A DNA stretch of 64,000 nucleotides. Source: Oribacterium sp. oral taxon 078 str. F0262. GTDB taxonomy: Bacteria > Bacillota > Clostridia > Lachnospirales > Lachnospiraceae. The DNA lies in the NCBI RefSeq assembly GCF_000160135.1, contig NZ_GG729933.1, positions 6,055 to 70,054 of the forward strand, read 5' to 3'. Position numbers and translations under genes: made by a program. Of this stretch, positions 1 through 64,000 are shown in pieces. The notes beneath the pieces were generated by a model. That model worked only from the letters and a program-made list of their open reading frames with translations, had not been told where the DNA came from and did no database searches. Every line of letters starts with the position of its first letter. Within the stretch, counting starts at the first letter, position 1.

Positions 1-201
1 TCTTAAGCTTGGCTTTTTTCCTTCTTTTACTGCGAGTTTTCTTCGCTGCACTTTCTGTGCTTTCTGAATCTCTCCTCTGTCCTTCCGCATTCTTCCGCTT
101 CCAAACAGAGACGGCTTTCGCCGTTTCGAATATTCAGGGTCTGTGTATGATTCGATCTTTGATTTTCAAGGTCCTCGCCGTCCCCTTGGGACAGCTTGCT
201 T

Positions 202-230
202 ATGATAGCAGGCCGCCGCAGTCTTGTCAA
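202..230 (-). promoter_or_regulatory. Strong promoter with rRNA-operon-like leader, reading off the left edge
   Basis: On the minus strand there is a perfect -35 TTGACA (230-225), a 17-base spacer and an extended -10 TGCTATCAT (TATCAT at 207-202). Downstream, bases 195-1 hold no convincing gene but contain a CCTTGAAAA box (about 162-171) and a short hairpin near 110-125, both typical of clostridial rRNA leaders. In Bacillus subtilis an rRNA operon (rrnO) follows gyrA at this place. I infer that a 16S gene begins just beyond base 1; the rRNA itself is not in the window. Confidence 0.6.
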
Positions 231-263
231 GCATTTTATTCTGCTTTTTGCGGAGCTGCCAAG

Positions 264-353
264 CGGAGAAAGAGGGATTTGAACCCTCGCGCCGGTTTAA
301 CCCGACCTACACCCTTAGCAGGGGCGCCTCTTCGGCCTCTTGAGTATTTCTCC
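264..353 (-). tRNA. tRNA-Ser (anticodon GCU)
   Basis: The minus strand folds as a class II tRNA of 90 nt. The acceptor stem GGAGAAA/TTTCTCC is perfect, with discriminator G; the anticodon loop is CTGCTAA, giving anticodon GCU for AGC/AGU serine codons; there is a long variable arm, and the T arm contains GGTTCAAATCC. No CCA is encoded. It lies between gyrA and the promoter of the presumed rRNA operon, on the same strand as both. Confidence 0.95.
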
Positions 354-444
354 CTTTGAATTCCCGCTCTGATCCGATATCTCCCTCTTATCAATGCGGG
401 CCCGGAAGCTTTTCCGGGAACACCGTTTTTACCGGTGCCTATCT

Positions 445-473
445 AGATTAGCAATAAAAAAGTTCTCTGTCAA
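445..473 (-). promoter_or_regulatory. Promoter of tRNA-Ser, followed by two leader hairpins
   Basis: The minus strand shows TTGACA (473-468), a 17-base spacer and extended -10 TGCTAATCT (TAATCT at 450-445), so transcription would start near 438, about 85 bases before the tRNA. The transcribed leader contains two small back-to-back hairpins, CACCG/CGGTG (421-437) and CCCGGAA/TTCCGGG (401-418). Their purpose is unknown; they may act in 5' processing. Confidence 0.55.
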
Positions 474-584
474 TGTCTTTTTGCCGGGATCCGTAAAATC
501 CAAAGGCCGCAAATAAGCCTATTAAAAGAAATATCCACTCATAGCGGCATAAGGGCTGTTCTTCCGCCCGAAAGCGGAAAAGCC

Positions 585-613
585 TGAAAAAACTTAGTCG
601 CTGAGCACAGCGA
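585..613 (-). terminator. Rho-independent terminator after gyrA
   Basis: On the minus strand TCGCTG/CAGCGA form a stem (613-598), followed closely by a run of six Ts. It lies about 40 bases beyond the gyrA stop codon and would end the dnaA-dnaN-recF-gyrB-gyrA side of the origin. Confidence 0.65.
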
Positions 614-654
614 AAGGACGGAATCACGGCGAAGCTTCCCGATGAAATTTCACT

Positions 655-3138
655 TTAGGAGTCTGTCTCCTCGGAATCCTCTTCCTCTCCCTCGGAGGAC
701 TCCCTGACCTTTGCGATCGATGCGATTACGGTATCTCCGTTTTTCGGAAGATCCATGAACTTTACGCCGGAGGTGTTTCTCCCTATGACGGAGACCTTTT
801 CGAGGCTCATGCGGATGAGAATTCCCTCAGAGGTAATCAGCATGATTTCCCTGTCCTGATCACAGAGCTTAAAGCCCACGAGATCGCCGGTCTTTTCCGT
901 GATGCGATAGCAGTGAAGCCCCTTTCCCCCGCGGTTTTGCGGCTTGAATTCCTCTGTAGCTGTGAGCTTCCCATAGCCCTTTTCCGAGACCAGGAGAAGA
1001 TAGCCTCCCTGAGAGAGCTTCTGCATCCCGATCAGCTCGTCGCCGGAGTCGAGTCTTATGCCCCGCACTCCCATGGCGGAACGCCCGGTGCTCCGGATAT
1101 CCTCCTCGCGGAAGCGGATCGCCATGCCCTTTTTCGTGACAAGCATGATCTCCTCTCCCGGATCGACCAGCTTCGCCTCGATGAGCTGGTCATCCTCCCG
1201 GATATTCATCGCGATCAGTCCGTTCTTCCGCACATTGGCATACTGAGAGAGCGGGGTCTTCTTCACAAGGCCGGATTTCGTCGCGAGCACGAGATATTGC
1301 TCCGAGGAAAGGTCCCGGAGACTGAAGCAGGCATTGACTCTCTCCTCCGGCTGCAGCTTGAGAAGATTTACCAAAGCCGTGCCCCGGGAGGTCCGGGAGG
1401 CCTCCGGGATCTCATAGCCCTTGATTCTGAAGCAGCGCCCCTTATTGGTAAAGAGCATGATATAATGATGGTTTGTGCTCATGAAAAGATCCTCGATATT
1501 GTCATTATCAAGGGTCTGCATCCCGCGGATTCCCTTCCCGCCCCGGTTCTGCTGCCGGAAATTTTCCGGAGACATGCGCTTGATATAGCCAAGGCGCGTA
1601 GAGGATATCACAATGTCATCATCCGGAATGAGGTCTTCATCGTCCAGGGCATCGTCAAAGGCAAACTGCGTCCGGCGCTTCTCTCCGAATTTCTCCTTTA
1701 ACTGCGTCAGCTCTTCCCGGATCACAGAGAGAAGCTCCCTCTGATCGGAAAGAATCTCCCGGTAGCGCGCAATTCTTCGAAGGAGCTCTTCGTATTCCGA
1801 CTGAAGTCTCCCTCTCTCCAGTCCGGTCAGAGCGCGAAGCCTCATATCCACGATCGCCTGTGCCTGTGCGTCACTGAACGCGAAGCGGGCGATGAGATCC
1901 TGCTTCGCCTTTTCCACGGTATCCGCCGCTCGGATAATCCGGACGATTTCATCGATATGATCGAGGGCCTTTAAAAGTCCCTCCAGAATATGAGCCCTCT
2001 CCTCACATTTATTGAGGTCATAGCGGGTCCGCCTCGTCACGACATTGATCTGATGCTTCAGAAATTCATTCAGCATCTCCTGCAAATTCAGGATTCTGGG
2101 CTCTCCGTTTACGATGCAGAGCATGATAACGCCGAAGGTATCCTGCAGCTGTGTATGCTTATAGAGCTGATTCAGAATTACATTCGGATTCGCATCCTTT
2201 CGGAGCTCAATATTGATTTTTGCACTGGAGCCCTTCCCGGCAGCATCGTTTATGAAGGTGATTCCGTCGATTTTCTTGTCCTTCACAAGCTCCGCCACCT
2301 TTTCGATGATCCGGGAGCGGCAGACGAGATAGGGGAGCTCCTTTACGAGGATCCGATGCTTCCCGCTCTGCATGGGCTCAATCTCGCAGACGGCCCGCAT
2401 TTTGATCTTTCCCCTTCCGCTTCGGTATGCCTCCTCTATTCCTCTTCGCCCGAGTATCAGAGCGCCGGTGGGAAAATCCGGCCCCTTGATCTTCTTGATA
2501 ATCTCATCCAGCTCCGTCTCCCTCCCCTCGATCCGATCGGAGATGATGAGATCCAGCGCATCGATGACCTCCCTCAGATTGTGAGGCGGAATATTGGTCG
2601 CCATGCCGACCGCGATCCCCGTGGCTCCGTTCACTAAAAGATTCGGAAATCTCGCCGGAAGCACTGTCGGCTCCTCATACTCGTTCGAAAAATTCGGCAT
2701 GAAGTCGACGGTGTCCTTGTTGATGCCAAAGAGCATCTCTGCCGCGATGCGGGACATCTTCGCCTCAGTATAGCGCATGGCAGCGGGACTGTCGCCGTCC
2801 TCAGAGCCGAAATTCCCCTGCTTATCGATCAGAACATGTCTCATGGACCAGGGCTGTCCCATGTAAACGAGGGCCCCATAGATCGAGGAATCCCCGTGGG
2901 GATGATACTTTCCCATGGTCTCCCCGACGATGGTCGCGCACTTCTTCGTCTTTTTATCCGGAGTGACCCCCAGAGACTGCAAAGAGTATAAAACTCTTCT
3001 CTGCACCGGCTTCAGTCCGTCTCTGACATCCGGGATCGCCCTCGACACGATGACGCTCATCGCGTAATCGATATAGGAGTTCTCCATCGTCTTCTTTAAA
3101 TCGACGTCCTGAACCTTGTCAAAGATATTCGGCTCCAA
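655..3138 (-). CDS. gyrA: DNA gyrase subunit A
   Basis: Breakage-reunion subunit of the type II topoisomerase that adds negative supercoils; it works as an A2B2 tetramer with GyrB. The 827-residue protein has catalytic Tyr123 in the AAMRYTE motif, the HPHGDS helix at 79-84, and a C-terminal wrapping domain with the GyrA box QNRGGKG and a second copy near the C-terminus. The tail is acidic. The start codon is TTG, supported by an AGGAGG ribosome site 6-7 bases upstream; the next codons match the usual GyrA N-terminus. The residue aligned with E. coli Asp87 is Gly88. It lies 29 bases after gyrB and is certainly co-oriented with it. Confidence 0.97.
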
Positions 3139-3167
3139 AATCCGCCTCCTTCTGTCCCTCTGAACGA

Positions 3168-5147
<1,980 letters not shown>

Positions 5148-5210
5148 TCATCGGACGGATCAAGTATAAGATCCATGCCGAAAGCAATGGCGACAGCAAA
5201 TATATTTCCA

Positions 5211-6350
5211 TTATCCTTTTATTGTATCAGAAAAACGGTATCCCGAACAGACTTTTGTATCTGAGCGCGGGAGCTCTCTGATCTTCCCTCCCTCTACCTG
5301 ATAGAGCTGATCGATCGGAAAGCGCTTGGAGAGGAAATCGTCGAGACCGGTACAGCTTATGATATTCTGCGTATCCTTTAAAATCTTAAGAAGGTAGTTC
5401 TGCCTCGCAGAATCCAGCTCAGAGAGCACATCATCCAAAAGCAGTATCGGGGTATCATCGATCATTTCCCGGACCAGCTCAATCTCCGAGAGCTTAAGCG
5501 CCAAAGCCGCAGTTCTCTGCTGCCCCTGGGAACCGAACTTCCGGATATCTCTCCCGTCGATTCGAAATGAAATATCGTCCCGATGCGGACCGGCAAGACT
5601 CAGGTGCTGCTTGAGCTCGGATTCCCGGAGAAGAGAAAGCTTCTTCCGAAAATTTTCCGCTTTTACATTTGGCTCATAGTCGACCTCGATCTTTTCCCTC
5701 CCCCCCGAAAGCCTCCCGTGGATCTCCGAAATAATCGGAGAAAGGCGCTTCATAAAGGCGCTTCTGATCTCGATCAGAGCTATCCCCGAGGAAAGCAGCT
5801 GCTCATCCCAGACAGAAAGCGTATCCAAAAGGCCGGCCTTAAAGGGAATATCCCTTAAAAGGCGGTTTCTCTGATTCAGGATCCTTCCATATCTCCCAAG
5901 CTCCTGGAGATAACCCCTGTTCAGCTGACAGAGTTCAAGATCCAGAAATCTCCTGCGGACCACGGGGCCGTCCTTTATGAGGGAGAGATCCTCCGGGGAA
6001 AAGCATACGATATTTGCAATCCCGAAAAGCTCCGAGGCCCTTCGAATCGGGATCTCATCGATCGCGATCCCCTTCGATTGATTCCTTTTCAGATGCATAT
6101 CGATCCGATAAGGAGCACTTCCCTTCCTCAGGATAAGCTTGATGTGGGCCTCCTCCTCCCCGAAGCGGATCAGGTCCCGATCCTTCGTAAAACGGTAGGA
6201 TTTCGCCGTACAGGCCATGAAAATCGCTTCGAGGAGATTCGTCTTCCCCTGAGCATTCTCTCCGTAGAGGATATTGCTTCCCCGGCAGAGATGGAGGCTC
6301 AGATTTTCATAATTTCTGAAATTCTGTAATTCCAGCGAGTCGATCTGCAT
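5211..6350 (-). CDS. recF: DNA replication and repair protein RecF
   Basis: SMC-like ATPase that helps load RecA onto gapped DNA through the RecFOR pathway. The 379 residues carry Walker A GENAQGKTNLLE (about 31-42), the ABC-type signature FGSQGQQRTAALALKLSE and Walker B ILLLDDVLSELD, all in the expected order. The start ATG shares one base with the dnaN stop (TGATG), so the two genes are probably translationally coupled. The small S4-domain gene yaaA that usually separates dnaN and recF in Bacilli and Clostridia is missing. Confidence 0.96.
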   Translation of the reverse strand: MQIDSLELQNFRNYENLSLHLCRGSNILYGENAQGKTNLLEAIFMACTAKSYRFTKDRDLIRFGEEEAHIKLILRKGSAPYRIDMHLKRNQSKGIAIDEIPIRRASELFGIANIVCFSPEDLSLIKDGPVVRRRFLDLELCQLNRGYLQELGRYGRILNQRNRLLRDIPFKAGLLDTLSVWDEQLLSSGIALIEIRSAFMKRLSPIISEIHGRLSGGREKIEVDYEPNVKAENFRKKLSLLRESELKQHLSLAGPHRDDISFRIDGRDIRKFGSQGQQRTAALALKLSEIELVREMIDDTPILLLDDVLSELDSARQNYLLKILKDTQNIISCTGLDDFLSKRFPIDQLYQVEGGKIRELPRSDTKVCSGYRFSDTIKG

Positions 6351-7471
6351 CAGATGGCGTCCGCATTGAAATTGACCGGGAGTATCATATACGTATAAGT
6401 CTCTTCATCATCCCGGATGAAAAGAGGAGAGCGCGGAATCGTAAAGTAAATGGAAACGGATTCCGAGTCAATATTCCGAAGCGCATCCGCCAGATATCTG
6501 GGGTTAAAGCCAATCATGAGATCATTTCCGCTCTTTTCTATGGAGACCTCCGCATCCATCCTTCCGAGATCAGAGCTTATGAGAAGAGAGAGAAGGCCGT
6601 CGGAGATACGGAGGATCAAGGGCTGCTTCTCATTGTCCTGTACAAAGATAGTGGATCTCTCGATGGAATCCAGAAGCTCTCTTCGGTTTACCGTAATTTT
6701 CGTATCATAATCCTCTGAGAGCATCTGCGCGACATGGAAATACTCCCCATCGATCAGACGGCTCAGCACCAGGGTATCATCAAACTCGAAGAGGATATGA
6801 TTCTTCGTAAAGTAAATCATTACCTCATCCTTCAGGCCTCCGCTCAGTATCCTGGAAATCTCAATCAATGCTTTCCCGGGTACAATGGCCTTCATCTCCG
6901 GACAGCTTTCCTTAAGCTGCGTGCGGCGGATCGAGATCCGATGCCCATCCAGAGAACACACGGAAAAAAGATCCCCCTTTACCTCCAGAAACTCTCCCGT
7001 CATCTTCTTATTGCTCTCATTGAGAGCGACAGAAAAGATCGTCTGATTGATGAAGCTTTTCAGCGTGAACTGAGAGAGAGAGACAGAATTGCTTCGGTCG
7101 ATTCCGGGAATCATGGTAAATTCATTGCCGTCCTTCCCCGAAATCTTAAAGACGGACTTTTCGCAGCGAATTGTGGTGACAAAATGCTCATCACTTTCTA
7201 TTAAAACAGAAAGTTCGTTATCCTGAGGCAGTTTTTTAATAATTTCAGAGAAAAGCCTCGCATCCAGTGCCACCTTTCCCGCTTCCAAAATCTCTCCCCG
7301 GCAGACAGTTTCAATCCCGAATTCCGTATCATTTCCCACAAGACAGATTTTTCCGTTGGAGGCATCCAGAAGGAGGCATTCCATAATCGGCATGGTGCTT
7401 TTTGAGGGAACGGCCTTTATGGCGATATTGATGGAGGAAATCAGAGCATCCTTTTGAAATTGCAGTTTCAT
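6350..7471 (-). CDS. dnaN: DNA polymerase III beta subunit (sliding clamp)
   Basis: Ring-shaped processivity clamp that tethers DNA polymerase III and other repair proteins to DNA. The 373-residue length fits three clamp domains, and the sequence matches the family throughout (N-terminal MKLQFQKDALISSINIAIKA; C-terminal YTYMILPVNF). ATG is the start, with GGAG about 11 bases upstream. It follows dnaA after a 158-base gap and overlaps recF by one base. Confidence 0.96.
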   Translation of the reverse strand: MKLQFQKDALISSINIAIKAVPSKSTMPIMECLLLDASNGKICLVGNDTEFGIETVCRGEILEAGKVALDARLFSEIIKKLPQDNELSVLIESDEHFVTTIRCEKSVFKISGKDGNEFTMIPGIDRSNSVSLSQFTLKSFINQTIFSVALNESNKKMTGEFLEVKGDLFSVCSLDGHRISIRRTQLKESCPEMKAIVPGKALIEISRILSGGLKDEVMIYFTKNHILFEFDDTLVLSRLIDGEYFHVAQMLSEDYDTKITVNRRELLDSIERSTIFVQDNEKQPLILRISDGLLSLLISSDLGRMDAEVSIEKSGNDLMIGFNPRYLADALRNIDSESVSIYFTIPRSPLFIRDDEETYTYMILPVNFNADAI

Positions 7472-7629
7472 GAGGCGGTTTCTCCTTTTCTTCTTTTTCT
7501 TTTTTATCCAGTAGTATCAGTAGGAGCTGTGGAAAAGTGAAAATCCCGAAGGAAGCGCAGAATATCGTCATTTTCTGTCCGGGATAAGTACGTTAAAATG
7601 CTGTGCAGCGGGCTGTGGACAAGATTTCC

Positions 7630-8994
7630 TCAGGGAGCTATCTTTTTCCGCAAGGCCTCGATTGTGGATTTTAATTGTTCGTTTGTGCGTAATTCTGTGG
7701 ATATTTTATCGTGCCCGTGCATGATCGTGGTATGGTCCCTTCCGCCGAGGAGCTCACCGACGGCCTTCAGAGGAGATTCCGTCATCTCCCGGCAAAGATA
7801 CATCGCGATCTGCCGGGGAAGCACAATTTCCTTGTTCTTTCTCTGAGAGGAGAGGTCGCCGTCATTCAGATTGAAGTGTTCCGCGACCAGGGAGATGATG
7901 AGCTGTGCCGTCACCTCCTTTGGTGCCTCCGAGCTGATATGGTCCTTCAGAAGTTCCTCGGCGAGCTCCAGCGTGACATCCTTCTTTTCGAGCCGGGACA
8001 TTGCGACGATTTTAGTCAGGGCTCCCTCCAGCTCTCTGACATTGGATTTTATATTTGTCGCGATGTATTTGATGACTTCGTTGTCAATGCTGTAGCCCTC
8101 GAGTTCCTCCTTTTTCCGAAGGATTGCCATTCTGGTCTCGTAGTCCGGCATCTGGATATCTACGATGAGACCGACCTCGAAGCGAGAGCGCAGCCTGTCT
8201 TCCAGATTGTCGATGTCTCTCGGCGGTTTATCGGATGCGATAATGATCTGGCGCTTGTTCTCATAGAGAGTATTAAAGGTGTGGAAAAATTCCTCCTGCG
8301 TTCCCTCCTTGCCGATGATAAACTGGATATCGTCTATGAGGAGAACATCCAGATCCCGATAATTCTTCCGAAATTCGGCCGGGGAGAGATTGTTCTTGTT
8401 TCGGATCGAGTCGACGAACTCATTGATGAAGGTCTCCGATGTCACATAGCGGATATTGGACTGCGGATTGGATTTTAAGATAAAGTGAGCGATCGACTGC
8501 ATGAGGTGAGTCTTCCCGAGTCCGGCTCCCCCATAGATATAGAGAGGATTGTAGATTTCTCCCGGGGATTCCGCGACGGCGAGGCTCGCCGCATGGGCGA
8601 GATTGTTTGAGGAACCGACGACAAAGCTGTCGAAGGTATAGCGGGGATTCAGATTCGCTTTTTTTAAGATCTGGGGAAAGTCCTCTTCTGTGAGCTTTTT
8701 TTCTCCTGCCTTATGATAATTTCTCACTTCCTCTGCTGTAATGAGGCGGATCTCCGAGGAGATTCCGCTGATCTCCTCGATCGAAACCTTGAGAATCGTA
8801 CTATAGCGTTTTTCGATGTATTGGCAAAAGACCTGATCCGGCGCAATAATAATGAGCTCTCCATCAATAAAGTCGCAGAGCTCCAGGGGCTTTAGCCAGG
8901 TCTTGTAGGATACGGGCATCACATCAAAATTATCCCGGACATATTCCAGGATCATTTCCCATTTTCCTTTTATGACTTCGAATTGTTCCGACAT
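7630..8994 (-). CDS. dnaA: Chromosomal replication initiator protein DnaA
   Basis: AAA+ ATPase that binds DnaA boxes at oriC and opens the origin. The 454-residue protein shows an N-terminal DnaB-interaction domain, a short linker, Walker A GGAGLGKTHLMQ, Walker B VLLIDDIQF, and the C-terminal DNA-binding signature GGRDHTTIMHG. I place the start at the ATG at 8994 because GGAG lies 8 bases upstream; an in-frame TTG at 9006 overlaps that ribosome site and is less likely. Its promoter contains a DnaA box, so it probably represses itself. Confidence 0.97.
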   Translation of the reverse strand: MSEQFEVIKGKWEMILEYVRDNFDVMPVSYKTWLKPLELCDFIDGELIIIAPDQVFCQYIEKRYSTILKVSIEEISGISSEIRLITAEEVRNYHKAGEKKLTEEDFPQILKKANLNPRYTFDSFVVGSSNNLAHAASLAVAESPGEIYNPLYIYGGAGLGKTHLMQSIAHFILKSNPQSNIRYVTSETFINEFVDSIRNKNNLSPAEFRKNYRDLDVLLIDDIQFIIGKEGTQEEFFHTFNTLYENKRQIIIASDKPPRDIDNLEDRLRSRFEVGLIVDIQMPDYETRMAILRKKEELEGYSIDNEVIKYIATNIKSNVRELEGALTKIVAMSRLEKKDVTLELAEELLKDHISSEAPKEVTAQLIISLVAEHFNLNDGDLSSQRKNKEIVLPRQIAMYLCREMTESPLKAVGELLGGRDHTTIMHGHDKISTELRTNEQLKSTIEALRKKIAP

Positions 8995-9029
8995 GATAAA
9001 CTCCAATGCGCTGTGAAAAAAGTGTATAT

Positions 9030-9058
9030 AGCATACCCGATTGTGGATAGAATAGCAA
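9030..9058 (-). promoter_or_regulatory. dnaA promoter with a DnaA box in the spacer
   Basis: Minus strand: -35 TTGCTA (9058-9053), 17-base spacer, -10 TATGCT (9035-9030). The spacer contains a DnaA box (9042-9050, TGTGGATAG as read on the plus strand). DnaA bound there would sit between the two promoter elements, a classic arrangement for autorepression. Confidence 0.55.
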
Positions 9059-9246
9059 GCTGAATGTGGATAAGTAAGGCAGGAAGGGGTGGAGAAGTGG
9101 GAAAAAGCCCGTAAAATGTGGATTTATCCTATGCACACTATGCACTTGTCCACAATCTATCAACATTTTGTGGATAGATTTTTGTACTGTGGATAAGTGT
9201 ATAAATCTGTGGATAAAGCCGGGGATAGGGGGAAAAAGGATATCTC
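9036..9246. other. Replication origin oriC (DnaA-box cluster)
   Basis: Between the divergent dnaA and rpmH genes, seven DnaA-box-like 9-mers occur in about 175 bases: 9042-9050, 9065-9073, 9117-9125 (weak, ending TTT), 9146-9154 (reverse, one mismatch), 9169-9177, 9188-9196 and 9208-9216. Three match TGTGGATAA exactly. Gene order on both sides is the standard bacterial origin arrangement. An unwinding element is not obvious; the most AT-rich part is around 9155-9207. Confidence 0.92.
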
Positions 9247-9275
9247 TTGACGGATGAGGACCCAATCTATATAAT
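9247..9275 (+). promoter_or_regulatory. rpmH promoter
   Basis: TTGACG (9247-9252), exactly 17 bases, then a perfect TATAAT (9270-9275). It starts 31 bases after the last DnaA box and should drive rpmH and the genes after it. Confidence 0.8.
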
Positions 9276-9319
9276 GAGAGCGATGTTTGCCCGAAAAAAG
9301 TAGGAAAGGGGGGATTGCC

Positions 9320-9463
9320 GTGCACAAGGGGAAAATGACATTTCAGCCAAAGACGAGACAGAGAGCAAAGGTTCACGGATTCAGAGCCAGGATGGCTACG
9401 GCCGGCGGAAGAAAAGTACTGGCTGCCAGAAGAGCGAAGGGAAGAGCGTCTCTGACTGTGTAA
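9320..9463 (+). CDS. rpmH: Ribosomal protein bL34
   Basis: Small basic protein of the large ribosomal subunit, encoded beside the origin in most bacteria. The 47-residue reading frame contains the family hallmarks [15 protein letters not shown] and [13 protein letters not shown]. The start is taken as GTG at 9320 because a GGAAAGGGGGG ribosome site lies 6 bases upstream. An ATG at 9335 would give the more usual 42-residue form, but its AGGGG is only 3 bases away. If GTG is used the protein has a short MHKGK extension. Confidence 0.95.
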
Positions 9464-9490
9464 GCTCAGCACATAGAGTAAACGAGAAGA

Positions 9491-9513
9491 GACCGCTTTT
9501 CGGGCGGTCTTTC
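9491..9513 (+). terminator. Hairpin between rpmH and rnpA
   Basis: GACCGC/GCGGTC stem (9491-9496 with 9504-9509) and a TTTTCGGG loop, followed by only a short T/C stretch. It is probably a weak terminator or processing site that adjusts the ratio of rpmH to rnpA transcripts. Confidence 0.4.
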
Positions 9514-9533
9514 TTCCATACTGGAGATATTTT

Positions 9534-9899
9534 ATGAAACGCTTCCCGTCCGTAAAGAAAAGTGCGGATTATCAAAGAGCATATCAGAGGGGGAAATCCC
9601 GCGCGAATGATTGTCTTGCGGTCTATGTTTTTCCAAATGGAATGGAGGGGAACCGTCTTGGAATTTCCTGCTCCAAAAAGATCGGAAATTCTGTCGTGAG
9701 ACACGGCCTGGCGAGAAAGCTCAGGGAAATATTTCGACGGAACAAAAATCTGAAACAAGGGCTGGACATCATTGTGGTTGTTCGAAAGGCTTCGGCTTCA
9801 GCCGATTATCGAAAAATTGAGAGGGCCTATCTCGAGCTATGCAGCAGGCATCACATCCTGGAAGAGGAAGAGACGGATGGAGCTATGGCCGAATTCTGA
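9534..9899 (+). CDS. rnpA: Ribonuclease P protein component
   Basis: Basic protein that binds RNase P RNA and helps it process pre-tRNA 5' ends. The 121 residues contain the conserved core NSVVRHGLARKLREIFRR, the RNR-type motif of the family, and an N-terminal MKRFPSVKKSADYQRAYQRG typical of clostridial RnpA. GGAG lies 7 bases before the ATG. It follows rpmH, as in nearly all bacteria. Confidence 0.95.
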   Translation: MKRFPSVKKSADYQRAYQRGKSRANDCLAVYVFPNGMEGNRLGISCSKKIGNSVVRHGLARKLREIFRRNKNLKQGLDIIVVVRKASASADYRKIERAYLELCSRHHILEEEETDGAMAEF

Positions 9900-10003
9900 T
9901 CTTGGAAGATTTCATTTTGAATTCTTATATAATAGGAAGAAAGTCATCTTAAAATTTCGATAATCGTGGGCAGCCGCGGGACGGGGGATGGGATAATTCC
10001 AAT

Positions 10004-10219
10004 ATGATAAAGAAAATGGAAATAGCGCTGATCCGCTTTTATCAGAAATATCTTTCTCCGATAAAGGGATCCTGCTGCTGCAGGTACACGCCGACCTGCT
10101 CTCAATATGCCATCGAGGCGATCAGAAAGTATGGATCTGTAAAAGGAACATTGCTGGCGGTCTGGAGGATTTTGCGCTGCAATCCTTTTGCCAAGGGCGG
10201 ATATGATCCTGTTCCCTGA
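10004..10219 (+). CDS. yidD: Membrane protein insertion efficiency factor YidD
   Basis: Small membrane-associated protein thought to help YidC-dependent insertion. The 71 residues contain the signature [17 protein letters not shown] and the GGYDPVP C-terminus of the family. It stands between rnpA and yidC, separated from yidC by only 16 bases, the standard arrangement. Met1 or Met5 could be the start; Met1 is listed. Confidence 0.94.
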
Positions 10220-10235
10220 CTATGGAGGGTAGAAT

Positions 10236-11561
10236 TTGAATTACTTATCATTGGCTTTGTTGACGAAGAATACGTCTAATATTCCGCTGTTCGGCCCGAT
10301 TTGGAATCTGATCGTAACGATACTCGGGCTGATTATGAATGCAATCTATGTTTTTTTGGACAGGATCGGAATCCCGAATATCGGCCTGGCCATCATTTTA
10401 TTTACTCTGGTCACGAGGATCCTTCTCTTTCCGACCTCGCTGAAGCAGCAGAAGTCCTCCAGAATGATGCAGGTCATGCAGCCGGAGATCAAGGCGATTC
10501 AGGAAAAATACAAGAATAAGTCGGATAACGCGTCGATGATGGCGCAGCAGACGGAGATGAAGGCTGTCTATGAGAAATATGGAACTTCTATGACCTCCGG
10601 CTGTCTGCCCCTCGTTCTGCAGCTTCCGATCATTTTCGCGCTCTACCGGATTATCATGAATATCCCGGCCTATGTCCCCTCTGTCCGGGTGATTTATGAG
10701 AAGGTATGCTCCTCGATTGGCGGAGCTGATGCGGCTTCAAAGCTGGTGGAATTCGCAAATTCCAATGATTTGACGTCTACGCTGAAGCTGCTCCACAATC
10801 TGGGACAGAGCGATCCGACAAAATACAGCGCGGATGCCGTGCAGAATTTTATCATTGATTTTCTCTATCGTCTGAATCCGGCGCAGTGGCTCAAGCTTTC
10901 CGAGAGCTTTCCGCAAGCTTCCTCTGTGATTGAGAGCGCGGCGCTGAAGGCGCAGCATATCAATAGCTTCCTGGGACTGAATCTTTCCACGGCTCCTTCT
11001 TCCTATGGACTGCGGCCGACGATTTATTGGCTGATACCGATCCTAGCGGGGCTCACACAGTGGGCGAGTACGATACTCATGCAAAAGCAGAATATGGCGG
11101 CAGCGGACGGAAGTGATCAGTCGGCACAGATGATGAAGAGCATGAATATCATGATGCCGCTGATGTCGGTGTACTTCTGCTTCTCCTTTGCCTCCGGTAT
11201 CGGACTCTACTGGATCGCCTCCTCTCTCTTTATGCTGATTCAGCAGCTGGCCCTGAACTGGTTCTTCGGAAAGAAGACAAACGAGGAGCTTTTACAGGAG
11301 TCCATGGCGAAGGCGAATGCGAGGAGGGCGAGGAAGGGACTTCCGCCGATCGATGAGCGGGCCGTGGAGCAGAAAATTCAATCCATGCAGGCGAAGATGG
11401 ACCACGCGGAGAAGAGCCGGATGGAGACGATTGCGAAGCAAAATGTGAGGACGAAGGAGTCCACAGAATACTATAACCAGAATGCGAAAGAGGGGAGTCT
11501 CGCGAGTAAGGCGAATATGGTGAGGCTTTACAACGAAAAGAACGAGAAGAAAAAGGACTAA
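10236..11561 (+). CDS. yidC: Membrane protein insertase YidC
   Basis: Insertase of the YidC/Oxa1/Alb3 family, which places proteins in the cytoplasmic membrane with or without Sec. The 441-residue protein starts with TTG (GGAGGG six bases upstream). Membrane segments are visible around residues 20-40, 45-65, 125-145, 260-280 and 305-330. The first core helix has the conserved Arg in TLVTRILLFPTSLKQQKSS, followed by the cytoplasmic helical hairpin. The C-terminal tail of about 90 residues is long and strongly charged. No lipoprotein signal is seen. Confidence 0.95.
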   Translation: MNYLSLALLTKNTSNIPLFGPIWNLIVTILGLIMNAIYVFLDRIGIPNIGLAIILFTLVTRILLFPTSLKQQKSSRMMQVMQPEIKAIQEKYKNKSDNASMMAQQTEMKAVYEKYGTSMTSGCLPLVLQLPIIFALYRIIMNIPAYVPSVRVIYEKVCSSIGGADAASKLVEFANSNDLTSTLKLLHNLGQSDPTKYSADAVQNFIIDFLYRLNPAQWLKLSESFPQASSVIESAALKAQHINSFLGLNLSTAPSSYGLRPTIYWLIPILAGLTQWASTILMQKQNMAAADGSDQSAQMMKSMNIMMPLMSVYFCFSFASGIGLYWIASSLFMLIQQLALNWFFGKKTNEELLQESMAKANARRARKGLPPIDERAVEQKIQSMQAKMDHAEKSRMETIAKQNVRTKESTEYYNQNAKEGSLASKANMVRLYNEKNEKKKD

Positions 11562-11604
11562 GGTTTGGCCAGGGGACCGAAAGGCTCTTGGCTGAGGTAT
11601 GAAA

Positions 11605-12819
11605 ATGGAAAAAATCAGAGTTTCCGCAAAGACAAAGGATGAGGCGATCACGAAGGCATTGATCCAGCTGCACACGACTTCAGACAGGCTTTCTTATCAT
11701 GTTTTAGTACAGGGGACGGGGGGGCTCTTCGGCATTGGGGCAAAGCCCTGGATTTTAGAGGCCAGCGTAAAGGAAGAACAGAAAGAACTGGAGCGCCTGG
11801 AGAGAGAGATCAGGAGCATTACCTCCGGAAAGATCAAGGAAGAGGGAGAGGACAGCCTCACAAAAGAAAGAGAAGAGAAGAAAAAAAGAGAGAGGATCCC
11901 GGAGAGCGGGACGAAGAGAGCGGAACGGAGAGAGAAAGAAGCGGAAGCAACTTTCTCAGAGGAGAAAGCCTTTTCTTCGATCCCTGTGTCGTCTCCGGAA
12001 GAGAGCGGGAGAAGGGAAGAAAAAAGGGAAGAACAGAGAGAACCTCGGGAGAGAAGAATAGAGCGAAGGGGAAATGGAAGGAGGAGAGAAGAGCGGGATA
12101 CAGGATCGGGAAGAAAAGAAAGATTCGGAAAGAGAAATGGTCCGGACTTTTCTCCTAGAGAAAGATCTCCTTACCGGAGCAGAAATCAGGGGAATGAGGA
12201 GAACCATACAGAAGGGAAATTCAGCCGAGGCGGCTACGATCCCGCCAATATGCTGATGAGTAAGCCCCCATCCCATGTCAGACAGCGAGAGACGAAGCAG
12301 ATCTCCGAAAGTGAAGTGAGGGAAGCCGATGAGAGAGCACTTTCCTTCCTACGCTCCGTTCTCCTCGGAATGGGGATGGAGGTCAGTGCCGAGAGTGAAT
12401 TCAGGGGCCAAAACAACGAGCTCTATATCGAATTAAAGGGTCCGGATATGGGAATCCTGATCGGAAAGCGCGGGCAGACACTGGACTCCCTTCAGTACAT
12501 CTGTTCTCTTGTAGTCAACAGGGAGCATAGAGAGGATTATATCCGGGTAAAGCTGGATACGGAGGACTACAGGAAGAGAAGGGAACAGACGCTTCGGACA
12601 CTGGCCAGGAATATCGCCTACCGGGTGAAGAAGAGCAGAAAGCCGGTAAGCCTCGAGCCGATGAATCCGTATGAGCGCCGCATCATTCATGCGGCTTTGC
12701 AGAACGATCGCTTTGCGGCGACAAAATCGGAGGGGGATGAGCCCTTCCGCCATGTTGTGATCTATCCGAAGGCCTCTCCCCAGAGAGACTGGGAGGACAG
12801 AGGCGGCAGAGAGCATTGA
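11605..12819 (+). CDS. jag: RNA-binding protein Jag (KhpB/EloR)
   Basis: RNA-binding protein of the KhpA/KhpB pair that influences cell elongation and division in Gram-positive bacteria. Domains in order: Jag_N (about 1-50), a very charged Lys/Glu/Arg linker of roughly 170 residues, a KH domain containing GILIGKRGQTLDSLQYI, and a C-terminal R3H domain with NPYERRIIHAAL. The second ATG (11605) is preferred because GAGG sits 7 bases before it. The linker is far longer than usual and low in complexity. The gene follows yidC, as expected. Confidence 0.92.
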   Translation: MEKIRVSAKTKDEAITKALIQLHTTSDRLSYHVLVQGTGGLFGIGAKPWILEASVKEEQKELERLEREIRSITSGKIKEEGEDSLTKEREEKKKRERIPESGTKRAERREKEAEATFSEEKAFSSIPVSSPEESGRREEKREEQREPRERRIERRGNGRRREERDTGSGRKERFGKRNGPDFSPRERSPYRSRNQGNEENHTEGKFSRGGYDPANMLMSKPPSHVRQRETKQISESEVREADERALSFLRSVLLGMGMEVSAESEFRGQNNELYIELKGPDMGILIGKRGQTLDSLQYICSLVVNREHREDYIRVKLDTEDYRKRREQTLRTLARNIAYRVKKSRKPVSLEPMNPYERRIIHAALQNDRFAATKSEGDEPFRHVVIYPKASPQRDWEDRGGREH

Positions 12820-12822
12820 CCG

Positions 12823-12863
12823 CAGGAAGCGGGGTATTCCCATCCGGGATACCCCGCTTCCTG
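12823..12863. terminator. Long hairpin between jag and mnmE
   Basis: CAGGAAGCGGGGTAT pairs with ATACCCCGCTTCCTG, an almost perfect stem just after the jag stop codon. No T-run follows, so it may slow or process the transcript rather than end it. Confidence 0.45.
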
Positions 12864-12904
12864 TAAAGGAGAGGGAATTTTACGGCCAAACGGAGGGAGC
12901 GGAG

Positions 12905-14284
12905 ATGGAGAGAGCAGAGGATACGATTTGCGCGCTGGCCACCGCAGCGGCGGAGGCCGGGATCGGCATCATAAGGATCAGCGGAGAGCATGCGCTTTCT
13001 GTCGCCGGAAGCCTTCTGAGGACAAAGAGCGGGGAAAGACTCGATCTTTCAAAGCCAAACCGGGTTCGCTACGCCTTTGTCTATGACAATGAGGAGGCAG
13101 TTGACGAGGTTCTCGTCACAAGCTTTCTCGCGCCGCACTCCTATACCGGGGAGGACAGCGTGGAGATCAACTGCCATGGGGGCGTGCTTCTCCTCCAAAA
13201 GGTTCTCTCTCTCTGCGTTCGAAGCGGAGCGAGACCGGCGGAGCCGGGAGAATTTACGAAGAGAGCTTTTCTGAACGGAAGACTCGATCTCTCTGAAGCA
13301 GAGGCAGTTTCCGATCTCATCCATGCGAGGAGCGAGGATGCGATTCGAGCCGGTCTTTCCCAGCTTCGGGGATCACTTTCCCGAAAGATCCGGGAGATGC
13401 GAAAAATTCTCCTAGAGGATGATGCCTATATCGAGGCGGCGCTCGATGATCCGGAACATATCTCCCTGGAGGGCTTTTCCGAAAAGCTTCGCCTGCATGC
13501 GGAATCCCTGCTCCGCGATACAGAGGCGCTCGAGGCCTCCTTTTCCTCCGGGAGACTGCTCCGGGAGGGAATCCGCACGGTGATTGTCGGAAAACCCAAT
13601 GCCGGGAAGTCCTCCCTTCTCAATGCTCTTTTGGGAGAAGAGAGGGCGATCGTAACGGAGATCGAGGGGACGACGAGAGACACGCTGGAGGAGGAGCTCT
13701 CCCTCAAGGATCTTAATCTCAGGGCCATTGATACGGCCGGAATCCGGGAGACGGAGGATCCTGTGGAGAGAATCGGCGTGGAACGAGCCAAAAAGGCCGC
13801 GGAGGACGCGGATCTCATCATCTACGTTGTGGACGCCTCGCGACCGCTGGACAGCTCGGATGAAGAGATCCTTCGCTTTCTGCCGGGGAAGAAGGCGCTG
13901 CTCCTACTCAATAAATCGGATTTGAGGACCATTATCTCGGAGGAGGAGATGAAGAAGAGGAGCGGCTGCCCGGTGCTCTCGATCTCCGCGAGAACCGAAG
14001 AGGGAATCAGCATGCTCTCGGAAAAGATCCGGGAAATGTTCTTCGGAGGGGAGCTCCGCTGGAACCAGGAGCTCATCATATGCAGCGAAAGACAGAGGAA
14101 GCTTCTTCAAAACGCCGGGCAGGCGCTGCGTGAGCTCTGCCGCTCGATCGAAATCGGTATGCCGGAGGACTTCTATACGATTGATATCATGCGGGCCTAC
14201 GAAGAACTGGGGCAGATCCTCGGGGAGAGGGTTTCGGAAGACCTGATCGATGAGATTTTCAGTAAATTCTGTATGGGGAAGTGA
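12905..14284 (+). CDS. mnmE: tRNA modification GTPase MnmE
   Basis: GTPase that with MnmG installs the 5-carboxymethylaminomethyl group on U34 of several tRNAs. The 459 residues show an N-terminal folate-binding domain (GIGIIRISG, NCHGG), a helical domain, an inserted Ras-like G domain (GKPNAGKSSLLN, DTAGIRET, NKSD) and the C-terminal FCMGK, the family's usual [F]CIGK ending with the radical-site Cys. GGAG precedes the ATG. Confidence 0.96.
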   Translation: MERAEDTICALATAAAEAGIGIIRISGEHALSVAGSLLRTKSGERLDLSKPNRVRYAFVYDNEEAVDEVLVTSFLAPHSYTGEDSVEINCHGGVLLLQKVLSLCVRSGARPAEPGEFTKRAFLNGRLDLSEAEAVSDLIHARSEDAIRAGLSQLRGSLSRKIREMRKILLEDDAYIEAALDDPEHISLEGFSEKLRLHAESLLRDTEALEASFSSGRLLREGIRTVIVGKPNAGKSSLLNALLGEERAIVTEIEGTTRDTLEEELSLKDLNLRAIDTAGIRETEDPVERIGVERAKKAAEDADLIIYVVDASRPLDSSDEEILRFLPGKKALLLLNKSDLRTIISEEEMKKRSGCPVLSISARTEEGISMLSEKIREMFFGGELRWNQELIICSERQRKLLQNAGQALRELCRSIEIGMPEDFYTIDIMRAYEELGQILGERVSEDLIDEIFSKFCMGK

Positions 14285-14680
14285 TCCGCCGTTTGCTCAT
14301 TCAAGGTGGCCGAGCTGGGCCGCTTTCGCTTTGAGTCTGCCTTATGCGGATTGGATTTTTACGCTTGGAAGTCGCTTTCGGATCAGTGGAAAAGGTTGGA
14401 GGTGCTTTGAGTCCACTTTACAGCAGATTTTTATGTTTGGAAGCCGGCTTCAGTAGGAGTGAATCGATCTGTCGTTTGCCCGTCCAACGCGGGACGCTCT
14501 CGCTCCGACTGCCGCGGCCAGCGGACGCGTAAGCGATTTTGAAGGACCAAATCGCTAAGCGCCGGGGCGGCAGACGGCCCGCTTTTCGACGGACAAAGCG
14601 TCAGATCGGCAATGCTCTGCCTTTGTCCGTTTCGCTTGTCCAATGCGAGACGTTCTCACTTCAGCTGGCGCGAGCGTAGA

Positions 14681-14754
14681 AGTCTGCCATCAGGCAGACT
14701 CGGAGCGTTCTTGAGTCTTCTCGAAGAGAAGTGCCTCCCGGAGGGAGGTCGGCT
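14681..14754 (+). repeat. 74-bp triple-hairpin repeat, copy 1
   Basis: Three perfect hairpins stand in a row: AGTCTGCC/GGCAGACT (14681-14700), CTTCTC/GAGAAG (14717-14731) and CCTCCC/GGGAGG (14734-14748), followed by TCGGCT. Two other copies of exactly the same length lie at 17657 and 18108. Changes between copies fall largely in loops or keep pairing, which suggests the folded form matters. Confidence 0.8.
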
Positions 14755-14773
14755 AAACAGAGTTTATATAGTA

Positions 14774-14789
14774 TGTTTCACGTGAAACA
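14774..14789. promoter_or_regulatory. parS site 1
   Basis: Perfect palindrome TGTTTCACGTGAAACA, the consensus binding site of Spo0J/ParB. It lies just before mnmG, in the leader. Confidence 0.95.
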
Positions 14790-14811
14790 TTTGGGAAGGG
14801 AAAGGTTCGGT

Positions 14812-16701
14812 ATGACCGAATTATCTTATGATGTGGCGGTGGTTGGTGCCGGTCATGCGGGTGTGGAAGCTGCGCTGGCCTGCGCGCGGCTCGGTCTTAA
14901 AACAATCATGTTCTGTCTCAGCGCGGATCATATCGCGATGATGCCGTGTAATCCGAATATCGGAGGCTCTTCAAAGGGGCATCTCGTCCGGGAGTTGGAT
15001 GCGCTCGGAGGAGAGATGGGGAAGAATATCGATAAGACTTTCCTCCAGTCACGGATGCTGAACCGCTCAAAGGGTCCGGCGGTGCATTCTCTCCGCGCGC
15101 AGGCGGATAAGCAGGAATATATGAAGGAGATGCGGCGCACTGTAGAGAATCAGGAGAATCTCACGATACGGCAGGCGGAGATCACGGAGCTTTTGCTTAA
15201 GGAGAGCGAAGGAGAAAGAGAGATTTTCGGTGTGCGGGATGCCGCGGGGACAGATTTTTTTGCAAGAGCGGTTGTACTGTGCACAGGAGTCTATCTGAAT
15301 TCCCGCTGTATCTACGGAGAGGTCTCGGAGGATACCGGGCCAAACGGTCTGAGAAATGCAGGGCATCTGAGCGGGTTTCTCCGCCGCGCCGGAGTAAGAA
15401 TGCTTCGCTTTAAGACGGGGACGCCGGCCCGTATCGACGGGAGAACGATTGACTTCTCGAAGATGGAGATACAGAAGGGGGATCGTCCGGTTATTCCCTT
15501 TTCCTTTTCCACGGATCCGGATACGGTGCAGAAGGAGCAGATTGACTGTTATCTGACTTATACCAACGAAAAGACGCATGAGATCATTCGAAAAAATATT
15601 GAACGCTCTCCCATGTACAATGGAGAGATAGAGGGGACAGGACCGAGATATTGTCCTTCTATAGAGGATAAGGTCATGCGCTTTCCGGAGAAGGAGCGGC
15701 ATCAGATCTTTATCGAACCCGAGGGATTGTATACGAATGAAATGTATCTCTCCGGGATGTCTTCTTCTCTTCCGGAGGATGTGCAGATTGATATGTACCG
15801 GAGCATGGAGGGGTTAGAGAGAGCGGAGATCGTGCGGAACGCCTATGCGATCGAATATGACTGTATCGATTCCCAGCAGCTTAAGAGCAGCCTGGAATTC
15901 CAGACGATTCGCGGCCTTTTTTCCGGCGGACAATTTAATGGTTCCAGCGGCTATGAGGAGGCCGCGGTACAGGGATTCATGGCCGGGGTCAATGCTGCGA
16001 TGCGCTGCCTTGGGAAAAAGGCAGTGGTGCTGGACCGCTCGGAGGCCTATATCGGAGTTTTGATCGATGATCTCGTGACCAAGGAAAACCGGGAGCCCTA
16101 CCGGATGATGACGAGCAGGGCAGAGTATCGTCTCCTGCTGAGACAGGACAACGCGGACCTTCGCCTCCGGGAGATCGGCTATAGGATCGGACTGATTTCT
16201 GCGGAGGAGCTCCGAAAGACCCAGGAGAAAAAGCTGGCGATAGAGCGGGAGACGGAGAGAATGGAGAAGAGCTTTGTAGGAGGCGGAGAGGAGACGAACC
16301 GCATTCTCAGGAAGCTCGGGACAGCTGAAATCAAATCCGGAGTCTCCCTCGCAGAGCTGTGCAGAAGGCCGGAACTCAACTATGAAAGCCTTCGGCCGCT
16401 GGATCCGGACAGACCGGAGCTCTCCGCGGAGGTCCGGGAGGAGGTCGAAATAGAGATCCGCTATAAGGGATATATCGCGCGGCAGCTTCAGCAGGTCTCC
16501 CACTTTAAAAGCATGGAAGAAAAGAGAATTCCGGAGGATATCGACTATGCCGAAGTCGGAAATCTGCGGCTGGAGGCCAGGCAGAAACTGAAGCTCATCC
16601 GACCGGATAATGTGGGAATGGCATCGAGAATCAGCGGTGTCAGCCCGGCGGATATCAGTGTCCTTTTGGTATATCTCGAAAAACGCCGCAGGAAAGGATG
16701 A
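14812..16701 (+). CDS. mnmG: tRNA uridine-5-carboxymethylaminomethyl synthase MnmG
   Basis: FAD-dependent partner of MnmE in tRNA wobble-uridine modification. The 629-residue protein begins MTELSYDVAVVGAGHAGVEAA, an FAD-binding Rossmann motif, and has the family signatures CNPNIGGSSKGHLVRELDALGG and the C-terminal helical domain. The frame is open upstream to 14731, but those codons run through the parS site (MFHVKH), so the ATG at 14812 is the true start. Its TGA stop directly abuts the second parS site. Confidence 0.96.
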   Translation: MTELSYDVAVVGAGHAGVEAALACARLGLKTIMFCLSADHIAMMPCNPNIGGSSKGHLVRELDALGGEMGKNIDKTFLQSRMLNRSKGPAVHSLRAQADKQEYMKEMRRTVENQENLTIRQAEITELLLKESEGEREIFGVRDAAGTDFFARAVVLCTGVYLNSRCIYGEVSEDTGPNGLRNAGHLSGFLRRAGVRMLRFKTGTPARIDGRTIDFSKMEIQKGDRPVIPFSFSTDPDTVQKEQIDCYLTYTNEKTHEIIRKNIERSPMYNGEIEGTGPRYCPSIEDKVMRFPEKERHQIFIEPEGLYTNEMYLSGMSSSLPEDVQIDMYRSMEGLERAEIVRNAYAIEYDCIDSQQLKSSLEFQTIRGLFSGGQFNGSSGYEEAAVQGFMAGVNAAMRCLGKKAVVLDRSEAYIGVLIDDLVTKENREPYRMMTSRAEYRLLLRQDNADLRLREIGYRIGLISAEELRKTQEKKLAIERETERMEKSFVGGGEETNRILRKLGTAEIKSGVSLAELCRRPELNYESLRPLDPDRPELSAEVREEVEIEIRYKGYIARQLQQVSHFKSMEEKRIPEDIDYAEVGNLRLEARQKLKLIRPDNVGMASRISGVSPADISVLLVYLEKRRRKG

Positions 16702-16717
16702 TGTTTCACGTGAAACA
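16702..16717. promoter_or_regulatory. parS site 2
   Basis: Perfect TGTTTCACGTGAAACA starting at the base after the mnmG stop codon, in the mnmG-rsmG gap. Confidence 0.95.
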
Positions 16718-16784
16718 TTGCGATTTCTCTTTCACGCGGCGTCTGATATAAAATCAAGGGGAGAAGGAAAAGGGAGGAAAGAAT

Positions 16785-17570
16785 ATGACAGAGAGCTTTC
16801 GGGAGGGGCTCAGCAGACGTGCGGCGGCTCTCGGGGTCGAGCTTACGGAGGCGCAGCTGGAGAAATTCTTCCTATATTATGAGAGAATGACGGAAAAAAA
16901 CAAGGTAATGAATCTTACCTCGATTACGGAAGAATCCGATGTGGTACTGAAGCATTTCACGGACAGCCTTTCCTTGGCAGCGGTAAGCCTTCCTTCCGCG
17001 GGCGATGTTTCACGTGAAACATTGCTTCGGAATACCCTTCCGGGAAAGAGACTCATCGATGTCGGAACCGGAGCCGGATTTCCCGGACTGGCTCTGAAAA
17101 TTGCCTTCCCAGAGCTGGAGGTCGTCCTGAATGATTCCCTTCAGAAACGCCTTCGTTTTCTGAATGAGCTCATAGAGGAGCTTAATCTCAAAGGAATCTC
17201 CTGTGTACACGGAAGAGCGGAGGAACTTGCTCATGAGAGAAAATGGAGGGGTGCCTTTGACTTTTCGGTCTCACGAGCTGTCGCGAGGCTCTCTGTGCTC
17301 TCTGAATATGACCTTCCCTTTGTGAAGAACGGGGGGTATTTCCTTGCGATGAAGGCGGGCGGAATCGAGGAAGAGCTGGAAGAAGCGAAGGCCGCGATTC
17401 GTCTGCTCGGAGGAAAGCTCATAAAGAGAGAGAGCTTCATTTTGCCGGAGAGCGATATCGAAAGAAGTATTCTTTTGATCGGAAAACTCCGGGAAAGTCC
17501 GTCCCGCTATCCCAGACGGGCCGGAATCCCATCAAAAGAACCTCTGGGAATGGCAGGAAAGAGAGAATGA
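16785..17570 (+). CDS. rsmG: 16S rRNA (guanine-527-N7)-methyltransferase RsmG
   Basis: SAM-dependent enzyme that makes m7G527 in 16S rRNA; its loss gives low-level streptomycin resistance in many bacteria. The 261 residues hold motif I LIDVGTGAGFPG, NDSLQKRLRFLNEL and SRAVARL. A parS site is embedded in the frame (17006-17021) and read as DVSRET, within an extra loop of about 20 residues before motif I. The C-terminus continues some 20 residues beyond the usual end. Confidence 0.95.
   Translation: MTESFREGLSRRAAALGVELTEAQLEKFFLYYERMTEKNKVMNLTSITEESDVVLKHFTDSLSLAAVSLPSAGDVSRETLLRNTLPGKRLIDVGTGAGFPGLALKIAFPELEVVLNDSLQKRLRFLNELIEELNLKGISCVHGRAEELAHERKWRGAFDFSVSRAVARLSVLSEYDLPFVKNGGYFLAMKAGGIEEELEEAKAAIRLLGGKLIKRESFILPESDIERSILLIGKLRESPSRYPRRAGIPSKEPLGMAGKRE
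17006..17021. promoter_or_regulatory. parS site 3, inside rsmG
   Basis: Perfect TGTTTCACGTGAAACA within the rsmG coding frame. The surrounding peptide is a poorly conserved loop of RsmG, so the DNA site can be kept without harming the enzyme. Confidence 0.95.
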
Positions 17571-17656
17571 TTTTATTGCCGCCTTTATCGCCGAGCGGCC
17601 GCCCCAACGCAGGACGCTCTCGCTCCGACTGCCGCGACCAGCGGCGCGAGCACAGA

Positions 17657-18015
17657 AGTCTGCTATCAGGCAGACTTGGAGCGTCCTTGAGTCTTCTCGA
17701 AGAGAAGTGTATCCCGAAGGGAGATCGGCTGGTGTTCCTCGGGCGCTAAACGCCGGGGCAAAAGGAAGCCTGCTTATGGGTCGACCGCTCGGCGTGGGTT
17801 CGGAAAATCCATGCATAAGTCCCGGTGCTCCAATTTATCAGAGCGGGAGAAACGCAGCGCTCCGACGTTGTGTCGAAGCTTTCTCTCCCGTTGGAGCAGG
17901 GCTGGACATGTTTTCTTTACAGAGCGAGCTTAGAGCGTACCACAGGTACCTCAGGTACCGGAGCTGTCGCAAGGGAGTGCTTTTCATCAGGAAAAGCACG
18001 AGTATTGCGCAGCTC
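17657..18015 (+). repeat. Structured intergenic repeat, unit A (about 360 bp)
   Basis: The unit starts with the 74-bp triple-hairpin module (17657-17730). It then has a conserved 200-bp part in which CTCCAA pairs with TTGGAG around CGGGAGA/TCTCCCG, next to GGTACC-TCA-GGTACC and a nested stem: GAGCTG(T)CGCAA with TTGCGCAGCTC enclosing the perfect GTGCTTTTC/GAAAAGCAC hairpin. No ribosome site or convincing protein is present. A second unit follows 93 bases later. Confidence 0.8.
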
Positions 18016-18107
18016 CAATAGGGGGGTACGGAGACGGCATCCGGTGGATAGGAGGAGAGCGCTGATGAAAAGAGATTTCTTTGGCATGGCGTCCTTTTCG
18101 CTGCGGA

Positions 18108-18474
18108 AGTCTGCCATCGGGCAGACTCGGAGCGTCCTTGAGTCTTCTCGAAGAGAAGTGTCTCCCAAAGGGAGGTCGGCTGAAGCCACCCGGGCGTTAA
18201 ATGCCAGGGCAAAAGAAGGCCTGCTTATGGGTTGACCGCTCGGCGGTGCGGCGTAGGTTCGGGAAATCCATGCATAAGTCCTGGTTTTCCAATTTATCAG
18301 AGCGGGAGAAACACAGCAGTCCGACGCTGCATCGAGCTTTCTCTCCCGTTGGAGCAGGGCTGGACATGTTTTCTTTACAGAGCGAGCTTAGAGCGTGCCA
18401 CAGGTACCTCAGGTACCGGAGCTGTCGCAAGGGAGTGCTTTTCATCAGGAAAAGCACGAGTATTGCGCAGCTCT
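18108..18474 (+). repeat. Structured intergenic repeat, unit B (about 367 bp)
   Basis: Second copy of unit A with the same order of hairpins; 74-bp module at 18108-18181. The GTGCTTTTC/GAAAAGCAC hairpin and its enclosing stem are unchanged. Right after the stem an extra segment of about 82 bases (18475-18555) is inserted relative to unit A, ending in a duplicated GAGCTC-like border, after which the shared sequence resumes with CAATAGG..GTACGGAGAC (compare 18014-18034 with 18557-18576). Confidence 0.8.
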
Positions 18475-18646
18475 GCTGCACGCTCTTTGCGAACTCTGTT
18501 AGAAAACCGCCAGCCGCGACCGGGAGGAAAGCTCGGTGCGGCGTCGGAGCGCGGAGCTCCAATAGGAGGTACGGAGACAGCATCCGGAGGATATCTTTTT
18601 TGCTTTTTCTGACAATAGATTCACGCTTTACCGCTCCTCCGTTTGT

Positions 18647-18675
18647 TTGACACAGCATTCCTCATGGGGTAAAAT
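18647..18675 (+). promoter_or_regulatory. soj-spo0J promoter
   Basis: Perfect TTGACA (18647-18652), 17-base spacer, TAAAAT (18670-18675). The last -10 base is the first base of parS site 4, so the transcription start (about 18682) lies inside parS. This suggests feedback control by Spo0J binding. Confidence 0.75.
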
Positions 18676-18690
18676 GTTTCACGTGAAACA
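18675..18690. promoter_or_regulatory. parS site 4, at the soj promoter
   Basis: Perfect TGTTTCACGTGAAACA covering the predicted transcription start of soj-spo0J. Confidence 0.95.
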
Positions 18691-18723
18691 TAGAAGGGGG
18701 AGGCGGCCGGGAGGTGCGGTATC

Positions 18724-19488
18724 ATGGGACGAATTATCGCGATCACAAATCAGAAGGGCGGGGTGGGTAAGACGACGACTGCCGTGAATCTCGCCGCGAC
18801 ACTCGCGGAGGCCGGTCAGAGGGTTCTTCTTCTGGATTTCGACCCTCAGGGGAACGCGAGCAGCGGCCTGGGAGTGGAGAGGAGCGAGATCCGGAGCTCA
18901 ATCTATGATGTAATTACGGGAAATTCCGGTATTGAGGAGACGATCCTTCGGGATTGGATGGAAAATCTCGACCTGATTCCGGCGGATATGAGTCTTGCCG
19001 CGTGCGATGCGGAGCTCGCTGATGTGGAGAATAAAAATCTCATCCTTCGGGGAGCACTGCGGCCCCTCCGGGAGAAATATGAATATCTCCTCATCGACTG
19101 TCCTCCGAGCCTTGGGACAATCACTGTAAACGCTCTGAGCGCGGCGGATACCGTTCTGATTCCGATTCAGTGTGAATACTATGCCCTGGAGGGCCTGAGA
19201 CAGGTTTTAAGCAGTATAGAGATCGTGCAGGAGGCGCTGAATCCCTCTCTTTTGATCGAGGGCATTGTCTTTACGATGTATGATGGGAGAATTCGTCTCT
19301 CTCAGGAGGTTGTAAGGACGGTGCGGAAGAATTTTCGGGGGAATATCTTCCAGAGTATGATTCCGAGGAACGTGCGCCTTGCGGAGGCACCGAGTCATGG
19401 ACTTCCGATCACCGCCTATGACTCTGCCTCCAGCGGGGCGGAGAGCTATCGGAAGCTTGCGGTGGAAGTGATGAACAGGGAGGAGTAG
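18724..19488 (+). CDS. soj: Chromosome partitioning ATPase Soj (ParA)
   Basis: Walker-type ATPase that with Spo0J controls origin segregation and DnaA activity. The 254 residues carry the deviant Walker A KGGVGKTTT (about 10-18), switch motif DFDPQGN and Walker B LLIDCPPSLG. Length is that of the short chromosomal ParA class with no N-terminal repressor domain. GGGAGG lies before the ATG; spo0J starts two bases after its stop. Confidence 0.96.
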   Translation: MGRIIAITNQKGGVGKTTTAVNLAATLAEAGQRVLLLDFDPQGNASSGLGVERSEIRSSIYDVITGNSGIEETILRDWMENLDLIPADMSLAACDAELADVENKNLILRGALRPLREKYEYLLIDCPPSLGTITVNALSAADTVLIPIQCEYYALEGLRQVLSSIEIVQEALNPSLLIEGIVFTMYDGRIRLSQEVVRTVRKNFRGNIFQSMIPRNVRLAEAPSHGLPITAYDSASSGAESYRKLAVEVMNREE

Positions 19489-19490
19489 GG

Positions 19491-20420
19491 ATGGCGAGAG
19501 AGAGACTTGGAAAGGGTCTGGACGCGATTTTCGGTCCATCCTCATCCAGAGCTTCGGCCCATGCGGAGGGAGTGACGAAAAACGCGGGGAGAGCAGAGAG
19601 AGAAGACGGGGAGAAAAAGGCGGGAGAAAAGGAGCAGCTTGTTCGGATCGGATTGATTCAGCCGAATCGGAATCAGCCCAGGAAGGATTTTGACGAGGAA
19701 AAGCTCCAGGAGCTTGCGGAGTCCATCCGGCTCTACGGCGTGATTCAGCCATTGATCGTGAAAAAACAGGGACCGCTCTATGAGATCGTCGCCGGGGAGC
19801 GGAGATGGAGGGCAGCGAAGCTCGCAGGGCTTTCTGAGCTTCCGGTGATCGTCCGGGACTTCGATGAGAAGACGGCGAAGGAAATTTCCATCATTGAAAA
19901 TATCCAAAGATCGGATCTGAATCCCGTGGAGGAGGCGATGGCTTATCAGAGTCTTCTCACGGAATACGGGCTCACGCAGGAGGAACTTGCGTCCCGGGTC
20001 TCAAAAAATCGTTCCACGATCACCAACAGTCTGCGGCTTTTGAAGCTGGAGCCCGAGATTCTGTCTTTGCTCCGGGAGGGAAGGATGAGTCAGGGGCATG
20101 CGAGAGCGCTCCTTGGGATCGGAGACAGCGCGCTCCGGAGGAAGATCTCGGAGCGCTGCGCGAGAGAGGAGCTCTCTGTACGGGAAATCGAGGGCCTGGC
20201 CCGGGAAGGGCGGGGACGAAAGAAGGAGAAGAAGGGAAGCGAAGAGGGAAGGGAGCGGGAGCAGCTTCTTTTGGCCTGCCGGGAGCTGGAAAAGAGGATG
20301 AAGTCCAGGCTTGGGACAAAGGTATCCATCGTTTCCCGGGATGGGAAAAGGGGAAGACTTGAGATAGAATATTATTCCCCGGAGGATCTGGAGCGGATCT
20401 CCTCTCTCTTAAATATATGA
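19491..20420 (+). CDS. spo0J: Chromosome partitioning protein Spo0J (ParB)
   Basis: CTP-dependent clamp that loads at parS and recruits SMC. The 309-residue protein has the N-terminal Soj-activating start ARERLGKGLDAIFG, a linker, the ParB/Sulfiredoxin-like domain with QPRKDF and the CTP motif GERRWRAAKLAG, the HTH domain (LASRVSKNRSTITNSLRLLKL) and a C-terminal dimerisation domain. Four perfect sites for it lie within 4.7 kb upstream. Confidence 0.96.
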   Translation: MARERLGKGLDAIFGPSSSRASAHAEGVTKNAGRAEREDGEKKAGEKEQLVRIGLIQPNRNQPRKDFDEEKLQELAESIRLYGVIQPLIVKKQGPLYEIVAGERRWRAAKLAGLSELPVIVRDFDEKTAKEISIIENIQRSDLNPVEEAMAYQSLLTEYGLTQEELASRVSKNRSTITNSLRLLKLEPEILSLLREGRMSQGHARALLGIGDSALRRKISERCAREELSVREIEGLAREGRGRKKEKKGSEEGREREQLLLACRELEKRMKSRLGTKVSIVSRDGKRGRLEIEYYSPEDLERISSLLNI

Positions 20421-20575
20421 TTTGGAGAGGATTTCAGCATCAAAAGTCCGGCTCTGCGATGAGCATGCGTGAGAGAAGAAGGGAAAGGACTTTATGAGAG
20501 AGCTCTTTATCAGCGTAAAAGAGGGCTAAGTCCCGCGAGAGGACGAAGCAGGGAGTGCTATGGCGGAAGCTCTGG

Positions 20576-20603
20576 AGCGGAGCCATGCGGAATCCGCTTT
20601 TTT
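20576..20603 (+). terminator. Rho-independent terminator after spo0J
   Basis: AGCGGA/TCCGCT stem (20576-20581 with 20593-20598) running into six Ts. The rest of the 222-base gap 20421-20642 shows no gene. Confidence 0.6.
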
Positions 20604-20642
20604 GTCCGAATCAAATTACCATGAAAGGATGGAAGAAAAGAG

Positions 20643-21143
20643 ATGCCAGCTATCAATCATCTCGTGGCGGGAGGACTCCTGTTTTCCCTGATCCTGGCGC
20701 TTGCCGCCTTTATACTGGGGCTTCAGGCGAATCAGCGCTACAAGCAGCTCTACCGGCAGTATGATTATTTTATGCGCGGAAAGGACGCGGAGACTCTGGA
20801 GGATTATTTCGTGGATCTTCAGAGTCACGTGGAGCGGCTGGAGGAGGAGAAGGAAAATATAAAGGATATGCTCCGGATTGTGAATCGGAATATCCGGGCC
20901 TCCTTTCAGAAATTCGGCATCGTGAAATATAATGCGTTTGGCGGAATGGGAGGGAATATGTCCTTTGCGATCGCCATGCTGGATTATACGAACACGGGCT
21001 TTGTGATAAATTCGGTACACTCCCGGGAGGGCTGTTTTCTCTATATCAAGGATGTAGATGTCGGTACGACGGGGGTGGAGCTCGGCGCGGAGGAGAAGCT
21101 TGCGCTTGAGCAGGCACTTGGCTACAGAGAGAAAGAGCAGTGA
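20643..21143 (+). CDS. DUF4446 family membrane-anchored protein
   Basis: A 166-residue protein with one N-terminal membrane segment (about 8-28), a coiled-coil stretch around 50-85, and the conserved C-terminal half (FQKFGIVKYNAFGGMGGNMSFAIAMLD) of the DUF4446 family. Such genes commonly follow spo0J in Clostridia. Function is unknown. Its stop overlaps the GTG start of the next gene (GTGA), so the two are likely translated together. Confidence 0.85.
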   Translation: MPAINHLVAGGLLFSLILALAAFILGLQANQRYKQLYRQYDYFMRGKDAETLEDYFVDLQSHVERLEEEKENIKDMLRIVNRNIRASFQKFGIVKYNAFGGMGGNMSFAIAMLDYTNTGFVINSVHSREGCFLYIKDVDVGTTGVELGAEEKLALEQALGYREKEQ

Positions 21144-23632
21144 AGAAAAGGTTAAAGAGCAGTCTTCAAAGAGCGATTTTGATGATCGGCATATTTCTTG
21201 CCGCTCTTGTCATATACTTTACCCTCTCCTATCGGGCGGTGGAGCTCTCCAACCGGGTCTATTCCGTCATGGGAGAGGCAGAGCTGCCGGTGCTCTTTGC
21301 GGAGTCGGGCGGGATCCGCATCAATCCCATGCATGGCTATACGCAGGATATGGGAAATAAAACCGCGCGAGACTGTCTGACAGTGCTGCCGGAAGATCGG
21401 AAATTGAGTCTGAGCGCACTGGAAATGAACGGAAAGGTAGTTTCTGTTCAGTATGAGATCCGCTCTCTGGACCTTTCAAAGCTCATCGAAAACGGGACGG
21501 TGAAGGATATCACGGAGGATGGAGAGAAGACCAGGATTGAGATTCCGATTCAGAATCTCATCGAAAAGGACAGAGAGTATCTTCTCCGGCTCAGCCTGGA
21601 CCTGGGGGAGAAGAGAGTCAATTATTATACGAGAATCCTTTGGACGGATAAGGACTTTTCTCCGCAGATGCTGGAGATTGCGGAGGATTTCACCAGAAAG
21701 ACCTTTTCAAAGAATGATGCCAGGGCGCTGAGCGTCTATCTGGAAAGTGATGACACGGCGGATGAATCGACGCTTGCCCATGTGAGCCTGCATTCCAGCT
21801 TCAATCAGATCACCTGGGGGGACAGCGGAATGCAGCAGGACGGACAGCCGGAAATCTGTCTCAAGGAGCTCTCCGGGGATATGGGGGAGGTGCAGATCCG
21901 TTACGCGAGCTTTTGCAATGACAGGGACGGAAATGTGCGGAAATTTATGAATGAGGACAATTTTGTCTTCCGCTATGATCCGCAGAGAATCTTCCTTATG
22001 GACTATGACAGAAGGACGGAGGAGGAGTTTGAGAGCGCGGACTTTCGCTTCCGGGGAGAGAAGCTTCTCGTCGGGATTGAGAGCTCCTCCCAGCTCTATG
22101 CGAAGCAGTCGGATTCCACTCAGTTTCTGGCCTTTCGGAGCCCGGATGGTCTCTTTCGCTATGACAGCAGGGCAAAGAGCTGCGTCCGCATTTTCTCATA
22201 TCTCTCCGAGGAGGACAAGGCGCTCCGCGCGGGCTATAAGGCGCACGGGATCAAGATCCTCGGAGTCAAGAATAACGGGGATGTCGACTTCCTTGTCTAC
22301 GGCTATTTTAACCGCGGCCGTCACGAGGGGAGCTGCGGAATCCTCTATTATACCTATGACAATTCCGAGAATACCGTGGTGGAGAATTTTTTCCTGCCGC
22401 TTCCGGAGGGCTATGAGGTCCTGGAGGAGGATATCCGGAAGCTCTCCTATCTGAGCCCGAACCGGATGTTCTATTTCTACTACGACGGCAATGTCTATGG
22501 GGTGGATACGACGAGCTTTGAGCTGGTCACTGTCGCCGGGAATCTCGAAAATTCCGAATTTGCGGCATCTCAAAGTGGGCGTTACATCGCCTATCAGGAC
22601 AGCAGCGGGGAAGAGGGGCCCTATGAGTCAGAGCGGATCAGCTTCGTGGATCTCTCGGATGACAAGAGTTTGGAGCTTACGGAGAGCGGGAGAAAGCTCA
22701 GAGTTCTGGGCTTTATCGGAGAGGATCTGATTTATGGTCTGACAGATCCCAATGTCACGGGGGCCTTTACGCCTCAGCATGAGGTTGCGGTTTCCGAGCT
22801 GAGGATCGCCGGCCCGGATCTCAAGGAGAAAAGCCGTTATCAAAAGGACGGAATTTATTACGGAAATGCGGAGGTGAGCGAGGATCGGGTGCGCTTTGAC
22901 GAATATCGTCTGGACGGAGGGGAGTTCCGGCTTGCGGGAAGTGACAGCATCATTTCCAGCAAGCAGAATCTGGATCCCGCCGCGGTGAGTGCGGAAAATC
23001 TGCAGGATCCGACTCTTCAGAAGTGCTGGTATTATGGGATTTCGGATATCGGGGGGAAGACGGTGAAGTGCTATTCTCCGAAAAGCTTCTCTTTGGAGAA
23101 GTCCTCGAGCATTGATTTGAATATTCCGGAGGCAAAGGGCAGGGAGCCGCTTTTCCTCGCGTATTCGCTGGGACATTTCCGAGGCTCGAGCCGCACCATG
23201 CAGGGAGCCTGGGAGCAGGTCTATGAGGATTACGGCTATATCCTGGATGAAAGCGGAAGGATGCTCTGGAACCGGACGGATAAGGCGAACGCGGTCAATT
23301 TAAAGAATCCGAAGCTTTTGCCGGAGGAGCTGATAGCGCAGATTCCGAGCCTTGAGAATATGGAGCGCTGCGATGGCTTTCTGCTTCTGAATGCCTACGG
23401 GGTCGATCTCGGAAGCGTGCTCTATTATGTGGGAAAGGGAGTCCCCGTCCTGATCCGGGAGGGGGAGGATTACCGCTGTATCTTCTCTTATAATGCGGGG
23501 ACCATCACGCTGGGGGATCCCTCCGGGAAAAATCGGACTGTGATCGCAAGGAGCGAGGCAGAGGCGAGATTTAAGGCGGAGAATAATGCATTTATAGCAG
23601 CGCTTAAGACCGAGGAGACGCTGAGCCCATAG
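21140..23632 (+). CDS. Large membrane-anchored protein of unknown function
   Basis: An 830-residue protein with a single N-terminal membrane helix (about 12-32) and a large domain presumably outside the cell. The middle resembles beta-rich repeats (many short YDGNVYGVDT-like strands, perhaps a propeller; this is a guess from pattern). The last 120 residues (GVDLGSVLYYVGKGVPVLIREG ... ITLGDPSG) look like a C39-type papain fold but lack the catalytic Cys and His. Similar proteins are, to my knowledge, found in other Lachnospiraceae. Start is GTG, overlapping the DUF4446 stop. Confidence 0.75.
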   Translation: MKKRLKSSLQRAILMIGIFLAALVIYFTLSYRAVELSNRVYSVMGEAELPVLFAESGGIRINPMHGYTQDMGNKTARDCLTVLPEDRKLSLSALEMNGKVVSVQYEIRSLDLSKLIENGTVKDITEDGEKTRIEIPIQNLIEKDREYLLRLSLDLGEKRVNYYTRILWTDKDFSPQMLEIAEDFTRKTFSKNDARALSVYLESDDTADESTLAHVSLHSSFNQITWGDSGMQQDGQPEICLKELSGDMGEVQIRYASFCNDRDGNVRKFMNEDNFVFRYDPQRIFLMDYDRRTEEEFESADFRFRGEKLLVGIESSSQLYAKQSDSTQFLAFRSPDGLFRYDSRAKSCVRIFSYLSEEDKALRAGYKAHGIKILGVKNNGDVDFLVYGYFNRGRHEGSCGILYYTYDNSENTVVENFFLPLPEGYEVLEEDIRKLSYLSPNRMFYFYYDGNVYGVDTTSFELVTVAGNLENSEFAASQSGRYIAYQDSSGEEGPYESERISFVDLSDDKSLELTESGRKLRVLGFIGEDLIYGLTDPNVTGAFTPQHEVAVSELRIAGPDLKEKSRYQKDGIYYGNAEVSEDRVRFDEYRLDGGEFRLAGSDSIISSKQNLDPAAVSAENLQDPTLQKCWYYGISDIGGKTVKCYSPKSFSLEKSSSIDLNIPEAKGREPLFLAYSLGHFRGSSRTMQGAWEQVYEDYGYILDESGRMLWNRTDKANAVNLKNPKLLPEELIAQIPSLENMERCDGFLLLNAYGVDLGSVLYYVGKGVPVLIREGEDYRCIFSYNAGTITLGDPSGKNRTVIARSEAEARFKAENNAFIAALKTEETLSP

Positions 23633-23727
23633 GCATCATCCCGTAAAGAAATTTCGCGGGAGGCGGCTCTGCGAGATAGCCCCCCGGGTGGGAGGAGAAG
23701 GTCCGCGGGAACTATGCGGGAGGGGGA

Positions 23728-24603
23728 TCACGATTTCTCCCTCAAGTATTTCCCGCGGAGCAGAGCCGAGAGAGCGGAGAACTGCGAAAGGCTCAGGGCC
23801 TCCCCGCGGATGTTTTCCGAAAGCCCCAGTTCCCTGAGAGCTTCCTCTGTCCTTTCCTTTGGGAGGGAGAGCCCTCCCGAAAGGGCATTTGCCAGGGTCT
23901 TTCTCCGGGTGGCGAAGGCGGATCGGATGAGACGGAAGAGGAAGGCCTTTTCCTCCGGATTTTCCGGGGTCTCGCTTCGAAGTGTGAGCTTTACGACGGC
24001 AGAGTCCACATTGGGGCGGGGAAGGAAGCAGGAGGACGCAACCGTTCGGATAAGATCGATCTTTGCATAGTACTGCACCGCGAGGGAGAGCGCCCCGTAG
24101 CTTTTTGTGCCGGGGAGGGCGCGCATTCGATCGGCGACCTCTCTTTGCACCATGATCGTGATGGAGCGGATGGGGGCGCGGCTTTCGAGAAGGGACATGA
24201 GGATCGGGCTTGTGATATAATAGGGCAGATTCGCGGCCACCTTGATGGGATGTCCGTCATTTTCCTCCCCGATGAGCTTTGTGAGATCCAGGCGGAGCGC
24301 ATCGCCCTGAATCAGGCGGAGATTGTCATAGGCACTCAGATTCTCTTCGAGGATCGGGATCAGCTTTTTGTCAAGCTCCACCGCGATGACCTTCCGCGCG
24401 GATTCGCAGAGCGCCTGAGTCAGCGTCCCGATGCCGGGCCCGATCTCCAGCACACAGTCTTCCCGCGTGATTTCAGAGGCCGCGAGAATATCCCGGAGCA
24501 CGCTTTCATCGATCAGAAAATTCTGACCGAATCTTTTTTGGAATTGAAAATTATTCTCTTTTATGACCCGGAGGGTCTCTCCGGGCCGAATCAGCTTATT
24601 CAT
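23728..24603 (-). CDS. rsmA: 16S rRNA dimethyladenosine transferase RsmA (KsgA)
   Basis: Makes N6,N6-dimethyl-A1518/A1519 in 16S rRNA late in small-subunit assembly. The 291-residue protein has FGQNFLID, motif I VLEIGPGIGTLTQAL and the catalytic NLPYYITSPI. Start is set at ATG 24603 (MNKLIRPGETLRVIKE), which fits the family; the open frame reaches 24639 but those 12 residues match nothing. No ribosome site precedes either start. An extended -10 element sits where it would make transcription begin at the ATG. Confidence 0.93.
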   Translation of the reverse strand: MNKLIRPGETLRVIKENNFQFQKRFGQNFLIDESVLRDILAASEITREDCVLEIGPGIGTLTQALCESARKVIAVELDKKLIPILEENLSAYDNLRLIQGDALRLDLTKLIGEENDGHPIKVAANLPYYITSPILMSLLESRAPIRSITIMVQREVADRMRALPGTKSYGALSLAVQYYAKIDLIRTVASSCFLPRPNVDSAVVKLTLRSETPENPEEKAFLFRLIRSAFATRRKTLANALSGGLSLPKERTEEALRELGLSENIRGEALSLSQFSALSALLRGKYLREKS

Positions 24604-24609
24604 AGGGAA

Positions 24610-24638
24610 AGTATAGCATAATCCCGGGGAGGGAGCCA
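24610..24638 (-). promoter_or_regulatory. rsmA promoter with extended -10 (possible leaderless start)
   Basis: Minus strand TGCTATACT has an extended -10 with TATACT at 24615-24610, followed by six bases TTCCCT and then the ATG at 24603. The -35 (TGGCTC, 24638-24633) is poor. Normal spacing would put +1 on the A of the start codon. Confidence 0.5.
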
Positions 24639-24877
24639 TGCGGAATCGAGCTTTGCGTCGATTTTGCGCCCGGATCGGTTCGCGGGCTCATCCGGACGGA
24701 AGAGCTCTTTATCGGAATACCCCCAAGGGAAGAGGAAGATGCGAACGCCTTCATTAGCTGCATCTTGGAATATATTCTTTCAGTCCCTTCCGGCTTCTGT
24801 CAGAGTCCAGGTTTTTGTCCGCATCCCCATTTATCGGAAACCGGTATAGGACACGGAAGAATATCAGATTAAATGAT

Positions 24878-24906
24878 TGGACAGTCCCGATGTCCTACTT
24901 TAGAAT
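24878..24906 (+). promoter_or_regulatory. Probable promoter of the methionine gamma-lyase gene
   Basis: TGGACA (24878-24883), 17 bases, TAGAAT (24901-24906). A short inverted repeat GGACA/TGTCC (24879-24895) sits in the promoter. The rest of the gap 24640-24974 shows no convincing gene or riboswitch. Confidence 0.4.
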
Positions 24907-25019
24907 CCGAAGAAATGCGGGAAAATTTCCGCGTCTCCGCCGATTTTTGAAGACGGAGAAGATGGGTTCTGAAAATGGATACGGATGGGAAAGCAGCGGA
25001 CAGGACAGAGGAGGAAGAT

Positions 25020-26243
25020 TTGAAGAGAAAGCTTGATTTTTCGAAACTTGGTTTTGGCACGGGAATGATTCACGCGGGGCAGGAGCCGGATCCGAGCTAC
25101 GGGGCCCTTGCGACTCCGATTTATCAGACCTCGACATTTTGCTTTGATACGGCGGAAGAGGGAGGAGAGATCTTCTCCGGGGAGAGGGCGGGCTACGCCT
25201 ATACCAGAGGAGGGAATCCCACGACGACGGCGCTGGAGCAGAAGCTCTCGATCTTAGAGGGCGGGGAGGCTGCCATCGCCACGGCCTCCGGTATGGGAGC
25301 TGTCGGGGGAGCGCTGCTCGCCTATGCGAAGGCCGGGGATCATATCCTCCGCGGGAGATGCATCTACAGCTGCACGGAGCATGTGTTCCGGGAGAACCTC
25401 AGTAAATTCAATATCGAGGTGACGAGCGCGGACTTCTCGGATCTCGAAGCGGTCGCCGGGGGGATAAAGGAGAATACGAAGCTGCTCTATTTTGAGAGCA
25501 TGTCGAATCCCATGATGGAGCTCAGCGATATTCGGGAGATCAGCCGCATTGCCCACGACAGGGGGATAAAGGTAGTGGTGGACAATACCTTTACGCCGCC
25601 TCCTGAGATCAGGCCGCTCTCGCTCGGCGCGGATCTCGTGGTTCACAGCACCACGAAATATATCAACGGACACGGGGATGCGATCGGCGGGGCCATTATC
25701 GGCGCCAAGGAGGAGCTGGACCCGATCCGCTCCGGCATCACCACCAAGCTTCTCGGGACGACGCCGAGCCCCTTTAATTCCTATCTGGTTCTCCGCGGGA
25801 TGCAGACCATGGAGCTTCGGATGCAGAGGCACTGTGAGAACGGATTTGCGATCGCTTCCTTCCTGGAGGGAAATCCCCATGTGAAAAGGGTGTATTATCC
25901 GGGCCTTTCGTCCAGCCCGCAGCATGCGCTTGCGGAGAGGATGATGAAGGGGAACTATGGAGGAATCCTTGCCTTTGAGTTAAAGGACGGGATCCGGGGC
26001 ATGAAGGCCTTTGATGCCTGTAAAAAGCTGCTCAATTCCTTCACGATCCCATCGATCGCGGTGAGCCTGGGAGACCCGGGAACCCTCGTGGAGCATGCCG
26101 CCAGCATGACGCATGGCGCTGTCCCCGCGGAGGAGAGGGAGAGAGAGGGGATCACGGATGCTCTGATTCGGGTCTCCGCCGGTCTGGAGGACAAAGAGGA
26201 TCTGCTCGCCGATTTCCGGGCGGCCTTCTCGGTTTTAGACTGA
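25020..26243 (+). CDS. mgl: Methionine gamma-lyase (Cys/Met metabolism PLP enzyme)
   Basis: PLP-dependent lyase of the trans-sulfuration family, likely splitting methionine into methanethiol, ammonia and 2-oxobutyrate. It has YAYTRGGNPTT, the PLP lysine in HSTTKYINGHGD, and IYSCTEH, whose Cys aligns with the active-site Cys typical of methionine gamma-lyases rather than cystathionine enzymes. TTG at 25020 is preferred: AGAGGAGGA lies 5 bases upstream and the 407-residue length fits. ATG at 24975 (422 residues) is the alternative. Cystathionine gamma-synthase or lyase activity cannot be excluded. Confidence 0.85.
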   Translation: MKRKLDFSKLGFGTGMIHAGQEPDPSYGALATPIYQTSTFCFDTAEEGGEIFSGERAGYAYTRGGNPTTTALEQKLSILEGGEAAIATASGMGAVGGALLAYAKAGDHILRGRCIYSCTEHVFRENLSKFNIEVTSADFSDLEAVAGGIKENTKLLYFESMSNPMMELSDIREISRIAHDRGIKVVVDNTFTPPPEIRPLSLGADLVVHSTTKYINGHGDAIGGAIIGAKEELDPIRSGITTKLLGTTPSPFNSYLVLRGMQTMELRMQRHCENGFAIASFLEGNPHVKRVYYPGLSSSPQHALAERMMKGNYGGILAFELKDGIRGMKAFDACKKLLNSFTIPSIAVSLGDPGTLVEHAASMTHGAVPAEEREREGITDALIRVSAGLEDKEDLLADFRAAFSVLD

Positions 26244-26313
26244 AGGACGAAGGAGGAGCGCGGTACAGCCGAAGAGAGAGGGAAGCGGAAAAGCAAGAGG
26301 AAGGGGTATATCC

Positions 26314-26728
26314 ATGAAAGAAATTAAGATTTGTGATCTCTCCTTCTCCTATCCGGCTTCGCCGGAGAAATGGATTTTAAAGGATATCAGCCTCACGATA
26401 GAGGCGGGGGAATTCGTCTGCCTCCTGGGGCAATGCGGCCACGCTGGAGCTTCGGGGCTGGAAGCGCTTTATCCGGGTGATTCTGCCCGCGGCGAGTCCC
26501 GCCATTCTCGCGGGCTTTGTCAATTCTCTGAGGAGCTCCTTCGTCATGCTGGTCTATGCGGAGATGTACGGCGCGCAGTATGGACTGGGCTTTTATGTGA
26601 AGAGATACTCCACGCTGGGAATCTATGAGAATGTCTGGGGCGGCTTCCTCTTCATGGTCTTTATCCTCATCATTGTCATGACAATCTTCGAGAAAATCAA
26701 GAATCATATCCTCCGCTGGGCAATGTAA
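26314..26728 (+). pseudogene. Deletion scar of a NitT/TauT-type ABC transporter
   Basis: The first 40 codons are the start of an SsuB/TauB-like ATPase (MKEIKICDLSFSYPASPEK, then LKDISLTIEAGEFVCLLGQ). They stop at the Walker A loop. From about 26435 the sequence continues, in another frame, as the last 95 residues of an SsuC/TauC-like permease (ATLELRGWKRFIRVILPAA ... NHILRWAM). The rest of the ATPase and most of the permease are gone, so one internal deletion fused the two genes. The remnant cannot be functional. It probably once imported a sulfonate, nitrate-like or pyrimidine-precursor substrate. Confidence 0.85.
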
Positions 26729-26737
26729 AAGCGGAGA

Positions 26738-26785
26738 TTGACAGCGCCGGGCTGAAATGCTAGAGTGGTTGTGTAAGCGCTACCA
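26738..26785 (+). promoter_or_regulatory. uxuAB promoter with overlapping cre/LacI-type operator
   Basis: Perfect TTGACA (26738-26743), 17 bases, extended -10 TGCTAGAGT (TAGAGT at 26761-26766). Transcription should begin near 26773. Exactly there lies TGTAAGCGCTACCA (26772-26785), which matches the CcpA catabolite site in 13 of 14 positions and is nearly palindromic. CcpA or a local LacI-type repressor bound here would block transcription. Confidence 0.75.
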
Positions 26786-26843
26786 ATGGCATAAAACGGC
26801 GCTTTTATGCTGCGATAATATACAGAGGCGGGAGGGATAAGAG

Positions 26844-27917
26844 ATGCGGATGACACTGCGTTGGTACGGGCCGGGCTATGATACCGTGACACTGGAGCAG
26901 ATCCGGCAGATTCCTGGGGTCTGGGGCGTTGTCACGACCCTCTATCAGAAGCAGGCGGGGGAGCTCTGGACGGAGTCTGAGATCAGGGAGCTCAAAAGGA
27001 CCGTAGAGGAGGCCGGTCTCGAGATTTCTGCGATCGAGTCGGTAAATATCAGTGACGATATCAAGACCGGGGCGGAGGGGAGAGAGGAACAGATTGAAAA
27101 TTATATCGGGACGCTTGAGAATCTCGGAAAGGCCGGGATCCGTGTCATCTGCTATAATTTCATGCCGGTTTTCGACTGGACCCGGACGGAGCTTGCGAGA
27201 ATCCGGCCGGACGGCTCTACCGTACTCGCCTATAATCAGGATACCGTCGACCGTCTGGACCCGGATCATATGAAGGAGTCCGTGGAGGCCATGTCCGGCG
27301 GCTTTGTGATGCCGGGCTGGGAGCCGGAGCGCCTGGACAGGCTTAAGGAGCTCTTTCAGAAATACCGTGATATCGATGAGGAGAAGCTTTTTCAGAATCT
27401 CATCTATTTCCTCAGGGCGATCGGCCCGGTCTGTGAGCGCTATGATATCCGGATGGGGATTCACCCGGATGATCCGGCCTGGCCGATTTTCGGACTTCCC
27501 CGCATTGTCACCGGAAAGGAGCAGATCGTGCGCCTTCTCAAAGCGGTGGACAGACCCTATAACGGGCTCACGCTGTGCACGGGCTCTCTGGGCTCCAAGC
27601 AGCAGCAGGGGGAGATCCTGGACATCATAGAGACAGCGCGGGGAAGGATTCCCTTTGCCCATGTCAGAAATCTAAAGTTTAATTCCCCGAGGGATTTCGA
27701 GGAGGCGGCCCACCTCTCCTCCGATGGTTCTATGGATCTCTATCTTATCATGCGAAAGCTCTATGAAAGCGGCTTTGACGGAATCATCCGGCCGGACCAC
27801 GGGCGCATGATCTGGGGAGAGAAGGCCATGCCGGGCTACGGTCTCTACGACAGGGCGCTCGGCGCCTGCTATCTTGAGGGACTCTGGGAGGCGATTGCAA
27901 AGGATCGGCAGGGCTGA
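26844..27917 (+). CDS. uxuA: Mannonate dehydratase
   Basis: Converts D-mannonate to 2-keto-3-deoxygluconate in glucuronate breakdown; metal-dependent TIM barrel. The 357 residues match UxuA from the first strand (MRMTLRWYGPGYDTVTLEQIRQ) through VICYNFMPVFDWTRT, GIHPDDP and the C-terminal RPDHGR. Ribosome site GGAGGG lies before the ATG. It heads a two-gene unit with uxuB, behind a carbon-controlled promoter. Confidence 0.95.
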   Translation: MRMTLRWYGPGYDTVTLEQIRQIPGVWGVVTTLYQKQAGELWTESEIRELKRTVEEAGLEISAIESVNISDDIKTGAEGREEQIENYIGTLENLGKAGIRVICYNFMPVFDWTRTELARIRPDGSTVLAYNQDTVDRLDPDHMKESVEAMSGGFVMPGWEPERLDRLKELFQKYRDIDEEKLFQNLIYFLRAIGPVCERYDIRMGIHPDDPAWPIFGLPRIVTGKEQIVRLLKAVDRPYNGLTLCTGSLGSKQQQGEILDIIETARGRIPFAHVRNLKFNSPRDFEEAAHLSSDGSMDLYLIMRKLYESGFDGIIRPDHGRMIWGEKAMPGYGLYDRALGACYLEGLWEAIAKDRQG

Positions 27918-27984
27918 AAGGGGAGAGGGGAGAGCCCTGCCGGGGCTTCCCCCTTTTTGGTTTTCGAAAGGACTTGATGGAGCT

Positions 27985-29607
27985 ATGAAGCTTAGTGAAG
28001 AGGGATTGAGAGACAGAGAGGCCTGGGAGAGGATCGGCGTGAGTCTTCCTTCCTATGATATCTCTTCTGTCAGGAGGAAAAGTATAGCGGCGCCCCGCTG
28101 GGTGCATTTCGGAATCGGAAATATTTTCCGGATCTTTATCGGCGGCATCGCGGATACGCTTTTAAATGAAGGAGAGCTCGACCGGGGGATCAGCTGCGCG
28201 GAGAGCTTCGACTTCGACGTCGTGGACAGGATCTACCGTCCTCATGATAATCTGCTCCTCTCCGTGACCTTGAATCCGGACGGGAGCCTCGAGAAAAGAG
28301 TCATCGCCTCTCTCGCAGAGGCCGTGAAGGCGGAGGGCGGGGGATGGGAGAGGCTGAGGGAGATCTTCCGGAGCCGGGAGCTTCAGATCGCCTCCCTCAC
28401 GATCACGGAAAAGGGCTATGCCCTGAGAGGCGCTGACGGGAGCTTCCTTCCCTTCGTGCGGGAGGATCTCGAGAGGGGGCCGGAGAAGCCGCTCTCTGTG
28501 ATGGCGATTCTCACGGCTCTTCTCTATGAGCGCTTCCGGAGCGCCGCGGGGCCGATCGCGCTCGTCTCGATGGACAACTGCTCGAAAAACGGGGAAAAGC
28601 TTCGTTCTTCCGTCCTCACAGTGGCGGAGGAGTGGAGACAGAGGGGCTTCCTCCCAGAGGACTTCCTTCATTATCTTGAGGAAGAGAGCGAGGTATCCTT
28701 CCCCTGGACGATGATCGACAAGATCACCCCGAGGCCTGCGGAAGCTGTGGCGGAGAAGCTTTCGGAGCTCGGCATCGAGGATATGGAGATTCTTGTCACC
28801 GGAAAAGGAACCTATATTGCTCCCTTTGTCAACGCGGAGGGGCCGCAGTATCTGGTGATTGAGGATCGCTTCCCGAATGGGCGCCCGCCGCTGGAAAAGG
28901 CCGGGGTCTATATGACGGACAGAGATACCGTGAACCGGGTGGAGCGGATGAAGGTTACGACCTGCTTAAACCCGCTTCACACAGCGCTCGCGGTCTACGG
29001 CTGTCTTCTCGGCTACCGGCGGATCTCGGATGAGATGAAGGACAGGGAGCTCCGTGCGCTCGTGGAGAGGATCGGAGAGACAGAGGGGCTTCCTGTCGTG
29101 ACGGATCCGGGGATTTTGTCCCCGCGGGCCTTCCTCTCGGAGCTCCTCTCGGTACGGATTCCGAATCCCTATATGCCGGATACGCCGCAGAGAATCGCGA
29201 CGGACAGCTCGCAGAAGGTCGGGATCCGCTATGGCGAGACGATCAAGGCTTACGTAGAGCGGTTTGGGAGCGCGGAGAGGCTCCTGGGGATCCCGCTCGC
29301 AATCGCGGGCTGGCTCCGCTATCTCCTCGCGGTGGACGATGAGGGGAGGAGCTTCGAGCGCTCACCGGATCCGATGCTCAAAAGCCTCACGGAGGCTCTC
29401 TCCGGGATTCGGCTCGGAGAGCCGGATTCCGTCGCGGATCGGCTCCGCCCGATCCTGTCCAATGAAAATATCTTCGGAATCGATCTCTACCGGGCGGGAA
29501 TCGGGGAAAAGATCGAGGGGTATTTCCGGGAGGAGCTCCGGGGGAGGGGCGCCGTCAGGGAAACTTTAAAAAAATATTTGTCCGGGGAGGAAGATAAAAA
29601 ATCTTAA
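27985..29607 (+). CDS. uxuB: D-mannonate oxidoreductase (fructuronate reductase)
   Basis: NAD-dependent enzyme of the mannitol dehydrogenase family that reduces fructuronate to mannonate, the step before UxuA. The 540 residues include the N-terminal WVHFGIGNIFRIF, the SMDNCSKNGEKL motif, FPWTMIDKITPRP and the C-terminal domain around KVTTCLNPLHTALA. The open frame reaches 27874, overlapping uxuA, but the ATG at 27985 with GGAG upstream starts the conserved sequence. No hexuronate transporter or uxaC is nearby. Confidence 0.9.
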   Translation: MKLSEEGLRDREAWERIGVSLPSYDISSVRRKSIAAPRWVHFGIGNIFRIFIGGIADTLLNEGELDRGISCAESFDFDVVDRIYRPHDNLLLSVTLNPDGSLEKRVIASLAEAVKAEGGGWERLREIFRSRELQIASLTITEKGYALRGADGSFLPFVREDLERGPEKPLSVMAILTALLYERFRSAAGPIALVSMDNCSKNGEKLRSSVLTVAEEWRQRGFLPEDFLHYLEEESEVSFPWTMIDKITPRPAEAVAEKLSELGIEDMEILVTGKGTYIAPFVNAEGPQYLVIEDRFPNGRPPLEKAGVYMTDRDTVNRVERMKVTTCLNPLHTALAVYGCLLGYRRISDEMKDRELRALVERIGETEGLPVVTDPGILSPRAFLSELLSVRIPNPYMPDTPQRIATDSSQKVGIRYGETIKAYVERFGSAERLLGIPLAIAGWLRYLLAVDDEGRSFERSPDPMLKSLTEALSGIRLGEPDSVADRLRPILSNENIFGIDLYRAGIGEKIEGYFREELRGRGAVRETLKKYLSGEEDKKS

Positions 29608-29765
29608 GCTTGACTGTGTTTTTTGAGAAAATCCTTGCTTTCGGGACTTGAATCGGGTATATTGGGCTTGCATTTTTGGAAAAACGGTATTCACAATCCG
29701 CCGCTTTTATTTCCCGCGGCGCATAAAGACAAGAGTCCATCCGCTGAAAGAAAGGATGAAATCCA

Positions 29766-30314
29766 ATGATATTATCTGATGAGGCCCTGCGCTTTGCGGA
29801 GCAATTCCGGGAGATCACTCGAAATCCGGAGTATATGAAGCTGAAGGATCTGCCAAGACACGGGAGCACCAATACCTACGATCACAGCGTGCGGGTCGCC
29901 TATATGGCCTACCGCCTCGCCCCGCGCTTCGGAGTGGATCGAAGGAGTGCCGCCTATGTGGGGCTGCTCCATGATTTTTGCATGGTGGATTATCACAAGG
30001 ACGACGGTACAAGTCATGATGGGAGGTGGTACTGCTTCTATCACGGCGAGGATGCGGTGGAAAACGCGGCAAAGCAGGGCTTTTCCCTCTCGAAGAAGGA
30101 GCGCCGCGCGATCCTGACACATATGTTCCCGCTGTCCACGGGGCTTCCGAACTCCCGCCTCGCCTATCTCCTGACGCTTTCCGATAAAACGGTGGCAGCC
30201 CAGGAGTCCTGGCAGAACGCGCTGGATGCGCTGGAGCGATTCCGCTTCCTTATGAACGCTCCCTTCTTAAGAGCGATCCGCGTCCGGAAGAGGGACGAGA
30301 GAGAACGGCATTGA
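29766..30314 (+). CDS. HD-domain hydrolase of unknown substrate
   Basis: A 182-residue soluble protein with an HD metal-dependent phosphohydrolase fold: His40 (YDHSVRVAY), His69-Asp70 (LLHDFCMVDY) and later histidines at HGEDAVENA and THMFPL. Some Clostridia carry similar HD proteins annotated only by domain; substrates may be nucleotides. It stands alone between uxuB and a strong terminator, so context gives no further clue. Confidence 0.8.
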   Translation: MILSDEALRFAEQFREITRNPEYMKLKDLPRHGSTNTYDHSVRVAYMAYRLAPRFGVDRRSAAYVGLLHDFCMVDYHKDDGTSHDGRWYCFYHGEDAVENAAKQGFSLSKKERRAILTHMFPLSTGLPNSRLAYLLTLSDKTVAAQESWQNALDALERFRFLMNAPFLRAIRVRKRDERERH

Positions 30315-30355
30315 GCACGGACTGATGCGGCGCTGTATTTCACTGGAAACGACGG

Positions 30356-30398
30356 AAGACCCGCCCCGGAGGAGCTGAACTCTTCCGGGGCGGGTCTT
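30356..30398 (+). terminator. Strong rho-independent terminator
   Basis: AAGACCCGCCCCGGA pairs with TTCCGGGGCGGGTCTT, at least 15 base pairs, ending in a short T-run. It closes the HD-domain gene and insulates the next one. Confidence 0.85.
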
Positions 30399-30444
30399 TG
30401 TCCTGCCGCCAGGATATATTTACGGAAGGATTGGAGGGAGAGGG

Positions 30445-32141
30445 ATGAGAAGGGAAGAAGACTGGATCTCAGAGAGGAGGGGAGGAGAGACAGAGCTTCC
30501 GGGATGGTTTTGGCGGCTTATCTTTCTGCCGGGCTATATCCGGAGGCTTCTGCTGCTTCTCTCCCTTTTTCTGAGCTCGCTTTTGTACTTCAGCCTCCGC
30601 TGGATGCTCTCAAACTGGTCGGAGCTCAGTGTGGAGGAGATCCTCTATCATCTGAAGGCGCCGATGCAGGGGGCGAGCAGCGCCCTCCTCCGCTCCTACC
30701 TTCTCTTTGCTCTCCTCCCTGCTCTCCTTCTCCTCCTTCTCTTTCTCCTTTTTTCCGGCGCTGCCGTAATTTTTTCCTCTTTTATTTTGTGCGCCGCATT
30801 CTTTTTCTTTTTCCGCTCCTCTTTCTCCTTCTCTCGATTCGGGACAGCTGGCAGGGGATCGGGCTTCGGGATTTCCTCCTGTCTCAGTTTACACATTCCG
30901 ATTTTATCGACAGAAATTATGTCGATCCGAGATCGGTGGAGCTCCGTTTTCCGGAGAAGAAGAGGAATCTCATCTATATCTACATGGAGTCCACGGAGAT
31001 GAGCTTTTCCGATGAAGCGCACGGAGGAGCCTTTCCGATGAACTGCATCCCGGAGCTCACGGAGCTTGCGGAGGAGAATGAGGACTTCTCCGGCGGAGAC
31101 GGGAAGCTGAACGGGGCCTACAGCATGCCGGGCTCGACCTGGACGATGGGGGCGATCTTTGCCATGAGCTCGGGGCTTCCGCTCAAGATTTCGATCGATA
31201 AGAATGCGATGGACAGCCAGAAGAGCTTTTTCCCCGGGGTACAGACACTGGGAGATATCCTGAAGGAGGAGGGCTATGAGCAGAGCTTTCTGCTTGGCTC
31301 TGTCGGATATTTCGGCGGGCGCAGGCTCTACTTTCAAAGCCATGGGGACTATGCGGTGAAGGATTACAGCTACTGGAAGCGGCAGGGGAAATTCCGCCCG
31401 GATTATTGGGTGAACTGGGGCTTTGAGGATGAGAAGCTCTACAGCTATGCGAAGGAGGAGCTCTCAAGGCTTTCCCGGGACGGCCGCCCCTTTAACCTCA
31501 CGCTTCTCACGGTGGATACGCATTTTCCGGATGGCTATGTCTGCCGTCTTTGCAGGAGGGAGTTTGGGAAAAATCAATACGCCAATGTCTTTGCCTGTGC
31601 GTCCCGTCAGCTCGCAGACTTTGTGAACTGGGCGAAGACACAGCCCTGGTACGAGAATACGACGATCGTTGTTACAGGGGATCATCCGACGATGGATCAC
31701 GATTTCTGTAAGGATGTGCCGAAGAGCTACGTGCGGAGGGTTTACACCGCTTATATCAACTCTCCCATCGCCTCGGCGCGAAGGGAGAGGCGGGAGTACA
31801 GCAGCTTTGACGATTTCCCGACGACGCTCGCCTCCCTCGGCGTAGAGATCGAGGGGGAGAGGCTCGGGCTTGGGACGAATCTCTACTCCGATCAGCCGAC
31901 GCTCATGGAGAAGTTCGGCAGGGACTATGAGAGGGAGGAGCTCAAGAAGCGCTCTGAGCTTATGCTCCGCCTGGGACAGATCGATAAGGCCGCTGCCTTT
32001 GAGAGCAGGGCGGCAAAGGACAAGGAGGAGAGAGAGAAGGAGAGGCGGGAGAAGGAGAGGAAGAAAAAGGAGAAAAGGGAATCCCGGAAAGAGAGCGGAG
32101 CCTCTCAGGCTGGAGGAAGAGGAGAAAAGGAGGGAGAATGA
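30445..32141 (+). pseudogene. LTA synthase/OpgB-like phosphoglycerol transferase, frameshifted
   Basis: Membrane sulfatase-fold enzyme. The N-terminal part (from ATG 30445, good GGAGGGAG site) is read in frame 1: membrane helices at about residues 28-50 and 85-115. From about 30755 the protein continues in frame 3: RRCRNFFLFYFVRRILFL, then NLIYIYMESTEMS, the nucleophile region GSTWTMGAI and the metal site VVTGDHP, to 32141. The two halves together make one ordinary protein. A single T added to the T6 run at 30749-30754 would restore it. It may be a true mutation, phase variation or a sequencing error. The C-terminus is a long Lys/Glu/Arg tail. Confidence 0.8.
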
Positions 32142-33136
32142 GCGGAGTCTACAGGATCGATCTGACTTGTCCAAGCTGCGGGGCAGCGATGAGCGTCGAG
32201 GAGGGGCAGGAGGAGCTTTTTTGTCCGTACTGCGGAAAGAAGATGCTCATCGTCCGGGAGGGAGATAAGCTCACGGCAAAGGAGGCAGAGGATATCGCCT
32301 ATGGCACGGAGCGGGGAAAGCTTCGCGCGAGGGATGAGCTTGTGCGAAGCCGCGAGAGACGGAAGCGGATCGGAAGATGGAAGAGGCGGCTGATCACGCT
32401 GCTTTGCATCGCGGCCTTTCTCGCCTTCTGCGTTATCTTCCGGGACCTCAGAAGGCCTTTAGTATCCGCCTTTGATTATGTCGAGCTTCACTTTTCCGGT
32501 GTGAGCGGGGAGGGAAAGGCGGAGTATACGCTCGGGAGCTTTCCGGAGGAGGTCGATGAACATAGGATTCACTTCGAGCTCAGCCCGGATTCCGGCCTTA
32601 AGAACGGGGACAGTGTGACGCTCCGGGCAGAGAGCGAGGATTATCGCCTGAAGGAAAAGCTGCGAAAATACAAGGTGAGCGGTCTGGAGAGCTGTCTCTC
32701 TGAGCTCTCCTCCCTCGATGAGGAGACTCTGTCCGCGATCCACCGGGAGGCCCTTGAGGAGATCCGAAAGGGATATTTCCCCATGACGATGAATGGGAGG
32801 AAGCAGGATGAGGAGCTCGGCTGGAAGCCGCTTTCTCTCTTTCTTTCGAGTGAGGGGGAGGAGAAAAACGCGCTCTATGATCTCATAGAGATCGACTATC
32901 GGACGAGGGATGGGGGACAGTTCTCCTTCTACGGGCTCGCCCGCTTTCAGAATCTGCTTGTCCGCCCCGGGGGCAGTATCCGTTATCAGAAGCTTTTCGC
33001 ACTCGGAGATTTTGTCTCTCTCGGGAGCACGAATGATGATTCCCTGATCGGCTTTTCCGATCCGGATGCCGCAAAAGCCGCGCTGAAATCGGAACAAAAC
33101 GCGGGAGCGGAGCTCACGGAGAGAGACCTTTCCTGA
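32138..33136 (+). CDS. Zinc-ribbon, single-pass membrane protein
   Basis: A 332-residue protein. The N-terminus is a cytoplasmic zinc ribbon with Cys11, Cys14, Cys29 and Cys32 (CPSCG ... CPYCG). A membrane segment follows at about 85-103, then an extracellular domain of some 220 residues with no recognised family. Its ATG overlaps the stop of the LTA-synthase-like gene (ATGA), so expression is coupled and a role in the cell envelope is likely. Function unknown. Confidence 0.8.
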   Translation: MSGVYRIDLTCPSCGAAMSVEEGQEELFCPYCGKKMLIVREGDKLTAKEAEDIAYGTERGKLRARDELVRSRERRKRIGRWKRRLITLLCIAAFLAFCVIFRDLRRPLVSAFDYVELHFSGVSGEGKAEYTLGSFPEEVDEHRIHFELSPDSGLKNGDSVTLRAESEDYRLKEKLRKYKVSGLESCLSELSSLDEETLSAIHREALEEIRKGYFPMTMNGRKQDEELGWKPLSLFLSSEGEEKNALYDLIEIDYRTRDGGQFSFYGLARFQNLLVRPGGSIRYQKLFALGDFVSLGSTNDDSLIGFSDPDAAKAALKSEQNAGAELTERDLS

Positions 33137-33155
33137 TCGGTGGTCTTCTGCCGCT

Positions 33156-34076
33156 TCAGCCCTTCCTTCGCACGCCCTCCTCCCGGTTTCTTTGGAGGAT
33201 CCAGTCCACCGCATGGGCAAGGCCGTCCTCCAGGATAGGGGGACAGACGTGATCGGCTGCCTCCCGGCACTCCGGCTTCGCGTTTCCCATCGCGATGCCG
33301 AGCCCGACCCGGGAGAGCATGTCGATATCGTTCCAGCCGTCTCCGATGGCGGCGGCTTCAGAGCGGGAGAGGCGGAGATGACGGAGTATGGCGTCGATGC
33401 CGGAGGACTTATTGATCCCCTTCTTCGTGAGGTCGAAGGACCTTCCGTCCGACCAGCGGACCAGCTGACAGTCCGGGATCAGGGGAGGGATCTTAAGGGA
33501 TTCCTCGTAGGAGAGGATCGGTATCAGCATATAGACCGGATTTTCCGCGGCCTCTCGGATCGGGAGCACGGGGGGGACGATATCGTTTCGGATCTCGTAG
33601 AGACAGCGGAGAAGCTCCTCGTTTACGAGATTGGCGTAGATCCGGCGCTCCTCCTGTATGAGAACGGGGAAGCGCTCCCTCTCTGCGAGGCGGAGCACGG
33701 CCATGACCTGCTCCGTCGGAAGAGGGATCTTCTGGACGATATCTCCGAGCCTTGGATCCATTTCCGGGGCAAGTCTTTCCTCTGCCCGGAGATCGAAACG
33801 AAAGGAAGGATCCCGGAGCGGGCTTTGCGCAGTAGAGCGCGGGGAATGGGGGAGGAGATAGCAGAATTCCCCGTCCAGCGTCACATAGGCATCAAAAAAG
33901 AGCTCTTCTATGAGCCTCTCTCCGTAGATCTCCATCCAGTGGCGCCCGGTCGCGATCGCGCAGAGGATCCCGGCCCTCTGCGCTCTCCTTACGGCGAGCT
34001 TCGCAGAGTCCGGGATCCTTCCCGTTTCAAAGGGACGGAGGGTGCCGTCGATATCAAAGAATATGATCTTAATCAT
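33156..34076 (-). CDS. HAD-superfamily (Cof-type) phosphatase
   Basis: Cytosolic sugar-phosphate or flavin-phosphate phosphatase of the Cof/YbjI type. The 306 residues have motif I DIDGTL (Asp8, Asp10), motif II ATGRHW, a C2-type cap of about 140 residues, a Lys near KKGINKSSG and motif IV GDGWNDIDML. Substrates of this family cannot be told from sequence. Its start overlaps the end of the SPFH gene by 8 bases, so it is probably the second gene of that transcript. Confidence 0.88.
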   Translation of the reverse strand: MIKIIFFDIDGTLRPFETGRIPDSAKLAVRRAQRAGILCAIATGRHWMEIYGERLIEELFFDAYVTLDGEFCYLLPHSPRSTAQSPLRDPSFRFDLRAEERLAPEMDPRLGDIVQKIPLPTEQVMAVLRLAERERFPVLIQEERRIYANLVNEELLRCLYEIRNDIVPPVLPIREAAENPVYMLIPILSYEESLKIPPLIPDCQLVRWSDGRSFDLTKKGINKSSGIDAILRHLRLSRSEAAAIGDGWNDIDMLSRVGLGIAMGNAKPECREAADHVCPPILEDGLAHAVDWILQRNREEGVRRKG

Positions 34077-35010
34077 TCTTTTCCGGGATCGGAGTGTCCA
34101 AAGTCTCCTTTAATCCTGCGAGAAGTCCTCCCATATTCTGGAGGTCAGAGGGGATAATGATCTTCGTCGCCCGTCCGTTTGCGACAGAGGCGAAGGCTTC
34201 AAGACTCCGGAGCTTCAGGACCGCGTCGTCCGCTCCGGCCTGCCGGATCAGGCGGATACCCTCGGCTTCCGCCTCCTTGACGCTTCGGATCGCCTGAGCG
34301 CGTCCCTCGGCCTCACGGATCTCCTTTTCCTTCTGCGCCTCCGCGGCGAGGATGGTCTTTTGCTTATCCGCCTCGGCGTTCAGGATGGCGGCCTGCTTAT
34401 TTCCCTCTGCCGTGAGGACGGCGGACTGCTTCTTCGCTTCCGCGAGGGTTATGGCCTCTCTTTTCTCCCGCTCCGCCTTCATCTGCTTCTCCATCGCCTC
34501 CCGGATGGCGTCCGGGGGGAGAATATTCTTCAGCTCGACGCGGTTTACCTTGATGCCCCAGGGATCAGTGGCGACATCGAGGAGAGAGCGCATCTGGGTG
34601 TTGATCTCATCCCGGGAGGTCAGAGTGGTATCGAGGTCCATGGAGCCTATGATGTTTCGAAGCGTCGTGGCGGTCAGGTTCTCGATCGCGGCGATCGGAT
34701 TGTCCACGCCGTAGGCATAGAGCTTCGGATCGGTGATGACGAAGAAGACGACGGAGTCGATCCGCATGGTGACATTATCCTTCGTGATGACCGGCTGGGG
34801 AGGGAAATCCGCGACCTGCTCCTTCAGATTGATGTGCTTTGAGACATGATCGATAAAGGGGATGAGGAAATGAAGCCCCGGGCGCCAGGTCGCATGATAG
34901 CTTCCGAAGCGCTCAATGATCAGTGCCCTGGCCTCCGGCACGACCCGCACGGTAATGCATAGAAGAACGATGGCGAGGATAAAAAGGATAACGACAATAA
35001 AAAATGGCAT
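34069..35010 (-). CDS. SPFH/stomatin-like membrane protein (QmcA/HflC type)
   Basis: Membrane-microdomain scaffold protein. The 313 residues have one N-terminal membrane helix (about 2-22), an SPFH domain (RVVPEARALIIERFGSYH ... GIKVNRVELKNI) and a C-terminal Ala/Glu-rich coiled coil with repeated EAEKQ-like segments. AAGGAGG is 5 bases before the ATG. Upstream, an extended -10 TGCTATCAT (35075-35067 on this strand) is shared with the duplicated copy. There is no NfeD partner here. Confidence 0.9.
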   Translation of the reverse strand: MPFFIVVILFILAIVLLCITVRVVPEARALIIERFGSYHATWRPGLHFLIPFIDHVSKHINLKEQVADFPPQPVITKDNVTMRIDSVVFFVITDPKLYAYGVDNPIAAIENLTATTLRNIIGSMDLDTTLTSRDEINTQMRSLLDVATDPWGIKVNRVELKNILPPDAIREAMEKQMKAEREKREAITLAEAKKQSAVLTAEGNKQAAILNAEADKQKTILAAEAQKEKEIREAEGRAQAIRSVKEAEAEGIRLIRQAGADDAVLKLRSLEAFASVANGRATKIIIPSDLQNMGGLLAGLKETLDTPIPEKND

Positions 35011-35104
35011 AAAAACCTCCTTAAAGTGGAAAAACGGCTGAGGAATGACGGATCTTTTCCAGCATCATGATAGCACAAAAACGGAAAGATGCGCTATCCC
35101 TTTA

Positions 35105-35623
35105 TTACCAGGTGAAGCTGTCGGGCGCCCGGGAGATGTCCTTCAGCTCGACGCGGCTTATCCGGATGCCCAGGACATCGGCGCCGTCTTTGAGAAGGGA
35201 GAAAAGCTGGGATTGAATCTCGTCCCGGGAGCTTAGAGCGATATCACGGTCCATAGAAGCTATGATCTTACGAAGCGCCGCAGTCGTCAGCTTTTCGATC
35301 GCTGAGTTCGGATCGTCCACGCTGTAGGTATAGCGTTTCGGATCGCTGATGAGGAAGAAGACGGCGGCGTCGATCTGCAGCGAGGCATTATCCTCCGTGC
35401 TGAAGGTCTGAGGTGGGAAATCCGCGCTCTGCTCCTCCAGATTGATCTTCCCTCGGATGCGATCGATAAAGGGAGCAAGAAAATGGATTCCCGGCTGCCA
35501 GGATGCGTGATAGCGGCCGAGGCGCTCGATGATCAGCACTCTGCCCTTCGGCACGACCCGCATGGATATGCATAGAAAAACGGCAATGTAAAGGATAAGG
35601 ATGAAAAGAAGAAAGAATGGCAT
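35105..35623 (-). pseudogene. Truncated tandem copy of the SPFH gene
   Basis: The 172-residue product parallels residues 1-165 of the neighbouring SPFH protein (MPFFLLFILILYIAVFLCI; RVVPKGRVLIIERLGRYHA). It then ends in RAPDSFTW and a stop, without the coiled coil. The ribosome site AAGGGGG, TTTTTATGCC start context and an upstream TGCTATCAT -10 are also copied, so the duplication included the promoter. It is either a decayed duplicate or a short membrane protein that could mix with SPFH oligomers. Confidence 0.75.
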
Positions 35624-35883
35624 AAAAACCCCCTTTAAGAATCAGCGGAGGAGCAGCGAAGCACTGCCTTTGCGTCTTTTCCCCATGATAGCACAAAAAT
35701 GGGGAGATGTGCCGCTGCTTTCTCGGAGATTTGTAATTTATGCGCTGTGATGATAAAATAGCTTGACTGCCCTGCCCGGCGGCTTAGAGGAGCAAATCAC
35801 TGCTGCCGGGGCGGAAAAGCGGCATGGCTGTTATTGGAAGGAATGTCAGGAGAAGGCGTTGGGAGATGAGAGGAGGGGAGAGG

Positions 35884-36882
35884 ATGGAGCGGCGCGTCTG
35901 GAGAAGAGAATCTGCCAATGGAAACGGCAGCATTTATTCGGTGCTCTACCGGGAGGAGAGATGCGGGGCGCGGGGGATTGTGTGCATCCTGCACGGGATG
36001 CAGAGCCACTCTGACCGCTACCGTTTCCTCGCCGAGCATCTGAGTGCCCGGGGCTATATCGTGACGCTTCTCGACCTGCAGGGGCATGGGAGATCCGCGA
36101 ATGCGGAGGGCTCCTTCGGCCCGGAACGGGGCTGGGACTATATGCTCCACGATATCCGGAGAAATATCCTGCAGGTCCGCAAATGGTTTCCGGGTCTTCC
36201 GCTCTGCCTCTTCGGGCATTCCATGGGCTCCTTTCTCGCGAGACTTTTCTGCGTCCGCTTCCCGGGGGAGGCGGATGCGCTGCTCCTCTCCGGAACGGCG
36301 GGACCGAGTCCCCTCTATGCCCCGGTCTATCGCTTTATGACGGCGCAGGCGAAGCTTTTCGGAGAGGATACGGATGCAAAGCTCTACGGGAGACTGCTCT
36401 CCCGCTACTTTAACCGCCATATCAAGGACCCGGTGAATCTCGGGGCCTGGTGCTGCAGTATGGCGGAGGTCTGTCTGAGCTATGAGGATGATCCGCTCTC
36501 CTCCAGCTTTACGATCGGCGCCTATCGTGATATGCTCTATGGTCTGATACAGATCTCCGGGGAGGAGTGGTTCCGGAAAATGCCGGACATCCCCATCCTC
36601 CTTTTCTCGGGGGGCTCGGATCCGGTCGGGGAATACGGTATAGGGCCGACCATGGTCTACGCTCTTTTGAAGGCGAGCGGACATCATGATCTCAAGCTTC
36701 GCATCTATCCCGGAAAGCGCCACGAAACGCTGAACGAGGATATCCGCTGGGAGGTCGTCGCTATGCTGGAGGACTGGCTGGATCAGCATGTGCCTCTGCG
36801 AAGGAGTGCAGCGGATCCGGGCTCTTCCCGCATGGATAAGGGAAAGACAGAGGAGAGGGAAGGAGCGCTCAGAGAGCGTTAG
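35884..36882 (+). CDS. Alpha/beta hydrolase (lysophospholipase/monoacylglycerol lipase-like)
   Basis: Serine hydrolase of 332 residues. The oxyanion segment is ILHGMQSHSDRY, the nucleophile elbow GHSMGS contains Ser113, the acid is in SGGSDPVG and the His in GKRHETLNE, all in normal order; a cap domain lies between. This pattern fits the Hydrolase_4 group acting on monoacyl lipids. ATG 35884 is chosen for the GGAGGGGAG site just before it. The tail after about 305 is charged and unrelated. Confidence 0.85.
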   Translation: MERRVWRRESANGNGSIYSVLYREERCGARGIVCILHGMQSHSDRYRFLAEHLSARGYIVTLLDLQGHGRSANAEGSFGPERGWDYMLHDIRRNILQVRKWFPGLPLCLFGHSMGSFLARLFCVRFPGEADALLLSGTAGPSPLYAPVYRFMTAQAKLFGEDTDAKLYGRLLSRYFNRHIKDPVNLGAWCCSMAEVCLSYEDDPLSSSFTIGAYRDMLYGLIQISGEEWFRKMPDIPILLFSGGSDPVGEYGIGPTMVYALLKASGHHDLKLRIYPGKRHETLNEDIRWEVVAMLEDWLDQHVPLRRSAADPGSSRMDKGKTEEREGALRER

Positions 36883-36889
36883 GGACAGT

Positions 36890-37222
36890 ATGGAGAAAAA
36901 ACTTCTGTATATCAATCGAAAAGAGGCGGAGAAGGAGCAAAAGATCGGAGCGCTTGCGGCGCTTCGCCATATCGAGCTGCTTCAGCCTAAAGAGGAGGAG
37001 CTGGAAAGTCTGCCGGAGGACGCGGAGCTTATGAAGCTGATCGGCTTTACGGGGGCGGAGCTCGGGGACTTCCTCTCCGCGCTCCGGCTTCTCGGGCTCC
37101 GGGTGGATTATAAATGTACGGAGACAGAGAGCAATCGGAGCTGGAACCTGCGGAGACTCTATGAGGAGCTCCGGGAGGAGCATGAGTCCATGAAGCGGTA
37201 TCAGGAGAGGAAAAGGACATGA
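36890..37222 (+). CDS. Small DUF3783-like protein
   Basis: A 110-residue soluble protein: MEKKLLYINRKEAEKEQK ..., then LMKLIGFTGAELGDFLSALRLLG and a Trp-containing C-terminal part NRSWNLRRLYEELREEH. This resembles the DUF3783 family of Clostridia; I am fairly but not fully sure. AGGG lies 5 bases before the ATG. It begins 7 bases after the hydrolase stop and precedes the signal peptidase, so the three may share a transcript. Function unknown. Confidence 0.7.
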   Translation: MEKKLLYINRKEAEKEQKIGALAALRHIELLQPKEEELESLPEDAELMKLIGFTGAELGDFLSALRLLGLRVDYKCTETESNRSWNLRRLYEELREEHESMKRYQERKRT

Positions 37223-37262
37223 TCTATGCTGATTCCGCCGCGGAGGATTAAGAGGAGAACGC

Positions 37263-38240
37263 ATGGCAAAAGACGAGGAAGAGAGAGAGGAGCTCGGGAA
37301 TCCGGAGCGAAGCGGATCGGATTCTGAGGAGAGAGGGGATGCGGGGAGCGCTTCCGCACCGCCTCTTCTCCGAGAGCTTAAGAGCAGGAGGAGCTCCGGC
37401 GCTTCCGGAGAGGACGCGGAGAAAGAGGGGTCGGAGGACGGAGAAGGGCCCGGGGAAGCCGGGGAGCAGAGCCCGGAGGAAAAGGGAGATCCCTTCCCGG
37501 AGAAAAAGGAGAAGCGGAGGAAGGGATCCCGAAGAAGGAGAGAGGAAGAGACAGAGGGCGGCTTTTTCGCGGAGCTTTTTGAGTGGGTTAAGATCCTTCT
37601 CATCGCCGGCGTCGCGGCATTTCTTCTCAATAATTTCGTGATAGCGAATTCCACGATCCCGACCGGCTCCATGGAGAATACGATCATGGCGGGGAGCCGG
37701 GTCTTCGGCTCACGTCTCAGCTATCACTTCGGGGAAGTGAAACGGGGAGATGTCGCGATCTTTGTCTACGGCTATCAGTGCAGAAACTGCGGCAATCGCT
37801 ACCGGGAGACGGATGAGGGGAAGTGCCCGCTCTGCGGACAGGAGGACAGCAAGAATCAGGTGATCTACTATGTAAAGCGGGTCATCGGCCTTCCGGGAGA
37901 TCACATCCAGATCAAGCGGAGCGGGGAGGTGGACGTCTCAAAGATCCATAAGATCAATGTGAGCTCCTCCAGCGGGAAGCTCCCGGTGGGAAAACTCTAC
38001 ATCAACGGCGTCGAGCAGGAGGAGAATTATCTTCCGGAGCCCATGCTCTGCGACGGGAACCAGTTTCCGGAGGTGGACGTCACGGTGCCGGAGGACTGCT
38101 ACTATATGCTGGGGGATAACCGGAACAATTCTGCGGATGCCAGATACTGGGGAGAGTATCCCTTTGTGAAGAAGGAGAAGATGCTCGCGAAGGTCTACCT
38201 GAGATACTGGCCGCTCAGCGATTTCGGCATCATTCACTGA
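37263..38240 (+). CDS. lepB: Signal peptidase I with acidic N-terminus and zinc-ribbon insertion
   Basis: Membrane-bound serine/lysine protease that removes signal peptides. The 325 residues start with a low-complexity charged region of 100 residues (cytoplasmic), then a membrane helix (about 108-128), catalytic Ser136 in IPTGSMENT and Lys205 in YYVKRVIGLPGD, and the C-terminal GDNRNNSADAR box. Between the two catalytic residues is an unusual insertion with CRNCG (Cys173, Cys176) and CPLCG (Cys188, Cys191), a typical zinc ribbon, on the extracellular side. Confidence 0.92.
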   Translation: MAKDEEEREELGNPERSGSDSEERGDAGSASAPPLLRELKSRRSSGASGEDAEKEGSEDGEGPGEAGEQSPEEKGDPFPEKKEKRRKGSRRRREEETEGGFFAELFEWVKILLIAGVAAFLLNNFVIANSTIPTGSMENTIMAGSRVFGSRLSYHFGEVKRGDVAIFVYGYQCRNCGNRYRETDEGKCPLCGQEDSKNQVIYYVKRVIGLPGDHIQIKRSGEVDVSKIHKINVSSSSGKLPVGKLYINGVEQEENYLPEPMLCDGNQFPEVDVTVPEDCYYMLGDNRNNSADARYWGEYPFVKKEKMLAKVYLRYWPLSDFGIIH

Positions 38241-38372
38241 TTTTCACAAAAAGGACACAGCCGGGACGTAGACTGCCAAGAGGCCTGGGGAGATAGCCGC
38301 AGCGAAGGAGGCGGAGGAGCTATGGCCTCTTCGGCGCTCATTTCGGCATAGATATCTTGTTTAAGGAAGGAT

Positions 38373-39776
38373 GTGACTCAGATGGAAAAAACAGAAGGAC
38401 AGAAGCTGGAGGAGAGGCTCTGCCGAAGAAAGCAGAATATCGGGATGGAGCGGCCCGGTGATTTTTCGGAGGCGGAGAAGTTCTCCGAGGGATATAAGAG
38501 CTTTCTGGACCGCTCGAAGATCGAGAGAGAATGCGTCGATTTTTCCCTGGCGCTCGCAAAGGAGAGGGGCTATCAGCCCTTTGAGCGCGGGAAAAAATAC
38601 CCGGCAGGCGCGAAGCTCTTCTTCCTGAACCGGGGAAAGAATCTGATCCTCACGACGATCGGACGGAAGTCCCTCGCAGAGGGTGTGCACTTCAACATCG
38701 CGCACATCGACTCGCCCAGGCTGGACCTAAAGCCGAATCCGCTCTATGAGAAGGAGGAGCTCTCCTATTTCAAGACGCATTACTACGGTGGGATCCGGAA
38801 GTATCAGTGGGGAGTGACACCGCTTGCTCTCCACGGAAGAGTGATGCGGAAGGATGGGAGCCATGTGGACATTAAGCTCGGAGAGGAGCCCGGCGATCCG
38901 GTCTTTGTCGTGACGGATCTCCTGCCCCATCTCTCCGCGAAGCAGAATGAGCGCCCCCTTAAGGACGGGCTGAAGGGGGAGGAGCTCAATATCCTCCTGG
39001 GATCTCTGCCGATTCCGGACTCCGAGCTGAAGGAGGCCTTTAGGCTGAAGGTCCTCTCCGTTCTGAATGAGAGATACGGCATCACGGAGGAGGACTTCCT
39101 CCGGGCGGAGCTCACAATGGTCCCCGCGCAGAAGGCCGTCGATGTCGGACTGGACCGCTCCATGATCGGAGCCTACGGGCAGGATGACAAGGTCTGCGCC
39201 TACACGGCTCTCATGGCGGAGCTGGATGCGAAGAAGCCGGAGTATACGACGGTGACGTATCTTACGGATAAGGAGGAGATCGGGTCCACGGGAAATACCG
39301 GCATGGCCTCGGACTTCCTGCTTCATTACATGGAGGACCTCGCGGAGAGCGAGGGGATCCGGGTGAGGGATGTGCTTCGGAATTCGCTCTGCCTCTCCGC
39401 GGATGTCAATGCGGCCTATGATCCGAGCTTCCCGGATGTCTTCGAGCTGAACAACAGCTCCTGCATGAACCACGGCCCGGTTCTCACGAAATACACGGGA
39501 AGCCGCGGGAAGTACAGCTCCAATGATGCCTCCGCGGAGACCATGTACCGGATGATCCATTATATGGAGGAGGCCGGTGTCCTCTGGCAGGCCGGGGAGC
39601 TCGGAAAGGTCGATGAGGGAGGCGGAGGAACCATCGCGCAGTTCATGGGGAATATGGATGTGGACACCGTGGACCTGGGAGTCGCGGTGCTCGCGATGCA
39701 CGCGCCCTTTGAGATCACCTCGAAGCTGGATGTCTACTATACCTATCGGGCATTCTGCGCTTTCAACAAAGAATAA
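38373..39776 (+). CDS. M18 family aminopeptidase
   Basis: Zinc aminopeptidase of the aspartyl aminopeptidase group, cytosolic, probably forming a tetrahedral dodecamer. The 467 residues hold the metal ligands in FNIAHIDSPRLDLKP, YGQDDKVCAY, DKEEIGS and, near the end, VLAMHAPFE. Start could be GTG 38373 (AAGGAAGG just before) or ATG 38382; the difference is three residues. The next gene starts 13 bases after its stop. Confidence 0.92.
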   Translation: MTQMEKTEGQKLEERLCRRKQNIGMERPGDFSEAEKFSEGYKSFLDRSKIERECVDFSLALAKERGYQPFERGKKYPAGAKLFFLNRGKNLILTTIGRKSLAEGVHFNIAHIDSPRLDLKPNPLYEKEELSYFKTHYYGGIRKYQWGVTPLALHGRVMRKDGSHVDIKLGEEPGDPVFVVTDLLPHLSAKQNERPLKDGLKGEELNILLGSLPIPDSELKEAFRLKVLSVLNERYGITEEDFLRAELTMVPAQKAVDVGLDRSMIGAYGQDDKVCAYTALMAELDAKKPEYTTVTYLTDKEEIGSTGNTGMASDFLLHYMEDLAESEGIRVRDVLRNSLCLSADVNAAYDPSFPDVFELNNSSCMNHGPVLTKYTGSRGKYSSNDASAETMYRMIHYMEEAGVLWQAGELGKVDEGGGGTIAQFMGNMDVDTVDLGVAVLAMHAPFEITSKLDVYYTYRAFCAFNKE

Positions 39777-39789
39777 AGGAGAAGGGGAA

Positions 39790-41034
39790 ATGATGAGAAA
39801 GAAAAGGATGATTTTAGCCGCCGCTCTTTTTGCGGCAGCAATGATGGCGGCAGCCTGCGGGAAAAAGGGAGATGCAAAGTCCAGCACGGCGGCAGCGGAG
39901 TCCGCTTCCGGTTCTGAGTCCGGCTCGGAGTCTTCCTCCGCGGCGCAGGTTTCCGAGGATGATCCGGAACTGAAGAAGCTGGAGGAGACAAAGGTCCCGA
40001 AGGCCCCGGCGGTCTCGAAGATGGGAAAGATCAAGCTCCCGGATCTCAGCACGATCGAGGTGACGGTGAGCCCGCGGGAGGATATCAAGGATGATGAGGT
40101 AGAGGACCAGATCCGCTATATCCTGGAGGGCAATAAGACCAAGGTCGACGCGCCCGCGGAAAAGGGAGACAGCGTCAACATCGATTACGAGGGAAAGATC
40201 GACGGTCAGACCTTCGATGGCGGATCCGCACAGGGCTATGAATTGGAGCTTGGCTCCAACAGCTTCATCCCGGGCTTTGAGGATCAGCTGATCGGGCACA
40301 AGAGCGGAGAGGATGTCACGGTGAAGGTGACCTTCCCGCAGGACTACCGGAACAAGGATGTCGCCGGAAAGGATGCGGAATTCTCGGTCAAGATAAACAG
40401 TGTCGAGAAGACGCCGGAGCTCACGGATGAGTGGGTGAAGAATTATCAGGAGACCACGGCGGATACGGTCGATGCCTTCCGGACGCAGATGAAGGAGCGC
40501 ATGGTCGCGGGCAGCGATTACAATTACCATATGGAGATCCAGCAGAAGGCACTCGCCGATATCGTGGATAAGTCCGAGATCACGCTCTCTGACAGCATGA
40601 AGAAGTACGCGACGGCCTATGCGATCCGGAGTCAGCTGGATCAGATCGAGAAGTACGGCATGAAGATCTCCGATATGCTGAACATGTACGGAACGAGCGT
40701 CCAGGATTTCCGAACCCAGATGGAGACGCAGGGGGAGGAGTACGGGAAGCAGTATTTCGTCATCCAGAAGATCGCGGCGGATCAGGGCATCAAGCTGAAT
40801 GATGATCTCATCAATAAGGTCGCGGAGAATGCGACGAAGATCACAGGCAAGGAGTACAATAAGGATAAGCTGATCGAGGAGTTCGGAAAGGAGACGATCG
40901 AGAGCGAGGCCGTCACGATGGCGGTTCTGGACTACATCGAGTCCAAGGTAAAGACGACGGTGCAGGAGGAGACGAGCGAGGTGCCGGAGAGCAGCACCGC
41001 CGCTCCGGCAGAGAGCAGTACGGCCGCGAAGTAA
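39790..41034 (+). CDS. Trigger-factor-like lipoprotein (FKBP-type prolyl isomerase)
   Basis: A 414-residue lipoprotein: signal peptide with lipobox ending at Cys23 (MMAAAC), a Ser/Glu-rich linker, an FKBP-like isomerase domain (GDSVNIDYEGKIDG, FIPGFEDQLIGHKSGEDVTV), and a helical C-terminal chaperone domain like that of trigger factor. It lacks the ribosome-binding N-domain, so it should help fold secreted proteins at the outer face of the membrane. AGGAGAAGGGG precedes the ATG. A Ser/Ala-rich tail ends the protein. Confidence 0.88.
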   Translation: MMRKKRMILAAALFAAAMMAAACGKKGDAKSSTAAAESASGSESGSESSSAAQVSEDDPELKKLEETKVPKAPAVSKMGKIKLPDLSTIEVTVSPREDIKDDEVEDQIRYILEGNKTKVDAPAEKGDSVNIDYEGKIDGQTFDGGSAQGYELELGSNSFIPGFEDQLIGHKSGEDVTVKVTFPQDYRNKDVAGKDAEFSVKINSVEKTPELTDEWVKNYQETTADTVDAFRTQMKERMVAGSDYNYHMEIQQKALADIVDKSEITLSDSMKKYATAYAIRSQLDQIEKYGMKISDMLNMYGTSVQDFRTQMETQGEEYGKQYFVIQKIAADQGIKLNDDLINKVAENATKITGKEYNKDKLIEEFGKETIESEAVTMAVLDYIESKVKTTVQEETSEVPESSTAAPAESSTAAK

Positions 41035-41076
41035 GACAGGCATCCCTTGCGGTCAGGGAAGGCAATTGACCTATAT

Positions 41077-41129
41077 ATTGTGGATAAGTCCCCGCGAAAA
41101 AGAATGCTTTTGCGGGACTTATCCACAAT
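41077..41129. other. Long hairpin with a DnaA box in each arm
   Basis: ATTGTGGATAAGT (41077-41089) is the exact reverse complement of ACTTATCCACAAT (41117-41129); the stem continues inward as CCCGCgAAAAG/CTTTTGCGGG with a small bulge and AATG loop. Each arm holds a perfect DnaA box (41079-41087 and 41119-41127). It sits between two converging genes. It could be a terminator, but there is no T-run after it. Confidence 0.7.
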
Positions 41130-41172
41130 TATTTCGTTTTTACACACATTTTGTGGAAAGAATCAAAAGAAG

Positions 41173-41218
41173 ATCCCGTCCTTTCGCGCTGCATGCAGCA
41201 GGAAATGACGGGATTTTG
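41173..41218. terminator. Bidirectional terminator between converging genes
   Basis: ATCCCGTC/GACGGGAT stem (41173-41180 with 41207-41214) with an inner CTGCATGCAG palindrome. TTTT follows on the plus strand and a T-rich stretch follows on the minus strand, so it can serve both the foldase lipoprotein gene and the ABC ATPase gene. Confidence 0.6.
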
Positions 41219-41272
41219 ACTTTAGGAGCTTTTCGTCCCCTTCAGGCTATCTCCTTCGGACTTTCAGACTTT

Positions 41273-42034
41273 TTAAAAGCTCTGAACCCGGCTGAGAAAG
41301 CTCTTCATCCGCTCATTTTCCGAGCGGAAGACCTCCTCCGGGGGCCCCGAGAGGAGGACGGAGCCCTCCGCCATGAAGAGGATGCGGTCGGAGATCTCCC
41401 TCGCAAAGCCCATCTCGTGGGTGACGATGACCATGGCGATTTTCAGCTCCCGGAGGGAGAGGATCAGCTTCAGGACCTCTCCGCTCATCTCGGGGTCCAG
41501 GGCGGAGGTCGGCTCGTCGAAGAAGAGGAGCTTCGGGCGGAGGGCCAGAGCTCTTGCGATCGCGACTCTCTGCTGCTGTCCTCCGGAGAGCTCGCAGGGA
41601 TAGCTCCCCGCCTTTTCGAGGAGACCCATCCGGGAGAGGAGCTCCCGCCCCCTCTCCTCCGCCTCCGCCCTCGGGCGTTTCTGCACGTGGATTACGGCGT
41701 CTGTCACATTTTGCAGCACATTCCAGTGCGGGAAGAGGTGGAAGCTCTGGAAGACGAGTCCGTAGATGGACTTTAAATCCTTCAGTGTCTTCAGAGAGGC
41801 GTAGACCGACCGGCCGCCTTCGTCCTCATAGGCCGCCGCGATGCCCTCATAGGAGAGGCTTCCGAAGTCCATTCGCTCGAGGAGCGTCGCCAGGCGGAGA
41901 AGCGTGGACTTTCCCGAGCCGGAGGGACCGATGACGGATACGATCTCTCCCTCCGAGACGCTGAGATCGACGCCTCTCAGCACCTCCAGAGAGCCGAAAT
42001 CCTTCCGCACATTTTTCATTTCCAAGACATTCAT
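41273..42034 (-). CDS. Polar amino-acid ABC transporter ATPase
   Basis: A 253-residue GlnQ/HisP-type ATPase: Walker A GPSGSGKSTLLR, Q-loop GLVFQSFHLFPH, signature LSGGQQQRVAIARAL, Walker B LLFFDEPTSALDPE and switch VTHEM. It has an extra insertion of about 20 residues after the first strands (AAAYEDEGGRSVYASL). Third gene of a leftward operon after the binding protein and permease; GGAGAGG lies before the ATG. Confidence 0.93.
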   Translation of the reverse strand: MNVLEMKNVRKDFGSLEVLRGVDLSVSEGEIVSVIGPSGSGKSTLLRLATLLERMDFGSLSYEGIAAAYEDEGGRSVYASLKTLKDLKSIYGLVFQSFHLFPHWNVLQNVTDAVIHVQKRPRAEAEERGRELLSRMGLLEKAGSYPCELSGGQQQRVAIARALALRPKLLFFDEPTSALDPEMSGEVLKLILSLRELKIAMVIVTHEMGFAREISDRILFMAEGSVLLSGPPEEVFRSENERMKSFLSRVQSF

Positions 42035-42051
42035 TTCGTCCTCTCCATTTA

Positions 42052-42699
42052 TCAGATGCTGTAATAATCGAGGCGCTTCTCCAGCCTCTCCATCAAAAAG
42101 GCCACGATGAAATTGAAGATATAGTAGAAGATCCCGGCGGCGATCAGAGGGGTCATGGAGCTCTGAGCGGAGGAGAGGGCCTTGGCCGCGGTAAACATTT
42201 CCATCACCGAGATGGAGAAGGCGAGGGAGGTGTCCTTTACCAGGGTGATGACCTCATTTGTGACGGCAGGCAGGATCCGTTTTATGACCTGGGGGAGAAT
42301 GATGCGGAGGAAGCTCTGGGCCCTGCTGTAGCCGAGGATCTCCGCGGCCTCATACTGCCCCTTCGGGATGGACTGGATGCCGGAGCGGTAGATCTCCGCA
42401 AAATAGGCGGCGTAGTTTATGACAAAGCCGATGCAGACCGCGATATTCCGGTAGCCGGGGCTTAAGCGGATGCGGAAGAGATAGTAGGGGCCGTAGTAGA
42501 CCACAAAGAGCTGCAGCATGAGCGGCGTCCCCCGCATGATGGAGATATAGATCCGGATCAAGGCGGAGAGGGGGCCGTTTCGGCTCATCCTCCCGAGCGA
42601 AACGAGGAGGCCGAGAGGAAGAGATAGGATAAGCGTGATCAGAAAGATCTGAAAGCTCACGCCGAGGCCCTTGAGAAGAGGAAGAAGTATCTCCGCCAT
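42052..42699 (-). CDS. Polar amino-acid ABC transporter permease
   Basis: Integral membrane permease of the HisM/GlnP family, 215 residues, about five helices. The EAA-type coupling loop reads QYEAAEILGYSRAQSFLRIILPQ. Only one permease gene is present, so a homodimer with the neighbouring ATPase is likely. It ends 17 bases before the ATPase gene. Confidence 0.92.
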   Translation of the reverse strand: MAEILLPLLKGLGVSFQIFLITLILSLPLGLLVSLGRMSRNGPLSALIRIYISIMRGTPLMLQLFVVYYGPYYLFRIRLSPGYRNIAVCIGFVINYAAYFAEIYRSGIQSIPKGQYEAAEILGYSRAQSFLRIILPQVIKRILPAVTNEVITLVKDTSLAFSISVMEMFTAAKALSSAQSSMTPLIAAGIFYYIFNFIVAFLMERLEKRLDYYSI

Positions 42700-42765
42700 T
42701 CCGAAATCCTTTCTGTTTGGGAAGTAAAAGAAGAGCTGCGGGAGCTTCCGGGAGGGGAAGGAGCG

Positions 42766-43698
42766 CTATTTCAGAGTGAAGACATCGTCCTTTCCGAACC
42801 ATTTCCGGGAGATCTCCGCCGTGCTTCCGTCCTTTTCCATCTCAAGAAGGACAGTCCTCACACTTTGCGCGAGCTCGTCCTCTCCCTTTCGGAAGCCGAT
42901 CCCGTACTCCTCCGCGGAGAGGGTGTCGGAGAGGATCCTCATCTTCTCCTCGGAGCCAGGATTCTTCTTCTCCGAGTTTGTGATCTGGTAGCCCGCGACG
43001 ACGGAATCCATGCATACGGCATCGCAGGCACCGGACTGGAGATCCATCAGAGCGGTATTATAGTCCGCGACCTCCGTGAGGGAGGAGAAGGATTCCTTCA
43101 GCTTTTTATTTTCTTCCTCCTTCAGGGCGTCCAGTCCGGAGGAGTCCTTCTGAACCTCGACGGCCTTTCCGGAAAGGTCCGCGAGCGTCTCGATGCCGGA
43201 ATTATCCTTTACGACAAAGACCTGCTCATTTGCCATATAGGGGCCGACCCAGCTGTACTTGTCCTCCCGCCCCTGCATGGAGAAGCCGTTCCAGATGCAG
43301 TCGATATTGCCCGAGGAAAGCTCCATATCCTTTGCGTCCCAGTTGATCGGCTGGGGGACAAATTCGAGCCCCAGGCGCTTTGCGACCTCCTCCGCGAGCT
43401 CCAGGTCATAGCCCTGGTAGCCGCCCTTATCATCGACGAAGCCCATCGGCGGGAATTCCTGATCGAAGCCGACGGTGAACTTTCCGCTCGGCGTCTTCAC
43501 GCTCCCCTCCTTGCTTACGCTCTTCTCCGCCTCGCCTTTTTCCGCCTGGGAAGAGCCTTCGGAGCTCTTCTCCCCGGCCTTCTCCGTCACCTTTTCCGTT
43601 CCCTGCATCGTCGCCTTTTCGGAGCTCTCTCCTCCGCAGCCGCTGAGCAGTGCGGCCGCCGCGATCGCTGCGATTCCGATCCAAAGCTTTCTTTTCAT
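42766..43698 (-). CDS. Polar amino-acid ABC transporter binding lipoprotein
   Basis: Extracellular solute-binding protein of family 3. The 310 residues open with a lipoprotein signal, lipobox LLSGC (Cys21), an acidic Ser/Glu/Lys linker, then the domain GKFTVGFDQEFPPMGFVDDKGGYQGYDLELAEEVAKRLG in two parts, and end in KWFGKDDVFTLK. Start ATG 43698 has GGAGGG 5 bases upstream; the open frame continues to 43839 but without similarity. Cystine, histidine or glutamine-type substrates are possible. Confidence 0.92.
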   Translation of the reverse strand: MKRKLWIGIAAIAAAALLSGCGGESSEKATMQGTEKVTEKAGEKSSEGSSQAEKGEAEKSVSKEGSVKTPSGKFTVGFDQEFPPMGFVDDKGGYQGYDLELAEEVAKRLGLEFVPQPINWDAKDMELSSGNIDCIWNGFSMQGREDKYSWVGPYMANEQVFVVKDNSGIETLADLSGKAVEVQKDSSGLDALKEEENKKLKESFSSLTEVADYNTALMDLQSGACDAVCMDSVVAGYQITNSEKKNPGSEEKMRILSDTLSAEEYGIGFRKGEDELAQSVRTVLLEMEKDGSTAEISRKWFGKDDVFTLK

Positions 43699-43853
43699 AA
43701 TACCCTCCATAATGATCTTTTTGAGATGTCCTCCCTGCGGAAGTGTTCCCCCTGCCTCGCAGGATCCGCGGCTTTTGCTGTTATTCTCTTTTCTGCCGCG
43801 CTGAAGTGAGGCGGGAAGCCGGATTTCTGCCGCTGTCAAGGATTCCTTCCGAC

Positions 43854-43901
43854 ATTAGTTTAGTGTGATAACACGTTACCATGCTAAACTAATGCTGTCA
43901 A
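43854..43901 (-). promoter_or_regulatory. Palindromic operator and promoter of the amino-acid ABC operon
   Basis: Perfect 10-bp arms ATTAGTTTAG (43854-43863) and CTAAACTAAT (43884-43893) flank a 20-base centre that is itself partly symmetric (TAACACGTTA). On the minus strand a perfect TTGACA (43901-43896) stands right before it and a weak TAACGT -10 (43878-43873) falls inside at 17-base spacing. A dimeric regulator bound to the arms would cover the promoter. Confidence 0.6.
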
Positions 43902-43920
43902 GACTTTTCTTTTCTCATTC

Positions 43921-43949
43921 TTGCGGTTTTGTGCATATTTCCTTATAAT
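43921..43949 (+). promoter_or_regulatory. Promoter of the nucleoside importer/yjjI operon
   Basis: TTGCGG (43921-43926), 17 bases, perfect TATAAT (43944-43949). The leader (about 43956-44034) has a small hairpin GCCTGC/GCAGGC (44009-44023) immediately before the ribosome site, which could tune translation. No purine riboswitch core is recognised. Confidence 0.65.
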
Positions 43950-44034
43950 ATAATAATAAAAAAGATCGGGCGGAGGAGAGGCAGTCTTTCCGTCACGGTG
44001 CGGTTTTGCCTGCGCGGCAGGCGGAAGGAGTATT

Positions 44035-45165
44035 ATGAAAAAGAGAATTCTTTCGGCAATGATGGCGCTTTTCATGGCGGCGTCTCTCGCGTCCTGCGGA
44101 GGCTCCGCGGCGGAGAGCACAAAGGCCGCCTCCGAGGGGACAAAGGAAGAGTCCCAAAAGGAAGAGAAGGGGAGCAGCGCGGCGGAGGAGAAGGGCGAGA
44201 GCAAGGAGAAAAAGGCCGATGCCTCCGGCCTTAAGGTCGGGATCGTGACAGACGTCGGCGGTGTCAATGACGGATCCTTCAACCAGTCGGCCTGGGAGGG
44301 CCTCCAGAGGGCGGAGAAGGAGCTCGGTGTGCAGGCGAAGTACCAGGAATCGCACACAGATGCGGATTATAAGCCGAATATCGAGAACTTCGTGGACGAG
44401 GACTATGATCTCATCATCTGCATCGGCTATGCGCTTGCGGATGCGCTGAAGGAGGAGTCCGCGGCACATCCGGATGTGAAGTTTGCGATCGTGGACGACG
44501 CTTCTTTAGCGGATGCGAAAAATGTGACCTCTCTCATGTTTGAGCAGGCGCAGGTCTCCTATCTGGCCGGTTATGTGGCGGCAAAGACGACGAAGAAGAA
44601 TACGATCGGGATCGTGCTCGGCATGGCGACGGATCTCATGCATCAGTTCGGATATGGCTATCTCGCCGGTGCGATCGACGCAAATCCCGGAATCAAGGTG
44701 CTCCAGACCAATGCGAATTCCTTCGCGGACACTGCCGCCGGAAAGACCGCGGCGAACAATATGGTCGCGCAGGGAGCGGATGTCATCTTCCAGGTGGCGG
44801 GCGGCACGGGACTCGGCGTCATCGACGGCTGCAAGGAGGCCGGAATCTGGGCGATCGGCGTGGACTCCGACCAGAGCTCTATCGCACCGAAGACGATCCT
44901 GACCTCCGCGATGAAGAGAGTGGACAATGCGGTCTTCGATGTCACAAAGGAGCTTTCGGAAGGGAAGCTGGAGCCGGGAGTCAAGACCTACGCGCTCGCG
45001 GATGAGGGTGTGGATCTCGCGCCGGTCACGGACAATATCGACCCGACCGTGCTCTCTGAGGTCGAGGAACTCAAGAAGAAGATCATCTCCGGGGAGATCA
45101 CGGTCCCGAAGACAAAGGCGGAGTTCGAGGCAAAGTACGGCTCTGTCTACGAGCTGGACGACTAA
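44035..45165 (+). CDS. BMP-family nucleoside-binding lipoprotein
   Basis: Substrate-binding lipoprotein of the BmpA/PnrA/TmpC family, which binds purine or pyrimidine nucleosides outside the cell. The 376 residues have signal peptide and lipobox (Cys21 in SLASC), a charged linker of 40 residues, then VGIVTDVGGVNDGSFNQSAWEGL, ICIGYALADAL, and FQVAGGTGLGVIDGCKEAG. It is the first gene of the operon; the ATPase and permeases follow after yjjI and yjjW. Confidence 0.93.
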   Translation: MKKRILSAMMALFMAASLASCGGSAAESTKAASEGTKEESQKEEKGSSAAEEKGESKEKKADASGLKVGIVTDVGGVNDGSFNQSAWEGLQRAEKELGVQAKYQESHTDADYKPNIENFVDEDYDLIICIGYALADALKEESAAHPDVKFAIVDDASLADAKNVTSLMFEQAQVSYLAGYVAAKTTKKNTIGIVLGMATDLMHQFGYGYLAGAIDANPGIKVLQTNANSFADTAAGKTAANNMVAQGADVIFQVAGGTGLGVIDGCKEAGIWAIGVDSDQSSIAPKTILTSAMKRVDNAVFDVTKELSEGKLEPGVKTYALADEGVDLAPVTDNIDPTVLSEVEELKKKIISGEITVPKTKAEFEAKYGSVYELDD

Positions 45166-45218
45166 GGAGCAGGGAGAGACAGAGGTTTAGCCGCCCGGCC
45201 TTCGGACGGAGGGAGCGA

Positions 45219-46775
45219 ATGGGAAAAATGAGAGAAATCACGATGGAGAGGGTGGAGAAGACACGGGAGGAGATGCTTAAGACCGTGAAATCCCCAGTGC
45301 TCACGCATGAGCAGAAGGTCGCCGCGATGGCATCCCTCGCGGATTCCCTCCTGGAGGTGCTGAACATCCCGGAGGGGCTCTCCGAGCTCCTCGATGCACC
45401 GATCGAGACGCAGTGCATCTGCGATCTCTTTGAGGGGCACGCGCCGATGCGCCCCCGATACATCATCCCGGACTACGGGCGCTTTCTGAAGGAGGGCTCC
45501 TCCTTCCTGGAGCTCGGAGCGCCGGGAGATCTCTATGAGGCGATCAATGCGCTGGAGATTTTCTATAAGCATGTCCCCTCCGTCACGAATTATCCGGTCT
45601 ATGTGGGGGCTTTGGACCGGCTTTTGGAGCCCTTTGTCTCTTCCATGGACGAGGAGGAGGCCTATCGGCTGATCCGGGCCTTCTTCATCCATATGGACCG
45701 GACGATCCTGGACTCCTTCTCCCACGGAAATATCGGCCCTGAGAGGACGAAGGCGGGAAGTCTCATCCTCCGCGCGATCGCGGAGACGAAGGACGCGGTC
45801 CCGAATATGACGATGAAGTATGACGCCTCCCTGACGGAGGATGCGTTTTTGCTGGAGGCGGTCCGCGCCGCTTTGGAGAGCGCAAAGCCGAGCTTTGCGA
45901 ACGATGCGATGTTTCGCTCGGAGCTCGGGCCGGAGTATGTCATCGCATCCTGCTATAACGGCCTCCCCGAGGGAGGAGGCTCCTATACGCTCTGCCGCCT
46001 GATTCTCGGAAATATCGCAAAGCGCGCGAAGGGGATTGAGGACTTTCTCTCCCGGGAGCTTCCCTATGTGATGGATCTTCAGGCCCGCTATATGGATGAG
46101 CGGATCCGCTTCATCGTCGAGGAGTCCGGCTTCTTCGAGAACAATTTCCTCGCGAAGGAGGGCTTCATCCGAAGGGAGCGCTTTACGGCGATGTTCGGCC
46201 TTGTGGGACTCGCGGAGGCGGTCAATATCCTGCTCGAGAAAGAGGGGAAGAAGGGCCTTCGCTTCGGGCATTCCGAGGAGGCCGTGTCGCTCGGCGTCCG
46301 CATCATGGACACAATTTCCGCCTTTAACGAGGCGCACAGAAATCCCTACTGCGAGGTGAGCGGCGGGCATTTTCTCCTGCACGCGCAGGTCGGGATCTCC
46401 AGTGACATCGGTATCAGCCCCGGGACCAGGATTCCGATCGGGGAGGAGCCGGAGGAGCTCGTGGATCAGCTGGAGCTTCTGAGCCGCTTCCACCACTATT
46501 TTCCCTCCGGGACGGGAGATATCTTTCCGATTGAGCGGACGGTGCACCGGAATCCGGAATATATCATGGATATCATTAAGGGAGCCTTTCAGAAGAAGCT
46601 CCGCTACCTCTCCTTCTACTCCAGTGACTCCGATGTGATCCGGATCACCGGCTATCTCGTGAAGCGCTCGGAGATCAAAACTCTCGAGAAGGGCGGGAAT
46701 GTGAAGCATGATACGACGGCGCTCGGCATGGGCGCAAAGCAAAATGGCCATATTCTGGAGAGGAGAGTCCGCTGA
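45219..46775 (+). CDS. yjjI: YjjI-family glycyl radical enzyme
   Basis: Oxygen-sensitive glycyl radical enzyme of the YjjI family (DUF3029); reaction not established to my knowledge. The 518 residues show the cysteine loop SCYNGLPEGGG (Cys245, thiyl radical) and the C-terminal radical loop RITGYLV with Gly478. Length matches E. coli YjjI. It is not class III ribonucleotide reductase: there is no ATP cone, no C-terminal zinc site and the loops differ. Its TGA overlaps the yjjW ATG (TGATG). It stands inside a nucleoside importer operon. Confidence 0.9.
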   Translation: MGKMREITMERVEKTREEMLKTVKSPVLTHEQKVAAMASLADSLLEVLNIPEGLSELLDAPIETQCICDLFEGHAPMRPRYIIPDYGRFLKEGSSFLELGAPGDLYEAINALEIFYKHVPSVTNYPVYVGALDRLLEPFVSSMDEEEAYRLIRAFFIHMDRTILDSFSHGNIGPERTKAGSLILRAIAETKDAVPNMTMKYDASLTEDAFLLEAVRAALESAKPSFANDAMFRSELGPEYVIASCYNGLPEGGGSYTLCRLILGNIAKRAKGIEDFLSRELPYVMDLQARYMDERIRFIVEESGFFENNFLAKEGFIRRERFTAMFGLVGLAEAVNILLEKEGKKGLRFGHSEEAVSLGVRIMDTISAFNEAHRNPYCEVSGGHFLLHAQVGISSDIGISPGTRIPIGEEPEELVDQLELLSRFHHYFPSGTGDIFPIERTVHRNPEYIMDIIKGAFQKKLRYLSFYSSDSDVIRITGYLVKRSEIKTLEKGGNVKHDTTALGMGAKQNGHILERRVR

Positions 46776-47761
46776 TGAGGGCTCCGGTCAACCGGATTAT
46801 CCCTTTCAGCGCAGTCGACGGGCCGGGAAACCGGACCGCCGTTTTTTTACAGGGCTGTAATTTTAACTGTAAGTACTGCCATAATCCGGAGACCCGGAAG
46901 CTGTGCATTCACTGCGGGGACTGCGTGGAGGACTGTCCGGGAGGAGCGCTGTATTTCTCTGATTCTCCTTTTCCTTCCGCATCCCGCCCTTTTCCGGGGG
47001 AAGAGAAACAAGAGTCTGCACGGACGGCGCCTGCATTATCCTCTTACCCTTTTTGGGGGGAAGAAAAAAGAGAGGGCATTTCGGAGGAGAGAGAGCGGGA
47101 AAGCCCCCATTCCGGGAGATGGGTGCTCTTTTCTCCGGAAAAGTGCATTGGCTGTGATCGCTGCATCCGGATATGCCGTCACGACGCGAGCCCGCGCATC
47201 CGCTGGATGAGTCCGGAGGAGCTCCTCCGGGAGCTGTCCAAAAATCGTCCCTTTATCCGGGGAGTGACGGTCTCCGGCGGAGAGTGCACCCTCTATCCGG
47301 CCTTCCTCCGGGAGCTCGCCGCCCTCCTTCTTTCGGAGGGCTTGGAGCTTTTGCTCGATTCGAATGGAAGCTATGATTTTTCGGAGGATCCCGCGGGACT
47401 GCTTCCGCTCCTCTCCGGTGTCATGCTGGATGTCAAGGCCTGGAAGAGAGAGGAGCATGAAAGAGTCACCGGAACGGGCAATGAGGATGTCCTCAGGAAT
47501 CTGCGCTCTCTCCTGCAATGCGGCAAGCTCTATGAGCTTCGAACTGTGGTGGTGCCGGGGCTTTTCGACTATGAGGGCTGCATCCGGGAGTGCGCGAGGC
47601 TGCTCCGGCCCTACCCGGAGGTCCGCTATAAGATCATCGCCTTTCGGAAGAACGGCGTGAGAGCGGAATATCGGGATTTCGAGAGCCCGACGGAGGAGGA
47701 GATGTCCCGCCTCTTGGAAATCGCAAAAAGCGAGGGGGCGGTGAAGGTATTGACCCTGTAG
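46775..47761 (+). CDS. yjjW: YjjW-family glycyl radical enzyme activase
   Basis: Radical SAM enzyme that abstracts hydrogen from the glycine of YjjI. The SAM cluster motif is CNFNCKYC (Cys28, Cys32, Cys35); it is followed by two ferredoxin-type clusters, CIHCGDCVEDC (44-54) and CIGCDRCIRIC. The rest (VSGGECTLYPAFL, LLDSNGSYDF, MLDVKAWKREEHERVTGTG) is typical of GRE activases. Between the two ferredoxin motifs lies an extra segment of about 50 residues (about 63-112), low in complexity, that E. coli YjjW lacks. Confidence 0.9.
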   Translation: MRAPVNRIIPFSAVDGPGNRTAVFLQGCNFNCKYCHNPETRKLCIHCGDCVEDCPGGALYFSDSPFPSASRPFPGEEKQESARTAPALSSYPFWGEEKREGISEERERESPHSGRWVLFSPEKCIGCDRCIRICRHDASPRIRWMSPEELLRELSKNRPFIRGVTVSGGECTLYPAFLRELAALLLSEGLELLLDSNGSYDFSEDPAGLLPLLSGVMLDVKAWKREEHERVTGTGNEDVLRNLRSLLQCGKLYELRTVVVPGLFDYEGCIRECARLLRPYPEVRYKIIAFRKNGVRAEYRDFESPTEEEMSRLLEIAKSEGAVKVLTL

Positions 47762-47791
47762 GGAAGACGGGAAAGGGGGCAGGGGAGAAAT

Positions 47792-49327
47792 ATGGGAAGC
47801 AACATGGACGGGAAGACCGTGGTCATCGAGATGCGCGGCATCGTGAAGCGCTTCGGGGACTTCGTCGCAAACGATCATATCGATCTCACCCTTCACAAGG
47901 GGGAGGTTCTCGCGGTGCTCGGAGAGAACGGTGCGGGGAAATCCACGCTGATGAATGTGCTCTACGGCATGTACCGCCCGACGGAGGGCGTGATCCGGAT
48001 CGAGGGAAAAGAGGTGGAGATCGACAGCCCGGAGAAGGCGATCGCGCTCGGTATCGGCATGGTGCACCAGCACTTTATGCTGATTCCTCCCTTTAGTGTG
48101 ACGGAGAACATCGTGCTCGGTTCGGAGCCGAGGAAGGGGATCAGTGTGGACCTTGCGGGGGCGAGAAAAAAGATTTTGGAGCTCTCGGAGAGCTACAATC
48201 TGAAGGTCGATCCGGACGCGAAGATCGAGGACATCAGTGTCGGAATGCAGCAGAGGGTGGAGATCCTGAAGGTCCTCTACCGGGGGGCGAAGATCCTGAT
48301 TCTGGATGAGCCGACGGCCTCCCTCACGCCTCAGGAGATCGACGAGCTCATGGAGATCATCCGAAGCCTCACGGCCGCCGGGAAATCCATCCTTTTAATC
48401 ACGCATAAGCTGAAGGAAATCAAGGCGAGCTCGGATCACTGTATGATCATCCGGAGGGGAAAGTATATCGATACGGTGAAGGTCTCGGAGCACACGGAGG
48501 ATGAGCTCGCATCGCTCATGGTGGGGCGGAAGGTCAGCCTCCGGGCGGAGAAGGAGGAGAGGAATCCGGGGGAGACGGTCCTCTCCGTAAAGGAGCTTCG
48601 GGCGAGGGACTACCGCGGCGCGGAGATCCTGAAGGGGCTCAGTCTCTCGATCCGAGGAGGAGAGATCCTGGGACTTGCCGGGATCGACGGAAACGGGCAG
48701 TCTCAGCTTGTGGAGATTCTCACCGGCCTCTCCAAGGCGGAGTCCGGCGAGGTGAGGATGGGGGGAGAAAACATCTTAAATCATACGCCGCGAGATACCT
48801 TCTTAAAGGGGGTTTCCAGCATCCCGGAGGACAGGCAGAAGCACGGACTGGTGCTCGACTTCACAGTGGCGGAGAATCTCATATTACAGAATTTCGGACA
48901 GAGGCCGTACTCGCATCGGGGGATCCTCAACAAGGGGGCGATCCGAAAGCATGCGGCGGAGCTGATCGAGCGCTTTGATATCCGTCCCTCAGGCTGCGAG
49001 GAGCGGCCCGCGGGACAGCTCTCCGGAGGGAATCAGCAAAAGGTCATCATCGCCAGAGAGGTGACAAATGACAAGGAGCTTCTGATCGCCTTTAATCCGA
49101 CGAGAGGGCTCGATGTCGGCGCGATCGAGTTTGTGCACAGCTATCTCCTGGGACAGAGGAACAAGGGCCGCGCGATCCTTCTGGTCTCCTTCGAGCTGGA
49201 GGAAATCATGGGGCTCTCGGATCGGATCGCCGTCATCTTCGACGGAAGGATCGCGGGGGAGATGCCCGGGAAGGATGCGGACGAGTATCAGCTTGGTCTT
49301 TTGATGGCGGGAGGAAAAGCGGAATGA
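47792..49327 (+). CDS. Nucleoside/simple-sugar ABC transporter ATPase (duplicated NBD)
   Basis: A 511-residue protein with two ATPase halves, like YufO/RbsA. First half: GENGAGKSTLMNVLYG, HQHFMLIPPFSVTENI, signature ISVGMQQRVEILKVLY, LDEPTASLTPQE. Second half: GIDGNGQSQLVEIL (degenerate Walker A, normal here), EDRQKHGLVLDF, LSGGNQQKVIIAREV, then FNPTRGLDVGAI. It pairs with the BMP lipoprotein at 44035. Starts 30 bases after yjjW; stop overlaps the permease start (ATGA). Confidence 0.94.
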   Translation: MGSNMDGKTVVIEMRGIVKRFGDFVANDHIDLTLHKGEVLAVLGENGAGKSTLMNVLYGMYRPTEGVIRIEGKEVEIDSPEKAIALGIGMVHQHFMLIPPFSVTENIVLGSEPRKGISVDLAGARKKILELSESYNLKVDPDAKIEDISVGMQQRVEILKVLYRGAKILILDEPTASLTPQEIDELMEIIRSLTAAGKSILLITHKLKEIKASSDHCMIIRRGKYIDTVKVSEHTEDELASLMVGRKVSLRAEKEERNPGETVLSVKELRARDYRGAEILKGLSLSIRGGEILGLAGIDGNGQSQLVEILTGLSKAESGEVRMGGENILNHTPRDTFLKGVSSIPEDRQKHGLVLDFTVAENLILQNFGQRPYSHRGILNKGAIRKHAAELIERFDIRPSGCEERPAGQLSGGNQQKVIIAREVTNDKELLIAFNPTRGLDVGAIEFVHSYLLGQRNKGRAILLVSFELEEIMGLSDRIAVIFDGRIAGEMPGKDADEYQLGLLMAGGKAE

Positions 49328-50400
49328 AAAGCGGAATGAAACAGAAAATTTTGAAAAGTCCGACGCTCTATACGCTTCTTTCCATCGCGCTCGGATTTTT
49401 GCTCGGCGCGATCCTCCTCTTTCTGATCGGCGTAAATCCTGCGGTGGCCTACGGGAAGCTCTGGAACGGGATCTTCGGAAAGCCGAAGTTCGTCGTCTAC
49501 AGCATCGTCTATGCCGCACCGCTCATCTTTACGGGGCTCTCGGTCGCCTTCTCCTTCCGGACCGGTGTATTCAACATCGGGGCAGAGGGGCAGTATATTA
49601 TGGGAAGCCTCGCAGCGCTTGTCGTGGGTCTCCTCGTCCCGCTCCCGGCGCCATTCCACGCGATCGTGTGCCTGCTTTCGGCGGCTCTTGCGGGAGGGCT
49701 CTGGGGCGCTCTCGCGGGTCTTCTCAAGGTGAAGAAGGGGATCAATGAGGTCCTCTCCTACATCATGCTGAACTGGATCGCCTTTTACTTCTCAAACTAT
49801 GTGATCAACCAAAAGGCGATCCACACGGAGCAGGGGGCGGATGCCAGCAGGAATATCTTAAAGAGCGCAAGCATCCGCATGCCGGAGTTCTTCTCGCGCC
49901 TGAGCGGCTGTACGGATATTCACTGGGGCATCGTGCTCGCGCTCCTTGCGGCTCTCCTCATCTGGTTTATCATGGCGAAGACGAGCTTCGGCTATCAGCT
50001 CCGCGCAGTGGGCTATTCCCGCTCGGCGGCGGAATACGCCGGCATCGATTCGAAGAAAGTCTTCCTCCTCTCAATGGGGATCTCCGGAATGCTGGCGGCG
50101 CTCGGCGGTGCGGTGCAGGTCCTCGGCATGGCGGAGCGGATCGCCCAGTTCGCCTCACAGGAGGGCTATGGCTTCCAGGGGATCACGGTGGCCCTGATCG
50201 GCGGGACGAATCCGATCGGATGCATCTTCTCGGGACTTTTCTACGGGGCCATGAAGTACGGAGGGAATAAGCTGACCGTCGTGAATGTCCCGACGGAGGT
50301 CGTAAATATCATCATGGGGACGATCATCATCTTCATTGCGATCACCCCGTCGGTCCGCACGGTGCTCCTGAGGGCCGTCAGAGGGGAGGGAGGGAAATAA
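49324..50400 (+). CDS. Nucleoside ABC transporter permease 1
   Basis: A 358-residue integral membrane protein of the YufP family (BPD_transp_2), eight or more hydrophobic segments. Family hallmarks: PLIFTGLSVAFSFRTGVFNIGAEGQ and LGGAVQVLGMAERIAQFASQEGYGFQGITVALIGG. It is the larger of the two permeases that form a heterodimer. It overlaps the ATPase gene by 4 bases and is 2 bases from the next gene. Confidence 0.93.
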   Translation: MKSGMKQKILKSPTLYTLLSIALGFLLGAILLFLIGVNPAVAYGKLWNGIFGKPKFVVYSIVYAAPLIFTGLSVAFSFRTGVFNIGAEGQYIMGSLAALVVGLLVPLPAPFHAIVCLLSAALAGGLWGALAGLLKVKKGINEVLSYIMLNWIAFYFSNYVINQKAIHTEQGADASRNILKSASIRMPEFFSRLSGCTDIHWGIVLALLAALLIWFIMAKTSFGYQLRAVGYSRSAAEYAGIDSKKVFLLSMGISGMLAALGGAVQVLGMAERIAQFASQEGYGFQGITVALIGGTNPIGCIFSGLFYGAMKYGGNKLTVVNVPTEVVNIIMGTIIIFIAITPSVRTVLLRAVRGEGGK

Positions 50401-50402
50401 GT

Positions 50403-51332
50403 ATGCTGCTCACCTATCTCGGACTTTTGATCAATGCGATGCTCATCTCCACGCCGCCGCTCCTCCTCGCGGGACTCGGCTCCTGCTTCTCGGAGAGATC
50501 CGGCGTCGTAAATATCGGCATCGAGGGAATGATGACGATCGGCGCCTTCGTCGGCGCCCTCGCCGCCTACTATACGAGCAACGGCTGGATCGGCTTCCTC
50601 TGCGGAGGGCTCGCGGGGGCGCTCCTCGGCCTGATCCACGCCGCGGCCTGCATCAGTCTGCATGCGGACCAGACCATCGCGGGCACGGCGATCAACTTCA
50701 TCGGCCCCGGCTGCGCGGTGTTTTTGTGCAAGGCGATCTTTGAGAACTCCTCCGACAGCCCGGCGCTCGATACAGCGGCGAAGCTTCCGAAGATGTTCGT
50801 CGGAGTCTTTCCGGCGGGCTCCTTCGCCTACAATGTGATTTCGACCTATTCCGTGGCCTATCTCAGCTTCCTTCTCGTCCTCCTTCTCTGGTTCGTCTTT
50901 TTCAAAACGCGCTACGGGATGCGGCTCCGGGCCGTCGGAGAGCACCCGGAGGCCTGCGCGACGCTCGGGATCAATGTCTACCGGATCCGCTATACCGCGG
51001 TTATCCTCTCGGGCTTTCTCGCGGGGCTGGGGGGAGCGTTCGTGACGCTTGCGACGGTCTCGCAGTTCCGCCCCTCCGTCATCGTGGGGCAGGGCTTCAT
51101 CGCGATCGCGGCGGTGATCTTCGGGAAGTTCACACCGCAGGGGACCCTCCTCGGCTGCCTGATCTTCGGGCTCTGCAACGGGCTCCGCTCTCTTCTTGGC
51201 GGCTCGAACCTGATCTCACCGCACCTTCTCTCCATGATCCCCTATGTCGTGACGCTGCTCACCCTGATCCTCTTCGTGGGGGCGGGACATGTCCCGGCCG
51301 CAAACGGAAAGCCCTATCTGAGATCAAAATGA
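50403..51332 (+). CDS. Nucleoside ABC transporter permease 2
   Basis: A 309-residue YufQ-type permease: FSERSGVVNIGIEGMMTIGAF, DQTIAGTAINFIGPG, GMRLRAVGEHPEACATLGINVYRIRY and the C-terminal AAVIFGKFTPQGTLLGCLIFG. It completes the importer. It is the last gene of the operon; a GC-rich hairpin follows. Confidence 0.93.
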   Translation: MLLTYLGLLINAMLISTPPLLLAGLGSCFSERSGVVNIGIEGMMTIGAFVGALAAYYTSNGWIGFLCGGLAGALLGLIHAAACISLHADQTIAGTAINFIGPGCAVFLCKAIFENSSDSPALDTAAKLPKMFVGVFPAGSFAYNVISTYSVAYLSFLLVLLLWFVFFKTRYGMRLRAVGEHPEACATLGINVYRIRYTAVILSGFLAGLGGAFVTLATVSQFRPSVIVGQGFIAIAAVIFGKFTPQGTLLGCLIFGLCNGLRSLLGGSNLISPHLLSMIPYVVTLLTLILFVGAGHVPAANGKPYLRSK

Positions 51333-51355
51333 TTCTGTAATATCTCAGGGCCCGT

Positions 51356-51390
51356 CCTCCGCTCCCCGCTTTCCCGGAAAGAGGCGGAGG
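51356..51390 (+). terminator. Hairpin after the nucleoside importer operon
   Basis: CCTCCGC pairs with GCGGAGG around an inner CTTTCC/GGAAAG stem. There is no T-run, so termination is likely but not certain. Confidence 0.45.
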
Positions 51391-51489
51391 CTTCCATTCC
51401 AAAGAGAAGGGAGCGAAGAGGGATGCATCAGGAGAGGGGGAAGGAGATGGAGGCAGAAGGAATGGACGAAGGGAAGGAGATCGATTCAA

Positions 51490-52716
51490 ATGGACTGGAA
51501 GAAGCTTTTGAAACCGCAGTACCTCATCCTTTCTCTCTATGTGATCGCGACTGCACTGCTCCTTTATATCGGAAGCAAGCTGGTGGATCACTTCGGGGAT
51601 CTTCTGAAATCGGCGGAGGGGATTTTCGGCTGGCTCCTCATCGTCCTAAAGCCCCTTGCGCTCGGCTTCTCCTTCGCCTATCTTCTGAGTCCGGTGGTGG
51701 AATTTTGGGAGAAGAGACTTAAGGAGATCCTCCCGGAGAGAAGAAGCGCAGGGGAAAAGAAGGGGAAGGGAAGAGGGGAGCGGAGAGGATGCCGGCCTGC
51801 CGCACTCCTCTTAACCTTCCTCCTTGTGATCCTTTCCGTCACATTGCTTTTGTCCCTTTTGGTCTCCGCGCTCACAAGCAGCGTGCAGCTTGCTGACATG
51901 GATAATCTCTGGGAGATGGCCTCCGGCTTTGCCGCCGCCGTAAACGGTTTCTACCAGGATATCCTGCAGAAGCTCTCAAAGCTCCCGGTCGGGGGGAGCG
52001 ACTTCAGTCAATATCTGCAGGATGGGGTCGGGACGGGACTGTCCTTCCTCCAGGGCTTTTTGCAGGGGATTCTGTCGACCTTCGGGAATGTGGGCTCCTT
52101 CCTCTCAAGCTTTGTCTTCGCTCTGATCTTTTGCATCTACTTTCTCCTGGACGGGGAAAATATCGCCCGCTATTGGGGGAGAGCCTTCCGCCTCCTCTTC
52201 GGTGAGCGGATCTTCCGCCTTCTCGGCGTCTTTCTCTCGGATGCGGACCGGGCCTTCTCTGGCTATATCCGCGGGCAGATCATCGACGCCGTCATCATGA
52301 TGGTCCTGGTCAGTGCCGTCCTGGCTCTGGTCGGCGTGAAATACGCCCTCATTATCGGAATCCTCACGGGGATCGGGAATCTGATCCCCTATACCGGACC
52401 CCTGGTCGCCTATGGCTCGACTCTCCTGATCTGCCTCCTCTACGGAGATTACCGGAGACTTTTGATCGCGCTCCCCCTCCTCTTTGTGATCCAGACCCTG
52501 GATGGAAATATCATAAATCCGAAGCTTTTAAGCGACAGCGTGAATGTACACCCGCTCCTTGTCATCGCCTCTCTTTTGATCGGAGGCGCGGCGGGCGGCT
52601 TCCTGGGCATGCTGATCGCGGTCCCCGTCGGGAGCCTTTTAAAGATTCAGTTTGACCGCCTGCTCCGCTATAAGGAGGGAAAAAGCTGCTCTGCTGCGGG
52701 AGATCCTGTCTCCTGA
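51490..52716 (+). CDS. AI-2E family transporter
   Basis: A 408-residue integral membrane protein of the AI-2 exporter/UPF0118 family with about seven or eight helices. A positively charged cytoplasmic loop (ERRSAGEKKGKGRGERRG) follows helix 2. Conserved parts: YIRGQIIDAVIMMVLV, GILTGIGNLIPYTGPLVAY and the ending LLIGGAAGGFLGMLIAVPV. The family name overstates what is known; members export AI-2, move cations or have no known substrate. GGAAGGAG lies 9 bases before the ATG. Confidence 0.88.
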   Translation: MDWKKLLKPQYLILSLYVIATALLLYIGSKLVDHFGDLLKSAEGIFGWLLIVLKPLALGFSFAYLLSPVVEFWEKRLKEILPERRSAGEKKGKGRGERRGCRPAALLLTFLLVILSVTLLLSLLVSALTSSVQLADMDNLWEMASGFAAAVNGFYQDILQKLSKLPVGGSDFSQYLQDGVGTGLSFLQGFLQGILSTFGNVGSFLSSFVFALIFCIYFLLDGENIARYWGRAFRLLFGERIFRLLGVFLSDADRAFSGYIRGQIIDAVIMMVLVSAVLALVGVKYALIIGILTGIGNLIPYTGPLVAYGSTLLICLLYGDYRRLLIALPLLFVIQTLDGNIINPKLLSDSVNVHPLLVIASLLIGGAAGGFLGMLIAVPVGSLLKIQFDRLLRYKEGKSCSAAGDPVS

Positions 52717-52797
52717 GAAATTCGAAAGCATCAAAAATCGGCCGGGAAGAGCATAGCTTCCGTCAAGAAAAGCGGCAAAGAGCGCGCAGAAAGCGCG

Positions 52798-52835
52798 CAA
52801 AAAGAGGGAGCTCCCCGGTCCGGGAGTTCCCTCTT
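52798..52835 (-). terminator. Rho-independent terminator after the ABC-F gene
   Basis: On the minus strand GAGGGA(A)CTCCC pairs with GGGAG(C)TCCCTC and five Ts follow. It begins 12 bases beyond the ABC-F stop and also lies downstream of the AI-2E gene coming from the other side. Confidence 0.75.
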
Positions 52836-52846
52836 AGAGAATCCGT

Positions 52847-54484
52847 TTAATTGTCGCTTGCGTCGGCCTCTGAGAGCGTAAAGGTGAAGCGCTTCTTGAT
52901 CTCTTCATCGGAGGCGAGGTACTCGTCGTAGCTCGTCAGCTTATCGATCAGCTTTCCGTCGATGATCTCCATGATCCGATTCGCCGTGGTCTCTACCACC
53001 TGGTGATCCCGGGAGGAAAAGAGGAGGACGCCCGGGAAATTCTTTAAGCCGTCATTCAGGGCAGAGATCGCCTCCATATCGAGGTGATCCGTCGGCTCAT
53101 CCAAAAGGAGAACATTCGCCCCGGAGATCATGAGCTTTGAAAGCATACAGCGGACTCTCTCTCCTCCGGAGAGCACATTCAGCTTCTTCACGCCGTCATC
53201 TCCCTTAAAGAGCATGCGGCCGAGATAGCCCCGGACGTACTGGGTATCCTTGTCCGGGCTGTACTGCGTCAGCCATTCGACGATCGTGTCCTCGGACTGA
53301 AACTCCCTGCTGTTGTCCTTCGGGAAGTAGGACTGACTGGTCGTGAGTCCCCACTTGTAGTCCCCCGAATCCGCCTCCATCTCTCCGGAGAGGATCTGCA
53401 TGAGCACGGTCTTTGCGAGCTCGTTCGGGCCGACGAGAGCGACCTTGTCCGTCCGGTTTAGGTTGAAGCTGATATTGTCCAGCACCTTTACGCCGTTTAT
53501 GCTCTTTGTGAGGTTTTTTACCTCCAGGACATCATTTCCGATTTCGCGGTTTGGCTTAAACTGGATATAGGGGTACTGGCGGGAGGAGGGCTTGATGTCC
53601 TCGAGCTCGATCTTTTCGAGGGCGCGCTTCCGGGAGGTCGCCTGCTTGGATTTCGAGGCGTTTGCGGAGAAGCGCTGGATGAATTCCTGCAATTCCTTGA
53701 TCTTCTCCTCCTTCTTCCGGTTCGCCTCCTTTTGCTGGCGGACGATGAGCTGGGAGGACTCAAACCAGAAATCATAGTTTCCCGCAAAGAGCGTGATCTT
53801 CCCGTAGTCGATATCCGCGATGCCCGTGCAGACCTTATTCAGGAAGTAGCGGTCGTGGGAGACGACGATGACAGTGTTCTCGAAGCCGATGAGGAAGTCC
53901 TCCAGCCATTCGATGGAGTTCAGGTCGAGGTGGTTCGTCGGCTCGTCGAGGAGGAGAATGTCGGGATTTCCGAAGAGTGCCTTTGCGAGGAGGACCTTGA
54001 CCTTCTCGGAGCCCTTTAAGGAGGACATCAGCTCGCGGTGGAGAGGTGTTCCGATCCCGAGGCCGTTTAAAAGGGTCTCTGCGTCCGTCTCCGCGTTCCA
54101 GCCGTCCATCTGGGCGAACTCTCCCTCGAGCTCCGCCGCGCGGATGCCGTCCTCATCGGAGAAATCGGGCTTTTGATAGAGGGCATCCTTTTCCTTCATA
54201 ATCTCATAGAGGCGGGAATTTCCCATGATGACCGTCTCGATCACAGGATAGGCGTCGTACTTGAACTGATCCTGCTCCAGGACGGACAGGCGCTGCCCCG
54301 GCGTCACGATGATCTCCCCGGAGCCCGGCTCCAGCGCGCCGGAGAGGATCTTTAAAAAGGTGGACTTTCCCGCGCCGTTTGCGCCGATTACCCCGTAGCA
54401 GTTTCCCTCGGTAAACTTGATATTGACATCCTCAAAGAGTGCCTTCTTTCCCACTCTGTAGGTTACATTGCTTGCAGCGATCAT
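52847..54484 (-). CDS. ABC-F family ATPase (YbiT/YkpA type)
   Basis: Ribosome-associated ABC-F protein of 545 residues with two ATPase domains and an interdomain linker (about 235-300). NBD1: GANGAGKSTFLKIL, degenerate signature LKGSEKVKV (normal for YbiT), LLLDEPTNHLDLNS, VSHDRYFL. NBD2: GPNELAKTVLMQIL, LSGGERVRCML, LLLDEPTDHLDME. In NBD2 the switch His is replaced: SSRDHQ where SHDHQ is expected. Target-protection resistance is possible, but this subgroup is usually a housekeeping factor. Upstream is a 720-bp repeat-rich leader. Confidence 0.9.
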   Translation of the reverse strand: MIAASNVTYRVGKKALFEDVNIKFTEGNCYGVIGANGAGKSTFLKILSGALEPGSGEIIVTPGQRLSVLEQDQFKYDAYPVIETVIMGNSRLYEIMKEKDALYQKPDFSDEDGIRAAELEGEFAQMDGWNAETDAETLLNGLGIGTPLHRELMSSLKGSEKVKVLLAKALFGNPDILLLDEPTNHLDLNSIEWLEDFLIGFENTVIVVSHDRYFLNKVCTGIADIDYGKITLFAGNYDFWFESSQLIVRQQKEANRKKEEKIKELQEFIQRFSANASKSKQATSRKRALEKIELEDIKPSSRQYPYIQFKPNREIGNDVLEVKNLTKSINGVKVLDNISFNLNRTDKVALVGPNELAKTVLMQILSGEMEADSGDYKWGLTTSQSYFPKDNSREFQSEDTIVEWLTQYSPDKDTQYVRGYLGRMLFKGDDGVKKLNVLSGGERVRCMLSKLMISGANVLLLDEPTDHLDMEAISALNDGLKNFPGVLLFSSRDHQVVETTANRIMEIIDGKLIDKLTSYDEYLASDEEIKKRFTFTLSEADASDN

Positions 54485-54740
54485 CTTATCTTCCCAGCTC
54501 TCCCTTTCTTTTCTTTTCCTGAAATATTTCCCTTGCTTCGCTTTTCCATCTGCGGATCATGATTTCCGCGGGGCTTGTGTTTTTCGGAGCTTCGCCGTGC
54601 AGCGGCATGGGATTTCGCGAAGCACATCATTCCGCAAGGATCATAATTCCGATTTCTTACAGATCATGTTCCTGTGTAAATCATGATTCCGGTGTCATAA
54701 AGTTCCTCTTCCTCTTTCGTGCAGGCACGTCGCGGAGAAG

Positions 54741-54888
54741 GACTTTCTTCGCGGAGCATGATTTCCGCGAAGATCATGTTCTTACAGGAACAATGATTCC
54801 CGCGTGGCTTCGCGGCTCGGCCGCTCCCGCCCCGCGCCCCTCATTCGCATTCCCGCGTGGCTTCGCCCCGCTGCATGCTCATGAGAGG
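54741..54888. repeat. 148-bp tandem repeat, copy 1
   Basis: Runs from GACTTTCTTCGC to CATGCTCATGAGAG. It matches copy 2 directly after it, with only scattered single-base differences. Confidence 0.85.
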
Positions 54889-55036
54889 GACTTTCTTCGC
54901 AGAGCATGATTCCCGCGAAGATCATGTTCTTACAGGAACAATGATTCCCGCGTGGCTTTGCGGCCCGGGCCGCTCCCGCCCCGCGCCCTTCATTCGCATT
55001 CCCGCGTGGCTTCGCCCCGCTGCATGCTCATGAAGG
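54889..55036. repeat. 148-bp tandem repeat, copy 2
   Basis: Second unit with exactly the same period. Differences from copy 1 include CGCAGAGCATGATTCC for CGCGGAGCATGATTTCC and GCTTTGCGGCCCGGGC for GCTTCGCGGCTCGGC. Confidence 0.85.
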
Positions 55037-55040
55037 GGGC

Positions 55041-55097
55041 GTGTCATAAAGTTCCTTCTCCCCTCTCGTGCAAGCACGTCGCGGAGAAGGAACTTTC
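55041..55097. repeat. Flanking hairpin element (second copy near 54692)
   Basis: AAAGTTCCTTCTCC (55048-55061) pairs perfectly with GGAGAAGGAACTTT (55083-55096), and a second hairpin CGTGC/GCACG sits in its loop. A slightly degraded copy with the same design is at 54692-54747, on the other side of the tandem units. Confidence 0.8.
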
Positions 55098-55211
55098 GAC
55101 ACTACTGGAATCATTGTATCGGAGATTCTGGGGGATGTCAAAGGGCTCTCGGGCATTGAAAAAATACGGGATTTTGCTACAATAGGGGGCGTTCTTTGAG
55201 GAGGGGGATCT

Positions 55212-55889
55212 GTGGTGAAAAAGGAGCTTGAATTCTTCCATATAGGGGATTCTCTGGGCGGGAATCAGGACTGGTGTCTGGACCATATGATGCAGCTTGG
55301 CGGCTGTGCGGCCGTCACGGCCTGCGACTGTTCCATTTACTTTGCGCTTCGCCGCGGCCATCGCGCGCTCTATCCCGGAGATCCGGAGCGGATCGATCGG
55401 GACCGTTATCTCTATTTCACGGAGGAGATGAAGCATTATCTTCATCCGCGCTGGAGCGGGATCGATAAGCTCTCCCTCTTTGCGAAGGGCTATCAGAAAT
55501 ATCTGGAGGACCGGGGGGAGCATGGGATCGGGATCGAAGCCCTGGAGGGGAGCAGCGATCCGGAGGAGGCAAAGAAGGCGGTTCTCCGTCAGATCGATGC
55601 GTCTCTTCCCGTCCCCTGTCTCATCTTAAATCACAAAGATCCGGCGCTGGAGGACTATGTCTGGCACTGGTTCCTTTTGATCGGCTGCCGCTATCAGGGG
55701 GAGGATCCGCTTTCAGAGGAGGCGGACTTTTCCGTCCTCACACTCACTTACTCTGAGGCGAAATGGGTGAAGCTCGACGCGCTGTGGGAGACCGGCTATT
55801 CGCCTCGGGGAGGGCTTATCCTCTTTCAGGAGAACAAAGAGGATATTCTCACTCCGACTGCTGCGGTAAGCGGCGCGGAAACGATTTAA
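55212..55889 (+). CDS. C39-like cysteine-peptidase-fold protein, function unknown
   Basis: A 225-residue protein without signal peptide. The pattern GGCAAVTACDCSIYFAL (Cys32) resembles the catalytic helix of papain-like C39 enzymes, and EDYVWHWFLLIGCRY (His152) resembles their second motif; an acidic residue could follow. The beginning, GDSLGGNQDWCLDHMM, looks conserved in similar clostridial proteins I have seen, but I cannot name a family. GAGGGGG precedes the GTG start. No substrate or partner is nearby. Confidence 0.7.
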   Translation: MVKKELEFFHIGDSLGGNQDWCLDHMMQLGGCAAVTACDCSIYFALRRGHRALYPGDPERIDRDRYLYFTEEMKHYLHPRWSGIDKLSLFAKGYQKYLEDRGEHGIGIEALEGSSDPEEAKKAVLRQIDASLPVPCLILNHKDPALEDYVWHWFLLIGCRYQGEDPLSEEADFSVLTLTYSEAKWVKLDALWETGYSPRGGLILFQENKEDILTPTAAVSGAETI

Positions 55890-56258
55890 GGGGACCAGAG
55901 CTTGAGGCGCCCGCCATTCTCCAATTCCAGAAATCGGGAATGGCGGCACTTCCGGATGCCTGGGAAGATGCTCCCGGCACATATCTTCGAAGCAGCGTAG
56001 AATTTATATACTTACGAGTTGACAACTTATGAGTATCTTATTTTTCTTCGCGCCAAAGGCCAGCGGATGGCTTGAGCCGATCGGAGCAATGCTGGCGGAG
56101 GCAGCCGTTGATCTCCTGAATGAATTCGGGAATCGGGCATTCATCCCCATTGCGCTTATGGAAGAGCTCATTCTTGAGATTTCCAAAGAGGCCGCGTTAT
56201 TTCTGCGGAGTCTATGACGGTAAGACAATGCAAAGAATCATTGGAAGAGAGGGCCGAT

Positions 56259-56792
56259 TCAGGAAGATTCTGATGAATTGGCCCTGTTTTTTGAGTGGAG
56301 ATTCTGCGCAAGGAATATAAGCCGTAAGGCTTCATAAGTGCTTTCACTAAAAAAGGGTCTATAGATATAAGCCTTTAAACGGAAAAAATTGAAAAATACA
56401 ATCCCATCCTGGAGCTCAACTGCTCTCATCTTCGACTTCCATCTTCCCTCCAAGATTTCTTTTGCAGACATGCCATTCATAAATTTCGCATGAGAATTTG
56501 GGGGAAGGATATTTTTTTTGCGAAGATATATCAGAACGGAAAGAAAGAGATGTGGAAAAAAGTAGAGAAACAGGGCAGAAAACTCGTAAAACAAAATCAA
56601 CAAAAGTGTAGACAGGAAAGAACTTTTATGTAGATGCATATCAAACAACTGCATGATAGGGAAAAGAACTGCGACATAAAAAGGGACAATTTTTTTCATG
56701 AGCTTTCGCATAGGAACTTGATCCCCGGCTTTTATGAGAAAGCGTTTAAATTCCCGACTGAAGAAAATTGCTTCTATTTCCTTTTTTTCCAT
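56259..56792 (-). CDS. Membrane protein, paralogue 1 of a pair
   Basis: A 177-residue protein with two hydrophobic segments (about 33-50 and 58-92) and a C-terminal cytoplasmic domain ending MSAKEILEGRW ... VELQDGIVFFNFFRLKAYIYRPF. The next gene encodes a relative with the same plan. A YcxB-like fold is possible but not certain. AGGAAG lies 7 bases before the ATG. The region is clearly richer in A+T than its surroundings. Confidence 0.7.
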   Translation of the reverse strand: MEKKEIEAIFFSREFKRFLIKAGDQVPMRKLMKKIVPFYVAVLFPIMQLFDMHLHKSSFLSTLLLILFYEFSALFLYFFPHLFLSVLIYLRKKNILPPNSHAKFMNGMSAKEILEGRWKSKMRAVELQDGIVFFNFFRLKAYIYRPFFSESTYEALRLIFLAQNLHSKNRANSSESS

Positions 56793-56940
56793 CTTTTTCT
56801 TCCTGCGATCTAAGGCCCGAATACTCTTCGTTGGAATAGGTGCTTTTGAAAGATAGAAATAAAATCACTCGCCATCTTTCACCGCTTATAGAATACCTCT
56901 TAGAGATGTAAATAGATAGTTTTTTGATATGGTCCGTATA

Positions 56941-57510
56941 CTATGACAAGAGAAAATTTCTGATGCGCTGGTATCTTTCATTGCTTACCATGGGTTTATA
57001 AAGCAGGAGTTCAAGCCTTTTAGAACTGTAAATAACAATCCCATCCTCATATTCTTTGACCGAGAGATCTTTCAACCAGGCTTTGCCCAGGATTTCTTCC
57101 TTCGTAAGGGAAGAAAAGATATTCTTTTTGAGAGGATTCGGCTTTCTAAAGCGGCTTAATGAAAAAGCAATAATAGGAGTGAAGTATACTGCGGGCAGGG
57201 CGATGCACAGCAAGATAAAATTAAAAATCAGATCAGACAGCTGATACCATTGGATCTTAAAAAAATAAAGTGTCTTCATAAAAAGGAGCAGAAAGCCAAT
57301 CAGCTGGATCTTGAACACGACCGATCTTTGATAAATGCCGGTGGCCCAAAAAACTTTCAGATAAAATTTTTTAAATCCCCAGGTACGTGTATAAGCTTCC
57401 CACTGAATAGAGGATTCACTGTTTTTTCTTTCCATGATTTTTCTTCCTAATCTTTCTGCTTTTGGGAAAAACCTGTCGATCGGACTGGGAGAAAGAGCTT
57501 CTTTTTTCAT
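56941..57510 (-). CDS. Membrane protein, paralogue 2 of a pair
   Basis: A 189-residue protein with two hydrophobic segments (about 65-85 and 93-118) and a C-terminal domain LTKEEILGKAW ... VKEYEDGIVIYSSKRLELLLYKPMVSNERY. It shares (S/T)xKEIL, DGIV, Y(K/R)P and the spacing with paralogue 1. Start is uncertain: ATG 57510 (weak GGTGA) or ATG 57540. No function can be assigned; both may belong to a small transferred island. Confidence 0.65.
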   Translation of the reverse strand: MKKEALSPSPIDRFFPKAERLGRKIMERKNSESSIQWEAYTRTWGFKKFYLKVFWATGIYQRSVVFKIQLIGFLLLFMKTLYFFKIQWYQLSDLIFNFILLCIALPAVYFTPIIAFSLSRFRKPNPLKKNIFSSLTKEEILGKAWLKDLSVKEYEDGIVIYSSKRLELLLYKPMVSNERYQRIRNFLLS

Positions 57511-57702
57511 GGCTTCACCACTTATACAGAATAGAAGCATTCGTCACTCTTCGTTATTGATATAATACCCCCCAAAGAGGGAAAGGGATAGTATTTTTCG
57601 GAAAAATATAATTTCAGTCTTTTCTTCGTTCGTTTCTGATTCTGTGGACAGCTTCTTAATTTAACCATTGAGAAAGGAGAGAAAGAAGACAAAGGAGACT
57701 TT

Positions 57703-57936
57703 ATGGTTGACAGGGAGAGAGCTGCGAAGGCTGCGGAGGCACTCGGAAATTATCGCCGGACCGATGAAGAGAAATATTTTGAGGACTTGTCGCGCTGTTA
57801 TGAAGCCTTGCTCAGAAAGTTGACGAGAAAGCTATGCTATAAGATCCTTCGCATCAGCTCCATCCTTTTTGCCCCCGGGACTGCATTCCCGGCCCGCGAA
57901 GGACGGACTTCGACGTTTTGTATAGGAGGAGCTTAA
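57703..57936 (+). pseudogene. Short frame, likely remnant of a larger gene
   Basis: A 77-residue frame with a good ribosome site (AAAGGAG, 6 bases). The first 45 residues (MVDRERAAKAAEALGNYRRT, then DEEKYFEDLSRCYEALLRKL) look like a genuine helical protein, but the C-terminal part ARE GRTSTFCIGGA is not protein-like. It may be a gene start cut off by a rearrangement. Confidence 0.4.
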
Positions 57937-57978
57937 AAATATAGTAAGTATATCCGTCAATTATTTGACTATTCGCTA

Positions 57979-58007
57979 TCGACAAGGGGGAAGCTTTGCA
58001 CTATAAT
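57979..58007 (+). promoter_or_regulatory. Promoter of the glycine cleavage operon
   Basis: TCGACA (57979-57984), 17 bases, perfect TATAAT (58002-58007). The 130-base leader that follows holds one hairpin, CCGGGATG/CATCCTCGG (58092-58116), near the ribosome site. No glycine-riboswitch core is recognisable. Confidence 0.75.
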
Positions 58008-58142
58008 AAAAAATATAACGGATTCATCGGAGAATAGAGTTTATAATTTGTAGAAAAGAGAAACTTTGTTTGATTGAGAATCCATTTCAGACCGGGATGC
58101 CAGAACCCATCCTCGGGAATTTTCGGTAAAGGAGGCAGAAAC

Positions 58143-59234
58143 ATGGAATTGAAGACACCGTTGTATGATGCGCATGTGAAGGCCGGAGGGAAGATCGTGC
58201 CCTTTGCGGGCTTCCTGCTCCCCGTGCAGTACGAGACGGGTGTGATCAAGGAGCACATGGCGGTCCGCGAGAAGGCAGGACTTTTTGATGTCTCCCATAT
58301 GGGAGAGGTGCTCTGTCAGGGCCCGGATGCGCTCGCAAATCTGCAGAAGCTCCTCACCAATAACTTTGACAATATGGTGGACGGACAGGCGAGATACAGT
58401 CTGATGTGCAATGAAAAGGGAGGCTGCGTCGATGATCTGATCGTCTATAAGAGAGGGGAGAACGACTACTTTATCGTCGTGAATGCCGCGAATCAGGACA
58501 AGGATTTTCAGTGGATGCTGGATCATCAGTTCGGAGATGCGAAATTCACCAATGTCTCGAAGGATTATGCCCAGATCGCCCTCCAGGGACCGAAAGCGAT
58601 GGAGATCCTTAGGAAGCTCACGACCGAGGACAATATCCCGAAGAAGTATTACCACGCGGTCTTCAACGCTGAGGTCGCGGGGATGCCCTGCATCGTCTCG
58701 AAGACCGGCTACACCGGAGAGGACGGCGTAGAGCTCTACCTCGAGAATCAGTACGCGGAGAAGATGTGGGACAAGCTCCTTGAGGCCGGGAAGGAAGAGG
58801 GACTGATCCCCTGCGGACTCGGTGCGAGAGATACGCTCCGGATGGAGGCCGCGATGCCGCTCTACGGGCATGAGATGAACGATGAGATCACTCCTCTTGA
58901 GACAGGACTCAACTTTGCGGTGAAGATGGACAAGCCCGACTTCATCGGAAAGGCGGCGATCGAGGCGAAGGGAGAGCCGAAGATCAAGAGAGTGGGACTC
59001 AAGGTGACGGGAAGAGGAGTCATCCGCGAGGCAGAGGATGTGCTTGCCGACGGAAAGGTCGTCGGACATACGACCTCCGGAACGCACTGCCCCTTCCTGG
59101 GCTATCCGGTCGCGATGGCTCTGGTGGATCCGAAATACTCTGAGGTAGGACAGAAGCTCGAGGTCTCGGTCAGAGGACGGTCGGTGGAGGCAGAGGTCGT
59201 ACCGCTCCCCTTCTATAAGAGAGCAAAAAAATAA
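58143..59234 (+). CDS. gcvT: Glycine cleavage system T protein (aminomethyltransferase)
   Basis: Moves the methylene group of aminomethyl-lipoyl GcvH to tetrahydrofolate and releases ammonia. The 363-residue protein has [49 protein letters not shown] and [24 protein letters not shown], with the conserved folate-site Asp/Arg residues. GGAGG lies 8 bases before the ATG; the open frame further upstream is not coding. First gene of the gcv operon. Confidence 0.96.
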
Positions 59235-59363
59235 GAAGGAAGAAGAGCGAAGTAAACGGGAAGGATGAAGTAAACAGAAAGGATATCGAAGCGTTTCGCT
59301 TCGTTTCATGGGAAAGTGCATCACAGGCGGCAGGGCCGCCGTCATTTTAAGGAGGAGAATGCT

Positions 59364-59741
59364 ATGTCAGTGAAGGAAGGACTGCTGTACACGAAGTCTC
59401 ATGAGTGGGTGAAGGAGGAGGGCGATGTCTGGGTAGTCGGACTGAGTGACTATGCGCAGTCTGAGCTCGGTGATCTTGTGTTTGTGAATCTTCCCGAGGA
59501 GGGAGATGAGGTGAAGGTCGGAGAGTCCTTCTCCGAGGTCGAGTCCGTGAAGGCAGTGTCGGATGTCTACTCTCCGCTCTCCGGAGTGGTCTGCGGAGTG
59601 AACGAGGAGGTTCTGGATAATCCGGCCAGCATCAACGGCGCGCCCTATGATTCCTGGATGATCCGGGTGAAGGATGTCTCCGATAAGGCAGAGCTCATGG
59701 ATGCGGCGGCGTACGAGGCGTACCTGAAGACCCTCGCCTGA
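59364..59741 (+). CDS. gcvH: Glycine cleavage system H protein
   Basis: Lipoyl carrier that shuttles the aminomethyl group between the P, T and L proteins. The 125 residues contain the lipoylation site [12 protein letters not shown] (Lys63), the N-terminal [21 protein letters not shown] and the C-terminal [14 protein letters not shown] is 8 bases before the ATG. A 129-base gap separates it from gcvT; gcvPA follows after 30 bases. Confidence 0.96.
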
Positions 59742-59771
59742 CGGGCGATTTTGAGAAAGGCGGTAGAATCA

Positions 59772-61085
59772 ATGGGAAAATACGTTCCCAATACAGAGGC
59801 GGAGCAGAAGGCGATGCTCTCGGAAATTGGTTTTTCTTCCTTTGATGAGCTCTTCGCGCATGTTCCGGAGGAAGTGAAGCTGAAGAAAGAGCTGGACATC
59901 CCCTCCGGCCTCTCGGAGCTTGAGGTCAGGCGGGATATGACGAAGCTCGCGGAAAAGAATAAGATCTTCCCGCTCATCTTCCGAGGCGCCGGGGCCTACC
60001 GGCATTTTATTCCGTCCATCGTAAAGAGTGTGATCTCAAAGGAGAATTTCCTGACCTCCTATACACCCTATCAGGCGGAGACCAGCCAGGGCGTCCTGCA
60101 GTCGATCTTCGAGTACCAGACGATGATCTGCGATCTCACCGGCATGGATGTCTCGAACGCATCGGTCTATGACGGGGCGACGGCGGCCGCAGAGGCGGTT
60201 GCGATGTGCAGAGAGCGGAAGCGGAAGAAGGCTCTGGTCTCCTCGCTCATGCAGCCGGATACGCTGGAGACGGTCAAGACCTACTGCCATGGAAACGGCA
60301 TGGAGCTTGAATTCATCCCGGAGAAGGACGGTCTGACAGATATAGATTACCTGAAGGCGCATCTGGATCCCAGCATCGCCTGCGTACTCATCCAGCACCC
60401 GAATTTCTACGGGAATCTGGAGCCGGCGCGGCAGATCGCGGATCTCAGCCATGAGGCCGGTGCGAAGTACATCATGAGCGTGAATCCGATCTCGCTCGGT
60501 ATCTTAAAGTCCCCGAAAGAGTACGGCGCGGATGTCGCGGTCGGAGACGGACAGCCCCTGGGGCTCTCGCTCGCCTTCGGCGGACCGTATCTCGGATTTA
60601 TGGCCTGCCTGGACAAGATCAAGAGAAATCTGCCGGGCCGTATCGTCGGACAGACCAATGACAAGGAAGGCAGAATCGGCTATGTGCTCACACTGCAGGC
60701 GAGAGAGCAGCATATCCGGAGAGAGAAGGCCTCCAGCAACATCTGCTCCAATCAGGCGCTCTGCGCGCTCGCTGTCGCGGTCTATCTCTCGGCAGTGGGG
60801 AAGCAGGGTCTGAGACAGGCCGCGGAGCTTTCGACCGCGAAGGCCCATTATATGGCGAAGGAGCTGGAGAAGATCGGCTTCCGGCCGGCCTACAAGGCGG
60901 ATTTCTTCCATGAGTTTGTGACGGTCTCTGAGACCCCGTCGGAGAAGGCGCTCGCCGCTCTGGAGAAGCAGGGGATCCTCGGCGGCTATCCGCTGGATGA
61001 GAAGAGAATTCTCTGGTGCTGTACCGAGGTGAACGACAAGCGCGGCATCGACGAGGCAGTGCAGATCCTGAAGGAGGTGAAGTGA
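59772..61085 (+). CDS. gcvPA: Glycine decarboxylase subunit 1
   Basis: N-terminal half of the PLP-dependent P protein, encoded separately as in many Firmicutes. The 437 residues include TSYTPYQAETSQGVLQSIFEYQTMICDLTGMDVSNASVYDG and VGDGQPLGLSLAFGGPYLGFMA. The chosen ATG (59772) starts MGKYVPNT; the frame is open a few codons further upstream. The stop shares its last base with the gcvPB start (TGATG). Confidence 0.96.
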   Translation: MGKYVPNTEAEQKAMLSEIGFSSFDELFAHVPEEVKLKKELDIPSGLSELEVRRDMTKLAEKNKIFPLIFRGAGAYRHFIPSIVKSVISKENFLTSYTPYQAETSQGVLQSIFEYQTMICDLTGMDVSNASVYDGATAAAEAVAMCRERKRKKALVSSLMQPDTLETVKTYCHGNGMELEFIPEKDGLTDIDYLKAHLDPSIACVLIQHPNFYGNLEPARQIADLSHEAGAKYIMSVNPISLGILKSPKEYGADVAVGDGQPLGLSLAFGGPYLGFMACLDKIKRNLPGRIVGQTNDKEGRIGYVLTLQAREQHIRREKASSNICSNQALCALAVAVYLSAVGKQGLRQAAELSTAKAHYMAKELEKIGFRPAYKADFFHEFVTVSETPSEKALAALEKQGILGGYPLDEKRILWCCTEVNDKRGIDEAVQILKEVK

Positions 61086-62512
61086 TGCTTATTTTCGAAA
61101 AAAGCAGAGCCGGCAGAGGCTGTACGCTGTTCCCTCCCTGTGACGTAGAGCCGGCAGCGGTGCCGGAGAAGGATAAGAGGGAGCTGGAACTCCACCTCCC
61201 GGAGCTCTCGGAGACGGAGATCAGCAGACATTATACGGAGCTTGCGAAGAAGGCCCGCGGCGTAAACGACGGCTTCTATCCGCTTGGCTCCTGCACGATG
61301 AAGTATAATCCGAAGATCGATGAGGATATGGCGGCGCTCCCGGGCTTCACCGAGATCCATCCGCTGCAGCCCATCAGCACGGTCCAGGGCTGTCTCGAGG
61401 TCATCCAGACCGCCGAGAAGTATCTCTGCGAGATCACCGGGATGGACAGCATGACTTTGCAGCCGGCCGCCGGTGCCCACGGAGAGTTTACGGGCATCAT
61501 GCTCATTAAGGCTTACCATGAGAGCCGGAACGACAGCAAGCGGAAGAAGATCATCATCCCGGACTCCGCGCACGGCACGAATCCCGCCAGTGCGACGATG
61601 GCGGACTTTTCCGTGGTCTCCGTGCCCTCCGGGCCGGATGGCTGTGTCGATCTGGAGAAGCTGAAGGAGGTGCTCGGGGACGATATCGCGGGCCTTATGC
61701 TCACGAATCCGAACACGGTCGGTCTTTTCGATAAGAACATCCTGGAGATCACGAAGCTGGTTCACGACTGCGGCGGCCTGAACTACTACGACGGGGCGAA
61801 TCTGAACGCGGTCATGGGCGTCGTGAAGCCGGGCGACATGGGCTTCGACGTCATCCACCTGAATCTCCATAAGACCTTCTCCACCCCGCACGGCGGCGGA
61901 GGACCCGGAAGCGGAGCGGTGGGCTGCAAGGCCTTCCTCGCGGACTTCCTGCCCTCTCTCATGGTGGTGGGAGAGAAGGAGAAGCACTTCGAGAAGCCGA
62001 AGAAAAGCATCGGCGAGATGAAGAACTTCTACGGGAACTTCCTGGTCGTCGTCCGCGCGCTGGCTTATATCAAGACTCTCGGAAAAGAGGGAGTCCCCGA
62101 GGCCTGCCACAATGCGGTTCTGAACGCGAACTACATGATGGACAAGCTGAAGGATATCTATACCATGGCCTACGACGAGGTCTGCATGCATGAGTTCGTC
62201 ATGAGTCTCGAGGATCTCAAGCACAAGACCGGCGTATCCGCGATGGATATCGCAAAGGCGCTGCTCGACAACGGGATGCATCCGCCAACAATGTATTTCC
62301 CGCTGATCGTGCATGAGGCTCTGATGATCGAGCCCACGGAGACAGAGTCCAAGGATACCCTGGACGACGCCATCCGTGTCTACCGGATGCTCTATGAGGA
62401 GGCGCAGAAGAACCCGGAGAAGCTTCACGAGGCACCTGTCACGATGCCGGTCGGAAGGCTGGATGAGGTGAAGGCGGCGAGGGAACCGGTCCTTCGCTAC
62501 GAGTGGAAGTAG
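61085..62512 (+). CDS. gcvPB: Glycine decarboxylase subunit 2
   Basis: C-terminal, PLP-carrying half of the P protein. The 475 residues have the PLP lysine in HLNLHKTFSTPHGGGGPG, plus FYPLGSCTMKYNP and LQPAAGAHGEFTG. Starts by TGATG overlap with gcvPA, so the subunits are made in equal amounts. A GGACATGG/CCATGTCC hairpin (about 62535-62560) without a T-run follows its stop, before lpdA. Confidence 0.96.
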   Translation: MLIFEKSRAGRGCTLFPPCDVEPAAVPEKDKRELELHLPELSETEISRHYTELAKKARGVNDGFYPLGSCTMKYNPKIDEDMAALPGFTEIHPLQPISTVQGCLEVIQTAEKYLCEITGMDSMTLQPAAGAHGEFTGIMLIKAYHESRNDSKRKKIIIPDSAHGTNPASATMADFSVVSVPSGPDGCVDLEKLKEVLGDDIAGLMLTNPNTVGLFDKNILEITKLVHDCGGLNYYDGANLNAVMGVVKPGDMGFDVIHLNLHKTFSTPHGGGGPGSGAVGCKAFLADFLPSLMVVGEKEKHFEKPKKSIGEMKNFYGNFLVVVRALAYIKTLGKEGVPEACHNAVLNANYMMDKLKDIYTMAYDEVCMHEFVMSLEDLKHKTGVSAMDIAKALLDNGMHPPTMYFPLIVHEALMIEPTETESKDTLDDAIRVYRMLYEEAQKNPEKLHEAPVTMPVGRLDEVKAAREPVLRYEWK

Positions 62513-62595
62513 GATTCCATAGGATGATTCAGCGCGGACATGGGCCCTCGGGTCCATGTCCGAATCAGTATAGCGGGCAGGCAGGAAGGGAAAAC

Positions 62596-63999
62596 ATGGA
62601 AAATAATTTTGACCTGATTATCATCGGGGCGGGGCCGGGCGGTTATGTGGCCGCTGTCAAGGCAGCGCAGCTTGGGATGAAGACATTGGTGGTGGAAAAG
62701 GACCGGGCGGGCGGAACCTGCCTGAATCGGGGCTGCATCCCGACGAAGGCGATGCTCCATGCGAGCGAGCTCTTCCGGGAGATGAAGAGCGGGGAGGAGT
62801 TCGGGATTTTCGCGAAGGAGCTTTGTTTCGACTACGGGAGGATGCTCTCCTACCGGCAGGATGTCGTGGACAAGCTCTGCGGCGGAGTGGAGCAGCTTTT
62901 TAAGGCAAACGGCGTCTCCTATATCAAGGGCTCCGCTGTGCTGGAGAAGGACAGCTCCGTCAGCGTCACGGAGGAGGGGGAGAAGAAGAGCTTCCGGGCG
63001 AAGCATGTCCTCCTCGCCGCGGGCTCCCGCCCGGCCTTGATCCCCGTGCCCGGGATCGAGCAGGAGGGTGTCCTGACAAGCGATGAGCTCTTTCAGCTCA
63101 CGGAGCTTCCGAAGAGCCTCGTGATTATCGGAGGCGGAGTGATCGGGGTGGAGTTTGCCTCGGTATTTTCCTCGCTCGGCGTGAAGGTGACGATACTCGA
63201 GGTCCTGCCCTCGATCCTCGCCAATATGGACAAGGACTTCGCACAGAACCTGAAGCTCATCCTGAAAAAGCGCGGCGTGGATATCCATACCGGAGTCTCC
63301 GTCACGAAGATCGAGAAGGGTGCGGAGGGGATGAGCTGCTCCTATACGGAGAAGGATGCGGAGCAGAGGATTTCCGCGCAGTATGTGCTCTGTGCGGCCG
63401 GGAGAAGGCCGAATACGGAGGGGCTCTTCGGGGAGGGCGTCTCGATCGCCCTCGAGAGAGGACGGGTCGTCGTCGATGAGCATTTCCGGACCTCGATGGA
63501 GGGAGTCTATGCGATCGGGGATCTTATAAAGGGGATGCAGCTTGCCCACCTTGCGAGCGCGCAGGGAATCTGCCTTGTGGAGGAGCTCGCCGGGAAGGAG
63601 AGGAGCATCGACCTCTCCGTCGTGCCGGCCTGTGTCTACACGGACCCCGAGATCGCTTCCATCGGCCTCACAGAGGCGCAGGCAAAGGAGCAGGGGCTTT
63701 CGTTCTCCGTCGGAAAATTCATGATGAGCGCGAACGGAAAATCGCTGATCTCGAAGGAGGAGCGGGGCTTTATCAAGATCCTCGCGGAGAAGGAGAGCGG
63801 CGCAGTGCTCGGGGCGCAGATGATGTGTGCGAGAGCGACGGACATGATCGGGGAGTTCGGAGGCGCGGTCGCAAACCGCTTCACGGTCCCTGCGCTTCTC
63901 CGGGCCATGCGGGCACACCCCACCTACAATGAGGCGGTCGGAGAGGCCTTGGAGGAGGTTTTCGGCTCCTCCATCCACTCGGCGCCGAAGAAACGATAG
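62596..63999 (+). CDS. lpdA: Dihydrolipoyl dehydrogenase (glycine cleavage L protein)
   Basis: FAD enzyme that re-oxidises dihydrolipoyl-GcvH using NAD. The 467 residues show the FAD motif IIGAGPGGYVAA, redox disulfide CLNRGC (Cys42, Cys47), the NAD motif IIGGGVIGVEFASVF, and the active-site His-Glu pair in RAHPTYNEAVGEAL. There is no N-terminal lipoyl domain. GGAAGGG lies before the ATG. It is the last gene of the gcv operon and ends one base before the window does. Confidence 0.95.
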   Translation: MENNFDLIIIGAGPGGYVAAVKAAQLGMKTLVVEKDRAGGTCLNRGCIPTKAMLHASELFREMKSGEEFGIFAKELCFDYGRMLSYRQDVVDKLCGGVEQLFKANGVSYIKGSAVLEKDSSVSVTEEGEKKSFRAKHVLLAAGSRPALIPVPGIEQEGVLTSDELFQLTELPKSLVIIGGGVIGVEFASVFSSLGVKVTILEVLPSILANMDKDFAQNLKLILKKRGVDIHTGVSVTKIEKGAEGMSCSYTEKDAEQRISAQYVLCAAGRRPNTEGLFGEGVSIALERGRVVVDEHFRTSMEGVYAIGDLIKGMQLAHLASAQGICLVEELAGKERSIDLSVVPACVYTDPEIASIGLTEAQAKEQGLSFSVGKFMMSANGKSLISKEERGFIKILAEKESGAVLGAQMMCARATDMIGEFGGAVANRFTVPALLRAMRAHPTYNEAVGEALEEVFGSSIHSAPKKR

Positions 64000-64000
64000 A

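Follow-up and report, generated by a model that had tools for sequence, protein, structure and literature searches.

A YjjI-family glycyl radical enzyme and its activase inside a predicted nucleoside-importer operon of Oribacterium

Introduction

YjjI is an oxygen-sensitive and poorly understood radical enzyme. Glycyl radical enzymes (GREs) of the dehydratase and lyase type carry a C-x-E motif, and many, though not all, class III ribonucleotide reductases (NrdD) possess an ATP cone. Two C-terminal cysteines of E. coli NrdD, C662 and C665, bind Zn. A further conserved cysteine, C79 in the T4 enzyme and C175 in that of E. coli, serves the reductive half-reaction (PMC4493059).

The genetic setting of YjjI has been described in a few organisms. 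In E. coli, the yjjI-yjjW pair (b4380-b4379) starts 257 bp from the divergent deoC; it is marked as FNR-activated in a table of PMC2634741, and a role for YjjI in nitrogen metabolism was once predicted from co-expression (PMC3228777). In Haemophilus influenzae type f, a gene list in PMC5609409 places a YjjI-family enzyme, a radical SAM protein and a NupC/NupG nucleoside transporter within one 3.1-kb recombinant region. Besides this list, we found in the open-access literature, to the extent that its text is accessible, no other publication placing YjjI with a nucleoside gene. On the transport side, guanosine was fitted in the crystal density of the binding protein Lbp (7x0r; PMC9601137), which is a fitted density and not a measured affinity; the older name of Lbp as part of a laminaribiose importer is rejected, since the density does not bear it out.

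Here we describe a locus in Oribacterium sp. oral taxon 078 str. F0262 in which yjjI and yjjW are enclosed by the genes of an importer with an Lbp-like binding protein. The window, meaning the whole stretch of DNA analysed, comprises 64,000 nucleotides of contig NZ_GG729933.1.

Results

Operon layout

The locus consists of six genes, listed here with three codons of YjjI discussed below.

44035-45165, + strand: BMP-family substrate-binding lipoprotein, Lbp-like (ORF; PF02608 Bmp, E 3.4e-76)
45219-46775, + strand: YjjI family glycyl radical enzyme, 518 aa (ORF; TIGR04040; AF2 model; fold search)
45459-45461, + strand: Tyr81 codon of YjjI, aligned to E. coli NrdD Cys175 (93/93 YjjI rows)
45951-45953, + strand: Cys245 codon of YjjI, aligned to E. 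coli NrdD Cys384
46650-46652, + strand: Gly478 codon of YjjI, in RITGYL, aligned to E. coli NrdD Gly681
46775-47761, + strand: YjjW radical SAM activase of YjjI, assigned by family (ORF; TIGR04041)
47792-49327, + strand: ABC transporter ATPase, nucleoside-type importer (ORF; ABC_tran)
49324-50400, + strand: importer permease P (ORF; BPD_transp_2)
50403-51332, + strand: importer permease Q (ORF; BPD_transp_2)

All six genes share one strand, and by their ORF coordinates no gap exceeds 53 bp: 53 bp between the BMP gene and yjjI, a 1-nt overlap (TGATG) between yjjI and yjjW, 30 bp between yjjW and the ATPase gene, a 4-nt overlap between the latter and permease P, and 2 bp between the permeases. 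A consensus scan placed no terminator-like site in the gaps between these genes, and nine in 43700-52000 as a whole, against a shuffle mean of 7.5. The operon is flanked upstream by a divergent gene on the - strand starting at 43839 and downstream, 157 bp away, by an AI-2E family gene at 51490. The preliminary description had read the binding lipoprotein as split from its ATPase and permeases by YjjI-YjjW, and both the open reading frames and the families confirm it. A 9-bp inverted repeat upstream of the BMP gene, considered as an operator, was rejected, as it is not conserved in an alignment of seven upstream regions from the genus.

To place this layout in context, 95 non-redundant loci were assembled from the 80 best-scoring loci and those of the window's family, merged at 96%; because it comprises the best-scoring loci, the set of 80 leans to the window's clade. 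The exact order BMP-YjjI-YjjW-ABC-P-Q occurs in 43 of the 95, and the operon gene order is thus a conserved arrangement rather than a chance neighbourhood.

The binding lipoprotein and its importer

The window BMP protein carries both PF02608 and a lipoprotein signal, with a lipobox, LASC, read from the sequence. The nearest solved binding protein is Lbp (7x0r), at 453.7 bits, compared with 185.1 for the pneumococcal-type lipoprotein 6y9u and 179 for TmpC (2fqw). Lbp is itself the binding protein of a yjjI operon (locus L300, whose protein has letters matching 7x0r and is 57% identical to the window BMP over 374 aa), which has the same gene order as the window operon and in which PNP, Cdd and DeoC are also found. 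Set against the PnrA, TmpC, BmpD and Lbp lipoproteins of PF02608, the window operon is distinguished by yjjI-yjjW standing between binding protein and ATPase. By its kinship with Lbp, the window BMP is predicted to bind a nucleoside. The nearest NCBIfam models of the four importer proteins are parts of a putative B6 transporter; since every score falls well short of its cut-off (125 vs 400 for the BMP), a B6 importer was rejected and the name is not used here.

Linkage of yjjI with nucleoside genes

Within the window's family, sampled at one genome per genus, a BMP gene lies near yjjI in 22 of 28 loci and in none of 40 control 20-kb stretches, at places chosen in the same genomes rather than drawn at random; for nucleoside enzyme genes the corresponding counts are 17/28 and 3/40. 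The ATPase was left out of the linkage argument because its HMM matches 14/40 of the controls. Among the six family loci lacking BMP, four are in genomes with an Lbp-type BMP on another contig, and the other two sit at contig ends. With at most six candidates scored per genome, an Lbp-type BMP (E ≤ 1e-75) was counted in 15 of 27 YjjI-positive but only 2 of 272 YjjI-negative genomes (Fisher 3e-16). The same association is seen within the genus, where YjjI occurs in 7 of 17 genomes and the BMP orthologue in the same seven, followed directly by yjjI in every case (7/7), whereas all 12 BMP paralogues are followed by an ATPase gene instead. Together with operons in genomes G082 and G054, these 12 are importer operons without yjjI, and import therefore does not need YjjI. 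The presence of a YjjI-activator pair inside a nucleoside-uptake operon is nonetheless a feature of many Lachnospiraceae-type bacteria.

The HMMs used to annotate the wider neighbourhoods derive from the same neighbours that they annotate; for ten clusters a single member each was compared with Pfam, and one of these ten matched no family. Among the 95 loci, Cdd was found in 38, PNP/Udp in 34, DeoC in 25, Ada in 24, DeoB in 18, Udk in 11, PyNP in 10 and PunA in 8; a Crp-like gene was found in 21, and the activase gene adjoins yjjI in 87. Divergent YjjI lineages show orders of their own, namely YjjI-YjjW-nucleoside hydrolase-BMP, YjjI-YjjW-MtnA-aldolase-regulator-BMP, and YjjI-YjjW-BMP followed further on by PNP-Cdd. 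At one locus (L176), MtnA and a class II aldolase adjoin yjjI-yjjW, and in at least three of the 95 loci, PNP/Udp and DeoB genes lie between yjjI and yjjW. The YjjI tree, which excludes the class loci, L185-L187 and L190, was built quickly and drew long-branch warnings, so it gives no firm number of independent gains of the linkage.

Outside the family, where neighbourhoods came from 24 of 25 yjjI genomes (G537 was left out), 35 of 42 sampled loci lack a BMP gene within the stretches fetched; several of the 42 are on short contigs of down to 3.8 kb. Thirty neighbours identified by Pfam are mostly chemoreceptors, RuvAB, peptidases and similar proteins, and the HMMs found nucleoside genes at none of five loci from Proteus, Vibrio, Aeromonas, Haliovirga and Chloroflexota. 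The preliminary description had tied YjjI to nucleosides and held that a lack of enrichment near nucleoside genes in a neighbourhood survey would speak against the tie. The survey strongly supports it for the window's family and several further lineages, but the link does not extend to most loci of other families. The adjacency to deo genes in E. coli, which had served as a second argument, proved a weak pillar: in Proteus, ytjB-serB and not the deo genes directly adjoin yjjW-yjjI, and within 8 kb the stretches from Vibrio and Aeromonas contain no deo gene. The window pair resembles that of E. coli in both families, in adjacency and in the downstream position of the activase; it differs in lying inside an ABC importer operon, in having no deo genes beside it and in its YjjI, which is 42% identical. 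The H. influenzae type f region is a third, unrelated setting that pairs YjjI with a nucleoside gene.

YjjI and its relation to class III ribonucleotide reductase

The window YjjI scores 681.5 bits against TIGR04040 (cut-off 498.3) and 717.1 against PF11230 (cut-off 23), and its YjjW 329.6 against TIGR04041 (cut-off 250.2). The hallmarks of the GRE superfamily are present, comprising an R(V/I)xGY-type C-terminal glycine loop and a finger-loop cysteine, both in 93/93 rows, and a cognate radical SAM activase encoded by the overlapping yjjW. Tyr81, Arg80, Cys245 and Gly478 are invariant in 93/93 rows. Among 28 diverse rows, 39 positions are invariant, and Cys245 is the sole invariant cysteine of this 28-row A2 alignment. 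From these alignments, Cys245 is presumed to be the thiyl residue and Gly478 the glycyl radical site.

The best fold match of the YjjI AF2 model is NrdD (VIA Z 29.2, 474 residues, rmsd 3.0), which fills ranks 1-18; the first other GRE is PflD at Z 24.6. The profile match to NrdD reaches a probability of 98.9 over 416 columns, and YjjI narrowly misses the Pfam NRDD gathering score (25.7 bits vs 26.2). A BFVD search returned phage and viral ribonucleotide reductases, NrdD among them, and adds nothing. PFL, PflD, glycerol/propanediol dehydratase, CutC and HypD share the superfamily fold at Z 22.9-24.6 and are thus farther from YjjI than NrdD by this measure. In a weak match (E 0.15), the YjjI segment IASCYN aligns with IACCVS of PFL, with Ser at the position of PFL's first active-site cysteine; unlike the dehydratases and lyases, YjjI has C-Y-N, with Asn instead of Glu two residues after the cysteine, in 93/93 rows.

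YjjI resembles NrdD in its fold and radical pair (Cys245-C384 and Gly478-G681, in E. coli numbering of the reductase). It differs from the E. coli enzyme in having Tyr81 at the reductive Cys175 and Arg80 at N174, and in lacking a counterpart of C662 and C665; no ATP-cone family was found in YjjI by hmmscan at E ≤ 0.001. A mapping of NrdD Asn412 was dropped and no claim is placed on this residue, because two hhalign runs disagree. Although its modelled fold is nearest to that of class III ribonucleotide reductase, YjjI is unlikely to be a reductase that makes dNTPs, considering the invariant Tyr in place of the reductive cysteine and the lack of both the Zn cysteines and an ATP cone. The missing reductive cysteine alone does not exclude another reductant.

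Discussion

The whole is best explained, with fair probability, by an importer for nucleosides that has an anaerobic radical enzyme integrated into its operon. Ribo- or deoxyribonucleosides would enter through the BMP lipoprotein and its ABC transporter, while YjjW would install a radical on Gly478 of YjjI, which may then move to Cys245 on an NrdD-type finger loop, enabling this residue to abstract a substrate hydrogen. We consider it likely that the imported compound is the substrate of YjjI, either as the free, noncyclic-phosphate nucleoside or as its first phosphorolysis product. Whether the chemistry takes place on the ribosyl part is evenly balanced; that it is redox-neutral, with the sugar undergoing a radical elimination or rearrangement, is slightly favoured because an NrdD-like fold is combined with Tyr81 for the reductive cysteine and with neither ATP cone nor Zn cysteines. 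The reaction may feed anaerobic nucleoside breakdown or salvage. The most specific form of this proposal, which we advance tentatively, casts YjjI as a catabolic relative of anaerobic ribonucleotide reductase that takes free nucleosides from a dedicated importer and cleaves or dehydrates their ribosyl part by redox-neutral radical chemistry, a reaction for which we know of no described enzyme.

Alternatively, YjjI may act downstream of phosphorolysis and, in the manner of a dehydratase or C-O lyase, convert a free pentose or ribose-1-P, deoxyribose-1-P or ribulose-1-P. The frequency of DeoC and DeoB, the MtnA and aldolase genes of L176 and the insertion of PNP/Udp and DeoB genes between yjjI and yjjW all agree with such a role, and sugar-phosphate chemistry of this kind exists among GREs, as the PDB fold matches include PflD/YbiW bound to cyclic sugar phosphates. 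However, Cdd and Ada, which act on intact nucleosides, are as frequent or more so, and the fold is nearer to NrdD, which binds base plus sugar, making this somewhat unlikely. The deoxyribose or ribose intermediate suggested in the preliminary description is just one candidate substrate of several. The NrdD-like fold and matching Cys/Gly pair would also suit an NrdD relative in catabolism or salvage that reduces free ribonucleosides with some reductant outside the known Cys/formate set, and whose deoxyribonucleoside product would be used by the nearby DeoC and DeoB; with the cysteine assigned to the reductive half-reaction (PMC4493059) replaced by Tyr throughout, we regard it as quite improbable.

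It is also conceivable, though unlikely, that the operon partners share regulation by anaerobiosis and Crp/Fnr-type regulators rather than a pathway, YjjI acting on another substrate and the importer perhaps carrying another BMP ligand. The Crp-like genes, the FNR activation (PMC2634741) and co-expression prediction (PMC3228777), the distance of most outside-family yjjI genes from nucleoside genes and the sub-threshold B6 transporter matches are all compatible with this, but the importer recurs with yjjI in differing gene orders and with differing nucleoside enzymes, and the binding protein co-occurs with YjjI even from another contig. Finally, a spare or regulatory protein without a substrate of its own, like the small PFL rescue protein, might be suspected from the short length of YjjI for a GRE; given the retained finger-loop cysteine, the adjoining activase and the many invariant positions, this is very improbable indeed.

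For a glycyl radical enzyme without an assigned role even in E. coli, the linkage to nucleoside import supplies candidates and narrows the substrates to a short list of nucleosides and their first sugar products. The operon further offers a dedicated binding protein with a measurable ligand, and its crystallised homologue (7x0r) comes from a tractable organism. If the proposal of a nucleoside importer with a built-in radical enzyme is true, the radical superfamily would gain a member that acts on nucleosides, with implications for how the handling of nucleosides arose in the ribonucleotide reductase fold.

Operon structure

The six genes that the preliminary description had placed in a nucleoside importer operon all lie on the plus strand, exactly at the positions it assigned, and Pfam and NCBIfam identify them as a BMP-family (substrate-binding) lipoprotein, the glycyl radical enzyme YjjI, its radical SAM activase YjjW, an ABC ATPase and two BPD_transp_2 permeases. 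Successive spacings are 53 bp, a 1-nt overlap, 30 bp, a 4-nt overlap and 2 bp, a scan found no terminator-like sites in the gaps, and judging from this layout the six genes are likely one transcript. Elsewhere in the same genome, outside the operon, there are three genes of PNP_UDP_1 type and a single DeoC gene, and thus any partner enzymes would act in trans. The window's YjjW (46775-47761) has 328 aa, versus 276-319 aa for the forms in the divergent-lineage gene orders compared, and is rich in Ser, Pro and Glu over residues about 64-115, which lie between its ferredoxin cysteines. Other features of the window are as follows.

41273-43839, minus strand: ABC importer of the amino-acid type (SBP_bac_3 lipoprotein, permease, ATPase), oriented divergently to the YjjI operon
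43855-43895: 9-base inverted repeat, TTAGTTTAG / CTAAACTAA, in the interval separating the BMP gene from the divergent amino-acid importer; no conservation across seven upstream regions from the genus
54942-55113, minus strand: Clostridiales-1 RNA, a described small RNA (Rfam RF01699, 106.9 bits)

Linkage within and outside the family

With one genome per genus, true YjjI is present in 27 of 299 Lachnospiraceae genomes; the tally over the cut-off, 28, includes a 23-bit match in a 706-codon frame (genome G211). These 27 genomes contribute 28 yjjI loci, the window included, of which 22 have a BMP gene and 17 a nucleoside enzyme gene, against 0/40 and 3/40 control 20-kb stretches chosen in genomes of the family and phylum samples. 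Among the six BMP-less loci, four come from genomes whose close BMP homologue lies on a different contig (G236, G164, G049, G174) and two lie at contig ends (L125, L133). The best 80 relatives in GTDB genomes, a sample biased toward the window's clade, have BMP in 63 and a nucleoside gene in 55. Merged at 96% identity, the two samples give 95 loci, 73 with BMP, 62 with any nucleoside gene and 77 with either; BMP is always on the same strand as yjjI, at position -1 in 56. Some Lachnospiraceae have another conserved yjjI setting, without an importer (L068, L062, L067, L113; clusters 18, 19, 20, 44, 64).

The third sample, outside the family, combined 24 phylum-sample loci with 18 class-sample loci and had BMP in 4 and 3, respectively; the stretch fetched for the remaining 35 of 42 had none. 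Linkage is therefore strong among genomes of Lachnospiraceae type and sporadic elsewhere. Outside-family neighbours include chemoreceptors, CheW, RuvA/RuvB, a Na+/H+ antiporter, peptidases, a sugar kinase and a glycosyl transferase, and the 30 looked up share no common nucleoside theme, L176 excepted; chemoreceptor (MCP) genes adjoin yjjI in other Clostridia (L164, L295, L299). Nucleoside HMMs matched none of five stretches (Proteus, Vibrio, Aeromonas, Haliovirga, Chloroflexota). In E. coli, the divergent deoC lies 257 bp from the yjjI start; in Proteus mirabilis (L188, 5986-10368), ytjB-serB directly adjoins yjjI-yjjW, and E. coli's neighbouring deo genes were not found in that stretch. An earlier computational study used co-expression and an FNR-like motif to assign yjjI to nitrogen metabolism (PMC3228777), and a second paper marks it as FNR-activated (PMC2634741). 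Broken YjjI genes occur at L294 (G841:C28; a 71-residue match with four TGA), at L291 and L293 (G1057; split into two frames) and at L190 (an Aeromonas frame with one stop).

A dedicated binding protein

Within the genus, YjjI is found in 7 of 17 genomes, the same seven that hold the BMP orthologue (at least 68% identical), which yjjI follows in 7/7; paralogous BMP genes (at most 42% identical) are followed directly by an ATPase gene in 12/12. Family-wide, 15/27 YjjI-positive versus 2/272 YjjI-negative genomes have a BMP match at E <= 1e-75 (Fisher 3e-16). In both exceptions, G082 and G054, the importer operon lacks yjjI, and that of G054 contains DeoB, PNP, DeoC, Cdd and PyNP; YjjI is thus an extra to nucleoside import and is not required for it.

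Importer-linked YjjI falls in six places in the tree, whose deep forks are partly open: an 81-row clade with the window; L126-L130 with L132; L135/L136; L134/L137; L167/L168/L170; and L176.

Gene orders at yjjI loci (L numbers) of divergent lineages; P and Q, importer permeases
L126, L127: YjjI-YjjW-BMP-ABC-P-Q, with Crp, PNP and Cdd
L135, L136: YjjI-YjjW-nucleoside hydrolase-BMP-ABC-P-Q; hydrolase confirmed in L136
L134: PunA, LacI regulator, YjjI-YjjW-amidohydrolase-ABC-P-Q and BMP
L176: YjjI-YjjW-MtnA-class II aldolase-sugar regulator-BMP-ABC

In L135, an 8-oxoguanine deaminase scores above the cut-off, and PNP/Udp and DeoB separate yjjI from yjjW in at least 3 of the 95 loci. A passage on H. 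influenzae type f places YjjI, a radical SAM protein and a NupC/NupG transporter in one 3.1-kb region (PMC5609409). Different transporter families and nucleoside enzymes therefore recur with YjjI-YjjW. At L176 (5440-9000), yjjI-yjjW and the BMP importer are separated by the MtnA-type isomerase, the class II aldolase and the sugar-binding regulator, an arrangement that resembles a route for ribose-1-P or 5-deoxyribose.

Importer ligand

The best solved relative of the window's BMP is Lbp (7x0r, 453.7 bits). The translated BMP gene of L300 (genome G1041) matches the 7x0r letters, and this genome is therefore that of C. thermocellum or a very close relative. There the genes run PNP/Udp, Lbp, YjjI, YjjW (seen by tblastn, not by gene calling), ATPase, P, Q, Cdd, DeoC, and window and L300 are 68.5% identical in YjjI and 57.2% in BMP. 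The crystal study fitted guanosine into Lbp density that was there without added ligand and did not find laminaribiose to fit; its mutant in transporter L grew without defect on glucose, cellobiose, Avicel and laminaribiose (PMC9601137). Of the earlier suggestion that YjjI acts on a nucleoside-derived compound, perhaps a deoxyribose or ribose intermediate, the nucleoside part is supported by linkage and the guanosine-modelled Lbp; the specific sugar intermediate is one of several possibilities.

Fold and predicted chemistry

Over 28 diverse rows, YjjI has one invariant cysteine, C245, and the glycine G478 is likewise invariant. The AlphaFold model (pLDDT 86.5, pTM 0.88; residues 401-410 poorly predicted) is nearest to NrdD: class III ribonucleotide reductases fill Foldseek ranks 1-17 and VIA ranks 1-18 (Z 29.2 to 24.6; PflD next, 24.6), and hhalign agrees (probability 98.9 and 98.3 in two runs). 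The latter pairs YjjI with E. coli NrdD as C245-C384, G478-G681, Y81-C175 and R80-N174, with Y81 and R80 invariant; NrdD cysteines 662 and 665 have no YjjI partner. C175 is described as the cysteine of NrdD's reductive half-reaction (PMC4493059). A thiyl radical on C245 would start the chemistry as in NrdD, but NrdD's reductive step could not follow in the known way; the retention of C245 and G478 with Y81 in place of C175 suggests such a start with a redox-neutral outcome, and we favour an elimination or a rearrangement with no net change in redox state. The neighbouring Cdd and Ada genes point to a pathway involving intact nucleosides, and DeoC, DeoB and MtnA point to sugar phosphates.

The YjjI family is known, and no function assignment was found in the open-access literature searched. 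Here YjjI emerges as a glycyl radical enzyme of NrdD fold that lacks NrdD's reductive cysteine and is linked with a dedicated nucleoside importer.
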